A stretch of DNA of 64,000 bases from Vreelandella sulfidaeris. GTDB lineage: Bacteria; Pseudomonadota; Gammaproteobacteria; Pseudomonadales; Halomonadaceae. The notes under the pieces are model-generated. The model was not told the DNA's origin, did no database searches, and saw nothing but the letters and a program-made list of their open reading frames with translations. This document shows, one piece after another, positions 1 to 64,000 of this stretch; position 1 is the first letter of the stretch; each line of letters starts with the position of its first letter. The stretch lies in NCBI GenBank assembly GCA_007182875.1, contig AP019515.1, forward strand, positions 1 through 64,000, read 5' to 3'. A program made the translations under genes and the position numbers.

Positions 1-470
1 TGACCATTTGAGCGACGGTCGTCGCTACCGTCTACTGAATGTGATCGACGACTTTAACCGAAGGAAGGTCTTGGTATCGAAGTAGACATCTCGTTGCCTA
101 CTGAACGAGTTATCCGGGCGCTAGACCAGATCATTGAATGGCGTGGTAAGCCGCACTCTATTCGTTGTGACAACGGGCCAGAATATATCAGTGGTAAGTT
201 ATCGGCATGGGCGGAAGGTCAAGGTATTCAGCTGATGTTTATCCAGCCAGGAAAACCCCAGCAGAATGCTTATATAGAACGCTACAATCGAACGGTGCGC
301 TATGACTGGTTAGCCCAATACCTGTTTGAAAGTACCGAAGAGGTTCAGGATTACGCCACTCGTTGGCTCTGGCACTACAATCACGAGCGCGCCTAATATG
401 GGGCTTGGAGGGATCACCCCTCAACAGAAACTGGCCGCTGTGGTCTGAACTCTACTTTGAAACCCTCTGA
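1..470 (+). pseudogene. IS3-family transposase OrfB, C-terminal part, frameshifted
   Basis: Encodes the C-terminal half of a DDE (rve) integrase-type transposase. The segment with GPEYISGKL carries the second catalytic Asp region (CDNGPEY), and the [12 protein letters not shown] stretch carries the last Glu, as in IS3-family OrfB. Near position 60 an extra base pair separates it from the upstream frame: the same spot reads differently in each of the three copies. A second indel near 390 (NHERA then stop) removes the last residues present in the 54.6-kb copy. Whether any copy is really inactive cannot be told, because the differences are of the kind made by sequencing error. Confidence 0.85.
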
Positions 471-484
471 AAATGGGGATTACC
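1..484 (+). mobile_element. IS3-family (IS407-group) element, right part, cut by window edge
   Basis: Nearly identical to the elements at 54619-55805 and 58695-59877, but in the opposite orientation and lacking its left part because the window starts inside it. The right end is the terminal inverted repeat finishing GGGGATTACC at 475-484. The 4-bp target duplications seen at the two complete copies are typical of the IS407 group. The flank beyond 484 starts AATA; the partner flank lies outside the window. Confidence 0.9.
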
Positions 485-496
485 AATATGCATTGG

Positions 497-1009
497 TCAC
501 TCCTTGCAACAGCGCGGTGACATCAGTCCCTCGTCACACTGAGCTTGAAGTAAGTCAGCTATTTCCCGCTCGACAGACGCGACTGCTGGTTGCAGTGTTT
601 CGTCTACTTCGTCACGACCCAGGCGGGCGATCTCTTTCCACCGCACCAGTGAGTCACGGGAGACAAGATAGGTACGCGCACAATCACCCTCTGAGGCTTC
701 CTTCTGAAGCGACTCCAACAGCTCCAGGTCACGCATCGAAAAGACCTGAATGGCCGGTACAAGCAGCCCTGCCTCTTCTGCTTGTCGACCGAGTGAAGCC
801 TTGTCCCAGTCACGTTCGGCCGCTTCGTAGGAAGAATGTGTGGTGGTCTGGTAACCACACCGCTGGCACACCAGCCAGTGCGCATGAAACCAGTCGGTGT
901 TTCTTTTCAGATAGTCTGGACTGTCCTGACAGGCACAGACTGGGCATGAGGCTCGCTCGGTCATGGTGCTATCTGGCATATCAAAGTGAATGGGGCGGGG
1001 CGATGGCAT
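497..1009 (-). CDS. Zinc-ribbon protein, Lar-like (restriction alleviation family)
   Basis: A 170-residue ORF. An early CPVCAC pair and a later CQRCG pair, with W..H..W between them, form a Cys4 zinc ribbon of the kind found in Lar restriction-alleviation proteins of phages and plasmids. The C-terminal 100 residues are helical and charged and match nothing I recognise. The first ATG directly follows the stop of the upstream gene (TGAATG), so the two are probably translationally coupled; an internal ATG at MTERASCPVC would give a more usual Lar start. An anti-restriction role would suit a conjugative element, but only the zinc ribbon supports it. Confidence 0.5.
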   Translation of the reverse strand: MPSPRPIHFDMPDSTMTERASCPVCACQDSPDYLKRNTDWFHAHWLVCQRCGYQTTTHSSYEAAERDWDKASLGRQAEEAGLLVPAIQVFSMRDLELLESLQKEASEGDCARTYLVSRDSLVRWKEIARLGRDEVDETLQPAVASVEREIADLLQAQCDEGLMSPRCCKE

Positions 1010-1680
1010 TCATGCATGGCCACCCGAAAGCTGGCTCAGCGTCTGTGCACGAGCATTGGCTGATTCCCGCACAAGGTCGGGAGAAAAGCCGGCACCACAG
1101 TGAACTTCATTGATCATCACAAGTTGTAAATAGCCGCGATGAATCAAGTATTGGCCAAAGCCTAGATCCGAGATGTCCCGATGCGCATAGGCACCGGAAG
1201 CCTCCATCGCATTAATGTCGTCAATGGTTACGATGCCCTTATTGAGACTATCTAGTGTCGCTTCGCGATAAAGGGCCTGCAGGCAATACTGTTCGGCAAG
1301 CTCGCCCAGGTTGAAGTCAACAAGTGCTCGATATAGCCCGCTGCACTGGTAATGGGTCGCCCCACCGCTAGAGAGTGCTACCAGCTCGCCCTTGCAATGA
1401 CTAGGTTTCGCCATCGCTTTGTCTCCTGTGATTGTGTTCGCTCCCTTGGCAATACCGGCATGAGTCAGCTTGTGGGCGCTGAGCATGCAGGCATAGGCTG
1501 AGTGCATCGCATCGGCAATGATGCGATCGGCCAATTCAAGAGGGTGGTATCAGTGATGCCAACACGCCGCAGATCCTGCTCAATAACGGCACGATGACGC
1601 TGGTAATCATGAAGTTCACTCACAAGCGCGTTGCCTGCGAGCAAATCCTGCTTGTTCGTTTCATGGAGTGCAGAGCCCAT
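1010..1680 (-). CDS. Hypothetical protein, frame broken near 1535
   Basis: Two overlapping frames join into one protein of about 220 residues. The N-terminal part starts MGSALHETNKQDLLAGNALV and the C-terminal part runs on from LADRIIADAMHSAYACM. A single missing base near 1540 explains the break. The start at 1680 lies 9 bp after the stop of the preceding small gene, and the end abuts the zinc-ribbon gene, so this is the middle of a minus-strand operon. It has scattered Cys and His but no motif I can name. An alternative reading is two genes, the second starting at MAKPSHCKG, which would be close to a usual ribosome binding distance. Confidence 0.5.
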
Positions 1681-1688
1681 GTCTACCC

Positions 1689-1963
1689 CTACGTTGCAGC
1701 ACAGCTGGCTGTCTGGCGCCGAAGAAGCTCGGCCAGCCGATCTAAGGCTGTGATGGAGATCGTCCGCTCTCCCGCTGCACAGCGCGCCTCATGTCGGCGC
1801 AGCAGCGAAAGATCCCTTGGCGAGAAATCGTGTTCACAACAAAACTCTGCCTGTGTCATTTCTCTGTCCTTGAGCAGTTGCTCCAGGGCATCACGAAGTA
1901 CGACAATATCGGCATACGCGAACCCTCCCTTCCCAGCTCACTGTCATTATTCGCTTCACTCAT
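1689..1963 (-). CDS. Small hypothetical protein, one frameshift
   Basis: Frame-corrected product of about 90 residues: MSEANNDSELGREG, then a one-base loss in a G run, then FAYADIVVLRDALEQLLKDR and onward to RRQTASCAAT. The later part (TQAEFCCEHDFSPRDLSLLR, RTISITALDRLAELL) looks like a helical DNA-binding-type domain, with spacing like a helix-turn-helix, but I cannot assign a family. It ends 9 bp before the next gene of the same operon. Confidence 0.45.
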
Positions 1964-2025
1964 ACTGGGCACACCCAGCTCCGGTTCGAGGTTGCATGTA
2001 CCGGCCTCGGTGTGTAGCGCACCTG

Positions 2026-2703
2026 CTACAACCAAGTTCTGCCCAATTTCGGGCGGTTCCTCGTGCAACCTGTCACCAGAGGTAGGGCGCGGGTGACACC
2101 CTCGGCGATTGCTTGCTGGCGCAGTTTGGATAGAGATGTGATAGCGAGCACCGCGGCCAGCTGGAAGATCAGCAGCGCCACCGCTTGCATCCCGATCAAG
2201 GCCTGCTGGCGCCAGGTCGAGCACTCGGCAGGCGCCGCCACGAGAGTTGCCAATTGGTTGTCGACCTCGGCGAGACGAGCCTGTGCTACCTGTATGGGTT
2301 CGAGCCAGCCCGCCCGGGCCTCACTATTTGCCCAGAAAGTATCGATGCTCTCCTCAAGACGCGAGGCCTCTAGGGCCAGCCGCTCGAGCTGCAGCTCCCG
2401 GCCAGCGTCGACGTGAGATGCCGACAGCCATTCCTCTACCAGAGGCTCACAAACCATATAGATGGGGCCGGTAAGCGTAAGCACGCTGGCGACCATGGCC
2501 AGCATTCGCCGCGCCAGCTGGCGCTGATACCAGAGCCACAATGCAACGACTTCTGGGAGAACAGCCTAGGCCCAGCCCATTGGACCTACAAACTCCGTCC
2601 AAAACTGAATCGCATGCACCTGCAGCAGCGCGATCGCGCCGGCAAGCACCAGCAAAGGTGGCACCATCTCAATGAAGCGTGTTGTCGGTGACTGATTGCC
2701 CAT
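2026..2703 (-). CDS. Inner-membrane protein with coiled-coil centre, in-frame stop at 2566
   Basis: From the ATG at 2703 the frame runs through a first membrane segment (PPLLVLAGAIALLQVHAI), meets a TAG at 2566-2568 and continues in the same frame to 2026. After the stop come a second membrane helix (MLAMVASVLTLTGPIYM), a charged coiled-coil-like stretch of about 80 residues (RELQLERLALEASRLEES) and a third hydrophobic helix (QAVALLIFQLAAVLAI). The stop sits in a GGGCCTAGG context and could be a TGG-to-TAG error or mutation. Its product is unknown; the operon position beside recD2 and topB suggests a plasmid housekeeping role only by association. Confidence 0.5.
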
Positions 2704-2778
2704 TACGTTGACTCTCCACAAAGCTCACACACTGCCGACTCTCCTAGCCCCTCACCAAGGGGCAGGGTAAACAGCTTT

Positions 2779-3068
2779 CTAGTCCGTCTCCGGTTCGGAT
2801 TCACCGCCTGCCGAGGTGACCACGGCCATCGGCGTTCCCAACTGCGGCGCAGGGGGCGGCTGGTCAGGCTCCGCCGCAGCCATTCGTATACCGATCGTCA
2901 GCGCCAGCAGCGCCGACCAAGCGACCATCCAGTGAATTAGAAAGCGACCATCCAGTGAATTAGAAAGCGACGATCTTTGAGATTGCCCCGGCCGAGAATG
3001 AGCAATACAGCGAGGAAGACGGCATACGCGAGAGCGCCGACCCAGAGAATGGCGATGAAGCTGCTCAT
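2779..3068 (-). CDS. Small membrane protein, frame broken by a 23-bp tandem duplication
   Basis: Starts at 3068 with a GGAGGT ribosome site. The product begins MSSFIAILWVGALAYAVFLA, giving one membrane helix, then RRFLIHWMVA. A second helix (WSALLALTIGIRMAAA) and a Pro-rich tail ending ESEPETD follow after the frame is restored. The break is exact: positions 2921-2943 are repeated directly at 2944-2966, and 23 bp is not a multiple of three. Removing one copy gives one open frame of about 90 residues. Confidence 0.5.
2921..2966. repeat. Perfect 23-bp tandem duplication
   Basis: Two adjacent identical 23-bp units (2921-2943 and 2944-2966) inside the small membrane protein gene. The duplication is the only cause of that gene's frame break. 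Confidence 0.95.
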
Positions 3069-3120
3069 GCCACACCTCCGGTTAAAGTCGCCTCTGCGTT
3101 CCCGGGTTGGGAGTTGCGGT

Positions 3121-5363
3121 TTAGCCAGCCTTGAATGCAGGCGGTATTTGGCTCGCCGCGATCCTGGGGACACGTCTATTCTGCTGTGCGACTTCAAGCG
3201 CTCGTTTGGCCATAGCTCTCCCTTTATGGGTTGGTGATACTGATAGGGCTGGCTGGCGCAACCAAATCGGTAGTGAGGTGAGCCGGCGCTGGCCGGTGAC
3301 ATGGTTGACGGCTCGCTTGATAGCAGAAGGGTGGCCAACCAGTACGACACGGCGCTTTCCACGAGTGAGGCTTGTATAAAGCCACTGTCGCTCAAGCATG
3401 TGCCAGTGCGATCGCACTAGAGGAATGACCACGGCCGGGAATTCGGACCCTTGCGCCTTGTGGCCGGTCATTGCATAGGCCAGTTGCAGCTTGCCGAGCG
3501 CGTCACTGGTGAACAGCACTTCTCTATCCTCAAACCGCGCCAGCACGGTTTTGTCTTCAGCGTCTGCCGACACTACATAGCCGAGATCACCATTAAAGAC
3601 ATCACGGTTGTAGTCATTCTCGGTCTGCACGATCTTGTCTCCTGGCGCCCATTGGCGCCCATTGGCGCCATGGATCGTCACCGAGCCCCGATCGCCCGGA
3701 CGTGATAGCTTCGAAACGCTTCATTGAGAGCACGGGTTCCGACCGGACCACCGTGCATGGGTGTCAACACCTGCACCTCAAAAGAGGATCGAAGCCACGC
3801 GCCAGCATGTCTTCAGTGGCCACCCGCAATGCCACACGACACATCAGCTCGGGGTCACCGCCTTCCGGCACTTCGACAATCTCAAAGTCGCTATCTGGCA
3901 CCGATTGAGGAGTATTGCCCTGGTTGACGGCGTGCGCCTGGACAGTAATTTGCGAGCCTGGCCCCTGTCGCCGGATCTGTTGAAGACGTGCCACTGGGAT
4001 AGCACCCGAAGCGATCACATCGCGAAGAATGTTCCAGCCCAACCGAGGCCAATTGATCCTGATCACCGATGATGAACAGTCGTCAGTGGTCAGGCAGCGC
4101 CACCAGAGCCAGAAACAACGGCACATCGACCATCGATGCTTCATCAATGATCACTACATCCGCTTCGATCGGGTTGCTAGCATTAAACTCAAAGCCGCTG
4201 GCATAGCGCCCAGGAGACGATGAATAGTAGACGCCGGCCTCCCGGTTGCCTCCGACATTCGCCGAGAGGCACGGCCAGTTGGCGCACACAGCGCCAGCTC
4301 AAGGCCAGCATCATCCAGTGTCTGCGCCAGCACCTCAGTCACCGTGGTTTTCCCCACCCCGGCCCACCCGTAAGCACAGCCACCCCATACGCAAGGCAGG
4401 TCTCCAATGCTTGGCGCTGCTCATCACTGAGCACCCGGCCATCCGACAGCTCGCCATCAACACGCACTTGGTTGCAGCCATTCCAATGCACCGCACGCGT
4501 TAGCAACGCGGTGGCGATGGTTCTCTCGGCTTCCACCAGCGAAGGCAGGCCAACTAGCCCGCCCTCAACACTTATAAGTTTTCATGCGCCAGCAGCAGTT
4601 CAACAACCGAGGCCATGCGTGCCACGTCGACCCCGAGGAGCTGCGCGCCTTCCGAGGCCAATTCATCCGAGGTTGCCAGGGTATGCCCCGAGGCTGATCG
4701 TGCATCAACGACATGGCGAAGCCCCGCAATGAGTCGATCGCGGTGGGTCAACTCGCAGCCAAGAGATTGAGCCATAGTATCGGCTATACGAAACCCTATA
4801 CCTCGAGTCTTCAATAAGGTGCGGTAGGGGTTGGCGGATACTTTCGCAATGGTCTCCTGGCCCAACTGGCGAAAGACCGACATTGCACGTGAAGCGCCCA
4901 GACCATGCCCTGCAGGAAGATCAATGCATCACGCGCTTCTTGGTACTCATTCCAGCTCGCCGCTATCCCCACTGCCTTCTTCTTACCGATGCCTGACACA
5001 GCCCGTAAGGCCTTTTCGTCACCGAGTACGTCGCGCAGCCCATCACCGAAATGGGCGACCAACCGCGCAGCGAACTTAGGGCAATGCCGGCCACCTTGCC
5101 ACTCGCAAGGTATGCACCCAGCGCTTTGGACTCCTGAGGTATTTGCGTGATGAGCCGATCGGCTTTGAACTGCTTGCCGAACTTAGGATGCGTGCCCCAA
5201 GTGCCGCGGGCCTGCACAGACTCCCCTCGTTGAGCGGCTGACATACAGCCACCAGCGTTACCTCCTGTTCCTGAGCATCGCGCACAGTCAGGATCTGAAA
5301 TCTCTCATCACCTACGAAACGAACGGCACTGATCACGCCGATCAATTCCTCAAGGTTGTCCAT
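3121..5363 (-). CDS. recD2: RecD2-type ATP-dependent DNA helicase, multiple frameshifts
   Basis: At least seven overlapping frame fragments reassemble into one SF1B helicase of about 740 residues. The N-terminus has the RecD2 OB-like start (MDNLEELIGVISAVRF) and helix-hairpin-helix repeats. The Walker A motif is visible as GGPG.GKTTVTEVLA around 4355, and Walker B as VVIIDEASMVD around 4130. The C-terminus has the motif V/VI region (MTGHKAQGSEFPAVVIPL; LYTSLTRGKRRVVLVG). RecD2 unwinds 5'-3' and is common on conjugative elements outside RecBCD. The start at 5363 has a GAGGG site 7 bp upstream; an alternative ATG at 5378 has none. It diverges from topB across a 450-bp hairpin-rich region. Confidence 0.85.
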
Positions 5364-5378
5364 GGATCGCCCTCGCAA

Positions 5379-5404
5379 TAAAAACCCGGCTGGGGAGGCC
5401 GGGT
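5379..5404 (-). terminator. Rho-independent terminator just upstream of recD2
   Basis: Read on the minus strand, a CCCGGC...GCCGGG hairpin is followed by a T5 run. It ends about 16 bp before the recD2 start codon, so it lies inside the recD2 leader. It may terminate upstream transcription or act as an attenuator. Confidence 0.6.
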
Positions 5405-5811
5405 GAGGTACAGGAAACAGGCTCTTACTGGGGAGCGTGGATTGTCAGCACGCCGGGCCGCGCCCGACTTCAAACTCTGGATCTGCTACTGGGGAGCCCT
5501 CTGAGTTGAGAGTGAGAGAGAAGCCGGATCAGGGCTAACTCAGAGGGCTCTCCGGTAGCCCCGTTACCGAGACGACCAGACGGCTAATGCGCATCCCCGA
5601 AGCCGTGTCAGGAGAGAGGAGATAGCGGACGCAATCCGCTTAATTCGTTCGGCGATGGGTTGTTAAGCTGTTTCTGCTTACTATGTGTTACATACTAGAC
5701 GACATTTTTAAGAATACAACACACTTTAGAGATGAAAGACATCGTATTGTCGGTTGCTTCTGAGCGGTGCTTATTCCGCTTACTTTCCTCTACCGAAGGA
5801 CGACCTTCAGG
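5405..5811. promoter_or_regulatory. Divergent recD2/topB intergenic region with a long inverted repeat
   Basis: About 400 bp without a credible ORF. It contains a 15-bp inverted repeat (5493-5507 and 5537-5553, one bulge) enclosing about 30 bp, with arms reading GGAGCCCTCTGAGTT. ACTGGGGAGC occurs twice, at about 5428 and 5489. Both promoters for recD2 and topB should lie here. I could not assign convincing -35/-10 boxes. Confidence 0.5.
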
Positions 5812-8080
5812 ATGACATCACGAGCACTCATTCTGTGTGAGAAACACTCCGACCAGGCCGACAAAATAGCCCCTGCTTTAGGTCTTACGCGCAGCGGCAA
5901 CGCCTACACCGGCACCTGGAATGGCATCACACTTACCTTAGTTTGGGCCGCTGGGCATTTGCTGGCGCCTGTTGAGCCTTCCGAGGTGAGCCCAGAGGCC
6001 AATTGGCGCGATCCCCGCAGTCTTCTGCCCTACCTACCGCCTTTCCTCAGACGCCTACCGACCGCGGTAAGAAATACCTGGGAAACCTTAAAAGAACTCT
6101 CTCAAGCAACAGAAGTATGGTTGGCCACCGATCCAGACCGCGAAGGCGAAGCCATCGGGTACGAGATCCGCAATACGCTAAGTACCGCGGTTCGGTGAAG
6201 CGGATGTGGCTGACCGGCTCTATGGAAGCGGCCGATGTTCAGGCCGCGGCCAAGCGCCTCAGGAACGCCGGAGAAACCATATCTTTCTGGCGGGCTCAGC
6301 AGGCCCGCGCCAACGCGGATGGCTTCTGGCAGTACCTTGTCCGTGCATACACGGCAACCGCACGCATGGGCCTTATGGGTAGCGATTTAGCCAAAGGCAA
6401 GGGCAAGGCTGGGCTCGTGTCGGCCGGCCGCGTACAGTCCGCCACCCTGGGCTAGTTGTTACCCGCGATCGCACAATCGAAGCCTTTATTCCAGTCGATC
6501 ACTACCAGGCAAAGATTACCCTGGGCGGGGGCGAGCTGACCTATTCTCCAGCCACCCAATAGCTGGCGCCAGCAGCATCCAACTGCAGGATGAAGGCAAG
6601 CCAATGTTCCTGGACAGGGCAGCCATGTTGGCCTTCACCAAGCGCTTAGAGACCGTCGATAACGCCGCCATTCTGGAGGCCGAGACAAAGCAAACAGCCA
6701 AACATCCACCGCTGCCATACAGCCTCACAGCGCTTCAGCGAGACATGTCAAAAGTACGGCCTCACGGCCACACAGACGCTGAAAGCAGCCGATTCAATGC
6801 GAAGCGATGGTTACCTGACCTACCCCGAACAGAGCATGGCGAATTGCCCGCAAGCCTCTATAACCGGACCGATCTGTTGGCCATTTTGGGGCGCAGCAAA
6901 GGCTGATGACACGCTCATGACGCCAGCTCGGCAAGCTGGACGCCGGCATTGCATGGAGGGTGCCGAGGCGCCACGTCCACGCTGTTTTACCGACAAGCCC
7001 ATGAACCACCACGGGATCATCCCAACGCGCAAGACACCGAACCTGTCAGAACGCACTGAGGCCGAGCAAAAGGTTTATCTGGCCTGCGCAAAACAATTCA
7101 TCCAGGCCCTCCTACCAGCCGCTACCGTCGAGTCCCTGAGTGTCCGCGCCAGCATAGATGTTGAGGACGTGATTGAGCGACAGCCAGCGCTGTTTGCTGG
7201 CACCTTCAAACGCATCATTGACCCCGGCTGGATGACTGCTTTCGAGGACCACAAAGAGCAGAAAGACCTGCCGCCACTGGTAACCGGCGCTAACACTCCC
7301 GTCGAGGCAGTAAGGCTTCATGAGGCACGCACACAGCCGCCCAAACACTTCACGCTGCACGACTTACTGAGCGCAATGCTCAATGCAGGCCGGCACGTCG
7401 ATGGTGAAGATGCAGAAGCACTCCGAAAGCTGAAGGGATAGGCACTCCAGCCACTCGGGATACCGTTTTGCAGACGTTGTTTGATCGTGAATACATAACC
7501 ACCAAGCGTAAGGGCAAACAGCTGCTTATTGTCTCCACCCGCGAGGCCGCGCATTCATCGATAACACCTCCGAACTCTCCGATGTGCGTGTGACAGCCGC
7601 CTGGGAGCGCCAGCTCGATGCGATCCAGAATGCACCCAACGACACAGCGGCAAAGCATGCCCGTGACACTTTTATAACCGCTCAACGCGACTTCATCACC
7701 ACCCGTATCAAAGAGGCAATCGACATCATGGACAATGCACCCGAGGCTGTTTTGGCAACGGCCAATGGCCCCACAGAGAACATGGTTTCTGCTGCACGAA
7801 AGCTAGCTGCAGCTCGCAGTCTCACGCTACCAGAAGGCATCGAAAGAGCTTCGAGCTGTGTCGCTCATTTCTGGACGAAGTAATGCAGCAAACACCGCCA
7901 CCCACTGACAAGATGAAGGCCTTGGCGATGCGCTTAGCGGATGAGAATGAGGTGACATTGAATGGAGAGCTGACCTCCTTCAGGGAGTGTAAAACATTCA
8001 TCGACAAGTACATGCAGATCCAGGCACCGACCGCGAGAATGATAGCTGCTGCTGAGTCTGCAGCGAAGCGCTACAAGTAA
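5812..8080 (+). CDS. topB: DNA topoisomerase III, multiple frameshifts
   Basis: Frame-corrected type IA topoisomerase of about 750 residues. The N-terminus has the TOPRIM fold with LILCEKHSDQADKIA and the acidic DPDREGEAIGYEI motif near 6130. SAGRVQSATLG near 6430 is the conserved GRVQTPTL-like motif. The active-site region reads RSDGYLTYP and resumes as RTEHGELP after one missing C in a homopolymer near 6830. The start at 5812 is preceded by a GAAGGA site. The C-terminal end (DKMKALAMRLADENEV) matches the tail of plasmid TraE/TopB proteins. Such enzymes decatenate replication or transfer intermediates. Plasmid copies often sit next to transfer genes, as here. Confidence 0.85.
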
Positions 8081-8342
8081 CGCTACCCGAGGCTGCCCGC
8101 ACCTCAATACAAGAGTGCCGCGTGTTCCTCAACGAGCACCCACGCTAGCCGCGCCGAGAGGTAGGCCGGGCACCCCTTGGGCGGGGCAAGGGCACAAGTA
8201 CGATCACATCAAAGCTACCGAACAAGACAATCCCTCGCCAAGGAAGGCGTTCAATTTAACACCTGCCAGACGTACCCGCTCACCACCTTTAAAGCACACA
8301 GAAAATATCCTTTAAGATTGATAGGAGACGATAGGAACCGTT
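8081..8342. other. Gap after topB, no gene seen
   Basis: About 260 bp downstream of topB. A short frame opens here on the plus strand but has no ribosome site and no recognisable features. GC-rich pieces (GGCCGGGCACCCC) could pair but show no T run. Nothing further is supported. Confidence 0.3.
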
Positions 8343-8877
8343 ATGCATGAAGCCCACCAAGACGACGATGAACTACTGGTTGAAAGCACTAATCAACGTC
8401 GCTCACGCCGTACAGTTGATAGAGAGGTACTAGCTCACGAGGCCGAGCTAATGGTCGGCGCACTGACGGCAGATATAGATGCAATTATGGGGAGTACACA
8501 AGGCAGCTACTGGACATCGTTGAACGCATCAGAGAAGCCCAACCACGCACCCATGGTGCGGTACTTTTAGATGTTAGTCGGTGTGGTTATGGATGCCTCG
8601 GTTGCCCTCACCCGGTATGGCGTAAATGGGTCAACCGACAACAGCATAGCCGGCATTCTCCATCAACCTGGCATGCTGTGAGAATACAGCGACCAGGGTA
8701 GCAGCAAGAGCGAAATCTGTACCTCAAGAGGCACGGGAACTGATAGCAGAAGCTCTCGTGCTGATCGAACGTAGGGCACGCTTCATCGACCATTTGAAGC
8801 GCATCAATAAGGCCATTGGTACTGCACGTCACTATCGACCAGAGCTAGGCCAACATGGCGGCAAAGAGGACAGCTAG
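8343..8877 (+). CDS. Hypothetical protein with Cys/His cluster, two frameshifts
   Basis: Reassembles from three frames into about 175 residues. The N-terminal part (MHEAHQDDDELLVESTNQRR) is acidic then basic. The middle part after the first shift reads DVSRCGYGCLGCPHPVW, with three Cys and one His in ten residues, suggesting metal binding. The C-terminal part (RELIAEALVLIERRARFIDH) is helical. The stop is at 8875. A GGAGACGATAGG stretch precedes the start. I do not recognise the family. The three parts each show coding-like amino acid use, which is why I join them. Confidence 0.45.
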
Positions 8878-9249
8878 ACGCTCTTTTTGCGCACCAACTG
8901 ATTCCTCTATGGCTGGGGTGTCACTCTACAAGCCGTTTTGAGACGCTGAACTGGCCTCAAGCGGGCTTAGATGTTCACCGTAATGGTGAACGCACCATGA
9001 TGCATCTCACCCATTATATGTGTACTCGCTATGCGCGTTACTCCTTCCTACGGAGAGCTATACCCATGGGCAACCACCCTTTGGGTATCCTTGTACGGGG
9101 ATGGATGACAGTTACTAAATGACCGCGCTGGTAGGTATGAGAGGGTGGGGAGGTAATACCCATACGGGAATCAACCTCCATGAAAGCACCTCCTAATACA
9201 ATATGTATTCCCTTATATATGAGATCCCAAGCGCGCCATTGCTGACCAA
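8878..9249. other. Gene-poor stretch after the Cys/His protein
   Basis: About 370 bp with no supported gene. Frames on the minus strand here run into the repeat array and are low-complexity shadows. It joins the repeat-rich region 9250-9720. Confidence 0.3.
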
Positions 9250-9433
9250 GCTGGCGCCTTCGGTGCGTGAGCAACAACGGTGAAAACGTCCTTGTCGGGG
9301 TGTGGGAAGGCCACGCCACCGCGCTCTATGCTGGCGCCTTCGATGCGTGAGCAGCAACGGTGAAAACGTCCTTGTCGGGGTGTGGGAAGGCCATGCCACC
9401 GCGCTCTATGCTGGCGCCTTCGATGCGTGAGCA
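9250..9433. repeat. 80-bp tandem repeat, 2.3 copies
   Basis: Units start at 9250, 9330 and 9410. The first two are full length and differ at a few positions; the third stops after about 24 bp. Each begins GCTGGCGCCTTCG and contains GGTGAAAACGTCC. Units abut without spacers, so this is not a CRISPR array. The location in a noncoding stretch between replication and transfer genes allows an origin or partition role, which is not shown. Confidence 0.85.
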
Positions 9434-9455
9434 TGAGGAGACAATAGCGGGCTAG

Positions 9456-9560
9456 AACGAAGTTGAATCGGGGCGGTTTAAGGAATTAGAAATCGCAAAT
9501 ATTAGGCGTTTCGAGGCTTGCCTCGTGATAGGCCGCGAAGCGGCCATGTGCTTTCGTGGA
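9456..9560 (+). repeat. Double-hairpin unit 1
   Basis: First of two related units of about 105 bp. It starts AACGAAGT, has GCAAAT and TAGGCG, then hairpin CGAGGCTTGCCTCG, then hairpin GGCCGCGAAGCGGCC, and ends ATGTGCTTTCGTG. The strand is nominal. The same order of elements recurs at 9614. Confidence 0.6.
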
Positions 9561-9613
9561 CAGCAGAAGAAAGATCGCTTGCTCTCCCACAGCAGTCCTG
9601 CTTGCTCTAACAA

Positions 9614-9722
9614 AACGAAGTGACTTGGGGCGTTTTTCCGGCTTTAACTATAGCAAATCTAGGCGTGTCGTGGCCTGGCTCTTATTCAGCCGCGTAGCGG
9701 CTCATGTGCTCTCGTTGACTCA
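9614..9722 (+). repeat. Double-hairpin unit 2
   Basis: Second unit, 158 bp downstream of the first. It has AACGAAGT, GCAAAT, CTAGGCG, then a diverged first stem and hairpin AGCCGCGTAGCGGCT, ending ATGTGCTCTCGTTG. The second stem changes on both arms relative to unit 1 (GGCC/GGCC to AGCC/GGCT), so pairing is preserved while sequence is not. Confidence 0.6.
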
Positions 9723-10030
9723 ACGAATAACTGCAACGGTGAACACAACAAGAAAGCACACCAGGCCGCACATAAAACCATTCAAAAGTTGTAGAAAACC
9801 TTCTAAAATAGATACGCGCTAACACAGAATACCGCCTAAAATTAGTCGTTTATATGCAATTCCAGAGATGCTCGTAAACTATCTTTTATTGAGATGGGCG
9901 AAGATAGCCGGAGCGACCGCGCCGTATAACTCGAACGATTCACGGACTTATAATCAAATCAGGGTAGTTCGGGGATGTTCCCTGTCCCTGGCCTAAGGCA
10001 TGCCTAGTCACCGCGGTTTCAAAGCTACGC
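9723..10030. other. Noncoding stretch, AT-rich
   Basis: About 300 bp without a supported gene between the double-hairpin units and a small minus-strand ORF. A palindrome AGGCATGCCT lies near 9997. No promoter was confidently located. Confidence 0.3.
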
Positions 10031-10183
10031 TCACCACTGCCACGGCAACTGCATCATTTTCTTGGAAAGGGAAGACCCTATTCCTGACTGGGATATTCCC
10101 CTGAATTCATCCATGCTCTTGAGCAGGTCCAGGTAATCTACCCCACCCGTAATAAGGCGGGTCTTTGTAGCGCGTTCATACAT
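10031..10183 (-). CDS. Small hypothetical protein (50 aa)
   Basis: ATG at 10183 to TGA at 10031, product starting MYERATKTRLITGGVDYLDL and ending KKMMQLPWQW. It follows the helix-turn-helix gene by about 50 bp on the same strand. The first 35 residues look coding (LLKSMDEFRGISQSGIG). A frame change in a homopolymer near 10070 would alter the tail. Family unknown. Confidence 0.35.
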   Translation of the reverse strand: MYERATKTRLITGGVDYLDLLKSMDEFRGISQSGIGSSLSKKMMQLPWQW

Positions 10184-10234
10184 CCACACTCCATAACTTC
10201 ATATGCGTTGAGGCGCCTTCAAGGTCCTTGGGCA

Positions 10235-10714
10235 TCATCCCTCCCACTCTGGATCGTCAGCCATAAACTGGAGTGCCCGATCAATGGCACGATCCAGATC
10301 ATTTCGGGGCGAGTAAAGTCAGACAGATGTACCTGCTCGGCCAGGATCAAAACCGCAAGCACCGGATAGTTCAGAAACTCTGCAAACTTTTCAATCACAT
10401 CCCGGCCCAGGCTACTGGCAAGCCTACGTCCAGTTTTCAAGTGGCTTAGAGTGCTCGGCGCAATGCCAAGGTGGTCGGCTAGGTCTGTGGAAGCCAGCCC
10501 TTCGCCAACAGCTCTCTCGAAGATAACCTGAACCAACTTATAGCCAGGCGTTTCGGGCTCGATTTGCAGGTAGTCAGTTCTTGGTCCTTTGGGCTTTCCC
10601 CTCTGTCCATCCTTAGGGCCTGAACCCCTTTACGGATTCCTGCGTCGATGACCTTCTGTAGGTCTTTATCATTTTTCCCTGATCCAAGTTTTTCTCCCCA
10701 TATGACGTCAGCAT
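10235..10714 (-). CDS. Helix-turn-helix (Cro/CI-type) regulator, frameshifted
   Basis: Central part is an XRE-type helix-turn-helix: STDLADHLGIAPSTLSHLKT, with the recognition helix STLSHLKTGR. Frame correction near 10300 gives the C-terminus RPENDLDRAIDRALQFMADD ending in a stop at 10235. Correction upstream gives an N-terminal extension back to the ATG at 10714 with a basic, Gly/Pro-rich linker (KDGQRGKPKGPRTDYLQ). It probably regulates plasmid genes; no target site is assigned. The N-terminal start is less sure than the domain. Confidence 0.6.
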
Positions 10715-10829
10715 GTCATCTAGTCAAATAGAACTATACCGGATAACAAATTCTAATACTTATTGCCTATCCAGCGCCGCACGCTCAGCGGCAAGATTGC
10801 ATCGCTACATCTTAACCCAGGAGTAAGCA

Positions 10830-11160
10830 ATGCTCATCGGCCGTATTGAACACGATCCCAAAAACACTTTCCGCTGCAGTTGCCGGAGTCAACGCTTGGC
10901 CGCCTTGAACTGTACAAAGAACTTTATCAGCAGACATTCGGCGAGAAAGTTGCAAATAACGATCTCGTGGACCTAATGCTCACGAATGTCATGGATAGAG
11001 ACCGTGAATTCAAGCGGTTCTTGAGAGAGGAGGAACGAAAGAAAAACTGGAAGCAAAACAACAGGAACGAGGCACAGGAACTATCCCCTCAGCTGGTGAA
11101 GCTGAAACCGAATCTCACGCTGAGGCACAAAGCCATCAGCGTGAGCAGCACCAGGCATAA
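10830..11160 (+). CDS. DUF2274-like ribbon-helix-helix-type small protein, frameshifted
   Basis: Starts at 10830 with an AGGAG site. The corrected product begins MLIGRIEHDPKNTF and continues LPESTLGRLELYKELYQQT, then DLVDLMLTNVMDRDREFKRF. This matches the pattern of DUF2274 proteins (short beta strand, then two helices ending in a DR.F motif), which accompany conjugation genes. A second shift near 11050 gives a Glu/Gln-rich tail (KQQERGTGT) ending at 11160. Two indels are needed, each in an A or C run. Confidence 0.5.
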
Positions 11161-11165
11161 GGGTA

Positions 11166-11707
11166 CTAGGTCTCGATATGCTGCGCTTGGATGATCTCAC
11201 ACATCTGTTCTACCTGGGGAACAACACGTCTCCACTTGGTACGCAGAACACGGTGATTGCCTGTAGCCCAACTGCGCACAGAGGTAACAGCCTCGTCAGC
11301 AGCCACGGCTATCTGGCGTGGGGTCATTACTTCCATCCAGCGCTCTACAGTAGCTTTGATCTCTTTGGAATCGACCCAAGCACCGCCTTCGATAGCGACG
11401 TGCTCGGACATGATTTCATTAAGAGCATTGAGCACTTTGTCATATCCGACCTTTCGAGGGACCGCTCCCCTGTCCAGGTATGAATGGATGCCACGGAAAT
11501 AGAGCATCCAAGTTTCCCCGTCAGGTGCTCTGCGATCTTGGCCAGAGTCATGCCGTAATCGTCTCGCAGAGTAGCAATATGTCGAGCCAAGTCACTGTCG
11601 GTCTTGCTGCGTTCAGCACGCCCACGGGTTGTCGGAATGCTGATCTTGATTTCGCAGCCATGCCTCTCGAGCGTGTTGATCAGGTCGTTCAGGAGTGCGT
11701 CACGCAT
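11166..11707 (-). CDS. Putative DNA-binding regulator, one frameshift
   Basis: The N-terminal part (MRDALLNDLINTLERHGCEI; DYGMTLAKIAEHLTG) has a helix-turn-helix-like stretch. After a shift near 11500 the frame continues LDRGAVPRKVGYDKVLNALN and MTPRQIAVAADEAVTSVRSW, which holds a second helix-turn-helix-like segment. Joined length is about 180 residues. Its ATG at 11707 overlaps by two bases the ATG of the divergent sigma-like gene at 11706. It may control that gene; this is inference from position. Confidence 0.5.
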
Positions 11708-12281
11708 GACTAACCTCTATGAATATTTGGCAAGTCACCCGCCTTCTGAAATGCAGCGACTTGTTGGTTGGACGGCAGCCCGTTTGCATATCCCCAGGCA
11801 ATGGCAGGAGGACATGAAGCAGGAAATATACGTTGCCTGGTTTTCTAAGGAATATGACCCTTCGTATTCCCATGATGCGATCATGAAATATGCTGGTGAG
11901 GCGGCTTTCCTCGCGGTCAGCACATGGCGCCGCCATACCATCCTACCAGTGACCGTTCATAAAGCCGGTCAGGCTGATAGCGAACCCAGGGCTGAGCAGT
12001 TTGATCTGATGGCTGAACAGATCCCTGGTTTCACTGAAGAGTTCAACGACGAAATCGACATTGACCCTGAGGCTTTCGTTGAGACCACTTCGATGGCTTC
12101 AGCGCACCTCATCGACCTACCCAAACGCTCAGCTCGAACTGAGCTGTCTCATGAAAACTTGTTGGCCCTTCACTGCGAAGGCCTTTCGCCCGCTGAGATC
12201 GCAGCTGCAGCGAACATGACCGAGCGCAGCGTATACCGCAGATTGGAACGCCTTAAACATGGAAACCGTAGTACAGTATAG
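11706..12281 (+). CDS. Sigma-70-like (ECF-type) RNA polymerase factor
   Basis: 191 residues, intact. The N-terminal half (RLHIPRQWQEDMKQEIYVAW) has the helical character of sigma region 2. The C-terminus (LHCEGLSPAEIAAAANMTER) is a clear sigma region 4 helix-turn-helix, ending VYRRLERLKHG. A long acidic linker separates them. It overlaps the start of traW by 23 bp, so it heads the transfer operon and could drive it or other plasmid promoters. Region 2 is weak, so it might instead be a region-4-like regulator. Confidence 0.5.
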   Translation: MTNLYEYLASHPPSEMQRLVGWTAARLHIPRQWQEDMKQEIYVAWFSKEYDPSYSHDAIMKYAGEAAFLAVSTWRRHTILPVTVHKAGQADSEPRAEQFDLMAEQIPGFTEEFNDEIDIDPEAFVETTSMASAHLIDLPKRSARTELSHENLLALHCEGLSPAEIAAAANMTERSVYRRLERLKHGNRSTV

Positions 12282-12957
12282 TAAAATTGCAGCGTTATCG
12301 GTAGCACTCTTAGGAGCTGCTTTATCCACTACCGCACTTGCCTCTGATCAGGACCTAGGTGTACTTGGCCCTACTTGGGAAATCGTAGAGCCCGACATGC
12401 GGCTGGCGATCGTGGCAGAGGCGCATGGTGTCGACTGGGACTCCGTAAATGAGCACCTAGCAGGGCAAGCTCAAAATCATACGAGAGACATCCCCGATTG
12501 GTTCGTCCCGATTGCCGAGCATACCGAAACTCACTTCGTAGATCCGTCCTATACGCTAGGTGAAGACATCGAAGCCTTGAAGCGGCAATCCGATGGTACA
12601 TACCAGTGGGGAGTCATCTATGAGGCCGGCACCAAGGTCAACCCCTCAAGCACATACAGCCAGAGAACTGGCTCCTCGTTGTTGATCTTCGAGCCGATGA
12701 TCAGCGTGAACTGGCCATGACGTTAAAGGCCCGACACCCAGCCAACCTAACAGTAATCGTCACAGCAGGAGACCCAGGTAGTTTGGCGTCTGATCTTGGC
12801 CAAGCCGTGTACTTCGCAGAGGAATGGCATTTCGATCGGCTGGGCATTACGCATACCCTCTTTAGCTGGCGTTCGGGACAGTCATCCTGACGTAATCGAA
12901 GTGACCCATTTCGCCTATCCCTACGATGTCACCACCCTGGAGGAACACCTGCCATGA
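12259..12957 (+). CDS. traW: Type-F conjugation protein TraW, frameshifted
   Basis: Signal peptide (AALSVALLGAALSTTALA), then DLGVLGPTWEIVEPD, the conserved TraW opening. After a shift near 12690 the frame continues LLIFDADDQRELAMTLKARH and GDPGSLASDLGQAVYFAEEW, which match the TraW C-terminal thioredoxin-like region. TraW is a periplasmic F-pilus assembly protein acting with TrbC and TraU. It ends in an ATGA overlap with traU. Confidence 0.85.
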
Positions 12958-13952
12958 AGAGGTTACTACTCTGTTCTGACTGTTGCAGCTCTCACAACGG
13001 GGAGCGCCTATAGCGCATCCCCGTTATCGGGTTCTGCCGCATGTCGGGGAGAGATTTTCAATCCCATCAACGACGCGAACTGGAACAACATGTTTCCGGT
13101 AACGGTAGCTGGAATTTCCATGGGGTGGGTCTAATCCTTCCCTTATGCACATGGACTCAATCTGTTTGTGTCCTGGGCCCTATGGCATCGACATGCCAGG
13201 GATCGGCATGACGTTCTGGGAACCAACGTTCCTCGCTGAAGTGGCGCGAACACCTGGCTGTATGTCGACGCTCGGTGGCACGCAGGTACTAACCGGATAC
13301 GACTCCTGACTTCTAACCAAACGTATGGCTCGGGACGTGGAGATAGCAGCGTTACCAGGATGCAAATCCACTGGTATATCTACCCTCTGTTCAGTGTACT
13401 CAACATGATGAGTTCGCTGGGGTGCATGAATACCTCCGGATTTAACCTTGCAGACCTCACTGAGGTCGACGCCACTTGGCAGGATGACACTTGGACATCC
13501 ATCGCATTTCCAGAGTCAGCTCTCTTCGCCAATCCAGTTGGTGCTCTCTCGTGCATCCCTGACGCCGTAGCTTCTGCAGCGGGTCGCCCCTAGACATGAT
13601 GTTCTGGTGTCAGGGCTCTCAGGGCGTCGTGTATCCCCTCACTGGCTCAAGCACCACTCACAGCTCCCCAAGGTGGGAATCTCCACGTCCTTGGCAAGTA
13701 CATGCAGCGTAAGACACGCATGGCGGGCCTGTTATCAACGACCGGCCCTTGGGCTGAATGCCAATCCGTTTACCTGCCGAACATGATTCGCAGCCAATAC
13801 CGTATTGACCCGGTGGCCCCTGTTGCCAGCAACCAAACTGCTGTTCTTGGAATGTCCGAGTTCCGCTGGGGATGCTGCCTCCCGCCAACACCGCTGTTCG
13901 TACTGATTCCGCATTCTTGATCTGGGTAGGTAAGCAATGCTGCGCACTCTGA
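12954..13952 (+). CDS. traU: Conjugal transfer protein TraU, multiple frameshifts
   Basis: Corrected product of about 330 residues with a signal peptide. TraU hallmarks are present: CRGEIFNPINDANWNNMFPV, CLCPGPYGIDMPGIGMTFWE, CMSTLGG, QIHWYIYPLFSVLNMMSSLG and the Cys-rich tail. TraU is a periplasmic protein needed for DNA transfer and F-pilus or mating-pair formation. The start overlaps the traW stop and the end overlaps trbC. At least four indels break the frame. Confidence 0.85.
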
Positions 13953-14909
13953 CCGCTATTACTTTGACGCTATTCAGCACATCGGCGTTAAGCCAACAAA
14001 CACCCGTACAAGCCGCTCAAGACGCTTTCTCTGCTCTTCAAGGGTCACAGGCACCTAGTGGCCTATTCGCTGGCCAGAAGAGCCCTGAGGCAATCCTGGA
14101 GGCGATGGGCGCGAACACAAGCGGATCAACCGCAGGCCAAGCAGCCGGCTCTGAGATGCTAGGAAACGTCCGGGCCCAAGGTCAGACCGGGGATCGCAGA
14201 CCCTGAAATGGCCGCTGAATGGCAAGCACTGAGGGATTCGTTAGACCTAGGTGAACAGGATCGACTGTATTTCTTCATCTCATTTTCAATGCCCGAAAGC
14301 TTGATTCGTGGCTATGCACTTGATGCAGCCAGAGCAGGAGGCGAGCTGGTTCTGCGCGGAGTGGAGCCGGGTATAACGCTCCGTGACTTCACCATGGAGC
14401 GCTTGCTGAAGGTACTACGCCCGGGAGGCATGACAGCACCGATCCAGATCGACCCGCGACTGTTCGATACCTACGAGATCGAGACCGTACCCACGATTGT
14501 CCTTGCCAAGGAAGATCCCATGGGCGTGTCAGACCGCCAAGCGCCAAATAGGCGAAATCGATGGTCAGCAGCTCGAGTACCAGGGATGCCCTAAGGGCAA
14601 CCCAGACAATTACTGGAAGGCTGAAGGGTCAGTAACTGCCCTATATGCCTTAGAGCAATTCAACAAAGGCGGTGCCGGCAATGCCGAGGTCTACATCAAT
14701 GCGCTCAAGGGCGAGGGCGCCGAAAGCGCTCCTGAGCAGGAGGCGTTGCGTCAGCACAGTGGGAGTCGATGAGCGACGAGCTAGCTGAGCGCAACGCACA
14801 ACGACTCCGTGAGCGCTATCAAGGCACTGATCGCGAAGTTTACGACACGCCAATGGGGCCGGCCGTTGGTCCCGCGGGACAGAATATTGATCATCTCTGG
14901 GAGGAGTGA
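13937..14909 (+). CDS. trbC: Type-F conjugation protein TrbC, frameshifted
   Basis: N-terminal signal peptide (LRTLTAITLTLFSTSALS). After shifts the middle part reads LYFFISFSMPESLIRGYALD and GGELVLRGVEPGITLRDFTM, the TrbC_Ftype core (thioredoxin-like fold). DPRLFDTYEIETVPTIVLAK and the later QLEYQGCPKGNPDNYW belong to the same domain. The last frame continues ESMSDELAERNAQRLRERYQ to a stop at 14907, giving a longer C-terminus than usual. TrbC works with TraW in pilus assembly. Confidence 0.8.
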
Positions 14910-14910
14910 C

Positions 14911-16267
14911 ATGCCGAAGGGCTCTTGCTTAAAACTGTTTGCCATGGGGCCGCTTTTGCGGCCCTCGTGCCCTTGAGCGACGTGGCGATGGCCACTAACC
15001 AAGCTGGAATGAATGCTGGGGAGCCTGGGCCAGGGATTTCAACCCAAACAACGCCTTCCGATCAGCTACATCGAGCCTGGGTCTTGAGGATACGAAAACC
15101 TCTGGTGAGCTTGGAGGTGGGGCTTCAAGTTAAACAGAAACAGCAGCGAAACTTTAGATGCCGCGACGGGGCTCGCCTCACTGCAGGCGGCATTCGAGTT
15201 TTGGTCGAAGAGTGTGAACAAAGCGACAATGGTGAGCTTGAGCGGATCAGTGTGTCCGTATGTGACGCACTAACTCAGGGGATACGGTGTAGCGAGGACC
15301 GCTACACGGTCACAAGAGAAATACCGACCGGGGAGAAGCCGCCTTCAGCGGAGGCAACCTGTACGGAGCATATCGAGTCGAGGCTGAATGTTCTTCATCG
15401 TCTTGCACCATGACTATGCACCAACTTCACGGGGATGCATGGGGCGGCAACGATATGCGTCAGAAAGGGAATGATAGAGTCAATCAAGATCCCAATCACC
15501 CGTCAAATACAATTAGTGATGTTCGCGACAACCCTACTTTTGAACGTGGCGGCAACTTTGCTGATGATCGTTCAAAGTGTCTCGGCAATCAAATAAACCA
15601 ACTTTTCAGTGAAGGTGATATTCCAGTTTCATGTGACCCCAACGACCCAAGGACAATTGATTTTCTTGACATCAATGCTGGTGGAGAATGCAAGCCGGAT
15701 AAAATCACAACCGATTCCTGCGTGGTCGATATACCAACAAGATTCGTTACTTGTGAGCCTGAATCTCGGGAGTGTGAGGTAAGAAGAGACTCCGCAGAGT
15801 TTAGCTGCGCTAGAAAACTTGAGGTGACGGGAATAAAAATACCGACATGTAAAAATGGCGACCACCTTTTAACTATAACAAGCGACCCCTGCCCTAGTTG
15901 CGTCGATTACCTCAGATATAACTTTTATTGCCAAGACCAAGGCTACCGAGTTGTCTATGACACGGTAAAGAAGTCAGATGGTTCACGTTATACAGGCCCT
16001 CACTCAAATGTCGTCAGTGGCGGCTTGAACACTACTGTACCTAAAACAACTGTTATAGAGGATTTCAGCGGCAGTAAATGCTTTCGAGTAGCTTACGAGC
16101 AGAACTGTAATGGCACTACCTGCAATGTCACAGCTTACTTTGAAAACCCTTGCAAGAACATAAGCTATGCAGGTTCAAATAGCTTCCCTATACCAATGAG
16201 AATTGAATTCACAGATAGAGTGATCGATGAATGTACTGGTTTAGAAAGCAGACGGCCTGAGTTATAA
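14911..16267 (+). CDS. TraN-like Cys-rich secreted protein, first of two, frameshifted
   Basis: The corrected protein has a signal peptide-like start, then RVEAECSSSSCTMTMHQLHG and a long Cys-rich section (for example SCVVDIPTRFVTCEPESREC, CPSCVDYLRYNFYCQDQGY). Cys spacing and position after trbC fit the N-terminal half of TraN, the outer-membrane mating-pair stabilisation protein. It ends in TAA at 16265, and the next gene begins with its own signal peptide. Base composition from about 15400 is clearly more AT-rich than the neighbouring tra genes. TraN may be split into two polypeptides here, or the second gene may be an accessory paralogue. Confidence 0.55.
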
Positions 16268-16270
16268 ATT

Positions 16271-18483
16271 ATGAAATATATTCATCTAGCAGCTTTATTA
16301 ATCTATCTACTAATACCTCAGGTTACCTTTGGGGCTTTAAGCGACTACCAAGAGTGCTATAAGGTCGGAGAAACATGTATTGATTCTGCCCTAGAACAAT
16401 AATGGGTGAAACAGTCAGACGAGAATGCTGGGAATATGCTGTTACTTATAGATGTTACGGCGATCCATATAGCCACACTTGCAATCTCGAAGCACTACAG
16501 AACGATGATGACTGGGAGTTGGTAAACACGTTTGGAGAAACATATCCAGCGACCTATTCGCAATATTCACGCATTCTTCCTGACAGTTGGATCGAAGAAT
16601 GGCAAAAGAGCGAGTCTACATGTAGTGCCGACACTTCGTATGGCTGTGGCCCAGATATAAGCAGGACAGATATAAAGATGCTTCTGGAAATATTGTCGGC
16701 CAGAAAGTAACTAAGCGCTGTTACATCGGCGAGACACCACGTTGCAATAACGACCCGAACTGCAACATAACGAGCTACGACTGCACCAGAAAGCAAGACG
16801 GTTTATGCGTTCGGCAGGAACAGACATATACATGTCGCGAAGATGGGAAATGCGATCCTAGTTCCTACGAAATTATGCCTGAAGTTAGCGATGATGAAGG
16901 CGCCTTCTCACGCTTATTGCAGCGGCAGGTGTCATGGACATGATCGCTGCCGAGGGTGGGCTAGATGAAAACATGCGGATCTTTTCTGGCATGGAGCGCG
17001 AGTGCAAAGCGATTACAAGCGATTTCCGTCGCATGATGGAATTTAACGCAACCGTATCAACGGTTTTGGCAACGTATTTTGGCGGACCGCTTGGAGCTGT
17101 CTTGGCTGGCACTGCTTCGGCAGACATTCTAAATGCTATTGAGCACATGCAATGCTGTCAGGAAGACCCAGAAGATGTCGTTTTGACCAGCTCATTTATC
17201 TCTATGGCAACAGGAATCGGTGCTGACTACTGCGACCTCGAAGATGTAGAGCTTGCTGCTGCCCGCATGGCGAAACGAGCCGTCCAAGTTACACCCGGCT
17301 TTGTTCCCACCAATAATACGCTATGCACGTTCGCAAATTATATTTACAACGCGCCTGCGAAAGGTGACATGTCCTACGCGAAGCAAATATGCGCACATTG
17401 GACAAGGCCATGGTCGATTGCTAACACCCAAACTCAGGTGGATAGATACCAACGCTGGTGCGAGTTTGACTCGATGCTTGCCAGAATTATTCAAGAACAG
17501 GGTCGAGAACAGCTTGCCGAGTTGGCTTCGCAAAACGCAGGTGGAGCTGTTACCAAGCGCATTGAGTTTCCTTTTACAATTCTGCCGGAGGATGGTCGAA
17601 CGAGCTAAATGCCAACGGCAATCGAGTGCGGTTCTGGCAGTGGAAAGAGGAATGCTCTACCGATGAAGGCTTTACCAATTCGATGTTATCTGGATACGAC
17701 TGCCCTTCAAGCCCAGACATTTATGCAGCGGTCTGCTCTGAATCGTCATGCGGGGCACCGCCTGATCACCCTGTTTATGGCTTTAGCCCAGGCTGGAAAC
17801 CCATCGCTTAGCAGCAGAGGATCATCACACCCGTGCGATCAACCGATATTCGGTAGTAGAAGGTGGGTGTTTTGAAGATGGCAGCTGTGAATACAAAGTT
17901 CACGCTTGAAAGCTGGCGCTGGTGGTCAGATGCGCATTCCCTTAGATATGAAGTGGCCAATCAATTTTCCTAATGATGGCTGGGGCGAGTTTTCTTGGGC
18001 GCATAACAATGTTCACTTCGAGGCATATACAAACCCTCTAGGTTCAGAATCCCCTTCCAGAGGGCTGCGCATGTGTATCGGTTCATCTTATGAATGCTAT
18101 GACAATGCGGCGTGGAATGAAGTCAACATCCAGAATGACATTACTAATTTGAATAACTATGTCAGCAACAGTCCACCAGTGACTCTCACTGGTGGATGTT
18201 CCGATGAGGAATGTGAGTTTAGAGCTTCAATTGAGGTCAATCTTACAGCTAAGCCTTGGTACACCTACTCAGAAAAGAAATACGAGCCCTGCATGCTAAA
18301 GGTTTTGGGTAGCTGTGTGACAAAGGCCTCTACAACTTACGATCGTCAGTACAAGCCAGACTGCACCGGGTTCACTATTGACGAGTTCCTTGCACTTGAT
18401 CTCGGCGATATGGATTTCTCGGAGTACGTGGAAACGTTGTCGGAAAAGCACAATCGGAGTTCAACCAGACATGGGCAAGATAG
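16271..18483 (+). CDS. traN: TraN mating-pair stabilisation protein (second, larger part), frameshifted
   Basis: Signal peptide (YIHLAALLIYLLIPQVTFGA), then CYKVGETCIDSAP and RRECWEYAVTYRC, which resemble the conserved TraN motif C.DG..TR.I..V.RDCW.Y...Y.C. Many Cys follow (CYIGETPRCNNDPNC, MQCCQEDPED, CSTDEGFTNSMLSGYDCPSS). The C-terminal part (FTIDEFLALDLGDMDFSEYV) is the usual TraN end, and the stop at 18481 overlaps the next gene's ATG. TraN sits in the outer membrane and contacts the recipient. At least five indels are needed to read it through. Confidence 0.7.
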
Positions 18484-19059
18484 CTTTAATTCAAGCTACT
18501 TGTGTGGTGATGGTATTGGCATCTATGGGCTCCTTCGGGAGCCCAGTAGACCGAATCACTGCCCAAGCTGAAGCGCTGGCATCAGGTGCAGCCGGTTCAG
18601 AGGAAGTGGTGCAGAACGCGGGCAGAGGCCTTTCATGTTCACGCCCAATAATGGGTATGTAGGCCTAGAAACCCAGCTAGATGTATCGCTCACATATACG
18701 TCCTTTGAGAACGGTGGACAGAACGTTAGAAGAGTTGAAAAAGCAGTTGTCGACTGGGGTGACGGCTCAAGTCCGACCACAGTGACCCCTGGCACACCCG
18801 CCTACCATACGTATGGCCACCGCAATAAGGAGGGTGCCATTACACCTCATGGAAGTATTGTCTATACCGGCAGGATTACGTTCGTGACTACTTCAGGCAA
18901 TGCATATACCGAGCAGTTTCAATATAGCATGTGGCATTCCTTTCTTGACTCGCTTGTTCCCGGAGGAAGATCGCTACCCAACAACATGCTACCGAGCGTT
19001 AGTGGGCTGGTGGCAGGGAACGTTTGCCCAGTGGCTTCTTTGATAGGAACAACAAATAA
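18471..19059 (+). CDS. Secreted PKD-like domain protein in the tra operon, frameshifted
   Basis: Signal peptide (LIQATCVVMVLASMGSFGSP). After a shift near 18620 the product reads GYVGLETQLDVSLTYTSFEN, then KAVVDWGDGSSPTT and HTYG, the WGDGS and HTY signatures of PKD/beta-sandwich domains. The frame ends in a TAATG overlap with the next gene after another shift. PKD-like folds mediate protein contacts at cell surfaces. It lies between traN and the coupling protein, so a role in mating-pair contact is plausible. It is not one of the canonical F tra genes. Confidence 0.5.
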
Positions 19060-19470
19060 TGCAAACTCTTTCAAGGCTGCGCTGATCATTGTGGCAACAA
19101 CCATGCCTTTGTTTGCCAATGCTCAGGAAGGCGACAATGAACCCGCGCATCAGCTTTACGGCGGTCATGATGCTGGCGCGCTACTTAGCAAGTCGCTTAT
19201 GGTGACCAGCCAGCTAGATTGGCTCAATGCCTGGTCGCTGAACCTTGGAGGCAATCCACCAGAAGATTTGCCCCAAGGCTATATCGGAGTTCTAGTCTTC
19301 GCGTCCCACCCAGGACACCTCATAAGCCTTCATCCTCTGGAGGACAGCTCATCTTTGACGATTCGCTGCCATCAGGCACCGCTGCCCGACAGCCGTAGCT
19401 ACATCGCCCCGCTGCATGGGCAGCCGGGATGTTCCGTGCTGATAGCGTGACGCTGGAGGATTGCCCATGA
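19059..19470 (+). CDS. Small periplasmic protein, frameshifted
   Basis: Starts at 19059, where TAATG couples it to the upstream gene. Signal peptide (LIIVATTMPLFANAQ) then HQLYGGHDAGALLSKSLMVT and NPPEDLPQGYIGVLVFAS. After shifts it ends FRADSVTLEDCP with the stop overlapping the coupling-protein ATG (ATGA). No family recognised. The tight coupling on both sides marks it as part of the transfer operon. Confidence 0.45.
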
Positions 19471-21129
19471 TAGCCGGCAGAATGGATGCGCTGGCGCTTA
19501 CCGCCATTGCAGCCGGCGTTGCGGCCGCTACACCTTTGGCTGTCGGCACCTTCCCAGCATGGCCTGCTGGCGTCCTGGGTTCGCTGGGCATGGCGCAGCT
19601 CACATGGAGCCAGGCTATGGCCAAGCTGCGCCAGTACGACGAGGATTCCCGAGAGGGCTTCGTGCTGCCTTCAGACGAGCCAGTAGATGATAAGGGCCTT
19701 CCTTACATATCGGCCTGACCACCGACAAAATACTGAATCAACATGCCCGACATCCTCGGGCAGCGACACACTGCGATCGTGGGTCAGTCTGGTGTGGGTA
19801 AGACTACTCTTGGTGAATATATCCTCTGGCAGCAAACTGCGCGTGGGCGCGGATGGCTATTCATTGACGCCAAGATCGATCGGGACACTCGGGATCACCT
19901 AGCGTACATGGCCAAGGTGACAGGCCGCGAAGATGAACTCTACATTATCGACGTGTCAGACCCCGATAACGCCAATACCTATAACCCTGTTCTCCACGGC
20001 GATCCTGATGAGGTGGCATCTCGACTGATGAACCTCATTCCTTCTGCGGAGAACAATCCAGGCGCCGATCACTACAGGCAATCCGCCAATCATGCACTCA
20101 CTGTCATCATTGCCGCTCTGCAAGCCTCCGGTCAGTTATATCACTTCGGCGATCTATCAATTCTATTGCAGTCCGATAGAGCCCTTGAAAACTTGAGAGA
20201 ATGACTCCTCAAGGGCCTGAGAAGAGGGCGCTATCGATCTTCCTCGATCAGTTCCGTACCCGTACCAAGGAAGGGACAAAATCGACCTCAACCGCATGAA
20301 GCAAACGCTGGGCGGGATGGCAGGCCGGATTGCACTGTTCGCCCAGGGTAAGTTTGGAAAGGTCTTCAACGTTTATGCCCCGGAAATCGTGCTTACCGAA
20401 ATTATTCGTAAGGGCCACATGCTTTATGTCTCGCTTCCGACGATGGGAAAGGACACCGCAGCCCTCAACCTAGGGAAAATGATCGTCTCGGACATTCGCT
20501 CTGCTGTTGCCTACATTCAGGATTTACCCAGGGCGAAGGCCAGAGCATTTCATCGCACTTCTGGATGAAATGGGTGCTTACGTAATGGAAGGGTAGGGCG
20601 TCTCTTCGAGCAGGCGCGATCTGCCAATATCGCACTGATTCCAGCCTTCCAGTCCTTCAGCCAGCTTAATCGAGTCTCGCCAGACTTTGCAGACATCGTG
20701 ATCCAGAACACATGGAACAAAATATTCTTCAAGTTCGGTGCGAAAGACAGCCCTGAAGAGGCCGCTGAAATACTAGGTAAAACCAAGCGTTTTCAACGTA
20801 CTGTCTCAGTCTCGGCTAACCAGGGAGAGAGTGCGCAGTATTTGAGAACCACCCCACAATCCAGCATGTCCGATGGCGGCGGCATGGGTGAAAGCTGGCG
20901 CGAAGTTGAGGAGTTCAGGGTAACACCGGATCAATTGAGAGCCATGGATATGGGGCAAGCGGTCATGATGATGGGCGCTCGCATGTATCATTTGAGAACG
21001 CCAATGATCAACTACCCCAAACACATTCCTTCATTTAAGGTAATAAAACGCAAGATGAAGATGCCTGCCGACAAACAGGCGCTTAACTTCGAGGAACGGC
21101 TAAACGAGTTTCTTACAGCAACTGTTTAG
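19467..21129 (+). CDS. traD: Type IV coupling protein TraD, frameshifted
   Basis: Corrected to about 550 residues. Two hydrophobic N-terminal segments (ALTAIAAGVAAATPLAVGTF and following) anchor it in the inner membrane. Walker A is TAIVGQSGVGKTTLGEYIL near 19790. The Walker B/TraM-binding region reads HFIALLDEMGAYVMEGVGRL near 20560 after correction. NIALIPAFQSFSQLNRVSPD and NTWNKIFFKFG follow, typical of TraD/TraG/VirD4 ATPases. It links the relaxosome to the transfer channel. The stop at 21127 is followed 9 bp later by a small gene. Confidence 0.85.
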
Positions 21130-21137
21130 GGGTAGTT

Positions 21138-21308
21138 ATGATTACAGTGTTATTTTGGGCGACAATCGCCATTTTCGCTATGTTGCTCTTAGGAATTCTT
21201 CCGGGAGTAAAAGAAGTCTTTAGGCCGCTCATGGACATTATATCCAAGGGAACCGTCGAGGTATTGAAATTCGCCGGGGATATATTCTTTGGCTTGCCAA
21301 GACGATAA
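21138..21308 (+). CDS. Small membrane protein (56 aa) after traD
   Basis: ATG at 21138 to TAA at 21306. One N-terminal membrane helix (VLFWATIAIFAMLLLGILPG) and a short amphipathic tail ending FFGLPRR. It lies 8 bp after traD, with GGGG as a possible ribosome site. Intact, no family known to me. Confidence 0.5.
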   Translation: MITVLFWATIAIFAMLLLGILPGVKEVFRPLMDIISKGTVEVLKFAGDIFFGLPRR

Positions 21309-21471
21309 TTCATGCCCATATCGACCTTGCTACCCACTTATGTCATAAGCGCTCATACTTTGACCCAGCAGAAAAGATGAGAAAATAGCCGCTTCATGTT
21401 GTACATTGAAATCGTCGTATGGTATTATTACATGACAGTAAGGTAATTGCGTCGATCGCTCGGAGGTCGAA
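21309..21471 (+). promoter_or_regulatory. Likely promoter region of the 21472 gene
   Basis: AT-rich gap between the small membrane protein and the next plus-strand gene. It contains TTGTAC and, downstream, TATTAT in roughly promoter-like order, then a strong CGGAGG ribosome site 6 bp before the ATG. The exact boxes are uncertain. Confidence 0.35.
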
Positions 21472-21786
21472 ATGGCTAACAATAATCGCAAAGCTCGCCG
21501 CCAACGTGCGATCGCAGCCCGCCAAAGTGCCGCCCGGAAACCCAAGGGTTCTTTCGTTGTCAATGAGCTTCAACACTTGATCGGTGCAGAAGAAGAAGAT
21601 GTTGTACGTGCCGCTAGGTGGAGAGCCAAACAGAACATATACGTATTTCTGATGGTGAACTTAGTAATAATTCCAAGCCTATTAATATTTACCTATTTCA
21701 CATGGGATAGTGCCCTGGCAAAGTGCTTCCCTTTATTTGGGCAGGGTATGCTCTGGTTCTTATATTCCAGACCAGGGCGATGTTGA
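21472..21786 (+). CDS. Small membrane protein with basic N-terminus
   Basis: Strong GGAGG ribosome site. Product starts MANNNRKARRQRAIAARQSA, a very basic stretch, then NELQHLIGAEEEDVVRAARW and two hydrophobic helices (YVFLMVNLVIIPSLLIFTYF and a second). A one-base change near 21730 gives two possible endings: the second helix stays hydrophobic in the shifted frame (FIWAGYALVLIFQTR), which suggests that frame is the true one. The gene ends at or near the terminator at 21816. Function unknown. Confidence 0.5.
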   Translation: MANNNRKARRQRAIAARQSAARKPKGSFVVNELQHLIGAEEEDVVRAARWRAKQNIYVFLMVNLVIIPSLLIFTYFTWDSALAKCFPLFGQGMLWFLYSRPGRC

Positions 21787-21815
21787 GGTTCAAACGGATC
21801 ATTAAAATGCATGAA

Positions 21816-21845
21816 GAAAGGCCCCTAGCAAGGGCCTTTTCTTAT
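21816..21845. terminator. Bidirectional terminator between convergent operons
   Basis: AAAGGCCCCTAGCAAGGGCCTTTTC: a GGCCC/GGGCC stem with A run on one side and T run on the other, so it works on both strands. It separates the plus-strand tra block from traG on the minus strand. Confidence 0.8.
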
Positions 21846-21858
21846 GGGCGGGTGTCCA

Positions 21859-24800
21859 TTAATTCTCGCGGATCAATATCTGACCCTTGGTTGGGGAAGA
21901 CTCTTCCGTTGATTCAGAACCTCGACGCACCTGGCCGCGATTGATCGTAGCGGCCGTAGCATTCTGGGTTGAGCCATTATTGGCCTGAGAATCAATTTGC
22001 TCTTGAGTAGACGGCATAGGAGAGCTGGCCGGCTCAAATTCGCCATCCCTCCATACGTGTAATATGCATGCCCTCCTTCACGCTCAACAGCATAAACTGC
22101 CTGATTGTTCTCATAGTAGGTTGGAACGAAGGTGTCATCTCCGATCTGTATATTGGATCGTTCGCCTCCGGTAATGAGAGCATCCGCATTTTGTTGGTCA
22201 GCAGCATCGATCGCCCTACGATCAGCGACAGAAAAGCTACCTCCTGTATCGATCACATGATAAGCATCTGGCCTTTCAACGTCCGCTTGCGCATTACCTT
22301 GGATCGCCCTAGCCGTTCGCTGGAATCAACCGATAGTGAACTTACACCACCTCTCTATCGGTGTGGTGACTTCAGTTGCCGTTGCTGCTCTTGCGCCCAA
22401 ATCGCTTGTATTTGCGCCGACACTGCCACTTACAGCATTCTCACGCCCGGCAACTTCAGCATGATCGGCATTCTGTCGCTGTTCAACCTCACCTCGTAGA
22501 TCATTGGCATCGCTACGCATAGCAGAAATAGTCTGTGGGCTGGCAGGAGTAGGGATCGAGCCACTGCGACTTGCAACATATTCCTCGCGTGCTTGCTGTT
22601 GAACCTGGACAGCTTCCTGATAATCGTTTGAGGCCGCATAGAGCATAGAGGCGCGGTCTTCACCGACCCGCCCTCAAGTACCTGTCGAGATTCGCTCTGG
22701 GATACTTTTCTGAATATCGGCTGCCGTCTTGACCTACAACTTGAACTGCACCATTTTCAGAGAAAGATAGCTTCCCAGTATCTGATTGGCTCAGGCTCAT
22801 AGATTCTTCGGTCGTGTCTTGGCTAGTGTCTGAACCACGGACCCCGACTTCGCCCTGTACAGATGTCCTTGCATAAGCGCTAGCACCCGCATTAAGTGAA
22901 AGACCAACCTCTGTTTTACCCCAGCTTCGATTGAGGCCTTTCCGGCCGCATGCGAAGTAACATCATTAATTTCCTTTCCGATAATCCGGCCTGCTCCATA
23001 ACTTGCCTAGTAGCAGACAGCTCCGACATATATTGTTGCCCTTGCTGATCCTGAGACATCCTTGACCAGTCAACCGAGCCGTCAGTTACAAACCCTTGGT
23101 CTTGAGCGTATTGGGTAGCCGATCTGAAGGTATCAGTCATCATATTCTGGGATTGTTGGCTAAATGACTGTTTCGCTTCTTCTGTTCTCTGGGTCGCTTC
23201 ACTAAATGCCTGCGACTTAGATAGGCTCTCCTCATGTCTGCCGCTCTTAGGCCTACGTTCGTATCCTGCCCGCTCATATTCGTAACTTGAGATGCCCCAA
23301 CGCCGACATGGTGTGCCGATACTTCTTCCCAGAGCTATAACGGTGAGAGGTTTGGTGAGCATTCATGTTCGCGTTGTTCATACTTACCTGGCCAGCCGAA
23401 GCTGCACCTGTAGACATGTTGTTCGCGGCTGTCGCCGCTTGTTGGCTACCAGATGCCCTGTCCAAGACAGAGGTGAAGGCGTAACCGCTGCCAGATACTA
23501 GCCCCACATGATGGCGGGAACTAAGGTGGACATAAAACCTGATGCCATCACCATCTTGTCCGACATCTCGCTGACTGCGCTCATATTGGCCATGGTGAGA
23601 CCATCAGCGAGGTATCCCGCTGTCTGCCCTGGAAATAGAGCATCATGATGTAGTTCACGATAGCGAGCCCTGGCCACCATAAAATGAGCCAGGTCATCAC
23701 CTGGGCATACGAGGTGCCCATCTTCTTGCCTAAGCCGGGGACCAACACCGCAGCAAACACAATCGGCGCCAGCCCAATCACGAATGCCTGAAGGATCGCG
23801 AAGAAATAGCCCGCCATATCCCGGAAGAGAATAGCTGTGCTATACCATCCAGATTGCTGGGCACGTCGAGCCTGTTCCATATTCAAGGCTGAGATCAGCT
23901 CGTTGGAGCCTGTGGCCATTGCTGCGTATTCATAGGTGCCTGAGTACATTTCTGCGATTGCGGCTTGTGTGGCAAGCCCTGTGGCGTCCTGAACGGCACT
24001 TCCCCTGAGGCCCAGCGAAACGAATCATCCAGAGCGGCTTGTGCCAGCGCTGTTGAACCTGCTGCCTGCTGAAGCCAGAACGGGGAAGCTTCCCTCATGC
24101 CGTTCAATAGCGCGGGAGCTGCAGTCTGCAAACGGTTGTCAATGCTCGCGTAGGCCTCATCGCAAGCCTGCATGCCACCATTTGGATCGGTCGAGTCATA
24201 AACGACGGTATAAACTGCCCGGTTCAGGTTATTGCCTAAAACCCCATGCATTTTGTGAGGTAATTAGCGTCACCGGGGATATTTTGCCGCTAAAATATTC
24301 GGCAACGCACAGTCATTCATGAAACTTTGAATGCTTGATCGCAGGTACGGATCAGTCAGGCGAATCTTCTTCATGTCATTCAACATGCTTGCCGCCATGC
24401 CAATGGGAGCCCCCTGAAATACGTAGATTTTCGAAGTTTGGCGTCGTGAAGTTAGTTTCAATGCCGTTTGTAGCCCACATCCCTATCTCTGAGATGACAA
24501 CAGCAGGAAGACCGATGGCTGCCGGAACGCCTTCAATTCGTTGAATGAATTGGGGCGACCCAACGCCATCCCACACCATGTCTTCAATAAGAATATCGAC
24601 CTTCAAAGAGAACAGCATGTAGACAGTAAGAATCATGCCGGCAAAATACATGGCCACCTTTTGCAGACTTCCACCCAGGATTCCCGTAAAGCACATCGCA
24701 AGGAAGCCGGCCATCGCCAAGAACAGCGCCAAGTTCCTGAACCCAGGGTTTGAGTCAGGGTCAGTCAGGCGTTTAATCGCCTCCAGTATTTGCGCCAGCG

Positions 24801-24927
24801 CATAACCATTGCCATAGCCATAAAATGTCCAAGTGTCACCACTTGCAGGCGTCATGGTCTCTGCGATTGCTAACCCCGGAACAGCGACCAATCCAATAGC
24901 TATAAGGGCAGGAACAAGCCATTTCAT
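21859..24927 (-). CDS. traG: TraG mating-pair stabilisation/pilus assembly protein, many frameshifts
   Basis: Starts at 24927 (MKWLVPALIAIGLVAVPGLA). The N-terminal half has the TraG_N membrane segments (FRNLALFLAMAGFLAMCFTG, GYFFAILQAFVIGLAPIVFA, MTWLILWWPGLAIVNYIMML). The C-terminal half is polar, Ser/Gln-rich and coiled (RHEESLSKSQAFSEATQRTE), like the periplasmic TraG* part. Corrected length is about 1020 residues, usual for TraG. The corrected frame ends SSPTKGQILIREN at 21859. The start overlaps the traH stop (ATGA). At least eight indels are needed. Confidence 0.85.
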
Positions 24928-26473
24928 CAGTCCATCTCCCGAACCATATCACGAGCGAAATCCATGCCGGATAGACCCATGGCATGAAGATTTCGCAACG
25001 TGGCGCGGTTGATCTTGTCAACCTGGCTCATTATGTTTTCCTGAGTCTCAGCCATAAGGTTAATTTGCTGAGCCTTCTGGGAGGTCATGACAACTAGCTC
25101 ATTCTGGGCCTCGCGGAATTCGCGCAAGATCTCACCCGGCACGGATGATGTCATCGATGTCTTAGCCGTTGCCTGGACGGCATAGCGAATGTACTCAATG
25201 GAGATCATGTAAGACAGAATGGTCGAGTTACCAACTACTAGGTCGTAGGCAAGGTCCGGGTAGGTCGCTGCAACATTAACTGCTTGATAGAGCGGGAAGG
25301 GCGCTGCAGCAATAATGGCCTTTTGAGAAGCGGTCAGCGGGTGCCACTGGCAACGTTCTTAACCGCACCTTCCAATTCCATAATCACCGTGGTCAAAAGC
25401 CGTGGCCTAGTGATATATCCTCAACCTTTGCTTTGTTCGGGTTCCAACAGTCTCTCAGATCACTGTTGCTACAAGTATAAATCCGGTGGCCTGGCCTGAG
25501 GCGCCTGACCATATCTTGTCCTCGCAAAGCTGTTCACGAAGTCAGCGTATTCAATGACGGTCGGCGAGGCTTTATCACTTCCGCACAGGAATATGTCCAG
25601 CATCGCATCGGCAGTTTCGATGGTTGGCGCAAAGGTGTTCGAGTCGCCACTACCCCTTTGTTGCGAACCTCAGTACCAATCCAACTCATCAATAGCTCGG
25701 CAAATATCTTGTTCTCTGCCCCATGTTGTTCCTGCCATCTCGCCCAGGGCAATACCTGCTTCTTGAAGGCCTAGCCATGTGCGGTTGCCATCAAGCTCTA
25801 AGGCCAGTGCGCGATCCCCGGATTGTTGCTGAGGTGGTCTCGCACTTCGCGGCCCGAATCCGATTTGCTATCACAAGTGTCCTTCTGGGCTGCCAGCCAG
25901 TCACTTTCCACGCCCTCAAACATCCCTACCGAACTACACCAGAGATTCCCTAATTCGCCGGAGTAGTCAGGGAACCCTCAACCAGTGCGGTAGCAGCCTC
26001 ACAGCTGTCCTGGGATAGTTTCGCCGCCGCCTGTGCCATGCGTTGTGCGAACTCAAGCACATCCCCACAAATAGGGCAGAGCTGTTTGAGCGCGAGCTGG
26101 AAGGAGAGGGCTACAACCCTTGGGCGATTTGCTCCAACATCTGCTGGATCTGCTCACTGTCGATATAGGAGAAGCCACCAAAATGCGCGTCGATGCCATT
26201 GCAGCCTACGTCTAGCCGCGGCGGGTCCATGTTGACTAGCGAGTAGCGGTTCTGAGAAACCGCATGGTCAACCCCGGCCGTGTATCCATGCCGTGTCCTG
26301 GTCTCAAACGACGCTGCGCTGTTTGAGCTACTGAAGCCGCCTCCGGCACTGGATAGCCGGTCAAACGCATTTTCGAGTGCGTTGGCTTCAGCCAGGCTTG
26401 TGGTGGCCGTTATCGACATTCCGCTGATCACGGCTGTTGCCACCATGGTTACCAATTTGTTTCTGGAGAACAT
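24927..26473 (-). CDS. traH: TraH pilus assembly protein, many frameshifts
   Basis: Signal peptide (MVATAVISGMSITATTSLAE), then DRLSSAGG, and NMDPPRLDVGCNGIDAHFGG, the strongly conserved TraH motif, followed by FSYIDSEQIQQMLEQIAQG. The C-terminal end (REFREAQNELVVMTSQKAQQ; INRATLRNLHAMGLSGMDFA) is a coiled coil also usual for TraH. Middle fragments lie in several frames between 25200 and 26100. TraH is a periplasmic/outer membrane partner of TraF and TraG in F-pilus biogenesis. Confidence 0.85.
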
Positions 26474-27483
26474 TACTCAACTCCTTGGGAATGCCGGCGC
26501 CGAGGCCACCGGATGACCGTTCCAGCATGTCGGGAACGCTGAAATCAACGGGAGGACTCGTGCCATCACCAACCGCCTCGAGGCCCTTTTCTGCTGCTCG
26601 TTGGATAGCACCAAAGAAGACCTCAATCCTCGAGGTAATCCGCTGCGCTGCTTCAACACCACTGGAGACGCGGAACCAAAGATCATCCTGTGGCAGGTAA
26701 AGCCAGAGGTCCGGTACCGCTTCGACGGCAAGGTGGCCAGCAGCCTCTACTGAGCGTCCTGTGGTATCGCAGCTGTTCGAGAACTCTGGCATGCACCCCA
26801 TCAAGTGGGCGTTGTAAATGGTGAGCCCAGTACGTCGTTCGAGCTGCTTCATAACTGGTTGCATGTCATGACAGAATTGGCAGCTAGACCGGGTAAACCA
26901 GACGAGAAACCCATTCTGGTCATCTATCTCTTCCATGACCGCATTGCGCTTGCCATCGCGTGCTCGTGACGCTGCACGAAGCCCAAAGGAGGAGACGGGC
27001 TATGTACGAGGGGTTGAGGTCCTGGTTTTGGATCTGATTCCACTCCACATCCTCGACATTGTGATGGCTTGGTCGACGGCCCATCGCATATACCGCTGAA
27101 AGGCCTCGACTGTCTCTGGATTGTTGGGGTTCATCACAGACTGGTTAAGCAGCATGTCGCGCTGCTTGGCTTGAAACTCGAAGCTCCCTCTGGGTCGACA
27201 AAACCACAAGAGGGCTCCCACTGTTCTGGGTCCGTACAATCCAGCTCCTCTTCAGGCGCCTTGGCCATCGGTATCTCGACTGGGGCTCTTCGGGCTCTTC
27301 TTCCTCATCATCATCTAAGTGCCCCCAGAACCAACCGCATTCGCGAGCATTATTGCTATCAAGGCAGGCTTGCCCTCGGTCTCCACCAGGCTGGGCTATA
27401 GCGGTCGAACTCAGCGTTAGCAAAAGCGCCAGCATTAGCCGCAGAAATGGCGCCGGCAAAGGGCCAGCGGTAATGTGTTTCAT
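26473..27483 (-). CDS. traF: TraF thioredoxin-like pilus assembly protein, frameshifted
   Basis: Start at 27483 with signal peptide (FLRLMLALLLTLSSTAIAQ), then ARECGWFWG and an acidic stretch. FEFQAKQRDMLLNQSVMNPN and RYMRWAVDQAITM belong to the TraF middle part. The C-terminal domain has the thioredoxin-like SSCQFCHDMQPVMKQLERR with a CxxC pair, and VEAAGHLAVEAVPDLWLY with the cis-Pro. It ends in a TAATG overlap with traH after correction. It assists disulfide formation and pilus assembly in the periplasm. Confidence 0.85.
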
Positions 27484-27950
27484 AGCACAAGGCTCCGTAT
27501 CAATATCGCGGCAATGGCCCAGGCCAACAGCACGGGCCAAAATTCTGAAGTGCCGCCATCCCACAGCTTCAGGGAATGGCGTTTGGCGGTGCCACAGGCA
27601 CTCCCAAAGGTGCCAGCATCTCCAATGACGTGAGAGAGCCCACCAACCGAGAAACCTAAGAGAAGGGCGGCAAGCAATGGCGCATCAGGTAGCCAACGGC
27701 CGATGCCACTGCCAGCCCTAGCCAAGGGAGCAACCAGTGGGTCACAGTCCTATGGGGTATGAGCGTGGCTGGACCAATGCGGATCTCCAGCCAGTCAGGT
27801 GCCGTTGATCCAGGCAGCGCCATCGCCGCCACCGCCAGCGCAGACATCCCGCCATAAAGGGGTCATAATCGCACCAGCCGATGCGCCAAGCGCCAGGCCG
27901 AATAATCGATGAGCGTTCCCGGTCAAGCTGCCTCCAAATACCTGTGTCAT
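27480..27950 (-). CDS. YdjM-like (DUF457) membrane-bound metal-dependent hydrolase, frameshifted
   Basis: Corrected start at 27950: MTQVFGGSLTGNAHRLFGLA. Later frames give IPHRTVTHWLLPWLGLAVAS and GFSVGGLSHVIGDAGTFGSA, with the HR.xTH and SH..xD residues that define the DUF457/YdjM family of membrane-embedded putative hydrolases. Several hydrophobic segments fit an inner-membrane protein. It overlaps the start of traF by a few bases, so it is co-transcribed with traFHG. Three indels. Confidence 0.65.
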
Positions 27951-27955
27951 GCACG

Positions 27956-27992
27956 CGAAAAGCCCCAACTCCACAAAGGGATGGGGCTATGG
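27956..27992 (-). terminator. Terminator after the ERF gene
   Basis: On the minus strand AGCCCCA...TGGGGCTTTT, a 7-bp stem with a T run, directly after the stop of the ERF gene. Confidence 0.8.
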
Positions 27993-27996
27993 AACG

Positions 27997-28647
27997 TTAA
28001 GCATGTTGGGATTGCTGTCGCTGGATAATTCGGCGTCGCTGTGCGATCGCTCCCTTGAGCCGAGCTGACAGGTGTGCATCCAGTTGAGCGCTATTGACCC
28101 AGCGTTCGGCCGAAACCAATCGCTCAACATCTGAGTTTTCAATCTCCGCTAGAATCGCTTCGCGCGATGCCAAACGGTGACCGTTCGATACCCGCTGCTC
28201 TGATGGCTCAGGCTCTCCTCGAGAGAGAAGCACTGAGGATTCCACAGCGGCGTTATAGGCAGCATTTCCATCATCGTCCGGGCCTTGAGCAAGGCCTAGA
28301 AGAGCCATCAACCCATAGCGACGTGCATACGTCTGGCTGACGCCACACCATGGCTATCAAGGGTCTCAACGGGCATCTCACAGTAAGAGCCAATGTACTC
28401 CCCAGAAGGACCATGAATGAGCATGGTCTCCATCACCATAGCCCCCACTGTTCCGCACAGGTGCCTGAACCAGTGCAATTTCAAACTTATTCAAGACGGC
28501 ACGAATGCTGCCGATTATAATTGCGAGGCTTGCATAGCGGTTGTCGTACATCGGATTCGTAGAATCCGGTGCGATCAGACCACCAAGCTCAGCCTGCACT
28601 GAAGCCAGGGCTTTGCCGATTCTGGCGATCGAGTCACTGCGATTCAT
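27997..28647 (-). CDS. erf: ERF-family single-strand DNA annealing protein, frameshifted
   Basis: Start at 28647 with an AGGAGAG site. Product begins MNRSDSIARIGKALASVQAE and contains NPMYDNRYASLA, the signature opening of ERF proteins (NPHFKSKYA.L). IRAVLNKFEIALVQAPVRNS and, after shifts, a tail with LLGLAQGPDDDGNAAYN match the conserved ERF C-terminal GL.D..DDDG motif. ERF proteins anneal complementary single strands in phage and plasmid recombination. The gene forms its own unit: leader upstream, terminator downstream. Confidence 0.8.
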
Positions 28648-28708
28648 AACGTGCTCTCCTCTCATCCCCAGGTATCGGGGTCTCATGAGGGTAGGGCGCT
28701 ACTGACAG
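28648..28708 (-). promoter_or_regulatory. Shared structured leader, copy A (erf)
   Basis: Minus strand: TGTCAGTAGCGCCCTACC, then GAGA, hairpin CCCCGATACCTGGGG, then ATGAGAGGAG and the erf start. Same element order as copies B, C, D, G and I. Confidence 0.7.
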
Positions 28709-29139
28709 ACAAACGGGAGGTGGTATTGAGATTACCGAGAGGAGTGGCAACGCCGCTGAAGTGACACGATCCAGCGGATAAATCAAACAAACGTTTAATT
28801 TAAAAGAAAGTAGGGAGAAGTGATGCACCACGCAAGGGAACTAGAATCATTCCCTAGGCCCCATATAACCTTAGTCTCAGAACGAATAACAGATAATAAA
28901 AGCAAGGCTTGTTATGGAATGACAGATAGGCGGTAACTTTGGACCCTGTGCTCAGAGCCTTGAGCACAGAATCACCGCCCGGAGGCATGCTATCCACGCT
29001 AAAAGCGCCAATGCCACAGAAATGCGCTTCAAGCGAGGTAGAGTGAAATGACCTAAGTGATCAGTAGCTGCTTGACCCAAACAGATTCAGCAAATATATA
29101 AAAATGCATCCTTCCTCCCGAATCCCATCATGCTGAATG
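28709..29139. other. Gap between primase and ERF genes
   Basis: About 430 bp without a supported gene. It contains a hairpin CTGTGCTC/GAGCACAG at 28948-28971 with an 8-nt loop, and an AT-rich stretch at 28785-28805. The erf promoter should lie in the left part. Confidence 0.35.
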
Positions 29140-29178
29140 AAAACCCTCCTGACAATGGATGTCAGAAGGGTTTGAAGG
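29140..29178 (-). terminator. Terminator after the primase gene
   Basis: Minus strand AACCCTTCTGACA...TGTCAGGAGGGTTTTC: a 12-bp stem with one mismatch followed by a short T run, starting just after the corrected primase stop. Confidence 0.75.
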
Positions 29179-29179
29179 G

Positions 29180-30258
29180 TTAAGCAGCTTTGCTCTTGCG
29201 GGAAATCCCGTGAGCCCACTACTGGTGTACACATCAGCCCAATCAACGCTCACATCAGTTGAGCTGGATGCATCAGGGATCTTTATCGAAGCTCGAATCC
29301 CTTCTAAAAGCCGAGCCTGGAGCACTTCCGCTGCGTCCTGACCAGCCTTGCGTCCTTTCCTGTCGGGTAGGTCACGATCAGCCCAAATAACGACTTCCGT
29401 GACACCCTCAGGCGGCTCGAACGACCTCATTAGGGAAGCTGACAGTACCGGCCAGACAGGCATTCCCGTAGCAGCCCGAATAGCTAGCGAGGTCTCAATA
29501 CCCTCAGCCACACCGATAACGCCGGCTGTAGCTGTGCCTAAGCGAATAGCACCACCGTGGACATCACCATCCTTCACCACAGGGAACAGCTTTTAGCCTT
29601 GCTCACAGGCGCCTTCTACCACACCATTTTCTGTGCGGTTGAGATACGTCCTATGCATCGTGACAGGCTTTCCAGCCGCATCCCTGACAATGGTTATCAG
29701 TGCAGGGTAGTAGCTAACCACTTTGCCTTTCTCGATGTAGGCCATCCTAGGGTGGAGGCGTGCCTCCGTCTCGAGAACGCTAAGCATCGGCTTTACAGGC
29801 AACCCGCGGAACTGCAAGTAGCTCGCCAGCATGAAGCGACCTTCGCCTCTTCCCAGGGTAGAGCTTCTTCCCAGCGCTTGCGCAGCGTTGGCCGGATGTC
29901 CTGCTTTTCCTCGACCTGCCGTGGCGGTGGCCGTGATACTGGCGCCAGCGGCTCAACGGATTGTTCACCGAGAGCCCCATTACCTGCTCCAGTATTTCGG
30001 GAAGAGCCCAGCCTTTCAGCTCTTTCAACAGGCTAAAACCATCCCAGTTACCGCAAGTGCAAATGGCCGTACCCCGTTGCTTGAAGCCGCGATCGAGGCG
30101 GAAGTCTTCCTTGCCACCATGTATCGGGCAATCGATGTGATGTCCCGGTGGGCAATTGCATGCTCCAGCTCGGGGCACAGTGCCTGAAAGACCGTATCCC
30201 ATTGACCTTCCGCGACACGCTTCACATCAGCAATTTCGTACTTGTTGCTATTCCTCAT
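29180..30258 (-). CDS. Plasmid DNA primase, CHC2 zinc finger plus TOPRIM, frameshifted
   Basis: Start at 30258 after leader B. An N-terminal zinc finger reads CPIHGGKEDFR...CTC (C-H-C-C arrangement of CHC2/P4 alpha-type primases). Central part SYLQFRGLPVKPMLSVL. C-terminal TOPRIM domain has GVAEGIETSLAIRAATGMPV with the catalytic Glu and VVIWADRDLPDRKG with the DxD. The corrected frame ends GISRKSKAA. Length about 355 residues suits a mobile-element primase without a helicase domain. It probably primes the incoming or replicating plasmid strand. Confidence 0.75.
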
Positions 30259-30319
30259 GATCTGCTCCTCTCATTTCCGGTCACCCGGATCTCACAATTA
30301 GATAGGGCGACCAGTGACG
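30259..30319 (-). promoter_or_regulatory. Shared structured leader, copy B (primase)
   Basis: Minus strand: CGTCACTGGTCGCCCTATCT, then GTGAGAT, hairpin CCGGGTGACCGG, then AATGAGAGGAG and the ATG. The stem differs from copy A on both arms, so pairing is kept. Confidence 0.7.
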
Positions 30320-30400
30320 GCTATGAAGAGGTAGGGGAGACACTGCCACCAAATAAAATGTTCCGCATGCGAAACAATGGCAGTTGGAAGTCCTATAGAG

Positions 30401-30440
30401 AAAAGCCCCTCCCGATTAATCGGAGAGGGGCTTGAAGGGT
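30401..30440 (-). terminator. Terminator after the 30.5-kb small gene
   Basis: Minus strand AAGCCCCTCTCCG...CGGGAGGGGCTTTTC: a 12-bp imperfect stem with T run. Confidence 0.8.
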
Positions 30441-30461
30441 GCCTAGTCGTTCAGTGTGTGG

Positions 30462-30701
30462 CTAAGCCGCGGAATGCGTCTTGAGCCACTTCTGTTGCCA
30501 GGCAGCTTTGTCCTGCTCACTAATACTTTGCAAGCAGTTGCCAATGAGGCGGGCCACAGCACGAAATGCACAATGCACCACTACTTGGCCCAGCAGTAAC
30601 TCGACCAAGCATGGTCACGCATACCGAGCTATACGGAACTGCTTCATCACTTCGGGGCAGAGGGATTGCGGCGTGTGAGGCTCCCTATGTGATGGTTGCA
30701 T
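30462..30701 (-). CDS. Small hypothetical protein, frameshifted
   Basis: Start at 30701 (MQPSHREPHTPQSLCPEVMK), a shift near 30610, then VELLLGQVVVHCAFRAVARL and ISEQDKAAWQQKWLKTHSAA. About 78 residues, mostly helical. It is followed by its own terminator. The 30 bp upstream holds CTCTACCC, a faint resemblance to the leader family, too weak to count. Family unknown. Confidence 0.4.
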
Positions 30702-30832
30702 GAAGAGCAAGGGTAGAGCCGGATCACCAAGCAAAGCGGATCGACTCAGAGAAAAGACGTATACAAGCGTGTCTCAGTTCTATGCCGTCCGCTTCGCTAT
30801 CAGACCAAGTGCTGCAAGCCTGTTGGCTGTAA

Positions 30833-31225
30833 TTGGAAACCCGTATAGAGGCGGGCACAACGTCCCACACCTCCGCACGACTTGCACTAAGCGCGGCAGC
30901 CGCATTGTTACTCAATACTGACAGAGAGGGACAGCGGCTACCTAACCAGGGCGATGTGGACAGTTACTTGAGTGCGGTGCCCGGACAAGCAGCCTTGGTG
31001 ACGGGGTTTACCAATTTCTTAAATCGCCAGCATGCCACCACACTGACCCCTAGGGTGGATGAGAAACGGGCAAGAAAACGGCGAAAAGAAAAGTTGGCTC
31101 GCACCATGATTCAAATGGCTAAGTGTACTGATCAAGGGAGGAGGAAGGAACGATGGATCGTCACTACCATGGAATACTGTCATGACAAGAAAGTATCTAA
31201 AAAGCACTCCGTCAACAGACCATAG
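30833..31225 (+). CDS. Hypothetical protein, possibly recombinase-related fragment
   Basis: The frame contains ALSAAAALLLNTDREGQRLP and VPGQAALVTGFTNFLNRQHA, then a strongly basic helix (RVDEKRARKRRKEKLARTMI). The hydrophobic-then-basic layout recalls regions of plasmid tyrosine recombinase-like proteins, but no catalytic residues are visible. An upstream frame (30700-30921) may hold its N-terminus. Could be a remnant. Confidence 0.3.
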   Translation: METRIEAGTTSHTSARLALSAAAALLLNTDREGQRLPNQGDVDSYLSAVPGQAALVTGFTNFLNRQHATTLTPRVDEKRARKRRKEKLARTMIQMAKCTDQGRRKERWIVTTMEYCHDKKVSKKHSVNRP

Positions 31226-31335
31226 AGCATTCAGGAGACGGGGTTCGGGTTAGCATGGAGGGCGTGAGCTACTGGCTGCCTATTGTATAAGAGTAAAACG
31301 TTAGCTCTGCTGTTTGTCGTTAGGTGCGTTATAGC

Positions 31336-31360
31336 CGCCCCGGCCTTTGGCCGGAGCGGT
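31336..31360. terminator. GC-rich hairpin at the end of the HupE unit
   Basis: GCCGCCCCGGCC TTT GGCCGGAGCGG: a 12-bp stem. It lies downstream of the anchor protein gene on the minus strand. No strong T run, so intrinsic termination is likely but not certain. Confidence 0.5.
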
Positions 31361-31377
31361 TCAGTTAAGGGAATTAA

Positions 31378-32133
31378 AGCATACCTTTAGCTCCCCGTAG
31401 TCTCCTCCAACACGCAAGACCACGGTCACGTCGTTGTCATTGCGGTTACGGAAGAACCAGCCGTGGTTGCCGGTGAAAGCAGCTTCCAGCTCTCCCTCAT
31501 CTTCGGGTACGCCACGCCCTTCTCGTAGCTGATGGAGTTCCCATTGCCATCGCCGTGGGTGTCAAAATTAAGTGGCCCGCCGTCGGACGCCCAAGCGAAT
31601 GTCGCGACAGCACCTTCTTCCATCGTTAGCTTATACTCGGTACCTTCACCCGGCGTGAGTGTGAAGGTCACCTCATCACCCCATGCCGCAGTTTCTTCAG
31701 TTGCCTGGGAAGGTGTCTCCTCAGCGGCAGGAGCGTCAGCAAGCGCTACGTTTGCTTCAGTCTGCACCATCTCTTGGTCTTCTGGTAACGAAGCGGCTAC
31801 CCGCTCCGTCTCTACGTCTGAAGTTGGCGCAGCAGTAGCGGTTGCAGCCGAAGGTTGGCTATCACTAACGGCCTCTTGAGGTGCAGCGGGTTCAGAAGCC
31901 TGTTGGACACTGGCTTGGTCGAGCTCGGCTTCCTCAGCCAACTGGGTCTTGATTTCTCCCATCTCCGTCAGCCCCAACAAGCGCCCAGCGCCGGTCGGGT
32001 CAATGGCATACTCAGCAGGTAGCACGACGCTGATCAGCAAAGCGACGGCAATAACGACTGCCATCAACGTAGAGCGAAGTAACTTACCCGTTGACGGCAG
32101 TTCGGCACGGGTTGGAAGATCAGTGTTATACAT
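31378..32133 (-). CDS. Transmembrane anchor protein, HupE partner
   Basis: Start at 32133 with a GGAG site. One N-terminal membrane helix (STLMAVVIAVALLISVVLPA), then a long Ala/Glu/Pro-rich linker, then a beta-rich C-terminal domain (WGDEVTFTLTPGEGTEYKLT; ASDGGPLNFDTHGDG). After a shift near 31490 the end reads GNHGWFFRNRNDNDVTVVLR. Proteins annotated as transmembrane anchor regularly lie next to HupE/UreJ genes in metal-resistance clusters. The exact stop is uncertain by about 15 bp because of an indel near 31385. Confidence 0.6.
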
Positions 32134-32148
32134 TGGGGACTCCTTCAA

Positions 32149-32844
32149 TTAGGCAATGAAATAGCCGGTCAGTTGATAACCTACCAGCATAAAACCAGCA
32201 CACATCATGGCGACGTTGGCGGTATAGGCGTGGCGTAAGAAGCCCGTAGTGCGTCGCCAGAAGCCCATCACAATGAGAATGGCGCTCAATGCCAGTAGCT
32301 GGCCGATCTCTACGCCTATGTTGAATGCCAGAAGGTTAGGGACGAGACCATCGGGCGAGATATCGTACTCAATGATCTTGCTCGACAGGCCAAAGCCATG
32401 AAACAGACCGAACACCAACGTGGCTACCTTGGTGTTGGGCTGAAAGCCGAGCCAGCGCTGATACGCACCGATGTTATCGAGCGCCTTGTAGATAACGGAT
32501 AGCCCGATGATGGCATCGATCAGATAGCTATTGATGCCGATATTGAAGTAGACCCCGAGAAGCATGGTCGTCGAGTGACCGATGGCAAAGAGGCTGACGT
32601 AAATAGCGATATGCTGCATTCGGTAGAGGAAAAAGATGACCCCTAACAAAAACAGGATGTGGTCATACCCCGTTACCATGTGCTTGGCACCGAGATACAT
32701 AAACGAGATCAGATTAACGCCATAGATCTCTTGGATGTAGCCCTTGTCACCCTCAGCAACCGCGTGAGCAAAGGCCTCGCCACTGGCACCCAGCAGCATG
32801 AACAACAGTGTTAGAAAGGCTAAGGCGTGGCGTCGTGCCATCAT
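32149..32844 (-). CDS. HupE/UreJ-family metal permease
   Basis: Intact, 231 residues from the ATG at 32844. Signal sequence (LAFLTLLFMLLGASGEAFAH), then the HupE signature MYLGAKHMVTGYDHILFLLG with H..GxDH, then LFAIGHSTTMLLG and VFGLFHGFGLSSKI, each carrying conserved metal-ligand His. Six or seven membrane segments. The family moves nickel or cobalt. With the NreB-like exporter and the repressor nearby it belongs to a Ni/Co handling cluster. It is followed 15 bp later by the anchor protein. Confidence 0.8.
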   Translation of the reverse strand: MMARRHALAFLTLLFMLLGASGEAFAHAVAEGDKGYIQEIYGVNLISFMYLGAKHMVTGYDHILFLLGVIFFLYRMQHIAIYVSLFAIGHSTTMLLGVYFNIGINSYLIDAIIGLSVIYKALDNIGAYQRWLGFQPNTKVATLVFGLFHGFGLSSKIIEYDISPDGLVPNLLAFNIGVEIGQLLALSAILIVMGFWRRTTGFLRHAYTANVAMMCAGFMLVGYQLTGYFIA

Positions 32845-32863
32845 AGGCAAGCCGAGCGCACCC

Positions 32864-33301
32864 TTACTTGGGATGGAAACATGCAACCTCCACGGGTCTG
32901 TCATTAGTGTTGGCCATCGGATGGATGGCCCCAGTCATCAAGCGACGACTGGCCGTGGAGGGCGCTCCAAGCGGTAGACACGACGCAGGGGAAAAGCGCG
33001 TCGTTCGCCTAGCCGCATGGCATGACGAACGTTTGGTGCGATGGCAATGTTCGCCCCAAGCGATCCGCTTGTTCGTGGAAGTGACTGCCGCTCTCATGAG
33101 AGAGGTGTCGACCGTCATCGTGTTCATGCCCATGGGTATGCCCATGGCCCTTCTGAACACTCTCATGGTGAGATGACTCAACGCCAACCATGCTCATTGC
33201 GCCATGCGCACTCGCTTCGCCCACACTGGTAAGCACCAGGCTAGGCAAAACAGCAGTAGCAGGGTCAGATAGCCAAGACGGTGGCGCAGCCGATTGAGCA
33301 T
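32864..33301 (-). CDS. Secreted His-rich putative metal-binding protein, frameshifted
   Basis: Start at 33301 with a signal peptide (GYLTLLLLFCLA). After a shift: LVLTSVGEASAHGAMSMVG, then KGHGHTHGHEHDD and HLSHESGSHFHEQ, a His/Asp cluster typical of nickel- or zinc-binding periplasmic proteins. The C-terminal frame ends VEVACFHPK just before the HupE gene. Its frame is uncertain over the last 50 residues. It diverges from the repressor gene at 33425. Confidence 0.5.
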
Positions 33302-33387
33302 TTAGAGCAACCAAGACAAAATTGACGATAAAAATGTAGATAACAATTTGCTTACGCTGTAGCTCCGCATAGCACCAATAGATTATC

Positions 33388-33401
33388 ATCCTCCAGGGGA
33401 T
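33388..33401. promoter_or_regulatory. Candidate CsoR/RcnR-type operator
   Basis: ATCCTCCAGGGGAT, an inverted repeat with a G/C centre flanked by AT, 24 bp before the repressor start and between divergent metal genes. G/C-tract operators of this kind are typical for this repressor family. Confidence 0.4.
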
Positions 33402-33424
33402 AGGAATAGAATAAGGAAAAGAAA

Positions 33425-33700
33425 ATGACAATACATACACACCAGTCACATCCCGATATCATCAAGCGCTTAAACCGGGCTCGGGGACACCTTTCGAGCG
33501 TGACGCAGATGATAGAGGATGGTCGCCACTGTCTAGACATTGCCCAGCAGCTTCATGCGGTTGAGAAAGCTATTCAACAGGCCAAACGTACCTTGGTTTT
33601 AGATCATATCGATCACTGCCTAGAAGATGCCTTGGGCTCTCAGGATCAAACGCAGCGGGCGCGGACTGAAGAGTTCAAGGCCATTGCCCGCTACCTGTAA
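33425..33700 (+). CDS. CsoR/RcnR-family metal-responsive repressor
   Basis: Intact, 91 residues, all-helical DUF156 fold. Candidate metal ligands are His4, Cys36 (RHCLDIAQQL), His61 and Cys65 (VLDHIDHC), a H-C-H-C fingerprint. In the family, x-C-H-C is the copper CsoR type and H-C-H-C the nickel InrS type; RcnR has H-C-H-H. With HupE and NreB neighbours, nickel or cobalt sensing is more likely than copper. It precedes the exporter by 34 bp. Confidence 0.8.
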   Translation: MTIHTHQSHPDIIKRLNRARGHLSSVTQMIEDGRHCLDIAQQLHAVEKAIQQAKRTLVLDHIDHCLEDALGSQDQTQRARTEEFKAIARYL

Positions 33701-33734
33701 ATGCATCTAAGCTCCCTCACTTGAGGAACGCTCT

Positions 33735-35097
33735 ATGCTCGATGTACTCGCCCATCGCGTCTATCGCCATCTCTTTTCGCTCAGGTCATTGCACTGATTG
33801 GCACCGGTCTGACCACCGTTGCCCTAGCGTTACTGGCTCATGATCTTGCTGGGGGCAGGCGGGTGTCGTACTAGGCACAGCGCTGGCGATTAAGATGGTC
33901 GCCTACGTGGGCATTGCTCCACTGGTGGGTGCTTACGCCTCACGCCTACCTCGACGCACGTTGTTGGTTAGCCTCGACTTGCTGCGAGCAGCCGTGGTTT
34001 GCGCACTGCCTTTGTTACCGAAGTGTGGCAAATCTATGTGCTGATCTTTCTACTCAATGCTTGCTCAGCAGGCTTCACTCCCGTTTTCCAGGCGACAATA
34101 CCGGACATCCTAGAAGACGAAGAGCAATACACACGAGCATTATCCCTGTCACGCCTTGCCTACGATTTAGAGAATCTTCTTAGCCCGATGGTGGCCGCGG
34201 CATTGCTGATGGCGATGAGCTTTGATGTCCTGTTTGTACTCAACGCCCTGGCGTTCGTGATCTCTGCCTCACTGGTTATATCGGTGATGTTACCTGAGCC
34301 ACAACCACTAGAGGAAATTCCCGGTGTTTGGCGTCGCGTTTCTCACGGCATACGGATTTATCTAAAACACCTCGCCTTCGCGGTCTGTTGGCGTTGAACT
34401 TGGCGGTCTCAGCCGCCGGAGCGATGCAGATCGTCAATACGGTAGTGCTTGTTCGCTCTATGTTGGGGCTTGGCGAGAAAGAAGTAGCTTTGGCCTTTGC
34501 GGCCGCAGGTGGGGCTCCATGCTGGTGGCCGTACTGCTACCTAAGGTACTGGATCGATTGCCTGAACGACCAGTCATGCTGTTGGGTGGCGTTATCATGG
34601 CGCTCAGTCTCTACTTGGGCTGGCTAGGCCCATCGTTTGCGGGACTTGTCGGGCTATGGTTGCTACTGGGTGCAGGCGCTTCGATGGTCATGACCCTACA
34701 GGGCGCTTGCTCAAGCGTTCGTGCCAGACGGAGGATCGTCCAGCGCTATTTGCTGCCCAATTCTCGTTGTCACACTGTTGCTGGTTGATCACCTATCCGT
34801 TGGCAGGCTGGCTGGGGATAAACCTGGGTCTGACGGGAACGTTCGCTTTGCTCGGGACAGTAGCTTTAACGGCGACAGGGCTTGCGATGCTTACTTGGCC
34901 TCGTCGAGACTCAAGAGAGATTGCGCATGAGCACTCGCCTATACGTCATAGCCATCTTCACTATCACGATGAACACCATCAACACGAGCATGAAGGGTGG
35001 AGGGCCGGAACCTCATAGCCATCCCCACCATCATCCCAGAAATGTGCATCGGCACATATTTGTCATTGATAACCACCATACACGATGGCCTTCGTGA
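33735..35097 (+). CDS. nreB: NreB-like MFS nickel exporter with His-rich tail, frameshifted
   Basis: Corrected to about 450 residues. It starts MLDVLAHRVYRHLFS; 12 hydrophobic segments include FVTEVWQIYVLIFLLNACSA, MSFDVLFVLNALAFVISASL and GLVGLWLLLGAGASMVM. The C-terminal cytoplasmic tail is extremely His-rich (HSHLHYHDEHHQHEHEGG, then PHSHPHHHPRNVHRH). This architecture is that of NreB/NrsD nickel-resistance MFS exporters. The gene sits directly after the repressor. Four indels. A decayed homologue with the same tail lies at 46.2-46.9 kb. Confidence 0.75.
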
Positions 35098-35218
35098 CAC
35101 ATTAAGGCTGACAAGTTAATAGATGCCTATTAGGTTAAATCACTACGGGTGATGCCTACTTTACTGAAGGCATTCACCCAGAAGCTTCGCAGGGAACATT
35201 TTCCTTCTTGGGCTTAAG
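35098..35218. other. Remnant between nreB and the chimeric ORF
   Basis: Contains a short frame MPTLLKAFTQKLRREHFPSW that stops at once. It runs on, in another frame, into the start of the chimeric ORF (KVLERIGDPWAVASQLLSYL). Probably the edge of a rearranged gene. Confidence 0.3.
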
Positions 35219-35650
35219 GTGCTTGAACGTATCGGCGATCCCTGGGCAGTGGCCAGCCAATTACTCAGCTATCTTGCTGCTGGTGTGGTGTTACCCCACG
35301 TCACACTGACCACTAGACCGTTGGGCGTGCGATTACTAAGCGTAAGGCGTGCGTTTTGGCGCTGGGCCAACTCCGAGACAATCGATAAACCCAATCCGCT
35401 GCCGGTGGTGCCCTGGCCAGAATCGCCTAAAGCGCTCAGTGACGTTATCCAAAAGTGCCTCGGGAGTCCGGAGGACGAGCAAACGCACATCAGCGACTTA
35501 CACATTTGGTCGATTGGCCCCAATATCCACGCGGCGATTGTCGCGCTCGTCTCACACAGCCCAGAATCGCCTGATATTTACCTGCAGCGCATTCAAGCTC
35601 GATGCCCGTCGTTAGTACACATTACAGTCGAACCCCAGCTGTCTCACTGA
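35219..35650 (+). pseudogene. Chimeric ORF: unknown start, inverted kinase fragment, CDF exporter tail
   Basis: The open frame is a recombination product. 35297-35475, read on the minus strand, encodes GTTGSGLGLSIVSELAQRQN, the G2-box end of a histidine kinase, homologous to 38334-38505. From about 35478 the plus frame encodes THISDLHIWSIGPNIHAAIV and ends VEPQLSH, the C-terminal domain of a DmeF/CzcD-type cation diffusion facilitator. The membrane part of the CDF is missing. Not expected to be functional. Confidence 0.7.
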
Positions 35651-36058
35651 TCCAAAGAAAACTGACAACGGGATGAGTTAACCCTTTGAGCGATGTGAGC
35701 CAAAACCTGAAGGCTCAGATTGAGGAGTAGCCCGTTCGAATTATGGCGTTGCGGCAGGTCTTTTGTCGGGTCGGCGACATCAATGTGATCGGCACCTATC
35801 TGAGCAACAATCCGGTCGAGTCGTTGCACGATGGGCTGACCCACCTTCATATTCAAACGTACCGCCGACCGCCGCCACACTGTCGGAGTGGCGCTTTCCA
35901 AGCGCCGAATGCTCAGCGGAGACAGTCTTGGCGTCGCGTCTGATAGGCTCCCGGCGGTGTATCCCTATCATAAAAGTCACCTCCTCCGGATCAAGGGCTT
36001 GGCGCTGCTTGCGTAGGCGTCTGGCAAGCCGGACAAGGTACTTGTGCTCGGTGTTCAT
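35644..36058 (-). CDS. Hypothetical protein, frameshifted
   Basis: From MNTEHKYLVRLARRLRKQRQ at 36058, through RREPIRRDAKTVSAEHSALG, to a second frame with VGQPIVQRLDRIVAQIGADH and LLLNLSLQVLAHIAQRVNSS. About 135 residues. The first helix is very basic. No family recognised. The reverse frame is also open here, so coding is only moderately supported. Confidence 0.3.
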
Positions 36059-36237
36059 GTTGGCTCCAATCAGGGCAGTTGCGATCTATTTCTGCGTCCA
36101 TACGATGATCGGGATGCAACAAGCTGCCTTCGACCCGCGCCATATAGTGGATTTCATGACGAGATTTTTCATGTCGCTAACATCACCCGGTTGCGCTCCT
36201 GATTTTTGGATACATACAGAGTCGGCGGGTTATACAA
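36059..36237. other. Noncoding gap before the DedA-PAP2 gene end
   Basis: About 180 bp, AT-rich near 36200-36240. No gene or clear terminator was seen. Confidence 0.3.
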
Positions 36238-38264
36238 TTATAGTCTTTCACGATTTAATAGGGTGGTCATTTCAGTCCTCTCACCCCGCCGAATCGGCTG
36301 GTGCCAGCAGCACAGGCTGGCCATCTTCCTCCTGCGCAGTGTGCCCGTCAGCCGGAGATCGTGCCGAGAGGGATAGGCAACCTCATGTACCACTGGCAAA
36401 TTGATCATGCCGACAGCGCGACGAATGACTTCGGTTTCCACGCTCACGAGTAGGATCGGCGTCTGCCTGCCTGTGTCGGAAAGCGCCGTGTTCGACTTCC
36501 AGAGGCGCAGGACCTCGCGACTCTTGCCGTCCTGTGCGGGCCGCACCATGGTCAATACCGAAAACTGGCCATCCTGCAGTCGAGGGATCACCGGCAGCGC
36601 CTCGGCTGAGACTGCCGGATCGAGATAGCGTGGCAGGGTCTGCAAGGTGAGGCCATCGGCGCGGACCCAGCCAGCAGTGCTCGCAGCTGCCTCGAAGGCA
36701 GTAGAGGTTCCCGTCCATTGCAGCGAGAAGGGTTCTTCCGTTTCACCCACCAAGTCGGTTCTACGCACCGGGAGGGTTTGCCAGTCTGCGGTAAGCCAGG
36801 CATCGCGGGAAATGACCTGCACAGGTGTCGGGGCGGCGTGTACATGGCCACGGCCTGCGGCAGAGCGCGCCATGAGTGCCAGGCTCCAAATCCGAGGAAA
36901 ACGAATAAGGCCAGCGCGATCGCCATACCTGGCCGGGCCTTGCGTAGGTCTACGCGACGAAAGGCCAGCGCAAAGCATAGCGTAAGCCCGGTTCCCAGCA
37001 GCATGCCGCCGACGACATCCGATGGCCAGTGGGCCGAGAGATACAGGCGCGAGGCGGCGATGATGCCCACGACCGCGGCGAAGGCCATGGGCATCACCCT
37101 GCGCCAAGGTTGTGGTAAGCCGAACCAAGCAAACCAGGTAAGCAGTCCCATCAGCGTCGCGGCCCCGTGGCGTGGCCGCTCGGGAAGCCGAAGACCTGGG
37201 CGCCCTCGTAAAGTGCCTGCGGACGCGGTATCGCCAGTCCCGCCTTGAGGAGCGTGGCAAGTCCTGAGGCAATGGCGATGCTCAGTACAACCCCTAGGGC
37301 GAGGTGCCACTGCCTGCGCAGCAGTAGCCAGCAAGTGACCGCTGCAGACGAAGCGATGATGACATAAGCGTCACCGAAGCCGGTGAGGAAGGCGACGACT
37401 TTATCGCCCGGTTCGGTACGCAGGTGGCTAAGGGCTAGGCTAATCGACTGATCGGCGACCGCCAGCCCGCTCCGCTCGGCCACCTCTTGAGCCAGAGTCG
37501 CCAAAGCGGCGGCAACAAAGGCTAGCGGGACACCAATCAGGATGAGCGGTTGTAGGTCATGCGAGGGCGCGAGAAGTGACATTGCCAAAGTGCTGACACG
37601 ACCCTCGCCACTTTTCCGCAATCGCCCGATAAGCCGCAAACGCAGAGCCTCAAGGGCTGGCACGCCCTGGTCAGCATCAGACGAATCAACAACACAATGG
37701 CGAAGCCAGCTCCGAAGATGATGCCGACAAGCACCACCAAACGCATGCTTGCATGCCCTACCAAGCTGAGCCCGAGGCCAGCCACTGCACCGGGAGGATG
37801 TGAGCAGGAGCCCATATGATTGCTGAAGTAATATTTGCCGCCAGAAAGCGAACAGGGGCCATGCCCGACACTCCTGCCATGACGGGTATCACTGCTCGCA
37901 CGCCCGGCGTAAAACGAGCGATCAGGATACTCTTGCCGCCAGGCGTTGCTGGTATGGATGAGGTTTGGCCGCCCCTTAGCGGCCATGCCGTAGTAATACC
38001 ATCGCGCCAATGATGACCGACCCAAAAGGACAGCCCATCTCCTGCGATTGCCCCAAGGGTCGTGGCGATCAGAATTGGCCATAGCGCAAGATGCCCGAGA
38101 CCAATGGCGGCACCCAAGGCAACTAGCAAGGCGGTTCCGGGAACGAGGGCACCGATAACGATGATCGATTCCGAAGCCGCGAGCATGAAAGCCGCAATGA
38201 CCGCAACCCACTGGTGTTGTTCGAGATACGTCGTCAGCGATGCCATCATTTCCGTGAGCCACAT
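36238..38264 (-). CDS. DedA-PAP2-LssY fusion membrane protein, frameshifted
   Basis: Starts at 38264 (MWLTEMMASLTTYLEQHQWV). Residues about 1-190 form a DedA domain (ESIIVIGALVPGTALLVALG; ARFTPGVRAVIPVMAGVSGM with the conserved R.xPG.R). After shifts, a PAP2 domain follows: LLKAGLAIPRPQAL, FGFPSGHATG and SRLYLSAHWPSDVVGG, the three acid phosphatase motifs. The C-terminal 220 residues (LQTLPRYLDPAVSAEALPVI) are an LssY C-terminal domain. DedA proteins flip undecaprenyl phosphate or phospholipids and PAP2 enzymes dephosphorylate lipid pyrophosphates, so this fusion fits envelope lipid recycling. It shares its direction with the two-component system upstream. Confidence 0.75.
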
Positions 38265-38300
38265 GTCTTTTCCCTTGTCTTGAAGTGATCGAGTCGGAGC

Positions 38301-39700
38301 TTACGATGCACAGGCATACACACGCTCCCACCTCACGCTAACCTCAAGCCCACTAGGTTCACGGTTGGTGAGGGTAAGAATGGCTTGTTGGCGCTGGACT
38401 AACTCCGAGACAATCGATAAACCCAATCCACTGCCGGTGGTGCCCTGGCCAGACGCGCGCCTAAAGCGCTCAGTGACTTTATCCAAAAGTGCCTCGGGAG
38501 TCCGGGGCCCGTGTCTCACCGTGAGCTGAGGCAAGCCCTCCCAAAGCGCTAACTCTACCTCTACCTGACCGCCTTCTGACGTATAGCGCAAGGCGTTATC
38601 CAATAAGTTACGAAACAGAATCCCCACCTCGATTTCGTCGGCGCGGACCTCCAGCCGGGTTAAGCCTGTTAGCCTCAAGTGCTGATCTCGCTCTTCAGCG
38701 AGTGGCCACAGCTCAGCTACCAGTTCAGCAATAATAGGATAAAGATCGATAGTGGCCGATGAGGTTGTGGCCACTTGATCCAATCGAGCCAAAATAAGCA
38801 GTTGTTCTACCACCCGCTGAAGCCGTTCCACACCTATATAAGCCTTTTGTAATGATTGCTCTCCTCGCCTGCGCGTTATCTAGGTGAATCCTCAGTGCTG
38901 CTAAAGGGTGCGTAATTCATGGGCCGCATCTGCGGTGAAGCGCCGCTCGCGCTCTAACGTTTCTTTCAGCCGGGCGATAAAATCGTTTAGCGATTGACGT
39001 AATCCATTAAGCTCTTGAGGAACAGGATTATCGATTTCACTTAGGTCGCGGGCAGAGCGGCCTTGCACCTGACTAGAAAGCGCTTGGATAGGGACAATCC
39101 CCGCCGGATAATACGGCTCATCAGCCAAAGAAGAAGAGGTAGCAAAAAGCATCGGCAATAAATTATTCCAGGTGATGCGCTCGACTACTTCATCATGAAA
39201 CGAACCTCGCAGCCCCATGCTGATCCAGGTATCGGTGGTAATATCGAACATGCTGAAAACCCGCCAACGATGACCATCGTAGCTTTCCCAGCGAAATCCC
39301 TCCTCTAAAGGAGCGGGAAAGGCCCTGCATCATTCCATTTGCCCCTAACAACCTGGGTGAGCCATCTGAATTCCAAAACCCAGCACTAATTTAAGCTCTT
39401 CCTCGTGGTAAAGCTTGGGACTTGATTCAGGGCTGTTCACGGGCACTGCGATACCGTCGCGATATAGCTGGGCCGGATATTCTGGAAGGCCCAGGTGCGA
39501 AGCCAGGCGAGCATAGTCGTCAATGGTCGCGTTTGGGTCGAGTTGGCCAGCTACAATCCGGCTATGCAGACTGAGCTGTGTATCGAGAATTTCTTCTAGC
39601 TCGTGATCGGTAATTAAGTAGGCAGCGGTAAACGCAACGCCCCGGCGAGAACCAGGGCAATGGCGAGCGTACGGAGTAGATAACGCCGTATGGAGATCAT
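38301..39700 (-). CDS. PmrB/QseC-type sensor histidine kinase, frameshifted
   Basis: Starts at 39700, overlapping the response regulator stop (ATGA). The periplasmic part includes LYRDGIAVPVNSPESSPKLY. HAMP/dimerisation follows, with the phosphoacceptor His in FTADAAHELRTL near 38910. ATP-binding: ILFRNLLDNALRYTSEGGQV (N box) and GTTGSGLGLSIVSELVQRQQ (G box). Corrected length about 465 residues. PmrB-type kinases respond to metal, pH or cationic peptides and control lipid A modification, which fits the genes across the divergent promoter. Three or more indels. Confidence 0.75.
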
Positions 39701-40354
39701 CGCGCTTGGCTATCCAAACGGTAGCCAATCCCGCGCACGTTAATGATCAGATGCTTTTCAAGCTTTTACGCAGATGATGAATGTGAACCTCCACCGCATT
39801 GGACTCGACCTCTTCGCCCCAACCATAAAGCAAATTTTCCAAACGGGGACGAGACAGCACTCTGTCGGGTGCCTGGCTAGCTCTAACAATAGAGCATACC
39901 CCGGCGGCCCAACTTTACGTCTTTGCCCCGCCAACTCACCGCATGACGCGCCTCATCAATACTCAGCGCTCCCAGTGTCAATATCTGCGAAGCGCGCCCC
40001 TCAGCGCGTCGCATGACGACACGCAAACGGGCGAGTAACTCCTGCAAATTAAAGGCTTGAGCACATAGTCATCCGCCCCGCATCTAAACCGCCAATACGG
40101 TCTTCCATCGCATCTCGGGCCGTCAAAATCAGAATAGGTAGAGTGGATTGCTGACGGAGTAACTGCAGTACCTGCATACCGTCCATATCGGGCAGTCCAA
40201 GATCCAAAATAATCACACTGAAGGTCTCGCTGCCGATAGCACTGATTGCCTCGCGCCCAAGCATAAACCAATCGACCGTGTACCCCTCGCGTTCCAGCGC
40301 CGTTTTAATGCCATCCCCAAGCAAGGGATCATCTTCTATTAGCAGTGCACGCAT
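39697..40354 (-). CDS. PmrA/QseB-type OmpR-family response regulator, frameshifted
   Basis: Receiver domain starts [20 protein letters not shown], with the phosphorylated Asp in [20 protein letters not shown] and Thr/Lys switch in LILTARDA and ADDYVLKPF after correction. The C-terminal winged helix ends [17 protein letters not shown]. About 218 residues. A CTTAAG-N5-CTTAAA repeat lies 42 bp upstream, the spacing and sequence of PmrA boxes, so autoregulation is likely. Confidence 0.75.
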
Positions 40355-40395
40355 GCTGCTCCCCAATCTACAAACCGCTATCTTCGCCACTAAAA

Positions 40396-40412
40396 CTTAA
40401 GCTTTTCTTAAA
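40396..40412. promoter_or_regulatory. PmrA-box-like direct repeat 1
   Basis: CTTAAG, 5 bp, CTTAAA: the half-site and spacing of PmrA/QseB boxes. It lies upstream of the response regulator in the divergent control region. Confidence 0.6.
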
Positions 40413-40710
40413 TACGGCAACGTATCCCCACAAAGCATACGCATCTGAATTCAACCTGTAAGTCAGCCACCCTTTTGCAAACCTTTACGCAGCTTAACTC
40501 TTCTTTAAGTTACTTAGGCTCAAGCTGCTTCTTTCGCCATGGGCAAAGCCAAAGCAGCGCCTTCACTGGCGGTCATTTTGAATCTGCCCTGTCGCTACCG
40601 CGGGCAGGTCATTTTCTATTAACTGAATAGAGCGCCAGAGTATGCACTTACTAACACTGATTAGAACAAACTATTATTTAAAAATAATGGCCCGTTTTGT
40701 AGAAAAAGAA
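40413..40710. promoter_or_regulatory. Divergent control region of the lipid A island
   Basis: About 300 bp without an ORF. It carries PmrA-box-like repeat 2 at 40493 and an AT-rich block (TATTTAAAAATAATGG) at about 40675-40690 just before the GT9 gene. The core promoters were not resolved. Confidence 0.4.
40493..40509. promoter_or_regulatory. PmrA-box-like direct repeat 2
   Basis: CTTAAC, 5 bp, TTTAAG, followed by CTTAGG 4 bp on. It lies about 200 bp upstream of the GT9 gene and oriented toward the plus-strand lipid A genes. Confidence 0.5.
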
Positions 40711-41853
40711 TGAAGCGATTTTTACTCGGAGGTATACGGTATATCGTCAAAGCGCCTGCACCAGAAACCATTAATAACCTTGTGGGCATAGAAAAATTCT
40801 CATTATTCGCCCCAATTTTCGTCTGGGCAACGCGCTAATCAGTACCCTGTCATCGATGCTTTTCGTGAACGTTTTCCTTCCGCGCGCATAGATTATTTAG
40901 CGACGGATAAAACATGGCCACTGTTGCAGCAACGTCCTGTTGATCATTTTCATTTACTGTCGAGAACCGCCATTCTCCGTCCCTGGCAGTGCGTGACGCT
41001 ATTACGACGCTTACGGGCACAACGCTATGATCTAGCGGTACAAGTGAGCGGAGGTTCAACGAGCGGCTTTATCGTGACCCGGTTAATAGGAGCACGGTAC
41101 AGCATGGGTTCAGGTAAAGGTCACCAGCGCTGGTACAACATTGAGGCGGAAGGTAAGTCATCACATGCCTATGATGCCATCGTCAATTTGACACGCCCGC
41201 TCGGCGTTGCTTGCCATAATCGGCCACTGCTCCAGCTAACGGATCAGGAAGGCTATCAAGCCATGACGAAGATACGACAGCTATTCAGTCTGCATAGCGA
41301 CCACTCATCAGATACAGACTTTATTGCGATCTTCGTAGGCGGGCATCAAAACAAACGTTGGCCGTTGGCATTTTGGCTAATGCTCATCGATGCCATGGAA
41401 GCCTGCAAAATACGTTATGTCGTTTTCCTTGGACCGGAGGAGTTTAGGCTTCTAGCCCTATTGAGCAGCGCTTGATGTCATCACTGTATGGTAGCTTATG
41501 CCCGCCGCTTCCTATTCGTCACTTTGCCGCTGTTCTAGGGCGAGCGCGGTTACTCGTGACACCAGACTCAGGGCCTATGCACTTAGCGGCAGCACTCGAT
41601 GTCGCCACCATTTCCTAGTACGCCAGAAAAATCACTCGCCTTCGTACCACGAGAAGCCTATGACACTATTCTGTGGCGCCCAGAGATCAGCACGGTAATA
41701 GACGCTATCAGCGCTAATCTTGACGGACAAAACGCAACCGCTCCCGTTCAACTGGCCTCGGCAACAAACCAACCAACACAGTGGGTTAGAACACCACCAG
41801 CGCTGCCCCTTTGCATTCTAGCTACTGAATTAAAGCGCATAACTGTTCGTTAA
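40711..41853 (+). CDS. Glycosyltransferase family 9 (heptosyltransferase-like), frameshifted
   Basis: Corrected to about 375 residues. The N-terminus after one shift reads ILIIRPNFRLGNALI, the GT9 nucleotide-sugar fold opening. The middle is LRRLRAQRYDLAVQVSGGST and GARYSMGSGKGHQRWYN. The C-terminal GT9 motif is RLLVTPDSGPMHLAAALDVA. GT9 enzymes add heptose or related sugars to lipopolysaccharide on the cytoplasmic side. As the first gene of a run that includes dgkA, PAP2 and eptA, it probably modifies the lipid A/core region. Confidence 0.7.
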
Positions 41854-41902
41854 GTTTTGCGCTTTACAGTGACCCTACTGTTACGTTATCGAGAGTACTG
41901 TC

Positions 41903-42273
41903 TTGCCTATTTCAACGACGTCAAAACCTAATGGCACGGGTGTCAAACGCATCTTCCGCGCTTCTATTAATGCAGTATCGGGTTTAAAAGCTTGCTGGAT
42001 AAATGAGTCTGCATTTAGACAAGAGGTGATGCTATGCCTCGTCCTTTACCCTTTATATTTTTGTTAATGCCACTTCCGTAGAAAAGCATTGCTGTTTTCT
42101 TCACTCACCCTTGTAGTGATAGTAGAACTCATTAACTCCGCCATCGAATGCACCATTGACCGTATTGGACTAGAACATAACGAACTTAGCGGGCGTGCTA
42201 AAGACATGGGCTGCCGCCGTCATGATGACCCTTTATGATGATGGGTGTGTGGCTATGCGTGCTGCTCTACTAA
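41903..42273 (+). CDS. dgkA: Diacylglycerol kinase DgkA, frameshifted
   Basis: Contains RASINAVSGLKACWINESAF and RQEVMLC, then VVIVELINSAIECTIDRIGL and HNELSGRAKDMG, the near-invariant DgkA signature (E.xNSAIE, DRIs.E, K..KD.GSAA). Corrected product about 120 residues. The start is probably the TTG at 41903. DgkA rephosphorylates diacylglycerol released when phosphoethanolamine is transferred from phosphatidylethanolamine, so its pairing with eptA makes metabolic sense. It ends TAA directly followed by the ATG of the PAP2 gene. Confidence 0.8.
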
Positions 42274-42932
42274 ATGTTCTCAAATCCGTAGCATCCGTAT
42301 GGCTTTTATTTCTAATCGTCATGTCGGTCTTCAGTATTTTAAACATAGATTTTACGATAACTGACGTTATATATCGCTTTCAAGGTAATGCCTGGACGTG
42401 GAAAGATGCCTTGATTACCCAAGATGTTCTTCACACAGGCGGTAAATGGCTGCTTAGCGATGGGTTTAGTCACACTCCTCCTTTGATACTAAGCACCGTT
42501 GTAACTCGTTTTAAAGCGTATCGCATGCCGCTTTTATATCTTTTTCCGCAACGTTTCTTTCTACGCTGCTTGTCGCAACGCTTAAACAACTTGTGAACAT
42601 GGAATGCCCTTGGGATTTAGTTCGCTATGGCGGGGAACGAGACTTTATTGGCTTGCTCAATACACGGCCTTCCTCCATGCCAGCATCCGCCTGCTTTCCC
42701 GCCGGGCATGCCAGCGCAGGCTATACGTGGATAGCCCCTACTTCTTTTTGCCGCCATACGGCCTCATTGGCGATGGGCAGGGCTTTCTCTGGGTTTAGGG
42801 CTTGGCCTTACGTTTGGGATCACTCAACAGTTCCGCGGGCGCACTTTCTCCCACGACCTCTGGACCGTCATGATTTGTTGGACCGTAAGCTTTGTCCTTT
42901 CAAGATTCTTATTACACCCCAGCGTTCATTAA
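42274..42932 (+). CDS. PAP2-family membrane phosphatase, frameshifted
   Basis: Membrane helices VWLLFLIVMSVFSILNIDF and the following, then VNMECPWDLVRYGG, FPAGHASAGYTW and, after shifts, RGAHFLSHDLWT with the catalytic His pairs of PAP2. About 220 residues. Homologues beside eptA/mcr-type genes act on undecaprenyl or lipid A phosphates. The start follows dgkA without a gap, and 24 bp separate it from eptA, so dgkA-pap2-eptA is one operon. Confidence 0.7.
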
Positions 42933-42956
42933 TCTTTTCATTCAGAGATCTTTTCG

Positions 42957-44615
42957 ATGCGTACTTTGCTATCATTGCCTTCAAATGCTGTTGGCACCGC
43001 TTGGCATTATCGCCCCACATTAAGCACGGAGCAGCTTGTCTTATGGGCCGTTGTCATATTCAGTGTTTTTACAATGTCCCTTTTGGCAACAAGCCTTTGC
43101 TGGCTATGAACCTCTTGCCGTCCAGACGTGGCTAACCTTTGCCACTATGTTTTGGTGATGACCTGTCTTAACTATTTAGCCTTTATTAGCATTGCTTTTC
43201 GAACACTGGTAAAGCCATTATTAACTTTACTTTTTCTGATTGCCGCTTTCGTCAGTTACTTTACTAGCTATTACGGCACCTATTTTGATACTTCAATGTT
43301 AGACAACGTGCTTCAAACGGATACTAACGAGGCACAGGAGCTTCTTACACCCGGATTACTGATTCATTTAATGCTCTTTCTGTTTGCCAACCATCATGAT
43401 TTGGCGCGTTAAAATCACACAGTCAACTTGAAGAAGGCAGTGTTGCGTCGCTTAGCTTATTGCCTTGCCAGCACTGCTATATTGCTGTTAGCAATTTTCT
43501 TATCTTACCAAGAAGTGTCGTCACTCATGCGCAACAATAAAGAGCTACGCTACTTGGTGACCCCAGGTAATTATATTGTTTCGATGGCGCAGGCCCTTTC
43601 GAGCCAACACGCTTCCGCGAATACGGTGCGTTCCCCGGTGGGTGAGGACGCCAGTATCAGTTCACAAGCGGGTGACAAACCCACACTGCTCGTCATCGTG
43701 GTGGGCGAAACGGTACGGGCGGCGAATTGGGGTTAAATGGTTATGAACGCCAAACCACACCCAAACTTGCCCAGCAGCCTGACGTTATCAATTTTTCAGA
43801 TGTTTCCTCATGCGGTACAAGCACAGCGGTCTCATTACCCTGCATGTTTTCATTACCAGGGCGTGCCGATTACGCTAAATCGTATGCTCAGCAATATGAA
43901 TCCTTGCTGGACGTATTAGCCCACGCCGGGTTAGAGGTCACCTGGCTTGATAACCAGTCAGGCTGTAAAGGTGTCTGCGACGGAGTGACGACAAAAGCGC
44001 TATCGCCAGAAGAGTATGCCTCTTTGTGTCAAGATGGGCGATGCTTGGATGAAGCACTGGTTCAAGCCTTGACCAAGCAAATTAGCGGTACCTCAGCTGA
44101 TCAGGTTGTTGTGCTGCATCAGCTAGGCAACCACGGCCCCAGCTATTACCAACGCTACCCTGATGACTACGAACGTTTTGTTCCCGCTTGCACCACCGCT
44201 GATTTAGCCAAGTGCTCAAGAGACGACATTACCAACAGCTACGACAATGCCATTCTGTATACCGACACTGTGTTGGATCAGGTGATTGAGATGTTAAAGC
44301 GTCAGGATGACTACGCAACTGCGATGATCTATCTCTCTGATCATGGTGAATCACTGGGTGAAAAGGCCTATATTTGCACGGTATTCCTATGCCATTGCTC
44401 CCGATGAACAGACCCATGTGCCTATGGTTTGGTGGCTTTCCAACTCATTTTCAAAGCAGCGAGGACTCGATACGGAGTGCTTACGCCAAGTCTCTGATCA
44501 AGCCGCTTCCCACGATAACTTATTTCACAGCGTGCTGGGGTTGCTTGGCGTAGCAACGGACGTATATCAGCAGGCAGAAGATATTAGCCAAACGTGCCGG
44601 AGCCTCGCCAATTAA
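42957..44615 (+). CDS. eptA: EptA/MCR-family lipid A phosphoethanolamine transferase, frameshifted
   Basis: About 550 residues after correction. N-terminal membrane helices (FRTLVKPLLTLLFLIAAFVS, RRLAYCLASTAILLLAIFLS). The periplasmic catalytic domain has VIVVGETVRAANWGLNGYER (metal-binding Glu), SSCGTSTAVSLPCMFS (nucleophile Thr), VVLHQLGNHGPSYY, and YLSDHGESLGE (metal-binding Asp-His). Paired Cys are present as in MCR/EptA. The enzyme moves phosphoethanolamine from phosphatidylethanolamine to lipid A and can lower polymyxin binding. I cannot tell from sequence reading alone how close it is to any named mcr gene. Four or five indels, none at a catalytic motif. Confidence 0.85.
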
Positions 44616-44621
44616 TGAATG

Positions 44622-44638
44622 CTTAAGTGATCGTTAAG
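44622..44638. promoter_or_regulatory. PmrA-box-like repeat 3
   Basis: CTTAAG, 5 bp, GTTAAG just after the eptA stop. Could control the gene at about 44.7 kb. Confidence 0.45.
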
Positions 44639-44662
44639 TATTCCATGTCAAGCTGCTCTCCA

Positions 44663-45054
44663 CTCTGCTCAACTATCCTGGTGTATGCACATGGTTTTAT
44701 CGCATCTATTGGACTCCAACCAAGGTTTTGGAGACGGCTACTACCCAAAAATGGCAACAGCAGGGGCTTGGTAGACGGTGTCAATACCTCTATACATTCT
44801 GCTAAATGGCTTTCCTTTAGAGCCAGTGTTGTTTTAATTACTTTACTATCGACTCTGCTGTGGTTAACGGAATAGAAAGAATCGAGATCATCATCGCCAT
44901 ATTAAGTGTAACGTCAAGTGGTATGTCACAGTTACTTGGACGTTATTATTCTATCAGTGTATTGAAAGTAGTTGAAAATGATTTGATAGATACGCTCGAC
45001 GCATTAGGAGCTGCAGGAGTTGGAACCTTAATAATTTTATATCTATTGGATTAA
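44663..45054 (+). CDS. Hypothetical membrane protein, frameshifted
   Basis: Two frames join near 44870. The first has NTSIHSAKWLSFRASVVLIT with a membrane helix. The second has VVNGIERIEIIIAILSVTSS and DTLDALGAAGVGTLIILYLL, ending in a helix. Downstream of a PmrA-box-like repeat and eptA. Family unknown, start uncertain. Confidence 0.35.
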
Positions 45055-45310
45055 CACACTTAATGTACGCTATTGAAAAAATTCACTTATTAATGCAACT
45101 AGGCTAAAAGTAAAGACTGAGGAAACATGGCTAGCCTATGCTAAGTGTCTTATACAAGACGAACTATATTTTTAACGTTTTGACTTGTTTATCTAGCCGG
45201 AAATGATAATGTTGGGAGCCTTTTAATACCCGACGAATTTACTTAAGTATAGCAGTAATTTTGGGTGACTTGGTTTAGAGCGTCGGATTTTCAGCTAGAG
45301 ACACCATGTC
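45055..45310. promoter_or_regulatory. AT-rich region upstream of mntP
   Basis: About 255 bp without an ORF, much more AT-rich than its surroundings. A manganese yybP-ykoY riboswitch often precedes mntP, so I looked for its conserved core and did not find it. CTTAAG occurs singly at about 45241. Confidence 0.35.
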
Positions 45311-45866
45311 ATGACATTTGCCACCATATTGATTTTGGCCTTTTCCATGTCGGCAGATGCCTTCGCTGCTTCCATCAGCAAAGGCGCTGAGCTACAAAAC
45401 CCTCGTTTCGGCACGCCATCAGCATTGGGCTGATATTTGGTACTATCGAGACCATAACACCTTGCTGGGCTGGTTGGCCGGGGTAGCATCGCAGCGCTTT
45501 GTGCAGGCTTGGGATCACTGGGCTGCGTTCTCAATCTTATTGGTTATTGGTTTACATATGGTGTATTCGGGCCTATGCAAAGAAGACAAAATAGCCCAAG
45601 AAAAGCAAACACTGTGGTTATTGATATTAACGGCTATTGCTACGAGTATTGATGCCATGGCCGTTGGTGCAAGCCTTGCCTTTATTGATGCCAATATCAT
45701 CGCTACCAGCTTAGCTATTGGTTTAGCCACTACTGTCATGGCATCAATTGGCACCTTATTGGGTCACCAATTTGGCAAATACGTTAGCCACTGGTCTGAG
45801 CTGATCGGTGGGATCGTTTTAATTGGTATTGGCCTGGGAGTGTTAGCCGAACATACTGCTTTTTAA
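45311..45866 (+). CDS. mntP: Manganese efflux pump MntP, frameshifted
   Basis: About 185 residues. Starts MTFATILILAFSMSADAFAA with the S.SxDAF motif, and the second half repeats it as LTAIATSIDAMAVGASLAFI. Six membrane segments. LIFGTIETITPLLGW (corrected) is also conserved. MntP exports Mn(II). One indel near 45420. Confidence 0.8.
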
Positions 45867-46169
45867 TTGATCTTTCCTGATCTGTGTCATCCAGAGACAG
45901 TGTTAAAGCAATATGCGTAGCAACCCTCTGGGAAAGAGGACTGTTCACGTAGCATAAACGCAGAATCGAACTACTGATGCTTTTCCTTGCAGGTCACCGG
46001 AACCGGAGCTTCGAGCTGAAGTGTAGATCATGCTCTTTCGTCTTTGTGCCCAGGATGCGGTATTACAGTAAGTGAAGGATGTTGTCAGCCAAAATGGTCA
46101 TACAAACGTTTCTTGTGCCTTTTGTCATGTCACGACGTCCATTTCGTGTGATGACAAATCGATTACAAA
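45867..46169. other. Gap between mntP and the decayed nreB
   Basis: About 300 bp. No gene seen. An imperfect inverted repeat (TTTGTCATG...GATGACAAA) spans 46119-46160 at the 3' end of the decayed gene. Confidence 0.35.
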
Positions 46170-46886
46170 GATGTGTCGATGCCTGCCCCTCGGGTGATGG
46201 TGAGGATGGCGATGCGGTTCAGACCCTCCCAGACCTCATGTTCATGCTGGTGATGGTCGTCATGGTAGTGCAGATGGAGTGCTCCACAGGAGCATGGTCA
46301 TGCTAGAGCGCCACCGGAACCCGTGACGGCCAGAGACGGTCGCGAGCGCCTGTTCGCCCAGGCCCGGAGCGGACATAGACCACGGTGTTAACGATTTGCA
46401 TGGCCCCGGCGACCGAAACCGCTATGTTCAGGGCAAGCATCCCTCACAGCCGGGGCGTTTTCAAGTAGATTCGCATGCCGTGGGAGACCTTGCGCCAGTC
46501 ACTTAGCGCTTCGTCATCCGCAGTTTGGGGCGACAGCAGGACCACCGAGACGACCAGGAAGGCCAGACTATTGAGCAGGAACAGCACATCGAAGCTCATC
46601 ACCATCAGCAGCGCGGCAGACGCGAGGCGTAGGCTTCGACCAGTGACGCGATGCCCACATAGGCCACCATCTTAGCCTGCCCGGCCACCAAGTCATGGGC
46701 CAGCAGCGCTAGGGCGACCGTCGTTAAACCGTTGCCGACGAGGGCGGTGACCTGGGCCAGGAACGAGTGACGATAGATACGATGAGCCAGCACCTGGAGC
46801 ACGGGGCCCTCCTCGATGTGTTGCAGTCGGTTACAGGCGGCATGCTGGGATGAACGATTCACATAACTTTCTTCTGTTGCAAGCAA
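46170..46886 (-). pseudogene. Decayed NreB-like exporter, two internal deletions
   Basis: Reading the minus strand, the start (VLQVLAHRIYRHSFLAQVTA; GLTTVALALLAHDLVAGQAK; YVGIASLVEAYASRLPR) is homologous to the NreB at 33.7 kb. It then jumps to ALLMVMSFDVLFLLNSLAFL and, after a second gap, to the His-rich tail HLHYHDDHHQHEHE. About half of the membrane segments are missing, so this is a true pseudogene and not only frame errors. Confidence 0.75.
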
Positions 46887-46889
46887 GCC

Positions 46890-46925
46890 ATACTACCCCT
46901 AGTATCTATACTACCTCCTGTACTG
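46890..46925. promoter_or_regulatory. Candidate RcnR/FrmR operator pair
   Basis: ATACTACCCCTAGTAT (46890-46905) is an AT-flanked inverted repeat around a four-base G/C tract, the RcnR-type operator layout. A weaker second copy ATACTACCTCCTGTACT follows at 46908. They lie between the decayed exporter and the divergent regulator. Confidence 0.6.
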
Positions 46926-46950
46926 TTTCCTTCTCCACAGAGACGACCAC

Positions 46951-47217
46951 ATGCACACGATCAAAGACAAAGCGAAGCTGCTAACTCGTGTTCGACGCAT
47001 TCAGGGCAGGCAGCCGCACTGGAAAGGCAACTTGATAAGGAAGGGGATTGCACTGCCGTGCTGCAACAGACTGCCGCGATTCGCGGCGGTCAATGGGCTG
47101 ATGGCAGCCATAATAGAGGGACACCTAACTGATCACATCGTCAGGGAGCCCGAATTGGAGCAGCGGCAACAAGATTTGGACGCGGTGCTACAGGTCATCA
47201 AGTCCTACCTCAAGTAG
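46951..47217 (+). CDS. RcnR/FrmR-family repressor, frameshifted in the middle
   Basis: Starts MHTIKDKAKLLTRVRRIQGR. The true middle, by homology, is QTAALERQL...CTAVLQQTAAIRG, shifted here between about 47015 and 47090. The end AVNGLMAAIIEGHLTDHIVR has the HxxxH pair, and the regulator is of the R-I-GQ family. Distinct from the repressor at 33.4 kb. It probably once controlled the decayed exporter. Confidence 0.7.
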   Translation: MHTIKDKAKLLTRVRRIQGRQPHWKGNLIRKGIALPCCNRLPRFAAVNGLMAAIIEGHLTDHIVREPELEQRQQDLDAVLQVIKSYLK

Positions 47218-47251
47218 GAGAGAAAGAAGCCTGGCACACAGAATATTCAAT

Positions 47252-47443
47252 ATGGATGAGAGCAATGATCAAGGCCGCCACCCGCTCGAAGAAAGGATCA
47301 AAGGCCCTGGCGCGGTACGACCATCACCTACGCCTGGGGTGATTTCTACCATGAAGCGATTACAGTTATGCGCTCCGGCTTCCTTGCTGTGTTTCAGCAC
47401 TGAGGAACTGGCCTTGCTTCTTGTTGGTACGAGTACTGAGTAG
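47252..47443 (+). CDS. Short hypothetical ORF
   Basis: 63-residue ORF (MDESNDQGRHPLEERIKGPG) with no clear ribosome site. A different frame over the same bases (KAATRSKKGSKALARYDHHL then DFYHEAITVMRSGFLAV) looks more protein-like, so this may be a frame-broken small gene. Low support. Confidence 0.25.
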   Translation: MDESNDQGRHPLEERIKGPGAVRPSPTPGVISTMKRLQLCAPASLLCFSTEELALLLVGTSTE

Positions 47444-47453
47444 AAAGTCCCTG

Positions 47454-47831
47454 ATGACAACAGAACTAATCTCGAACGCTAAACAATGGGCTCGCACGAT
47501 CAAACGGGATGTACACGCCGTCTGGCTTGCCGCTCGCGATCCACGTACCCCATGGTTTGCAGAGGTGTTGGCAATGATTGTCGCAGCCTATGCCGTCTCA
47601 CCTATCGACTTGATCCCCGACTTCATCCCCGTACTCGGCTACGTGGACGACATCATCATTGTCCCACTCGGGATATTGTTGGTGGTGAAGCTTACACCAC
47701 CAGAGGTCATGAACGAGCACCGAGCAACCGCTGACGCAGCCTCTGAACGCCCGGTAAGCCGCATAGCTGCTGGCGTGTTTATCGCTATCTGGTTCTTCTT
47801 CGCCACCTTCTTGGCAAGAATGCTCCTATGA
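47454..47831 (+). CDS. YkvA-family (DUF1232) membrane protein
   Basis: Intact, 125 residues. AEVLAMIVAAYAVSPIDLIP DFIPVLGYVDD contains the DUF1232 core (YA.SPIDLIPD.IP..G..DD), followed by a hydrophobic segment (IIIVPLGILLVVKL) and a C-terminal helix (AAGVFIAIWFFFATFLARML). Function of the family is not settled. It commonly occurs near metal transport genes. Confidence 0.75.
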   Translation: MTTELISNAKQWARTIKRDVHAVWLAARDPRTPWFAEVLAMIVAAYAVSPIDLIPDFIPVLGYVDDIIIVPLGILLVVKLTPPEVMNEHRATADAASERPVSRIAAGVFIAIWFFFATFLARMLL

Positions 47832-47962
47832 ATATATCCAATACGTAATGTGGCAGGTACAACCTGCCTTATATTAGCGCGGAAAACCTGTCGACCCAAT
47901 GGCCTGATAGAGGGTAGGTGGCTCGCGGGAAGTCTCGTGGGCTAATAACGAAGGAGACATAA

Positions 47963-48864
47963 ATGTCAGACCACGATCATAGCCATAGTGGCGGCAAGAC
48001 CTTGTTGTTCGCACTGGTCTTCACTACAGGTTTTGCAGCTGTCGAAGTGTTCGGTGGCCTGATAGCTGATTCGCTTGCCCTGTTGTCGGACGCAGGCCAC
48101 ATGCTAACCGATTCATTGTCGCTAGGATTGGTGCCTTCGCTGCTTGGCTGGCCAAGAAGCCAGCATCGCGTCAGCACTCCTTTGACTCAAGCGTGCTGAA
48201 ATCCTCGGCGCTCTGTTTAACGTGCTGTTTATGTTCGGGGTGATCGTATTCATCGCTTACGAGGCGATCCGCCGCATGGCAGATACACCCGCCGTTGCCG
48301 GAGGCATGGTTTTGGCGATAGGCGGGCTCGGTTTGCTGGTGAATATCGTAGTGGCTTGGGTGCTGATGCGTGGAGAGCAAACTATAAACGTCCGCGGAGC
48401 GCTTCTGCACGTAATGGGAGACTTATTGGGCTCGGTAGCTGCGCTGGTTGCTGGGGCGGTCATTTATCTGGACGGGCCGCCCATTGCGGATCCGATCCTG
48501 TCTCTTTCGTCAGCCTATTGATACTGGTGTCCGCCATTCGGCTACTGCGTGAGGTGACGCATGTCTTGATGGAAGGCGTGCCAAAGGAATTGATGCGCAT
48601 GAAGTCGGCTGCGCTCTAGTCCGGGTCGACGGTGTCTGCGCTATCCATGACATGCATATTTGGAGCCTGTCATCAAACAGCCAGGCTCTAGTGGCACATA
48701 TCGATGTGGAAGCGATGGAGCGATGGGAAGAGATACTGCCGCAGCTGCAAACGATATTGCGGGAGCGCTTCGATATTGCGCACAGCACCCTACAACCCGA
48801 AGATGCCGCTATCCGCCATGTTTGTGATGCCGATCCTTATTGTGGGGCTGGTAAGGTGAATTAG
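47963..48864 (+). CDS. czcD: CzcD-type cation diffusion facilitator, frameshifted
   Basis: Starts with a His-rich MSDHDHSHSGG, then ALVFTTGFAAVEVFGGLIAD SLALLSDAGHMLTD with the H..DA.HM metal site. Later frames add RRMADTPAVAGGMVLAIGGL, RGEQTINVRGALLHVMGDLL (HxxxD), LMEGVPKELM and the C-terminal domain CAIHDMHIWSLSSNSQALVA. About 300 residues. Exports zinc, cobalt or cadmium by proton exchange. A GAAGGAG site lies before the start. Three indels. Confidence 0.8.
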
Positions 48865-49287
48865 GAGACAACCGGCAGAAGGTCCCGCCGAGGCTGCACG
48901 TAGCAGCATCAATAACTATAGCGCCACTTGATACCCATTATCTCTATCTGGGAATGTACGCCCCGGAGTCCTGCTCCTGAGCCGCTCAGGAGCGTCCGTA
49001 TCAACACTTTTGGCAACGCCAAGTGCTTTCCAACGTGCGGCTTGCATTGTTTCAGAGAAACGGTCACAAGGGCGCGCTCTATATAAACTCAACATAGAGA
49101 TTGTCGCAGCAATTATTGTTTAGTCGCAGCAATTGTTGAAAATGACACCAGCGCCTTGCTAATGACGTTGTTGGGCAGGGGGATATTGCACAGTCAGCTC
49201 TAGAAACAGCCCTGCCTGGCGGCTGAGGCTGAGGGGAACGTTGCACAGCAGCAATTAAAGATGTGAGAAATGCTTTGTTCAGCGTGA
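48865..49287. other. Gap between czcD and the 49.3-kb unit
   Basis: About 420 bp without a supported gene. A perfect 10-bp-arm hairpin GCTCCTGAGC C GCTCAGGAGC lies at 48973-48993 and may terminate czcD transcription. A 12-bp direct repeat GTCGCAGCAATT occurs at 49103 and 49123. Confidence 0.5.
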
Positions 49288-49313
49288 AGAAAGACCCTCA
49301 AAAGAGGGTCTAG
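49288..49313 (-). terminator. Terminator after the 49.3-kb gene
   Basis: Minus strand AGACCCTCTTTTGAGGGTCTTTC: 8-bp perfect stem with a T run. Confidence 0.85.
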
Positions 49314-49323
49314 GAAAAGCTCA

Positions 49324-49722
49324 TCAGAACATTTCGAGCTTTGGAATGTTATCAGCGGCGGTATCGATCCCTTCAAGAAGCTCGATGCCGCGAGCCAGTG
49401 CATTCTGAGCCAGCTCAAAAGCACTAGCGTTAAGACGGGCATTATTATCGTCCCTATTGACCTCAACCCCACTTCTTGCGAATTCAACATCGCTCAAAAG
49501 CACGGGTTGGCTACCTATCTTTACTTCGACCTTGGCGGACAGCATACCGAAGAACCACTTATGCTCAGCAAAAGCTTCCTTATCGGAATCTGAGTACCTA
49601 TCGAAGAAGTCCGGGGTCACCACTGGATCATTGTCGAGCATCAGTGTGACGGTTAAGTGGCCATTCGTACCTGTAACGGTGTCACCACAGATTGCAAAGC
49701 CGTCAAATTTATTAAGTTCCAT
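49324..49722 (-). CDS. Hypothetical protein in a leader-terminator unit
   Basis: Intact, 132 residues. It starts MELNKFDGFAICGDTVTGTN, has TVTLMLDNDPVVTPDFFDRY and KIGSQPVLLSDVEFARSGVE, and ends DNIPKLEMF. Mixed alpha/beta, acidic, no membrane segment. Leader C precedes it and a terminator follows, so it is transcribed alone. The intact frame shows that not all genes here carry errors. Family unknown. Confidence 0.6.
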   Translation of the reverse strand: MELNKFDGFAICGDTVTGTNGHLTVTLMLDNDPVVTPDFFDRYSDSDKEAFAEHKWFFGMLSAKVEVKIGSQPVLLSDVEFARSGVEVNRDDNNARLNASAFELAQNALARGIELLEGIDTAADNIPKLEMF

Positions 49723-49786
49723 GATCGTTCCTCTCTCATTCCTGCTGAATTGCAGGTCTCAAGAAGAGATAGGGACTCCACTGACA
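49723..49786 (-). promoter_or_regulatory. Shared structured leader, copy C
   Basis: Minus strand: TGTCAGTGGAGTCCCTATCT, TTGAGA, hairpin CCTGCAATTCAGCAGG, AATGAGAGAGG, ATG. One of the clearest copies. Confidence 0.75.
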
Positions 49787-49814
49787 CAACTGGTGAGGCT
49801 CTGTGCAGCGCAAT

Positions 49815-49843
49815 GAAAAGGCCCCTCGATCTTGAGGGGCCTT
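49815..49843 (-). terminator. Terminator after the 49.9-kb gene
   Basis: GAAGGCCCCTCAAGATCGAGGGGCCTTTTC-type stem (minus strand), 10-bp arms, T run. It closes the unit at 49880-50185. Confidence 0.85.
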
Positions 49844-49879
49844 CAGGATGAAATAAAATCTCGTTAAGCCTCAATGAAA

Positions 49880-50185
49880 CTACAGGTTCTCTCGAAACCC
49901 TAAGGCTTTAAGTTTCTTAATAAACTTTTCTGGAGTTATCTCTTTGCCATCCAGTTCAGCCAGTAAATTCAGCACATCTTGCATAGAGTACAGGGCTTTC
50001 CAATCATCCTGATAAACATGCAATAAAGGGAGTGATTACCCACTGAATGCAGAACTCCCCGGCTGTCCCACCATCGATATGGTACAACCCGATATAAATC
50101 TGCTCAGTGGCCCCTGCTGGAGGCTCATCCCATCCATACTGCTGTTGAGCATGTAACCCTTGAAGCAGCCCTCGAACTCTTTCAT
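49880..50185 (-). CDS. Small hypothetical protein, frameshifted
   Basis: Start at 50185 after leader D. Corrected product of about 100 residues: RVRGLLQGLHAQQQYGWDEP, IYIGLYHIDGGTAGEFCIQW, then LLHVYQDDWKALYSMQDVLN and ITPEKFIKKLKALGFRENL. Two indels. Family unknown. The C-terminal half is helical and charged. Confidence 0.5.
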
Positions 50186-50247
50186 ACGGTCTCCTTAGTC
50201 ATTCCTGCCCGTTGCAGGACTCATCATTGGTAGGGCGCAGAGTGACC
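50186..50247 (-). promoter_or_regulatory. Shared structured leader, copy D
   Basis: Minus strand: GGTCACTCTGCGCCCTACC, GATGAGT, hairpin CCTGCAACGGGCAGG, AATGACTAAGGAG, ATG. Confidence 0.7.
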
Positions 50248-50313
50248 CTTGGAGGCCTTGAGTGCTAGATGGCCGCAACCAGTCGATAGGCTACAGTATA
50301 AAACATGGACGTT

Positions 50314-50724
50314 TCACGCAGCCGCCCGGTCGAGCATTGACCGAACGTGCGGATTCGCATCCCTACCATCACCTTCGACTCCCTGGGCAGGTCGATTGAG
50401 TGAGGCGCCAGCCCATAGAGCCACAGCAGCAGACCGGCTCACCCCGGCAGTGCAGTGAATGACCAGCTTCACCGGCCTGCGATCGCTGGACCACTGGCGA
50501 ATCCACCCAGAAATTCTCTGTGCATCCTCGAGCGTCATGGGTTCTTCGCAGCCGAAGCCTTCACCGGGAACGACATCATCAAACTGCATTAAGAGAACAT
50601 CATCCCCTTTGCCAAGCGAGTTGAACGCTCGTCAAGCCCTCGAATGGACAGGACTACAGTATCGGCGCTTGCTTGCCGGCGCTCGATGTCACGTCGACTT
50701 GTATATTCGATGCTAGTGATCATT
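50314..50724 (-). CDS. Dual-specificity/tyrosine phosphatase-like protein, one frameshift
   Basis: Start at 50724 (MITSIEYTSRRDIERRQASA). After a shift near 50610: DDVLLMQFDDVVPGEGFGCE, DAQRISGWIRQW and the P-loop LVIHCTAGVSRSAAVALW. The HC(x5)RS motif with Cys and Arg intact and the general-acid Asp upstream mark a cysteine phosphatase. About 136 residues. A stray phosphatase in a plasmid unit could act on host phosphoproteins or nucleic-acid 5' phosphates. The start overlaps the end of the preceding gene by 12 bp. Confidence 0.65.
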
Positions 50725-51055
50725 GGTTATCTCATTCCGGTTGGTTAGGGCATGGAGGGCTTGCTCGCGAACTCGTCCTGCGAGGTGAATCCTCATCGCA
50801 TACTCGACGGCCGCGGAGCGAGATCGCTTTCGTGAAGCCAGGCGATTGATGTGCTGCTGGGTATCGATCACCAGGGCTTGTGCGGCAGCGACATATCGCA
50901 ACAGGGTTTCGCGTTGGGGTACTTAGGATGGGAGCAATCCCATGACAGGCGAATACAAGCCTCGCCAATGACGGACGACCGAGAAAAGGATTATCCAGAT
51001 AGTGTGTCACCAGCGTCTCGCCGGCCTGATCCACCTGCTCAACACGTTGCTGCAT
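50713..51055 (-). CDS. Hypothetical protein, frameshifted
   Basis: Start at 51055 (MQQRVEQVDQAGETLVTHYL), then NPFLGRPSLARL. After a shift near 50910: RYVAAAQALVIDTQQHINRL, SRKRSRSAAVEYAMRIHLAG and ALHALTNRNEITNDH. About 113 residues, helical and basic. It overlaps the phosphatase gene, so the two form one transcript. Confidence 0.45.
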
Positions 51056-51125
51056 GCGATCCCCTATTGTCCCCAGGCTCATGAATGGCTGGTTATAGGG
51101 AGTTAGGGATGGCAATGACACAGAA
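51056..51125 (-). promoter_or_regulatory. Leader-like sequence, weak copy F
   Basis: Minus strand: TGTCATTGCCATCCCTAACT, then ATGAG and a GGGG-rich segment before the ATG. The TGTCA and CCCTA parts fit; the hairpin is not clear. Confidence 0.4.
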
Positions 51126-51129
51126 TGAG

Positions 51130-51166
51130 AAAGCCCCAACTAGCGAACTAGAAGGGGCTTGAAGGT
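51130..51166 (-). terminator. Terminator after the 51.2-kb gene
   Basis: Minus strand AAGCCCC TTCTAGTT CG ... GGGGCTT TC: nested arms CTAGTT/AACTAG extend the stem to about 15 bp; T run follows. Confidence 0.85.
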
Positions 51167-51182
51167 AAAACCTTGAATCTGA

Positions 51183-51354
51183 TCAGCTGAAAGCTGCAGA
51201 TTTGCTGTGCAAGACAGCTTTACCTGGAGCGAAATGCCACAGGGATTCCTCAAGGAGGTTATTATCAGGACTGCTGACGTAAGCGCCCTTGCGTGATAGC
51301 CGAAAAGCCCGCGGGCCTTGTCGAAACAACCTGACAATCAACCTTAGAGGTCAT
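51183..51354 (-). CDS. Small hypothetical protein, one frameshift
   Basis: Start at 51354 (MTSKVDCQVVSTRPAGFSAI), shift near 51280, then SPDNNLLEESLWHFAPGKAV and a stop at 51183. About 57 residues. Preceded by leader G and followed by a terminator. Family unknown. Confidence 0.4.
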
Positions 51355-51428
51355 CGTGATTAGCAATTTCCGTTTCCATACCGTTCAATGAACGGCCTCG
51401 CCAATAAGATAGGGACATGGGTGACATC
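51355..51428 (-). promoter_or_regulatory. Shared structured leader, copy G
   Basis: Minus strand: TGTCACCCATGTCCCTATCT, CGAGG, hairpin CCGTTCATTGAACGG, then ATGGAAACGG. The distance from hairpin to start codon is longer than in A-D. Confidence 0.6.
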
Positions 51429-51706
51429 TGGGAAGTTAATATCGGAAAAATAATCCCCAACCGACAATCTCGCTCAGTTGAGGGAAGGCTGGATAGGCAG
51501 GATTTGGCGGCCATGATCTTATTTCGAGCTGCCGTTAGTAGAATCAATTTCACAGGCGGTGAGCGCCCGAAGGTATCGCTTCAATGTCTCGCGATCGGTA
51601 ATCGCAGTGCCCACCATGGCGCGGCCCCAGCGGCGCCCGCCTGAGTAAAATGTCTATTTCAGCACTTCTCCTTTATCTATCTTGTCTAGGCAGCATTACT
51701 GATAAG
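51429..51706. other. Gap between leader G and the 51.7-kb gene
   Basis: About 280 bp. No supported gene. Short frames on both strands lack ribosome sites. Confidence 0.3.
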
Positions 51707-52596
51707 CTAGGTAGCTTGGGGTTGGTTGAAATCGATTGTGACATCCCTGTCCGGTAGCTCCTCGCACTGACCGACAAGCTGGCGACCGCTTTCTCCCGGT
51801 AAGTCGATGCGAACGTCAATGTGTCCTATCTGTCTTCTGCATCGCATCTGCTCTCGAACGACCGAGAAGGGGCCACCCATTGGCCATGAGGGTTTCGTCG
51901 AAGTTTCATCCAATAATATTCGATAGGCTTCATCCTGACGCCTTTCGGTACTGAGTTAACCCCGAAGCACAATAATCTATTCAATAGAAAATTCACGTTG
52001 TCGAGACGACGACGATTCAGCCCGTTGTTGATGATCCCTTCCCCGATGAGTTGTGATAACGCGATTAAGGCTCTAAGCGTAGCTTCATCTAGCGGTGGAA
52101 GAGGCATACCGTCTCTACCATAGCCCGATAAGGTGAGGGGTTTCCACAAACTGAGCTTGTCGATGAATCAGGCTATGGCGATACTCTATTGTAGACACGT
52201 AACAAGTCAGCATTCCTTCCCAGGTGCAGGTTTCCTCGGTTAGGATCACGCCATTCAGCGTACCGCTCATTGCGAGACGAGCCTTTTCCTTAATTGGCCA
52301 GAGCTTAGCTTCCCGCTGAGGTTTTATACCTTGTTCCGCCAGCGCAAGCTCGATCGTAAGATCAAGCACCTTCCAGGCTGCTCCAAACGCCAATGGCAAG
52401 AAAGCTGCACGTAGGCTGTCCTCTCGATTGGCTTGAATGTGGCTCGCCCCGTTCTGTATAACGTTTTTCCTCCATCAATTAGGGGACGTATATCGATGTA
52501 GCTTCCAGATGTCTGGGCTGTCAGAGGTAAATACCGGTCAAGAGCAAAACGTTCAAAGGCAGTCTCTGCCTCGTACTCATTAATGTTAGTGATCAT
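51707..52596 (-). CDS. Hypothetical protein, several frameshifts
   Basis: Start at 52596 (MITNINEYEAETAFERFALD). Fragments RYLPLTAQTSGSYIDIRPLI, AAWKVLDLTIELALAEQGIK, KEKARLAMSGTLNGVILTEE and LNNGLNRR-type basic text reassemble to about 290 residues. The first ten codons share bases with the phosphatase gene start (both begin ATGATCACTA). No family recognised; mostly helical, no membrane segment. Confidence 0.4.
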
Positions 52597-52683
52597 TGGT
52601 AGGGCCTATTACAAGCTACTGTTTAAACTTAAATCAGCTGGATGTGGCACCTAACTCACTTAGATTGGCAACAGTTTGGCGAT
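52597..52683. promoter_or_regulatory. Upstream of the 52.6-kb gene, partial leader H
   Basis: Only GCCCTACC directly before the ATG (minus strand) matches the leader family; the hairpin is missing. The rest of this short gap shows nothing else. Confidence 0.3.
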
Positions 52684-53787
52684 TCAGACAGTCAGTCTTG
52701 CCCAGCTACCCTCCATTTCAACAGGGACTTCGATCCAAGTGAGGCGCAAACGACCGGCTACTTTCGCCAAGGCCTCGTATTCTGCAACTCCCAGGCAGCG
52801 TAACATCGTACCTTTCCCTGGATAATAAGGTGTTTCAGGATACTCTCTGAAAATTAGCTTCGGGTTGTATTCAGTTCCAGTACGGTCGTGTTTCCCACTG
52901 AAAGGGAATCCCTATTGACTGAGGTGTGATGCCGGCTTTGAGAGCGTCGCAACTGGCAATGTTCTCATAACTGTCTTGAAGCGATCCTGCCAAGTTGTTG
53001 ATGGATCGATCGCTTTCAAAAGTGCTTGGAGCGCGACGGTCCGGGAAAAGAAAATCCTTGATCAGGGTTGCCTGGAAACTCGGAGTGGATAGCATTCGCG
53101 CTTTGAGGGCTGTCAGCGCCGACATTATTATTCCAGACCCTGCTATGGTGGGCACAATTATTACGCAGCATGGTTGTGCTTTTGAGCCACGACACAATGA
53201 CCTTTCATCGTAGCCAAACTGTGTAGCCACTCGCCTCCGATGTTCGCGATCAAGACTGGCAAGCAACCGCGACATTTGGCCAATGCTTAACTCCTCCAAG
53301 ATTGTCCAGATCGGCGGATAAGGCGGCGTATGGTAAGTGTGGTAATAGTGCTTAATGGGGTTGGTAAGTCTCAATCCAAGACGTTCTTCATGAAATTGCG
53401 GTGCGCTTCCATGTCCTTGAAATGTTTGGTTTTGAGATAGAAGTGGGGCCGCAGTCTTTGTCATTGGCCATAGCGTTAACTATGGCGGATCTGAACGCGA
53501 CTTCTACTTGTTCAATAGCGTCAAGGAGCACTAGCCGAAGACTACGATCGAACTCGTAAAGCGCAAGAATATCGTCAAACCTTACACCCGGATAAAACGT
53601 TTTGATCATCCTGCAGCGGCCGCGTATAAATGAGCAGCTGGTAATACCCGACAAACTGAAGGACATTAAGTGCTTGTGATTGCTGACCTTTGGTGATGAG
53701 GCCCTTGGCGCGAAGATGACGAAGGTGGGCGTAAGAGGATTTTGCGGGTTTTGTGAAGTTTAGTTGTGGTTGCAGTTGTGGCCCCAT
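52684..53787 (-). CDS. abiF: Abi_2 (AbiD/AbiF-like) HEPN abortive-infection protein, frameshifted
   Basis: Corrected length about 365 residues, start at 53787 or 53802. The Abi_2 opening is clear: [40 protein letters not shown], then [20 protein letters not shown] and [16 protein letters not shown]. The catalytic HEPN motif is visible in frame at 53145-53165: [15 protein letters not shown], with R-N-x3-H as in Abi_2 and Cas13 RNases. [20 protein letters not shown] precedes it. The C-terminal part ([20 protein letters not shown]) may belong to the same gene or to a small second one. Four indels. Toxins of this group cleave RNA when released, and AbiF proteins have been reported to pair with an RNA antitoxin. 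Here two structured repeats and a terminator precede the gene. Confidence 0.8.
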
Positions 53788-53802
53788 ACATTCTTTTACC
53801 AC

Positions 53803-53855
53803 TAAAAACTAACCCCTGGTGCGCAGTCAGGACGAATCCTGTGAGGCGTGGGGTT
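53803..53855 (-). terminator. Terminator between repeat RNA and the Abi gene
   Basis: Minus strand: AACCCC ... GGGGTT outer stem with an inner CAGGA-TTCG-TCCTG hairpin (UUCG tetraloop), followed by TTAGTTTTTAG. It would end most transcripts from the repeats just before the toxin ORF. Confidence 0.65.
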
Positions 53856-53859
53856 ATTC

Positions 53860-54095
53860 TTATCTTAAATAGTAGGCTTCTACTGTTCTCGTGTCAATCT
53901 AGACTGTTTCCTATCTTGAATGGGTACCCGTCCCAGGGGAACCTTGGCTGATACAAGTCCACTTGCAGTAGTAGACTTCTACTGTGCCCATGCCAATCTA
54001 AGCTGTTTCTTATCCGTAATGGGTGCTCGGCCCAGGATGAACCTTGGCCAGGACTAGCCTACTTGCAGTTGTACGTTTTGTCTGAGGAGTAAAAG
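53860..54095 (-). ncRNA. Predicted two-repeat antitoxin-like RNA upstream of the Abi gene
   Basis: Two direct repeats of about 99 bp (53871-53969 and 53970-54069). Both carry the hairpin AGTAG-(G/A)CTT-CTACT, CAATCTA, a CTGTTTC/TTATC block, GGCCCAGG...CCTTGG-type stem and ACTTGCAG at the end. They differ at about a fifth of positions, often in loops. No ORF fits. Transcribed toward the toxin gene, bounded by a candidate promoter and a terminator. Confidence 0.6.
53871..54069. repeat. ~99-bp direct repeat, two copies, upstream of the Abi gene
   Basis: Copy 1 53871-53969, copy 2 53970-54069. ACTTGCAGT recurs at 53961 and 54061 and AGTAG(G/A)CTTCTACTGT at 53871 and 53970, giving a period of 99-100 bp. 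The stem CCAGG...CCTTGG is present in both. Confidence 0.9.
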
Positions 54096-54098
54096 GCA

Positions 54099-54128
54099 GC
54101 TATAGGGGAATGTTGCACCGGAATCCAA
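54099..54128 (-). promoter_or_regulatory. Candidate promoter of the repeat RNA
   Basis: Minus strand: TTGGAT (54123-54128), 18 bp, TATAGC (54099-54104). Transcription would begin about 25 bp before the first repeat. Confidence 0.4.
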
Positions 54129-54618
54129 CGTATAGCCTGTATAAAATTCATCGAATTTCACATGTTTGGTTGGAAGTACTTTACCTATACACCAAGATGA
54201 ATATAGAAAAGCGACTGGACATTATCTTAGTAAACTTTATAAGCATCCACAGGGGAAGCATGATTCTCGACGCTATCGATGGCTGGGACGATTACCCACG
54301 ACGCATTTTGACCGTGAAGCAACTATACGAGGTATTGCCGAATGGATTGATGCCGAAAGCAGTGTCATGCCTTACGCGGTCTTGCATTGTGATGGCGTTA
54401 GTTTTCGCGTGGCTGTGCGCGATTATGAAGAGCAAGATTTAATCTTGGCGGCCGATGAGTACGGGCATCGTTCAGCAGCAGGGCTTTGGGCGCTTTCGGC
54501 GAGCTGATTGACACGGCAAAACGTCGAATGGAAGGAAAGAGTCCTGGCCAGAAGGCCCGGCGCTAGATGAAATTAGGCTCTACCAGAAAGAGCGTGAAGT
54601 CGAAAAGCTCAACACTAT

Positions 54619-55805
54619 GGTAATCCCCATTTTCAGAGGGTTTCAAAAGTAGAGTTCAGACCACAGCGGCCAGTTTCTGTTGAGGGTGATCCCTCCAAGC
54701 CCCATATTAGGGCGCTCGTGATTGTAGTGCCAGAGCCAACGAGTGGCGTAATCCTGAACCTCTTCGGTACTTTCAAACAGGTATTGGGCTAACCAGTCAT
54801 AGCGCACCGTTCGATTGTAGCGTTCTATATAAGCATTCTGCTGGGGTTTTCCTGGCTGGATAAACATCAGCTGAATACCTTGACCTTCCGCCCATGCCGA
54901 TAACTTACCACTGATATATTCTGGCCCGTTGTCACAACGAATAGAGTGCGGCTTACCACGCCATTCAATGATCTGGTCTAGCGCCCGGATAACTCGTTCA
55001 GTAGGCAACGAGATGTCTACTTCGATACCAAGACCTTCTCGGTTAAAGTCGTCGATCACATTCAGTAGACGGTAGCGACGACCGTCGCTCAGTTGGTCAT
55101 GCATAAAATCCATAGACCAGCTGTCATTAATCGTTTCAGGCACCGCTAAAGGTTCAGGCTTCTCGCGGATTAACCGTTTCTTCGGTTTGATCCGAAGATT
55201 CAGCTCCAACTCTCGGTAAATCCGGTAGACCCGCTTATGGTTCCAACGAAAGCCTTTCACATTACGTAGGTGCAGGAAGCACAAGCCAAAGCCCCAGTTT
55301 CTCTGGTTATGCGTCAGCGTGATCAACCAGTCGGCGATTTGATCGTTCTCGCCGCGGAGCTTCGCTTGGTATCGATAGCAATTTTCACTGATGCTAAACA
55401 TCCAGCAGGCTAGGCGGATGCTGACGTGCTTTTCCATGACGGCTTTCTGCGCCATCTCACGGCGACGAGACGGCTTCACCACTTTTTCGATGGCTTCCTT
55501 GAGGATATCCGCTTTCAATCGTTCCTCGGCATACATCTTCTTGAGCCGTCGGTTTTCATCCTCTAGCTCTTTTAGCCGTGCCATCATGGACGCATCCATA
55601 CCACCGAATTTAGCTCGCCACTTATAGAAGGTCGCGCTGCTCATACCGTGCTCACGACATAGCTCCGGAACCGGGGCACCGCCTTCGGCTTGCTTGAGGA
55701 TTGACAGTATTTGGCTGTCAGAAAACGTGATTTTTCATGCAGAATCTCCCTGCGTTTAGCTTACGGAAAATTCTACTTTGAGCACCCTGGTTTTCGGGGA
55801 TTACC
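54619..55805 (-). mobile_element. IS3-family (IS407-group) element, copy B, complete
   Basis: 1187 bp, ends GGTAATCCCCATTTTCAGAG and GGTAATCCCCGAAAACC (inverted repeats), flanked by the 4-bp duplication CTAT. Nearly identical to copies A and C. Confidence 0.95.
54643..55735 (-). CDS. IS3-family transposase (OrfA/OrfB), copy B
   Basis: The main frame (54643-55644) runs [20 protein letters not shown], the leucine-rich coiled coil [20 protein letters not shown], then the OrfB part with the rve DDE motifs ([20 protein letters not shown], and the [12 protein letters not shown]lu). OrfA and OrfB are open in one frame here. The first 30 residues (starting at the ATG near 55735; [14 protein letters not shown]) are out of frame because an A run and a T run are each one base short. 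Copy C shares both shortenings, so they may be real or systematic. This copy has the best-preserved DDE region. Confidence 0.85.
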
Positions 55806-55995
55806 CTATGGCCACGTTATTTATCCAGCGCGAACCCCATATCGTCAATGAAATAGAATACGGCGCTCAGCCGGGCAACTCGATCTGGACGCTGCATCGC
55901 TGCCAGAATGCTTGTGGGATGAATTTGAAGCAGAAGGAGAGGCGTTTAAGCTCGTCTTAGAGGAAGAAATTTACCACCGCGTGAATAAGAAGTAA

Positions 55996-56219
55996 CACGC
56001 TGCGAAGAATTGCCAGCCGGGTTTCTACATCCAGATGGCATGACACAACATCAAACACCAAAAGTCCGGCCCTATACGACGTTTTTAACCTGTTAAAAGA
56101 ATATAGATAACACCTATGTCGACGGGTGTCGAAATGCAGGCCTAGTGGTTTAATAGGAGTAGGGCTTTTAGCGAAGCTGCTGGTTAATTCTAGTCAGACA
56201 AAACCGATGAGGTAGCACC
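55996..56219. other. Gap downstream of the IS-split gene
   Basis: About 220 bp with no gene seen. GACGGGTGTCG and similar pieces could pair, but no T run follows. Confidence 0.3.
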
Positions 56220-56372
56220 GTGATTGAGTGCGAAGGCATGAAGGATGATGAGACGCCATGCGCGCGAGAAGCAGTTCACAATATACCAGCTGTGGTGTTC
56301 GGCCAGGAACGCCAATTATTGCTTTGTAATGACTGCGTGCCAAAATATGTAGAGGAAGAAGACGACCTCTAA
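56220..56372 (+). CDS. Small Cys-containing protein (50 aa)
   Basis: GTG start at 56220 to TAA at 56370: MIECEGMKDDETPCAREAVH, QLLLCNDCVPKYVEEEDDL. Four Cys (C4, C14, then CNDC) suggest a small zinc ribbon. A terminator follows at 56449. Intact. Family unknown. Confidence 0.5.
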   Translation: MIECEGMKDDETPCAREAVHNIPAVVFGQERQLLLCNDCVPKYVEEEDDL

Positions 56373-56448
56373 TTAGGTGCTATTACCTGCTACGTTCGCA
56401 TGAATGGGTAAGCAGATTTTCATAATGGCCAATATTTAAACCTTGATA

Positions 56449-56470
56449 CCCGGCAATAAGCCGGGTTTTG
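56449..56470 (+). terminator. Terminator after the 56.2-kb gene
   Basis: CCCGGC AATAA GCCGGG TTTT. Strong stem with T run on the plus strand. Confidence 0.8.
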
Positions 56471-56498
56471 CGTCTCAATTAGCGAGGCTAATTGATAC

Positions 56499-56533
56499 AA
56501 AACCCAACGTCGCGGTACGTTGGGTTTTCCGAA
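56499..56533. terminator. Bidirectional terminator after higA
   Basis: AAAACCCAACGT CGCGGT ACGTTGGGTTTT: 10-bp arms with A and T runs on either side. Serves higA on the minus strand. Confidence 0.8.
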
Positions 56534-56549
56534 TTAATATCTTACTAAT

Positions 56550-56830
56550 TCAAACAGCTGCAAATCTTTCAATATGGTTCTGTTCTTTATGCTCGGCGTG
56601 CCATAGCTCATAGTTTGCCTGCATCGTTAGCCAGTGCTTGGCATTGCCAATTCCGCCATGCTCTAACTTAACGGCCAAATCGGAAATAGCGGCATGCTCA
56701 TGTAATACGCGTGAAACTGCTGCACGAGACATGCCTAACTTTTGGAAAATTCAGTGACGTTCAGCCCCAGCGCTGGCACGATCCGACGGCGCAATAAGCT
56801 ACCTGGGTGCGGCGGGTTCATCATGGTCAT
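56550..56830 (-). CDS. higA: HigA-type antitoxin, one frameshift
   Basis: Start at 56830. MNPPHPGSLLRRRIVPALGL NVTEF is the HigA opening (HPG..L), and after a one-base loss SKKLGMSRAAVSRVLHEHAA is the XRE helix-turn-helix, followed by GIGNAKHWLTMQANYELWHA, the conserved HigA tail. About 93 residues. It neutralises HigB and represses the operon. Confidence 0.8.
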
Positions 56831-56915
56831 GTTTCAGTTCTCTCTACACAAATTGTGTATCGCATATTTGAGGTGTTGCATTCATGGCTACGTCTGCGAG
56901 GCCATCTTTCTGGGC

Positions 56916-56947
56916 CCTTGATAACCGTACCGAGCCGGTTATCAAGG
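56916..56947. repeat. Strong hairpin between higB and higA
   Basis: CCTTGATAACCG TACCGAGC CGGTTATCAAGG: perfect 12-bp arms. It lies in the 126-bp gap between toxin and antitoxin genes, where the usual higBA spacing is only a few bases. Confidence 0.85.
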
Positions 56948-56956
56948 AACGCCGGG

Positions 56957-57230
56957 TTAGTGGTAGTCTAAATAGTCAACAAGGTGTACATCTTCCCCAT
57001 CAAACGTAAATATCACTACCCAATTACCGTTTACATGCACCGAAAAGCCTTTTCTATCACCCTTCAAACTATGAAAATCAAATCCTGGCAAATTCATATC
57101 GTTTGGCTTAGTGGCTGCGTCCAGTGCAGCAAGTATGTCTCTTAAATCGTCTACATGGTTTGGTTGTACTCCTTGGGATTCTCCTCTCATAAAGACGTTT
57201 AAGCCCTTTGTGTTTGATCTTCTTTATCAT
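56957..57230 (-). CDS. higB: HigB-type mRNA interferase toxin, one frameshift
   Basis: Start at 57230 (MIKKIKHKGLKRLYER), a one-base change, then GVQPNHVDDLRDILAALDAA, LPGFDFHSLKGDRKGFSVHV and NWVVIFTFDGEDVHLVDYLD YH. This is the RelE/HigB fold with the conserved HPLKG.R...V..NWRI.F..D pattern (here HSLKGDR). About 91 residues. It cleaves mRNA on ribosomes. The toxin gene precedes the antitoxin gene, typical for higBA. Confidence 0.8.
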
Positions 57231-57268
57231 CGCATTGCTTTGCTCCCTTGTTGTGAAACGCCCTCGAA

Positions 57269-57289
57269 GTGTAGCGCGTAACGCTACAC
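57269..57289. promoter_or_regulatory. Palindromic operator upstream of higB
   Basis: GTGTAGCG CGTAA CGCTACAC: perfect 8-bp arms 39 bp before the higB start. Probable HigA binding site. Confidence 0.65.
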
Positions 57290-57403
57290 GCGTCAATGAC
57301 AGCTGAGGTAGAAACTGCTTAAAGGTGGCATGGCTGACAGTACAGGAGCAGTTGTTCCGCCAACTAGATTGGCCCCGATTGAGGTGAAAAACGGGTGTGC
57401 TCA

Positions 57404-57937
57404 TTAACGTGCTTCTCTCATTCCTGCAGTAGAACAGGTTTTAAGAGGGTGCTGTAAAGGGTCGACCTCTAGGCGATCTCCAGCGGCTATACCATGCTCA
57501 TTGAAGTAGCCAGCGTTTACCTCCAGGGCCATCCAGAAGCGCGTGCCAGCTGGATAACGCGGACAGGCTTCTTCTCGTGCAGGGGCCATGCTGGTGATCG
57601 ACTGGATCTCTCCGTCATGGTCGAGGAAGGCAATATCAAGCGGTATACGAGTTTGGTACATCCAGAAAGCATGATCGGTTGTCTGCTCCTCATCATAGAC
57701 GAAGAGCATGCCAGCATCGGGAGCCATTGAGTCACGCTCCATTAGGCCATTGCGACGCTGGCGCGAGGTAGATGCCACCTCAAGCATGAGCGAATATCGG
57801 CCTTCCTTAGCGTGCAAAACACCAGAGGAAAATGCAGTGGCCTGTCGAAGAATCATCCCCGTGATTAGAGCAGTGCCAATCAAGAAAAGCGCCAAAATGC
57901 GGATACTTTTCGGGTCGTGGGCCGATCGAACCCACAA
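57404..57937 (-). CDS. DUF192 secreted protein
   Basis: Intact. An N-terminal membrane segment (ILALFLIGTALITGMILRQA), then the DUF192 fold: STSRQRRNGLMERDSMAPDA, MLFVYDEEQTTDHAFWMYQT, IPLDIAFLDHDGEIQSITSM and ARFWMALEVNAGYFNEHGIA (TRFWMALE). Function of DUF192 is not settled. The C-terminal residues LKTCSTAGMREAR are encoded by a copy of the shared leader, whose TTCTACTGCAGGAATGAGAG forms this text, so the natural end has probably been replaced. Confidence 0.7.
   Translation of the reverse strand: MWVRSAHDPKSIRILALFLIGTALITGMILRQATAFSSGVLHAKEGRYSLMLEVASTSRQRRNGLMERDSMAPDAGMLFVYDEEQTTDHAFWMYQTRIPLDIAFLDHDGEIQSITSMAPAREEACPRYPAGTRFWMALEVNAGYFNEHGIAAGDRLEVDPLQHPLKTCSTAGMREAR
57405..57445 (-). 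promoter_or_regulatory. Shared structured leader, copy I
   Basis: Minus strand: CACCCTCTTAAAACCTG, loop TTCTACT, GCAGGAATGAGAGAAG, then ATG of a short frame that decays. The upstream TGTCA part is missing. Confidence 0.55.
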
Positions 57938-57988
57938 GCCTTTGTTGACGCTGAAACATTATCACCTGGGCTCCAGAATAAAATCAGA

Positions 57989-58694
57989 ATGTCACCCAAG
58001 ATAGAGCCGAGGGTGACCGTAACGGTTAGGGTTTGGGGAACATATTATGCTGGCGACCACATTACTGGTCCGCTGGCTGCGCCATGCTCACTGGGCCAGC
58101 CCAGCAGCCGTGCAGCACGCTATTGAATTTTCACACTTAGCAGCCCGGGTAACGCTCCCAGCAGCTAGCGCCAGCGAACTCGGCATCATCCAATGGCACC
58201 GATGGCCGCTTTGCTTAGGGACGATATTGCCTACTGGCGACCAGGGCGAACGGGGCTGCAATGTCAGCGCTTGCCTTATCCAGCGGCCGCTGGACTCACA
58301 TCGACCACCTACGATGACAACTTCAGCTGCTCGATCAGAGACATCATCTCCCTGGCGTCTGGGAAAGGCGATCTCGTCGGCTACGCCACTCTCGACGCCT
58401 ATGCTATCGGCGAATGTCGCGAATTGGTTCACAACAACCGTGCCAGCATCGAACCTTTGCCCAACTGGCATGAACTCCGCTTCCATGGCGGTTCTGGCGC
58501 TGAAGAGTCAGTAGAAGGTTTCAGTTGGCGGCCCTGGGGATACCATCTAAACAACCAGGGTGGCGCCCATCACTTCGCTACAGCTTGTCTGATTGCTGGC
58601 TTCCTCGATCCTGAGCTGCGCATAAAAGCTCCCTTGACCAGGCATGAACTGAACACCGAGGTCGCCCAAGTTATTCTCAGCGCCTTCGACATCT
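57989..58694 (+). CDS. Hypothetical protein, C-terminus hit by IS copy C, frameshifted
   Basis: From the ATG at 57989 (MSPKIEPRVTVTVRVWGTYY AGDHITG), through shifts near 58070 and 58220, to SCSIRDIISLASGKGDLVGY, LDAYAIGECRELVHNNRASI, FSWRPWGYHLNNQGGAHHFA and TRHELNTEVAQVILSAFDIW. The IS supplies TGG-TAA as the new end. Beyond the IS the original frame would have read FDIFASQSTTQ and stopped in an ATGA overlap with the next gene. So only about nine residues are lost. The N-terminal third is uncertain. Family unknown. Confidence 0.45.
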
Positions 58695-59877
58695 GGTAAT
58701 CCCCATTTTCAGAGGGTTTCAAAGTAGAGTTCAGACCACAGCGGCCAGTTTCTGTTGAGGGTGATCCCTCCAAGCCCCATATTAGGCGCTCGTGATTGTA
58801 GTGCCAGAGCCAACGAGTGGCGTAATCCTGAACCTCTTCGGTACTTTCAAACAGGTATTGGGCTAACCAGTCATAGCGCACCGTTCGATTGTAGCGTTCT
58901 ATATAAGCATTCTGCTGGGGTTTTCCTGGCTGGATAAACATCAGCTGAATACCTTGACCTTCCGCCCATGCCGATAACTTACCACTGATATATTCTGGCC
59001 CGTTGTCACAACGAATAGAGTGCGGCTTACCACGCCATTCAATGATCTGGTCTAGCGCCCGGATAACTCGTTCAGTAGGCAACGAGATGTCTACTTCGAT
59101 ACCAAGACCTTCCGGTTAAAGTCGTCGATCACATTCAGTAGACGGTAGCGACGACCGTCGCTCAGTTGGTCATGCATAAAATCCATAGACCAGCTGTCAT
59201 TAATCGTTTCAGGCACCGCTAAAGGTTCAGGCTTCTCGCGGATTAACCGTTTCTTCGGTTTGATCCGAAGATTCAGCTCCAACTCTCGGTAAATCCGGTA
59301 GACCCGCTTATGGTTCCAACGAAAGCCTTTCACATTACGTAGGTGCAGGAAGCACAAGCCAAAGCCCCAGTTTCTCTGGTTATGCGTCAGCGTGATCAAC
59401 CAGTCGGCGATTTGATCGTTCTCGCCGCGGAGCTTCGCTTGGTATCGATAGCAATTTTCACTGATGCTAAACATCCAGCAGGCTAGGCGGATGCTGACGT
59501 GCTTTTCCATGACGGCTTTCTGCGCCATCTCACGGCGACGAGACGGCTTCACCACTTTTTCGATGGCTTCCTTGAGGATATCCGCTTTCAATCGTTCCTC
59601 GGCATACATCTTCTTGAGCCGTCGGTTTTCATCCTCTAGCTCTTTTAGCCGTGCCATCATGGACGCATCCATACCACCGAATTTAGCTCGCCACTTATAG
59701 AAGGTCGCGCTGCTCATACCGTGCTCACGACATAGCTCCGGAACCGGGCACCGCCTTCGGCTTGCTTGAGGATTGACAGTATTTGGCTGTCAGAAAACGT
59801 GATTTTTCATGCAGAATCTCCCTGCGTTTAGCTTACGGAAAATTCTACTTTGAGCACCCTGGTTTTCGGGGATTACC
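58695..59877 (-). mobile_element. IS3-family (IS407-group) element, copy C, complete
   Basis: 1183 bp, same inverted repeats as copy B, flanked by the 4-bp duplication ATCT. It is in direct orientation with copy B and 2.9 kb away. Confidence 0.95.
58709..59806 (-). pseudogene. IS3-family transposase, copy C, frameshifted
   Basis: Same protein as copy B but broken at about 59112, where one base fewer in a TTCCGG context (TTCTCGG in copy B) shifts the frame between VIDDFNR and the DDE second half. The start segment shares the shortened homopolymers of copy B. Confidence 0.85.
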
Positions 59878-59903
59878 ATCTTTGCGAGCCAGAGCACCAC
59901 ACA

Positions 59904-60105
59904 ATGAACGAAGCGTTTATGAAGCGGATGGAGGCTGCGCAGATCCCATTCGCCATCTGTTCAGCACCCCGCCGCGGCAGGATGGCCATCACCTTTACTG
60001 TTGTCCTGTGAGAACAGCAAAGCCATGGGCGTAGCCGATATATTCCGAGCTTACGGCTGGCTCGATTTCTGCGACCTCTTACGCAAGCAGGCGAAACAAC
60101 AATAG
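59904..60105 (+). CDS. Small hypothetical protein, one frameshift
   Basis: ATG at 59904, overlapping the original stop of the upstream gene. MNEAFMKRMEAAQIPFAICS, then after a shift near 60010 KAMGVADIFRAYGWLDFCDL LRKQ. About 66 residues. ADIFR.YG recalls the start of IS91-type transposases, which is weak evidence. Not assigned. Confidence 0.35.
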
Positions 60106-60227
60106 AAAAACTGGGCACATCCATTGGACAGGGCTGACATCAGCTGGTGTTATTGCGGCAGCGCGTAGAACCACCAGGCTGTTAGCGGGCTTTGAAAGTA
60201 CAGTGATTAGCAACGCATATAAGGAGA

Positions 60228-60505
60228 ATGAACTTGGCAAAGATTAAACACGACGCAGAGGCGTTTCACGCCGAGATAGCTATGCGCGTTTACGATGAAT
60301 CTGTGACCGACGCTATTGACGTTATCACTCGTGATGGTGAGCCAGAAACCCTGCTGGCAGTGGTGCGAAGCCTTGTTGATTTTAACGTGTATTACAGCAA
60401 TCAGAAAACTATAAGACGTACCAACACGCCTATGCTGCTATCGGTGCTGCAATTGATAAGGCGAACCCAGAGCATCAGCCACTAAACAAACACTGGAATA
60501 AATGA
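60228..60505 (+). CDS. Small hypothetical protein, one frameshift
   Basis: AAGGAG site, start MNLAKIKHDAEAFHAEIAMR, then VVRSLVDFNVYYSNQKT and after a one-base correction YKTYQHAYAAIGAAIDKANP to a stop at 60503. About 92 residues, helical. Family unknown. Confidence 0.5.
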
Positions 60506-60548
60506 ATCTTAATAGGGAAATAATATTTATCACTTTGCCTAGATAGAA

Positions 60549-60580
60549 AAGCCCCTGCCAGCCAGTGGAAGGGCTTAGAA
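60549..60580 (-). terminator. Terminator at the end of the lspA-lnt-ldt operon
   Basis: Minus strand AAGCCCTTCCACTGG...AGGGGCTTTTC, nested CCACTGG/CCAGCC stem, T run. Confidence 0.7.
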
Positions 60581-60593
60581 TAGATCCTCTTCG

Positions 60594-60973
60594 TCACACT
60601 TCAGTGCTACCGAAAGTGGATGCTACCAACGTTGTGATGATCGCATTAGCTCTTTCTACGCTAGTGATGGAAGAGCTCAATCAACAACACACGACGAATA
60701 TTAAGGGTTTGACGGTAGCCGCCGTTGTTCTCCAAAGGGCTGAAAAACGCTCTGCCTTGTCTTTATCGACATTCACGACGAATGAAGTGTCAGTTCTTCA
60801 TAAACACTGTTGATATTGTCGTCTTCTTTATTACTCGGTTCCGGCTTCGGATACAGAGGTTCGATAAGCCCGTTGGATAATGCTAGTAAATCGCCAAGCT
60901 GTTCGTAATCGAAGCTAACGCCATCTGCATTGCGTTGCTCAAGGCGTGAAATGGCATCTGATATAGCGGTCAT
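60594..60973 (-). CDS. Small hypothetical protein at operon end, frameshifted
   Basis: Start at 60973 (MTAISDAISRLEQRNADGVS), whose ATGA overlaps the L,D-transpeptidase stop. Then FDYEQLGDLLALSNGLIEPL, a shift near 60785, FVVNVDKDKAERFSALWRTT and a hydrophobic stretch, with an in-frame TGA near 60690 and an ending TLVASTFGSTEV. The N-terminal 65 residues are well supported, the rest less so. The plus-strand ORF over the same bases is probably a shadow. Confidence 0.4.
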
Positions 60974-61855
60974 GGTGTGATCCTCCACCCTAAAGGAGGT
61001 AATGCCTGTATCAGCGGCTGTCCGTTGTCCCAACCGATTTTAATAGGTTGGTTGATGATATTGACCTGGGTGCCCGCCGGTATGCGGTCAAAAATTGATT
61101 CAATATCGGCAGGCAACATGCGTATACAGCCACGGCTTGCACGCATGCCAATGCCATCGGGCTGGTTGGTACCGTGAATCAAATAGCCATCGAAGCCTAA
61201 GATAATGGCGTGGTCTCCCAGCGGATTATCGGGGCCGGGCGGGACAACACTTGGCGCGGTTTCGCCGCGTGCTTCAGCTTCACGTTTTACCGACTCAGGC
61301 GGGTACCATGCGGGTTTTAATGTTCATGGTGGTCCGGTCACACCGAGAGGGTATCAAACCCTTCGCGACCAATGCCAATAGGATAGGTCTCAACACGCGG
61401 TGTCTCACCGTTTTGACATCTGGTAGTAGTAAAGCCGCAGCTCGGCAATATTTATAACGATCCCAGTACGCTCTACATTCGGCAGAATAAAACGTCCCGG
61501 AATAGTCACTTCCGTGCCCACCCTGGAACCCAGATGCTGACCTCTGGGTTTGCACGGATCATCTCCAAATAGCCAAGGTTGTGACGCTTGGCAATATCTA
61601 TCAAGGTATCGTCGTAATCCTTCACTGTGAAGGTGTCAGCCTCTCCGATAATATTGCCTTCCTCAGGTAGCGGGTAATGCCCCTTAGGCCATTCCGTCTC
61701 CTGGCAGTGGAAGGTTGTGCCGCCATGGCGACAGGGACCCATGCCAGAGACGAAACCATCACACTCACGATGAAGCCGATCTGCATTGGCCATGGGAGGA
61801 GTCTCTTAAGTATTGCTGCGTTCTTTGCCAAGAGCATCGCTAGGTTCCTTTTCAT
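60970..61855 (-). CDS. LysM/YkuD L,D-transpeptidase, frameshifted
   Basis: Signal peptide (MQIGFIVSVMVSSLAWVPVA), then KGHYPLPEEGNIIGEADTFT and TLIDIAKRHNLGYLEMIRAN, a LysM-like peptidoglycan-binding repeat. The YkuD catalytic motif reads MIHGTNQPDGIGMRASRGCI RM near 61120, with catalytic His and Cys. About 295 residues. It crosslinks peptidoglycan or attaches lipoprotein in the periplasm, as ErfK/YbiS-type enzymes do. Its start overlaps the lnt stop. Confidence 0.8.
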
Positions 61856-63358
61856 CTAATGCGTCGTTTTTGATCGAGATAAGTTTAGTTGTAATCCGAG
61901 CAGCGTCAGCAAGGCAGCGAGTATCCAAGCGGGGCCACTACCGGTGCGTGTGAAAGGAGTTAGGCCCTGCATCGGTCACCTCGCCAGTTAAACTGGCCGG
62001 TTCAAACTGTGGGGCACGGGCTGTGACGTGGCCTTGTGAATCGATGATGGCCGTCACGCCATTACTGGTAGCTCGAAGTAGGTGACGACCATTTTCTAAG
62101 GCACGTAGACGCGCCATTTGAAGATGTTGGTGTGGGCCAATGGAACGCCCAAACCACGTATCGTTGGAAACCGTTAATAGCAGCTCGGCATTACGCGCCT
62201 GTTGGGCGACATGGTCGGCGAAAATGATCTCGTAACAGATGGCAGTGCCAATGGTAGTGCCAGCCACGTGTAACGGAGCTCGTCCGTCTGACCCTGGGGT
62301 CAGGCGGGTGCTGGCAAGTCGAAAAAGCAAGGGTGTCAGCGAGGAGGCTTTGGAATGGCAAATACTCGCCAAAGGGTACTAAGTGCGCTTTCTGGTATTC
62401 GCCTTGCACATCATTTAGCCCTATGACGCTGTTATAAGAGCGCCCTTCACTGTCGCGTTGCAAAATGCCGGTCAACAAGGAGGTGTTAGGCCCCAGGTCG
62501 GACGCTACTTGCTCCAGTATTCGCTGTGCTTCCTGCTCAAGCATGGGAAGGGCTGCCTCGGCCAAACGATGAGATCGATGTCCCTTGCTTGCTCTTGTGT
62601 CATCGTTGTGTAGATATTGACCGCCTCGCGCTGCCCTTGGGCAGTCCACTTAATGCGCTGGTCAAGATTCCCTTGCAGCAATGCCACCCGGATGGGCTTG
62701 CCAGCCGGGGTTGTCCATTGGGCGGGCAATAGGAATGGAACGATCCACAAGGCGGCCATTGGGACAAGGAAAACCCAGCGGCGACGCAGAACCTCTACCC
62801 TAACGTACCTGTCAGCGCGGTCATGAGTGACAGCAAGTACACACCACCAACGGGCGCCCATGGGGCTAGTGGAGAATCAATCTGAGAGGTGCCGAGCAAT
62901 AACCAGGGAAAGCCGGTGAGCAACCAAGTGCGTAGCCATTCGCTCACCACCCACATACCGGCAAAGCTAAGAAAGGCGAACCGTGGCCCCGTGATGCGTC
63001 GATAGAGCCCAAAGGGGATTGCAAAGAAGAGCGCCAGGACGCTGACAAAAGAGTGGTGAGGAACATCGCCACCAAGGCCCCGGTGCCACCGAAGTCGTGA
63101 ATAGCAACGAAGACCCACGATGTGCCAGAACCGAACAGGCCTACCCCATAGCACCACCCACGCAGGGTGGCCATGGCAGGCGTTAGCGACGCTATCTTCC
63201 AATAGACCAGTGCCACGGCCACTGGGCCAAGCCACCATAGGGAAAGGGCGGCACTCAAGGTGGTCAGCACCCCAGCGGCTAGCGCTACAACGCAATCGAC
63301 TGTTGGTGAGAGTCGCCCAGCCACAAACGTATATTTTTTCTTGATCGACTGAGTCCAT
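61856..63358 (-). CDS. lnt: Apolipoprotein N-acyltransferase, many frameshifts
   Basis: Start at 63358. Membrane part: [70 protein letters not shown] with the Lnt GFPW motif. The nitrilase domain shows the catalytic Glu/Lys regions in fragments and the Cys in [40 protein letters not shown] and [15 protein letters not shown] are conserved Lnt blocks. About 500 residues. Lnt adds the third acyl chain to lipoproteins. A plasmid copy next to lspA is unusual. Five or more indels. Confidence 0.85.
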
Positions 63359-63362
63359 ACCG

Positions 63363-63864
63363 TTACTCAGAGCGCTTAAAAGCAGGACTTTCACGCCATA
63401 ACGCCACTGCGAACATCAATACACCGGCAAATAGCGCGATATCGGCCATGTTAAAGGCGGGCCAATGCCATTCGCTCCAGTAAACGTCCAGATAGTCGAC
63501 GACGTACCCACGCGCTAACCGATCAACGGTATTGCCGAGTGCGCCGCCAAGAATCAGACTGTACGCACAGGCTTCCAAGCGCGGCAGGGTTTGCATAGCT
63601 GCACGAGCAATACGACGACCACCACCAACGCTAAACCAAGAAAGAGGTAGCGCTGCCAACCACCTGCCTCCGCGAGAAAGCTAAAAGCGGCTCCTGTATT
63701 ACCGGTGTATACCCAGTTAAAAACGGCGTTAGCGGAATGACTTGGCCAAACGACATCTGGGCATGCACGATTTCTTTGACCAGTTGATCGGCTAGAGCCA
63801 ACACGCAAGCAAATGTGAACCATGGCCAACGTCGTGAAGGGCTGTCGTGTTGCGCTGTTCTCAT
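63363..63864 (-). CDS. lspA: Signal peptidase II (lipoprotein), frameshifted
   Basis: Start at 63864 ([20 protein letters not shown]). [20 protein letters not shown] includes the first conserved Asp. The catalytic pair is in [20 protein letters not shown] (GN..DR) and [14 protein letters not shown] (FN.AD). [20 protein letters not shown] is the conserved N.GAAF block. About 165 residues, four membrane helices. LspA genes coupled to Cd/Pb/Zn ATPases are a known arrangement in metal-resistance operons. The start overlaps the ATPase stop. Confidence 0.85.
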
Positions 63865-64000
63865 GACGTTGTTTTTCCTTGTGACAGGCCTGTCAATGCG
63901 GTACTGGGCGAAAAGCGATAACCCAGCAGTCGCATGGCGTTCAACGTCACCAGGACGGTAGCACCGGTATCGGCCATCACCGCAATCCACATACCGGTAA
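63861..64000 (-). CDS. Heavy-metal P-type ATPase, C-terminal end
   Basis: Only the last 46 residues are in the window: [27 protein letters not shown], the C-terminal helix of CadA/ZntA/PbrA-type P1B ATPases, where the final Asp-Thr-Gly-Ala-Thr stretch (DTGATVLV) is conserved. It ends in a TGA overlapping the lspA start. The metal cannot be read from this piece; Cd/Zn/Pb type is likely by family. Confidence 0.7.

Follow-up and report, generated by a model that had tools for sequence, protein, structure and literature searches.

The AbiF family is thought to be the source of Cas13, and the abiF RNA motif was reportedly discovered by Weinberg and colleagues in 2017. In type III toxin-antitoxin systems of the ToxIN type an RNA antitoxin and a terminator stand before the gene for a ribonuclease toxin. 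For AbiFCd of C. difficile, one study describes toxicity, neutralisation by the RNA RCd22 both in cis and in trans, and direct binding between RNA and protein (PMC12373285); it also describes a need for the RCd22 stems, read-through transcription into the toxin gene and an architecture in which promoter, hairpin RNA, terminator and toxin gene follow one another (PMC12373285). For PbAbiF, a second study presents 8VZ6 as the complex of the protein with its ncRNA (AbiFr), and describes toxicity and RNase activity, a single RNA on each monomer and inhibition exerted by nucleotides of a bulge (PMC12737573).

The locus described here lies on the minus strand of the window (the whole 64-kb stretch of DNA that was analysed, a plasmid-like stretch from a Halomonas-like bacterium), where two direct repeats are followed by a hairpin at 53805-53860 and then by an Abi_2 gene. 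The gene ends at about 52871, rather than at 52684 as given in a preliminary description of this DNA. The features are as follows.

52871..53787, minus strand: Abi_2/AbiF (AbiD) HEPN toxin gene, in several frames here and open in same-genus relatives
53805..53860, minus strand: hairpin of a likely abiF-type antitoxin RNA, long-loop form, from an R1 match, upstream placement in relatives and covariation
53869..53897, minus strand: putative proximal promoter TTGACA-17-TACTAT, the sole site in the consensus scan, within the proximal repeat
53870..53968, minus strand: proximal 99-nt repeat, a promoter/upstream region probably lying mostly outside the RNA
53968..53996, minus strand: distal promoter-like site TTGGCA-17-TACTAC, read by eye and absent from the scan list
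53969..54073, minus strand: distal repeat copy, from the repeat alignment

Among toxin-antitoxin systems it joins an established group, that of AbiF with abiF RNA (type III-like), as a further member. We consider it highly probable that the locus is an AbiF toxin-antitoxin module in which the hairpin RNA is the antitoxin and the 99-bp repeats arose when the promoter region was duplicated, and the small RNA preceding the AbiF-type HEPN toxin gene is very probably the antitoxin of that gene. The preliminary description had proposed a candidate module of RNA antitoxin and Abi_2 toxin; the module holds, with a conserved hairpin linked to the gene, but the element named there as antitoxin has to be replaced, since the element first called a terminator is the likely antitoxin RNA. 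With AbiFCd/RCd22 of phi027 the locus has in common an Abi_2 HEPN protein with an RN.CAH motif, a promoter, an abiF hairpin RNA, a terminator and, presumably, read-through (PMC12373285), although RCd22 has two abiF motifs in one RNA, whereas the window has a single motif, which bears an additional apical stem and lies on a plasmid-like contig. PbAbiF-AbiFr (8VZ6) offers a protein that is homologous over its whole length by profile comparison, and a cognate hairpin RNA. The layout is also that of the ToxIN-type systems, but the toxin family differs and the antitoxin of the window is not a tandem repeat.

The hairpin was compared with its relatives by means of a covariance model, R1, built from 20 long-loop hairpins upstream of Abi_2 genes in Pseudomonas, Alphaproteobacteria, a gammaproteobacterial MAG and viral contigs, with neither Halomonas sequences nor solo copies among them. 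Its sole match in the 64 kb up to an E-value of 10 is at 53805-53860 on the minus strand (37.3 bits, E-value 4.7e-9), and by this measure the window has one abiF-type motif, not two. Taken together, R1, the position of the Rfam abiF model (RF03085) in relatives and covariation reveal a conserved core and an outer and an inner stem directly upstream of Abi_2. RF03085, which has a cut-off (gathering score) of 37 bits, matches the same element in the Phyllobacterium and Legionella loci (L022 and L023; 46.3 and 42.0 bits), and an abiF RNA scoring 37.6 bits with Rfam stands before the Abi_2 gene of phage phiC2. Since RF03085 occupies the position of the hairpin in relatives, the element taken for a terminator sits at the site of the abiF RNA. 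The window hairpin has its position, the core CCAnGCCTC..TGCnCA and the outer and inner stems in common with RF03085 but differs in a loop enlarged by an apical stem of 5-6 bp, and here the Rfam model is silent: the gathering score is reached nowhere in the window, a permissive Rfam scan of 53400-54400 gave one weak snoRNA match (E-value 3.4) and no abiF, and a further run of the Rfam abiF model on the window gave no match, its controls being silent as well. Nor did the model match the long-loop copies L013, L014, L017, L018 and L020.

The hairpins used for R1 had been chosen by a pattern that fixes the core letters, the inner stem and the last outer pairs, and letter conservation in the alignments (A4 and A5) is therefore partly built in; by our own reading, in A4, on which R1 was built, MAFFT displaced the 3' arm by about one column in the rows from Pseudomonas. 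The bacterial sample comprises the best 80 of 431 Abi_2 loci from a scan of genome contigs, 12 of which contributed to R1 and match by construction. Among these best 80, R1 (E-value at most 0.01) finds the hairpin on the gene strand near Abi_2 in 70, its end lying anywhere from 15 nt inside the protein match to 250 nt upstream of it, with a median of 28 nt upstream; there are two more matches elsewhere in the 80 loci and none in the other ten. A simple pattern had detected it in 42. For viral Abi_2 loci the figure is 16 upstream matches in 66, and four of the 16 had gone into the model, R1 being a model of the long form. When 97 matches up to an E-value of 1 are aligned to R1, 97.0 % of the pair cells are standard and 15 of 16 pairs are changed on both sides, values as high being seen in 0 of 500 shuffles, and slid structures score far lower than the true one. 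The MAFFT alignment gives 98.0 % standard cells and seven pairs changed on both sides (2 of 500 shuffles for that measure, 0 of 500 for the others), with covariation in five of the six pairs of the apical stem. Against the module we have counted the silence of Rfam, the ten bacterial loci lacking R1, the low viral figure and the pattern-picked letters, together with the broken frame here and the two-piece annotation in KO116 discussed below.

An AACCCC..GGGGTT stem with an inner UUCG-capped stem, as given in the preliminary description, can be read in the sequence. A terminator scan, which permits no internal loops, lists none on the minus strand at the locus, and its designation as a terminator rests on the stem and the U-run visible in the sequence. 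The U-rich 3' tail of the hairpin probably doubles as an intrinsic terminator. That it is an intrinsic terminator only, with the toxin controlled by something else, would suit a U-run after a G+C-rich stem, but is very improbable, since the hairpin corresponds position by position to the abiF RNA in relatives, three separate stems covary, the scan fails to list it, and solo copies with paired stems exist away from any Abi_2 gene.

The -10 box of the proximal promoter ends 8 nt before the start of the hairpin model. Shuffles give a mean of 1.0 site of this kind in the consensus scan here, so that about one is expected by chance; in a promoter-placement test 0 of 200 shuffles score as well as the proximal site. 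An E. coli-type score was applied to 36 loci, both relatives and five solo copies, and in 26 of them the top-scoring promoter-like site ends 7-10 nt short of the hairpin. No more than five of 200 shuffles are as good in 19 of the 36, with more in the other 17, and by this score most alphaproteobacterial loci have no convincing site. The distal promoter-like site occupies the same place in the distal repeat and is kept in the distal copy of the relative. Farther upstream, the TTGGAT-18-TATAGC promoter of the preliminary description is readable at 54099-54128 and is absent from the consensus scan list. The RNA probably starts at the hairpin, which would place the repeats almost wholly outside it.

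Two direct repeats of about 99 bp are indeed present, with starts 99-100 nt apart and blocks that are 79 % and 77 % identical, and each copy ends in a promoter-like site. They had been proposed to be transcribed into an antitoxin RNA of two units, on the model of ToxIN-like type III systems, and the promoter-like sites upstream of and within them are in keeping with this, since any long transcript begun at the distal sites would cover the repeats. However, among the other Abi_2 loci that bear the hairpin and offer at least 200 nt upstream, 74 in number, not one has a tandem match above 57 % identity over 60 nt; the window reaches 78 % and L006 73 %. The repeats had been expected upstream of close homologues, and they do occur in same-genus relatives, yet in none of these 74 loci. 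The 'conserved hairpins' ascribed to them likewise fail to appear. Over four rows (two copies in each of two lineages) the CCAAGG..CCTGGG stem is paired in 75 % of cells with a mismatch in every row, the AGTAG..CTACT stem is paired in 95 % of cells and overlaps the -10 box, and neither shows a change on both sides in these four rows. Compared with shuffles, the whole units have z-values of 0.24, -1.17, -2.35 and -0.21, each copy in each lineage folding into a different shape; the value of -2.35, from the proximal copy of a relative, is the sole one better than shuffles and the only folding result on the side of a two-unit antitoxin, while the L006 hairpin has a z-value of -2.03. The repeats also diverge like the flanking DNA (176/205 identical positions against 192/215 beyond them, between the Halomonas lineages L016 and L006), and the proximal promoter sits inside them. 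Tests of linkage, folding and stems thus found no tandem-repeat antitoxin RNA of the ToxIN-like kind, and a two-unit antitoxin is highly improbable; the repeats would instead be a lineage-specific tandem duplication of the promoter region.

A 301-base region containing the RNA was matched in 7 of 97 genomes: the window's own, the same-genus G054, G047, G019, G020 and G031, and G080, which is of another family and matched in the hairpin only. The L005 sequence diverges from the window within the distal repeat. In homologues from Pseudomonas plasmids (n=5, 49-60 % amino acid identity) and from Phyllobacterium and Legionella (one each, 36 %) the hairpin adjoins the gene, and no 99-bp repeats were found upstream of these homologues. 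The hairpin travels with the gene; the repeats do not. Between L016 and L006 the hairpin is identical at 61 of 62 positions and the gene at 910 of 920. Identity is about 98-99 % over hairpin and gene and 86-89 % just upstream. This pattern suggests that hairpin and gene moved as one cassette, in which case the faster divergence of the repeats need not reflect relaxed selection.

The Pfam Abi_2 domain (PF07751, cut-off 25.6 bits) is found in two ORF pieces of the window (51.7 and 34.8 bits; E-values 1.7e-13 and 2.6e-8) and reaches 162.9 bits in an open relative; PADLOC AbiD gives E-values of 4.7e-56 in the relative and 5.2e-13 in the first window piece. The HEPN motif RNNCAHH can be read in one frame of the window, and residues R210, N211 and H215 are invariant in nine aligned relatives. 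Domain and motif are therefore as first described, but a single intact gene is not, as the sequence lies in several frames. A profile of the toxin matches chain 8vz6_A among solved structures over its full length (E-value 4.1e-67). Two weak short matches to WD-40 proteins in the structure profile search (E-values 0.002-0.006) were taken as chance.

The window is 98.6 % identical to a plasmid of Halomonas sp. KO116 (L016) over 569 queried bases. In 8,700 aligned bases there are 67 indels, and in all 67 it is the window that lacks bases, 53 of them falling in homopolymer runs of four or more; there is one mismatch in a 5,763-base block and 38 in a 2,937-base block. Since the indels are all losses from the window and mostly in homopolymers, under-called homopolymers are the best reading of the several frames, and the frameshifts look like sequencing errors. 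KO116 is itself annotated with two Abi pieces and L004 is likewise split into two ORFs, so a real frameshift or decay in this lineage is possible. It is nonetheless unlikely that we are looking at a pseudogene in decay whose RNA has been left behind: the several frames and the two split relatives would agree with this, but the one-sided indels, the few mismatches, an assembly of the window's own genome rated only 74.6 % complete and the fact that four genomes of the same genus (L005-L008) read through the Abi_2 domain in a single open frame all speak against it. L005 departs from the others over a short stretch. Missing bases are frequent throughout 48001-59500 of the window, mostly in homopolymers, and short ORFs of the window are thus not safely read as pseudogenes.

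Two neighbouring regions may be mentioned. A transposase-like ORF at 54643-55644, which we take to be of IS3 type, lies inside a gene divergent from the Abi_2 locus; in L004 and L006 the 182-aa ORF of this gene is uninterrupted, and neither Pfam nor PADLOC gives a match for the protein of L006. ORFs on the minus strand at 56550-57190 lie at the place of a RelE/ParE-HigA toxin-antitoxin pair that is annotated near the Abi genes of the KO116 plasmid, the match being by place only.

Computed results are the hairpin, which is conserved, covaries and is linked to the gene, the promoter-like sites at a preferred distance and the protein family. RNA binding, neutralisation, RNase activity, the dimer and termination at this locus, along with the toxicity of its AbiF, would follow by analogy with the AbiFCd/RCd22 and PbAbiF reports. 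The promoter at the end of the proximal repeat would start a transcript at, or a few nucleotides before, the hairpin of about 56 nt. Most transcripts would stop at its U-tract and yield a stable small RNA; read-through would give the mRNA of the toxin, predicted to be a HEPN ribonuclease working as a dimer. The hairpin RNA would bind the toxin and hold the RNase off, and loss of the RNA, perhaps when a phage shuts down host transcription, would free the toxin to cut RNA and stop growth.

Hairpins of this type are also found without a toxin gene. At an E-value of 1e-4, R1 matches 9 of 293 genomes of the order, Abi_2 being present in six of the nine; none was found in G080 (which has two hairpins), G346 or G199. 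Long- or short-loop abiF-type hairpins having no Abi_2 in their genome or record are L009 and L011 (G080), L171 (G346), L176 (G199), L013, L014 and L015. The contig of L171 is 38.5 kb long and has no Abi_2 ORF, although both the stem and a promoter-like site are retained. On viral contigs the long-loop pattern gave ten stretches, five adjoining Abi_2 and five (L196, L197, L013, L014 and L015) having no Abi_2 ORF. The short core motif occurs in at least 120 viral stretches (IMG/VR, L201-L320); among the 120 listed, which are neither a census nor a random sample, 116 have no Abi_2 ORF in the fetched DNA, one adjoins Abi_2 and three leave no room for it. PF07751 was found in 0 of 20 whole viral records, many of which are short contigs, the four named phages being complete records. 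These 20 sources were chosen by hand and comprise the named phages (Acinetobacter phage Acj61, Roseobacter phage CRP-143, Rhizobium phage RHEph21 and Brevundimonas phage Bajun; L321-L324), two long-form contigs and 14 of the at least 120 short-form contigs. Sixteen of them reach the Rfam abiF cut-off, Bajun (L324), L196, L197 and L203 falling below it.

The outer stem is paired at 6/6 positions in 71 of 89 distinct cases, as compared with 10.6 % when the 3' flanks are swapped, the search pattern having fixed this stem only in its last two 5' letters. A tRNA lies within 300 nt of 25 of these 89 cases (7.1 expected), and no downstream gene is shared, 61 ORFs falling in 53 clusters. The Acj61 copy follows a tRNA array at a distance of about 1.9 kb, five genes separating the two, and that of CRP-143 stands between the gene for scaffolding and the gene for the capsid. 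The RHEph21 copy, preceded by a small ORF and followed by a tRNA, lies between the genes for capsid assembly and for the major capsid protein; the one in Bajun, which matches weakly, falls within a tRNA array. BLAST searches of named phages with short hairpins as queries returned three or four records per query, so the solo copies look patchy, short-query BLAST being insensitive.

The most likely reading of the solo copies is that they are decoy antitoxins, the alternatives being remnants of toxin loss or a use unrelated to AbiF. It is quite possible, if somewhat short of probable, that the toxin-less abiF RNAs of phages and of some plasmid-like elements act in trans to disarm the AbiF of the host. 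Several observations count against this, the patchy occurrence among them. A DNA region of lactococcal phage sk1 is said, in work by Rince and colleagues in 2000, to protect phage 712 from AbiF; sk1 has no abiF match up to an E-value of 10, which speaks against a simple RF03085 decoy there, and we rejected that reading for sk1. The AbiF gene of an Acinetobacter johnsonii plasmid has a longer-loop abiF-like hairpin (33.1 bits, below the cut-off), unlike the short form of Acj61, abiF was not matched in another Acinetobacter locus (L327) either, and no match between the Acj61 RNA and a host AbiF RNA was found at either locus. An abiF sRNA has been reported in cyanophage S-CREM1, with three other phages counted in Rfam; the part of that report used here offers no anti-defence reading, which does not establish that decoys are absent from print.

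For the window, these results correct which RNA is likely to be the antitoxin, and they indicate that, at least for those copies from Halomonas, Pseudomonas and viruses that were tested, the long-loop form escapes the Rfam model. The viral solo copies may matter more than the window's own module: if the decoy reading is true, they would represent RNA counter-defence against Cas13-related AbiF toxins and a way in which phages escape AbiF.
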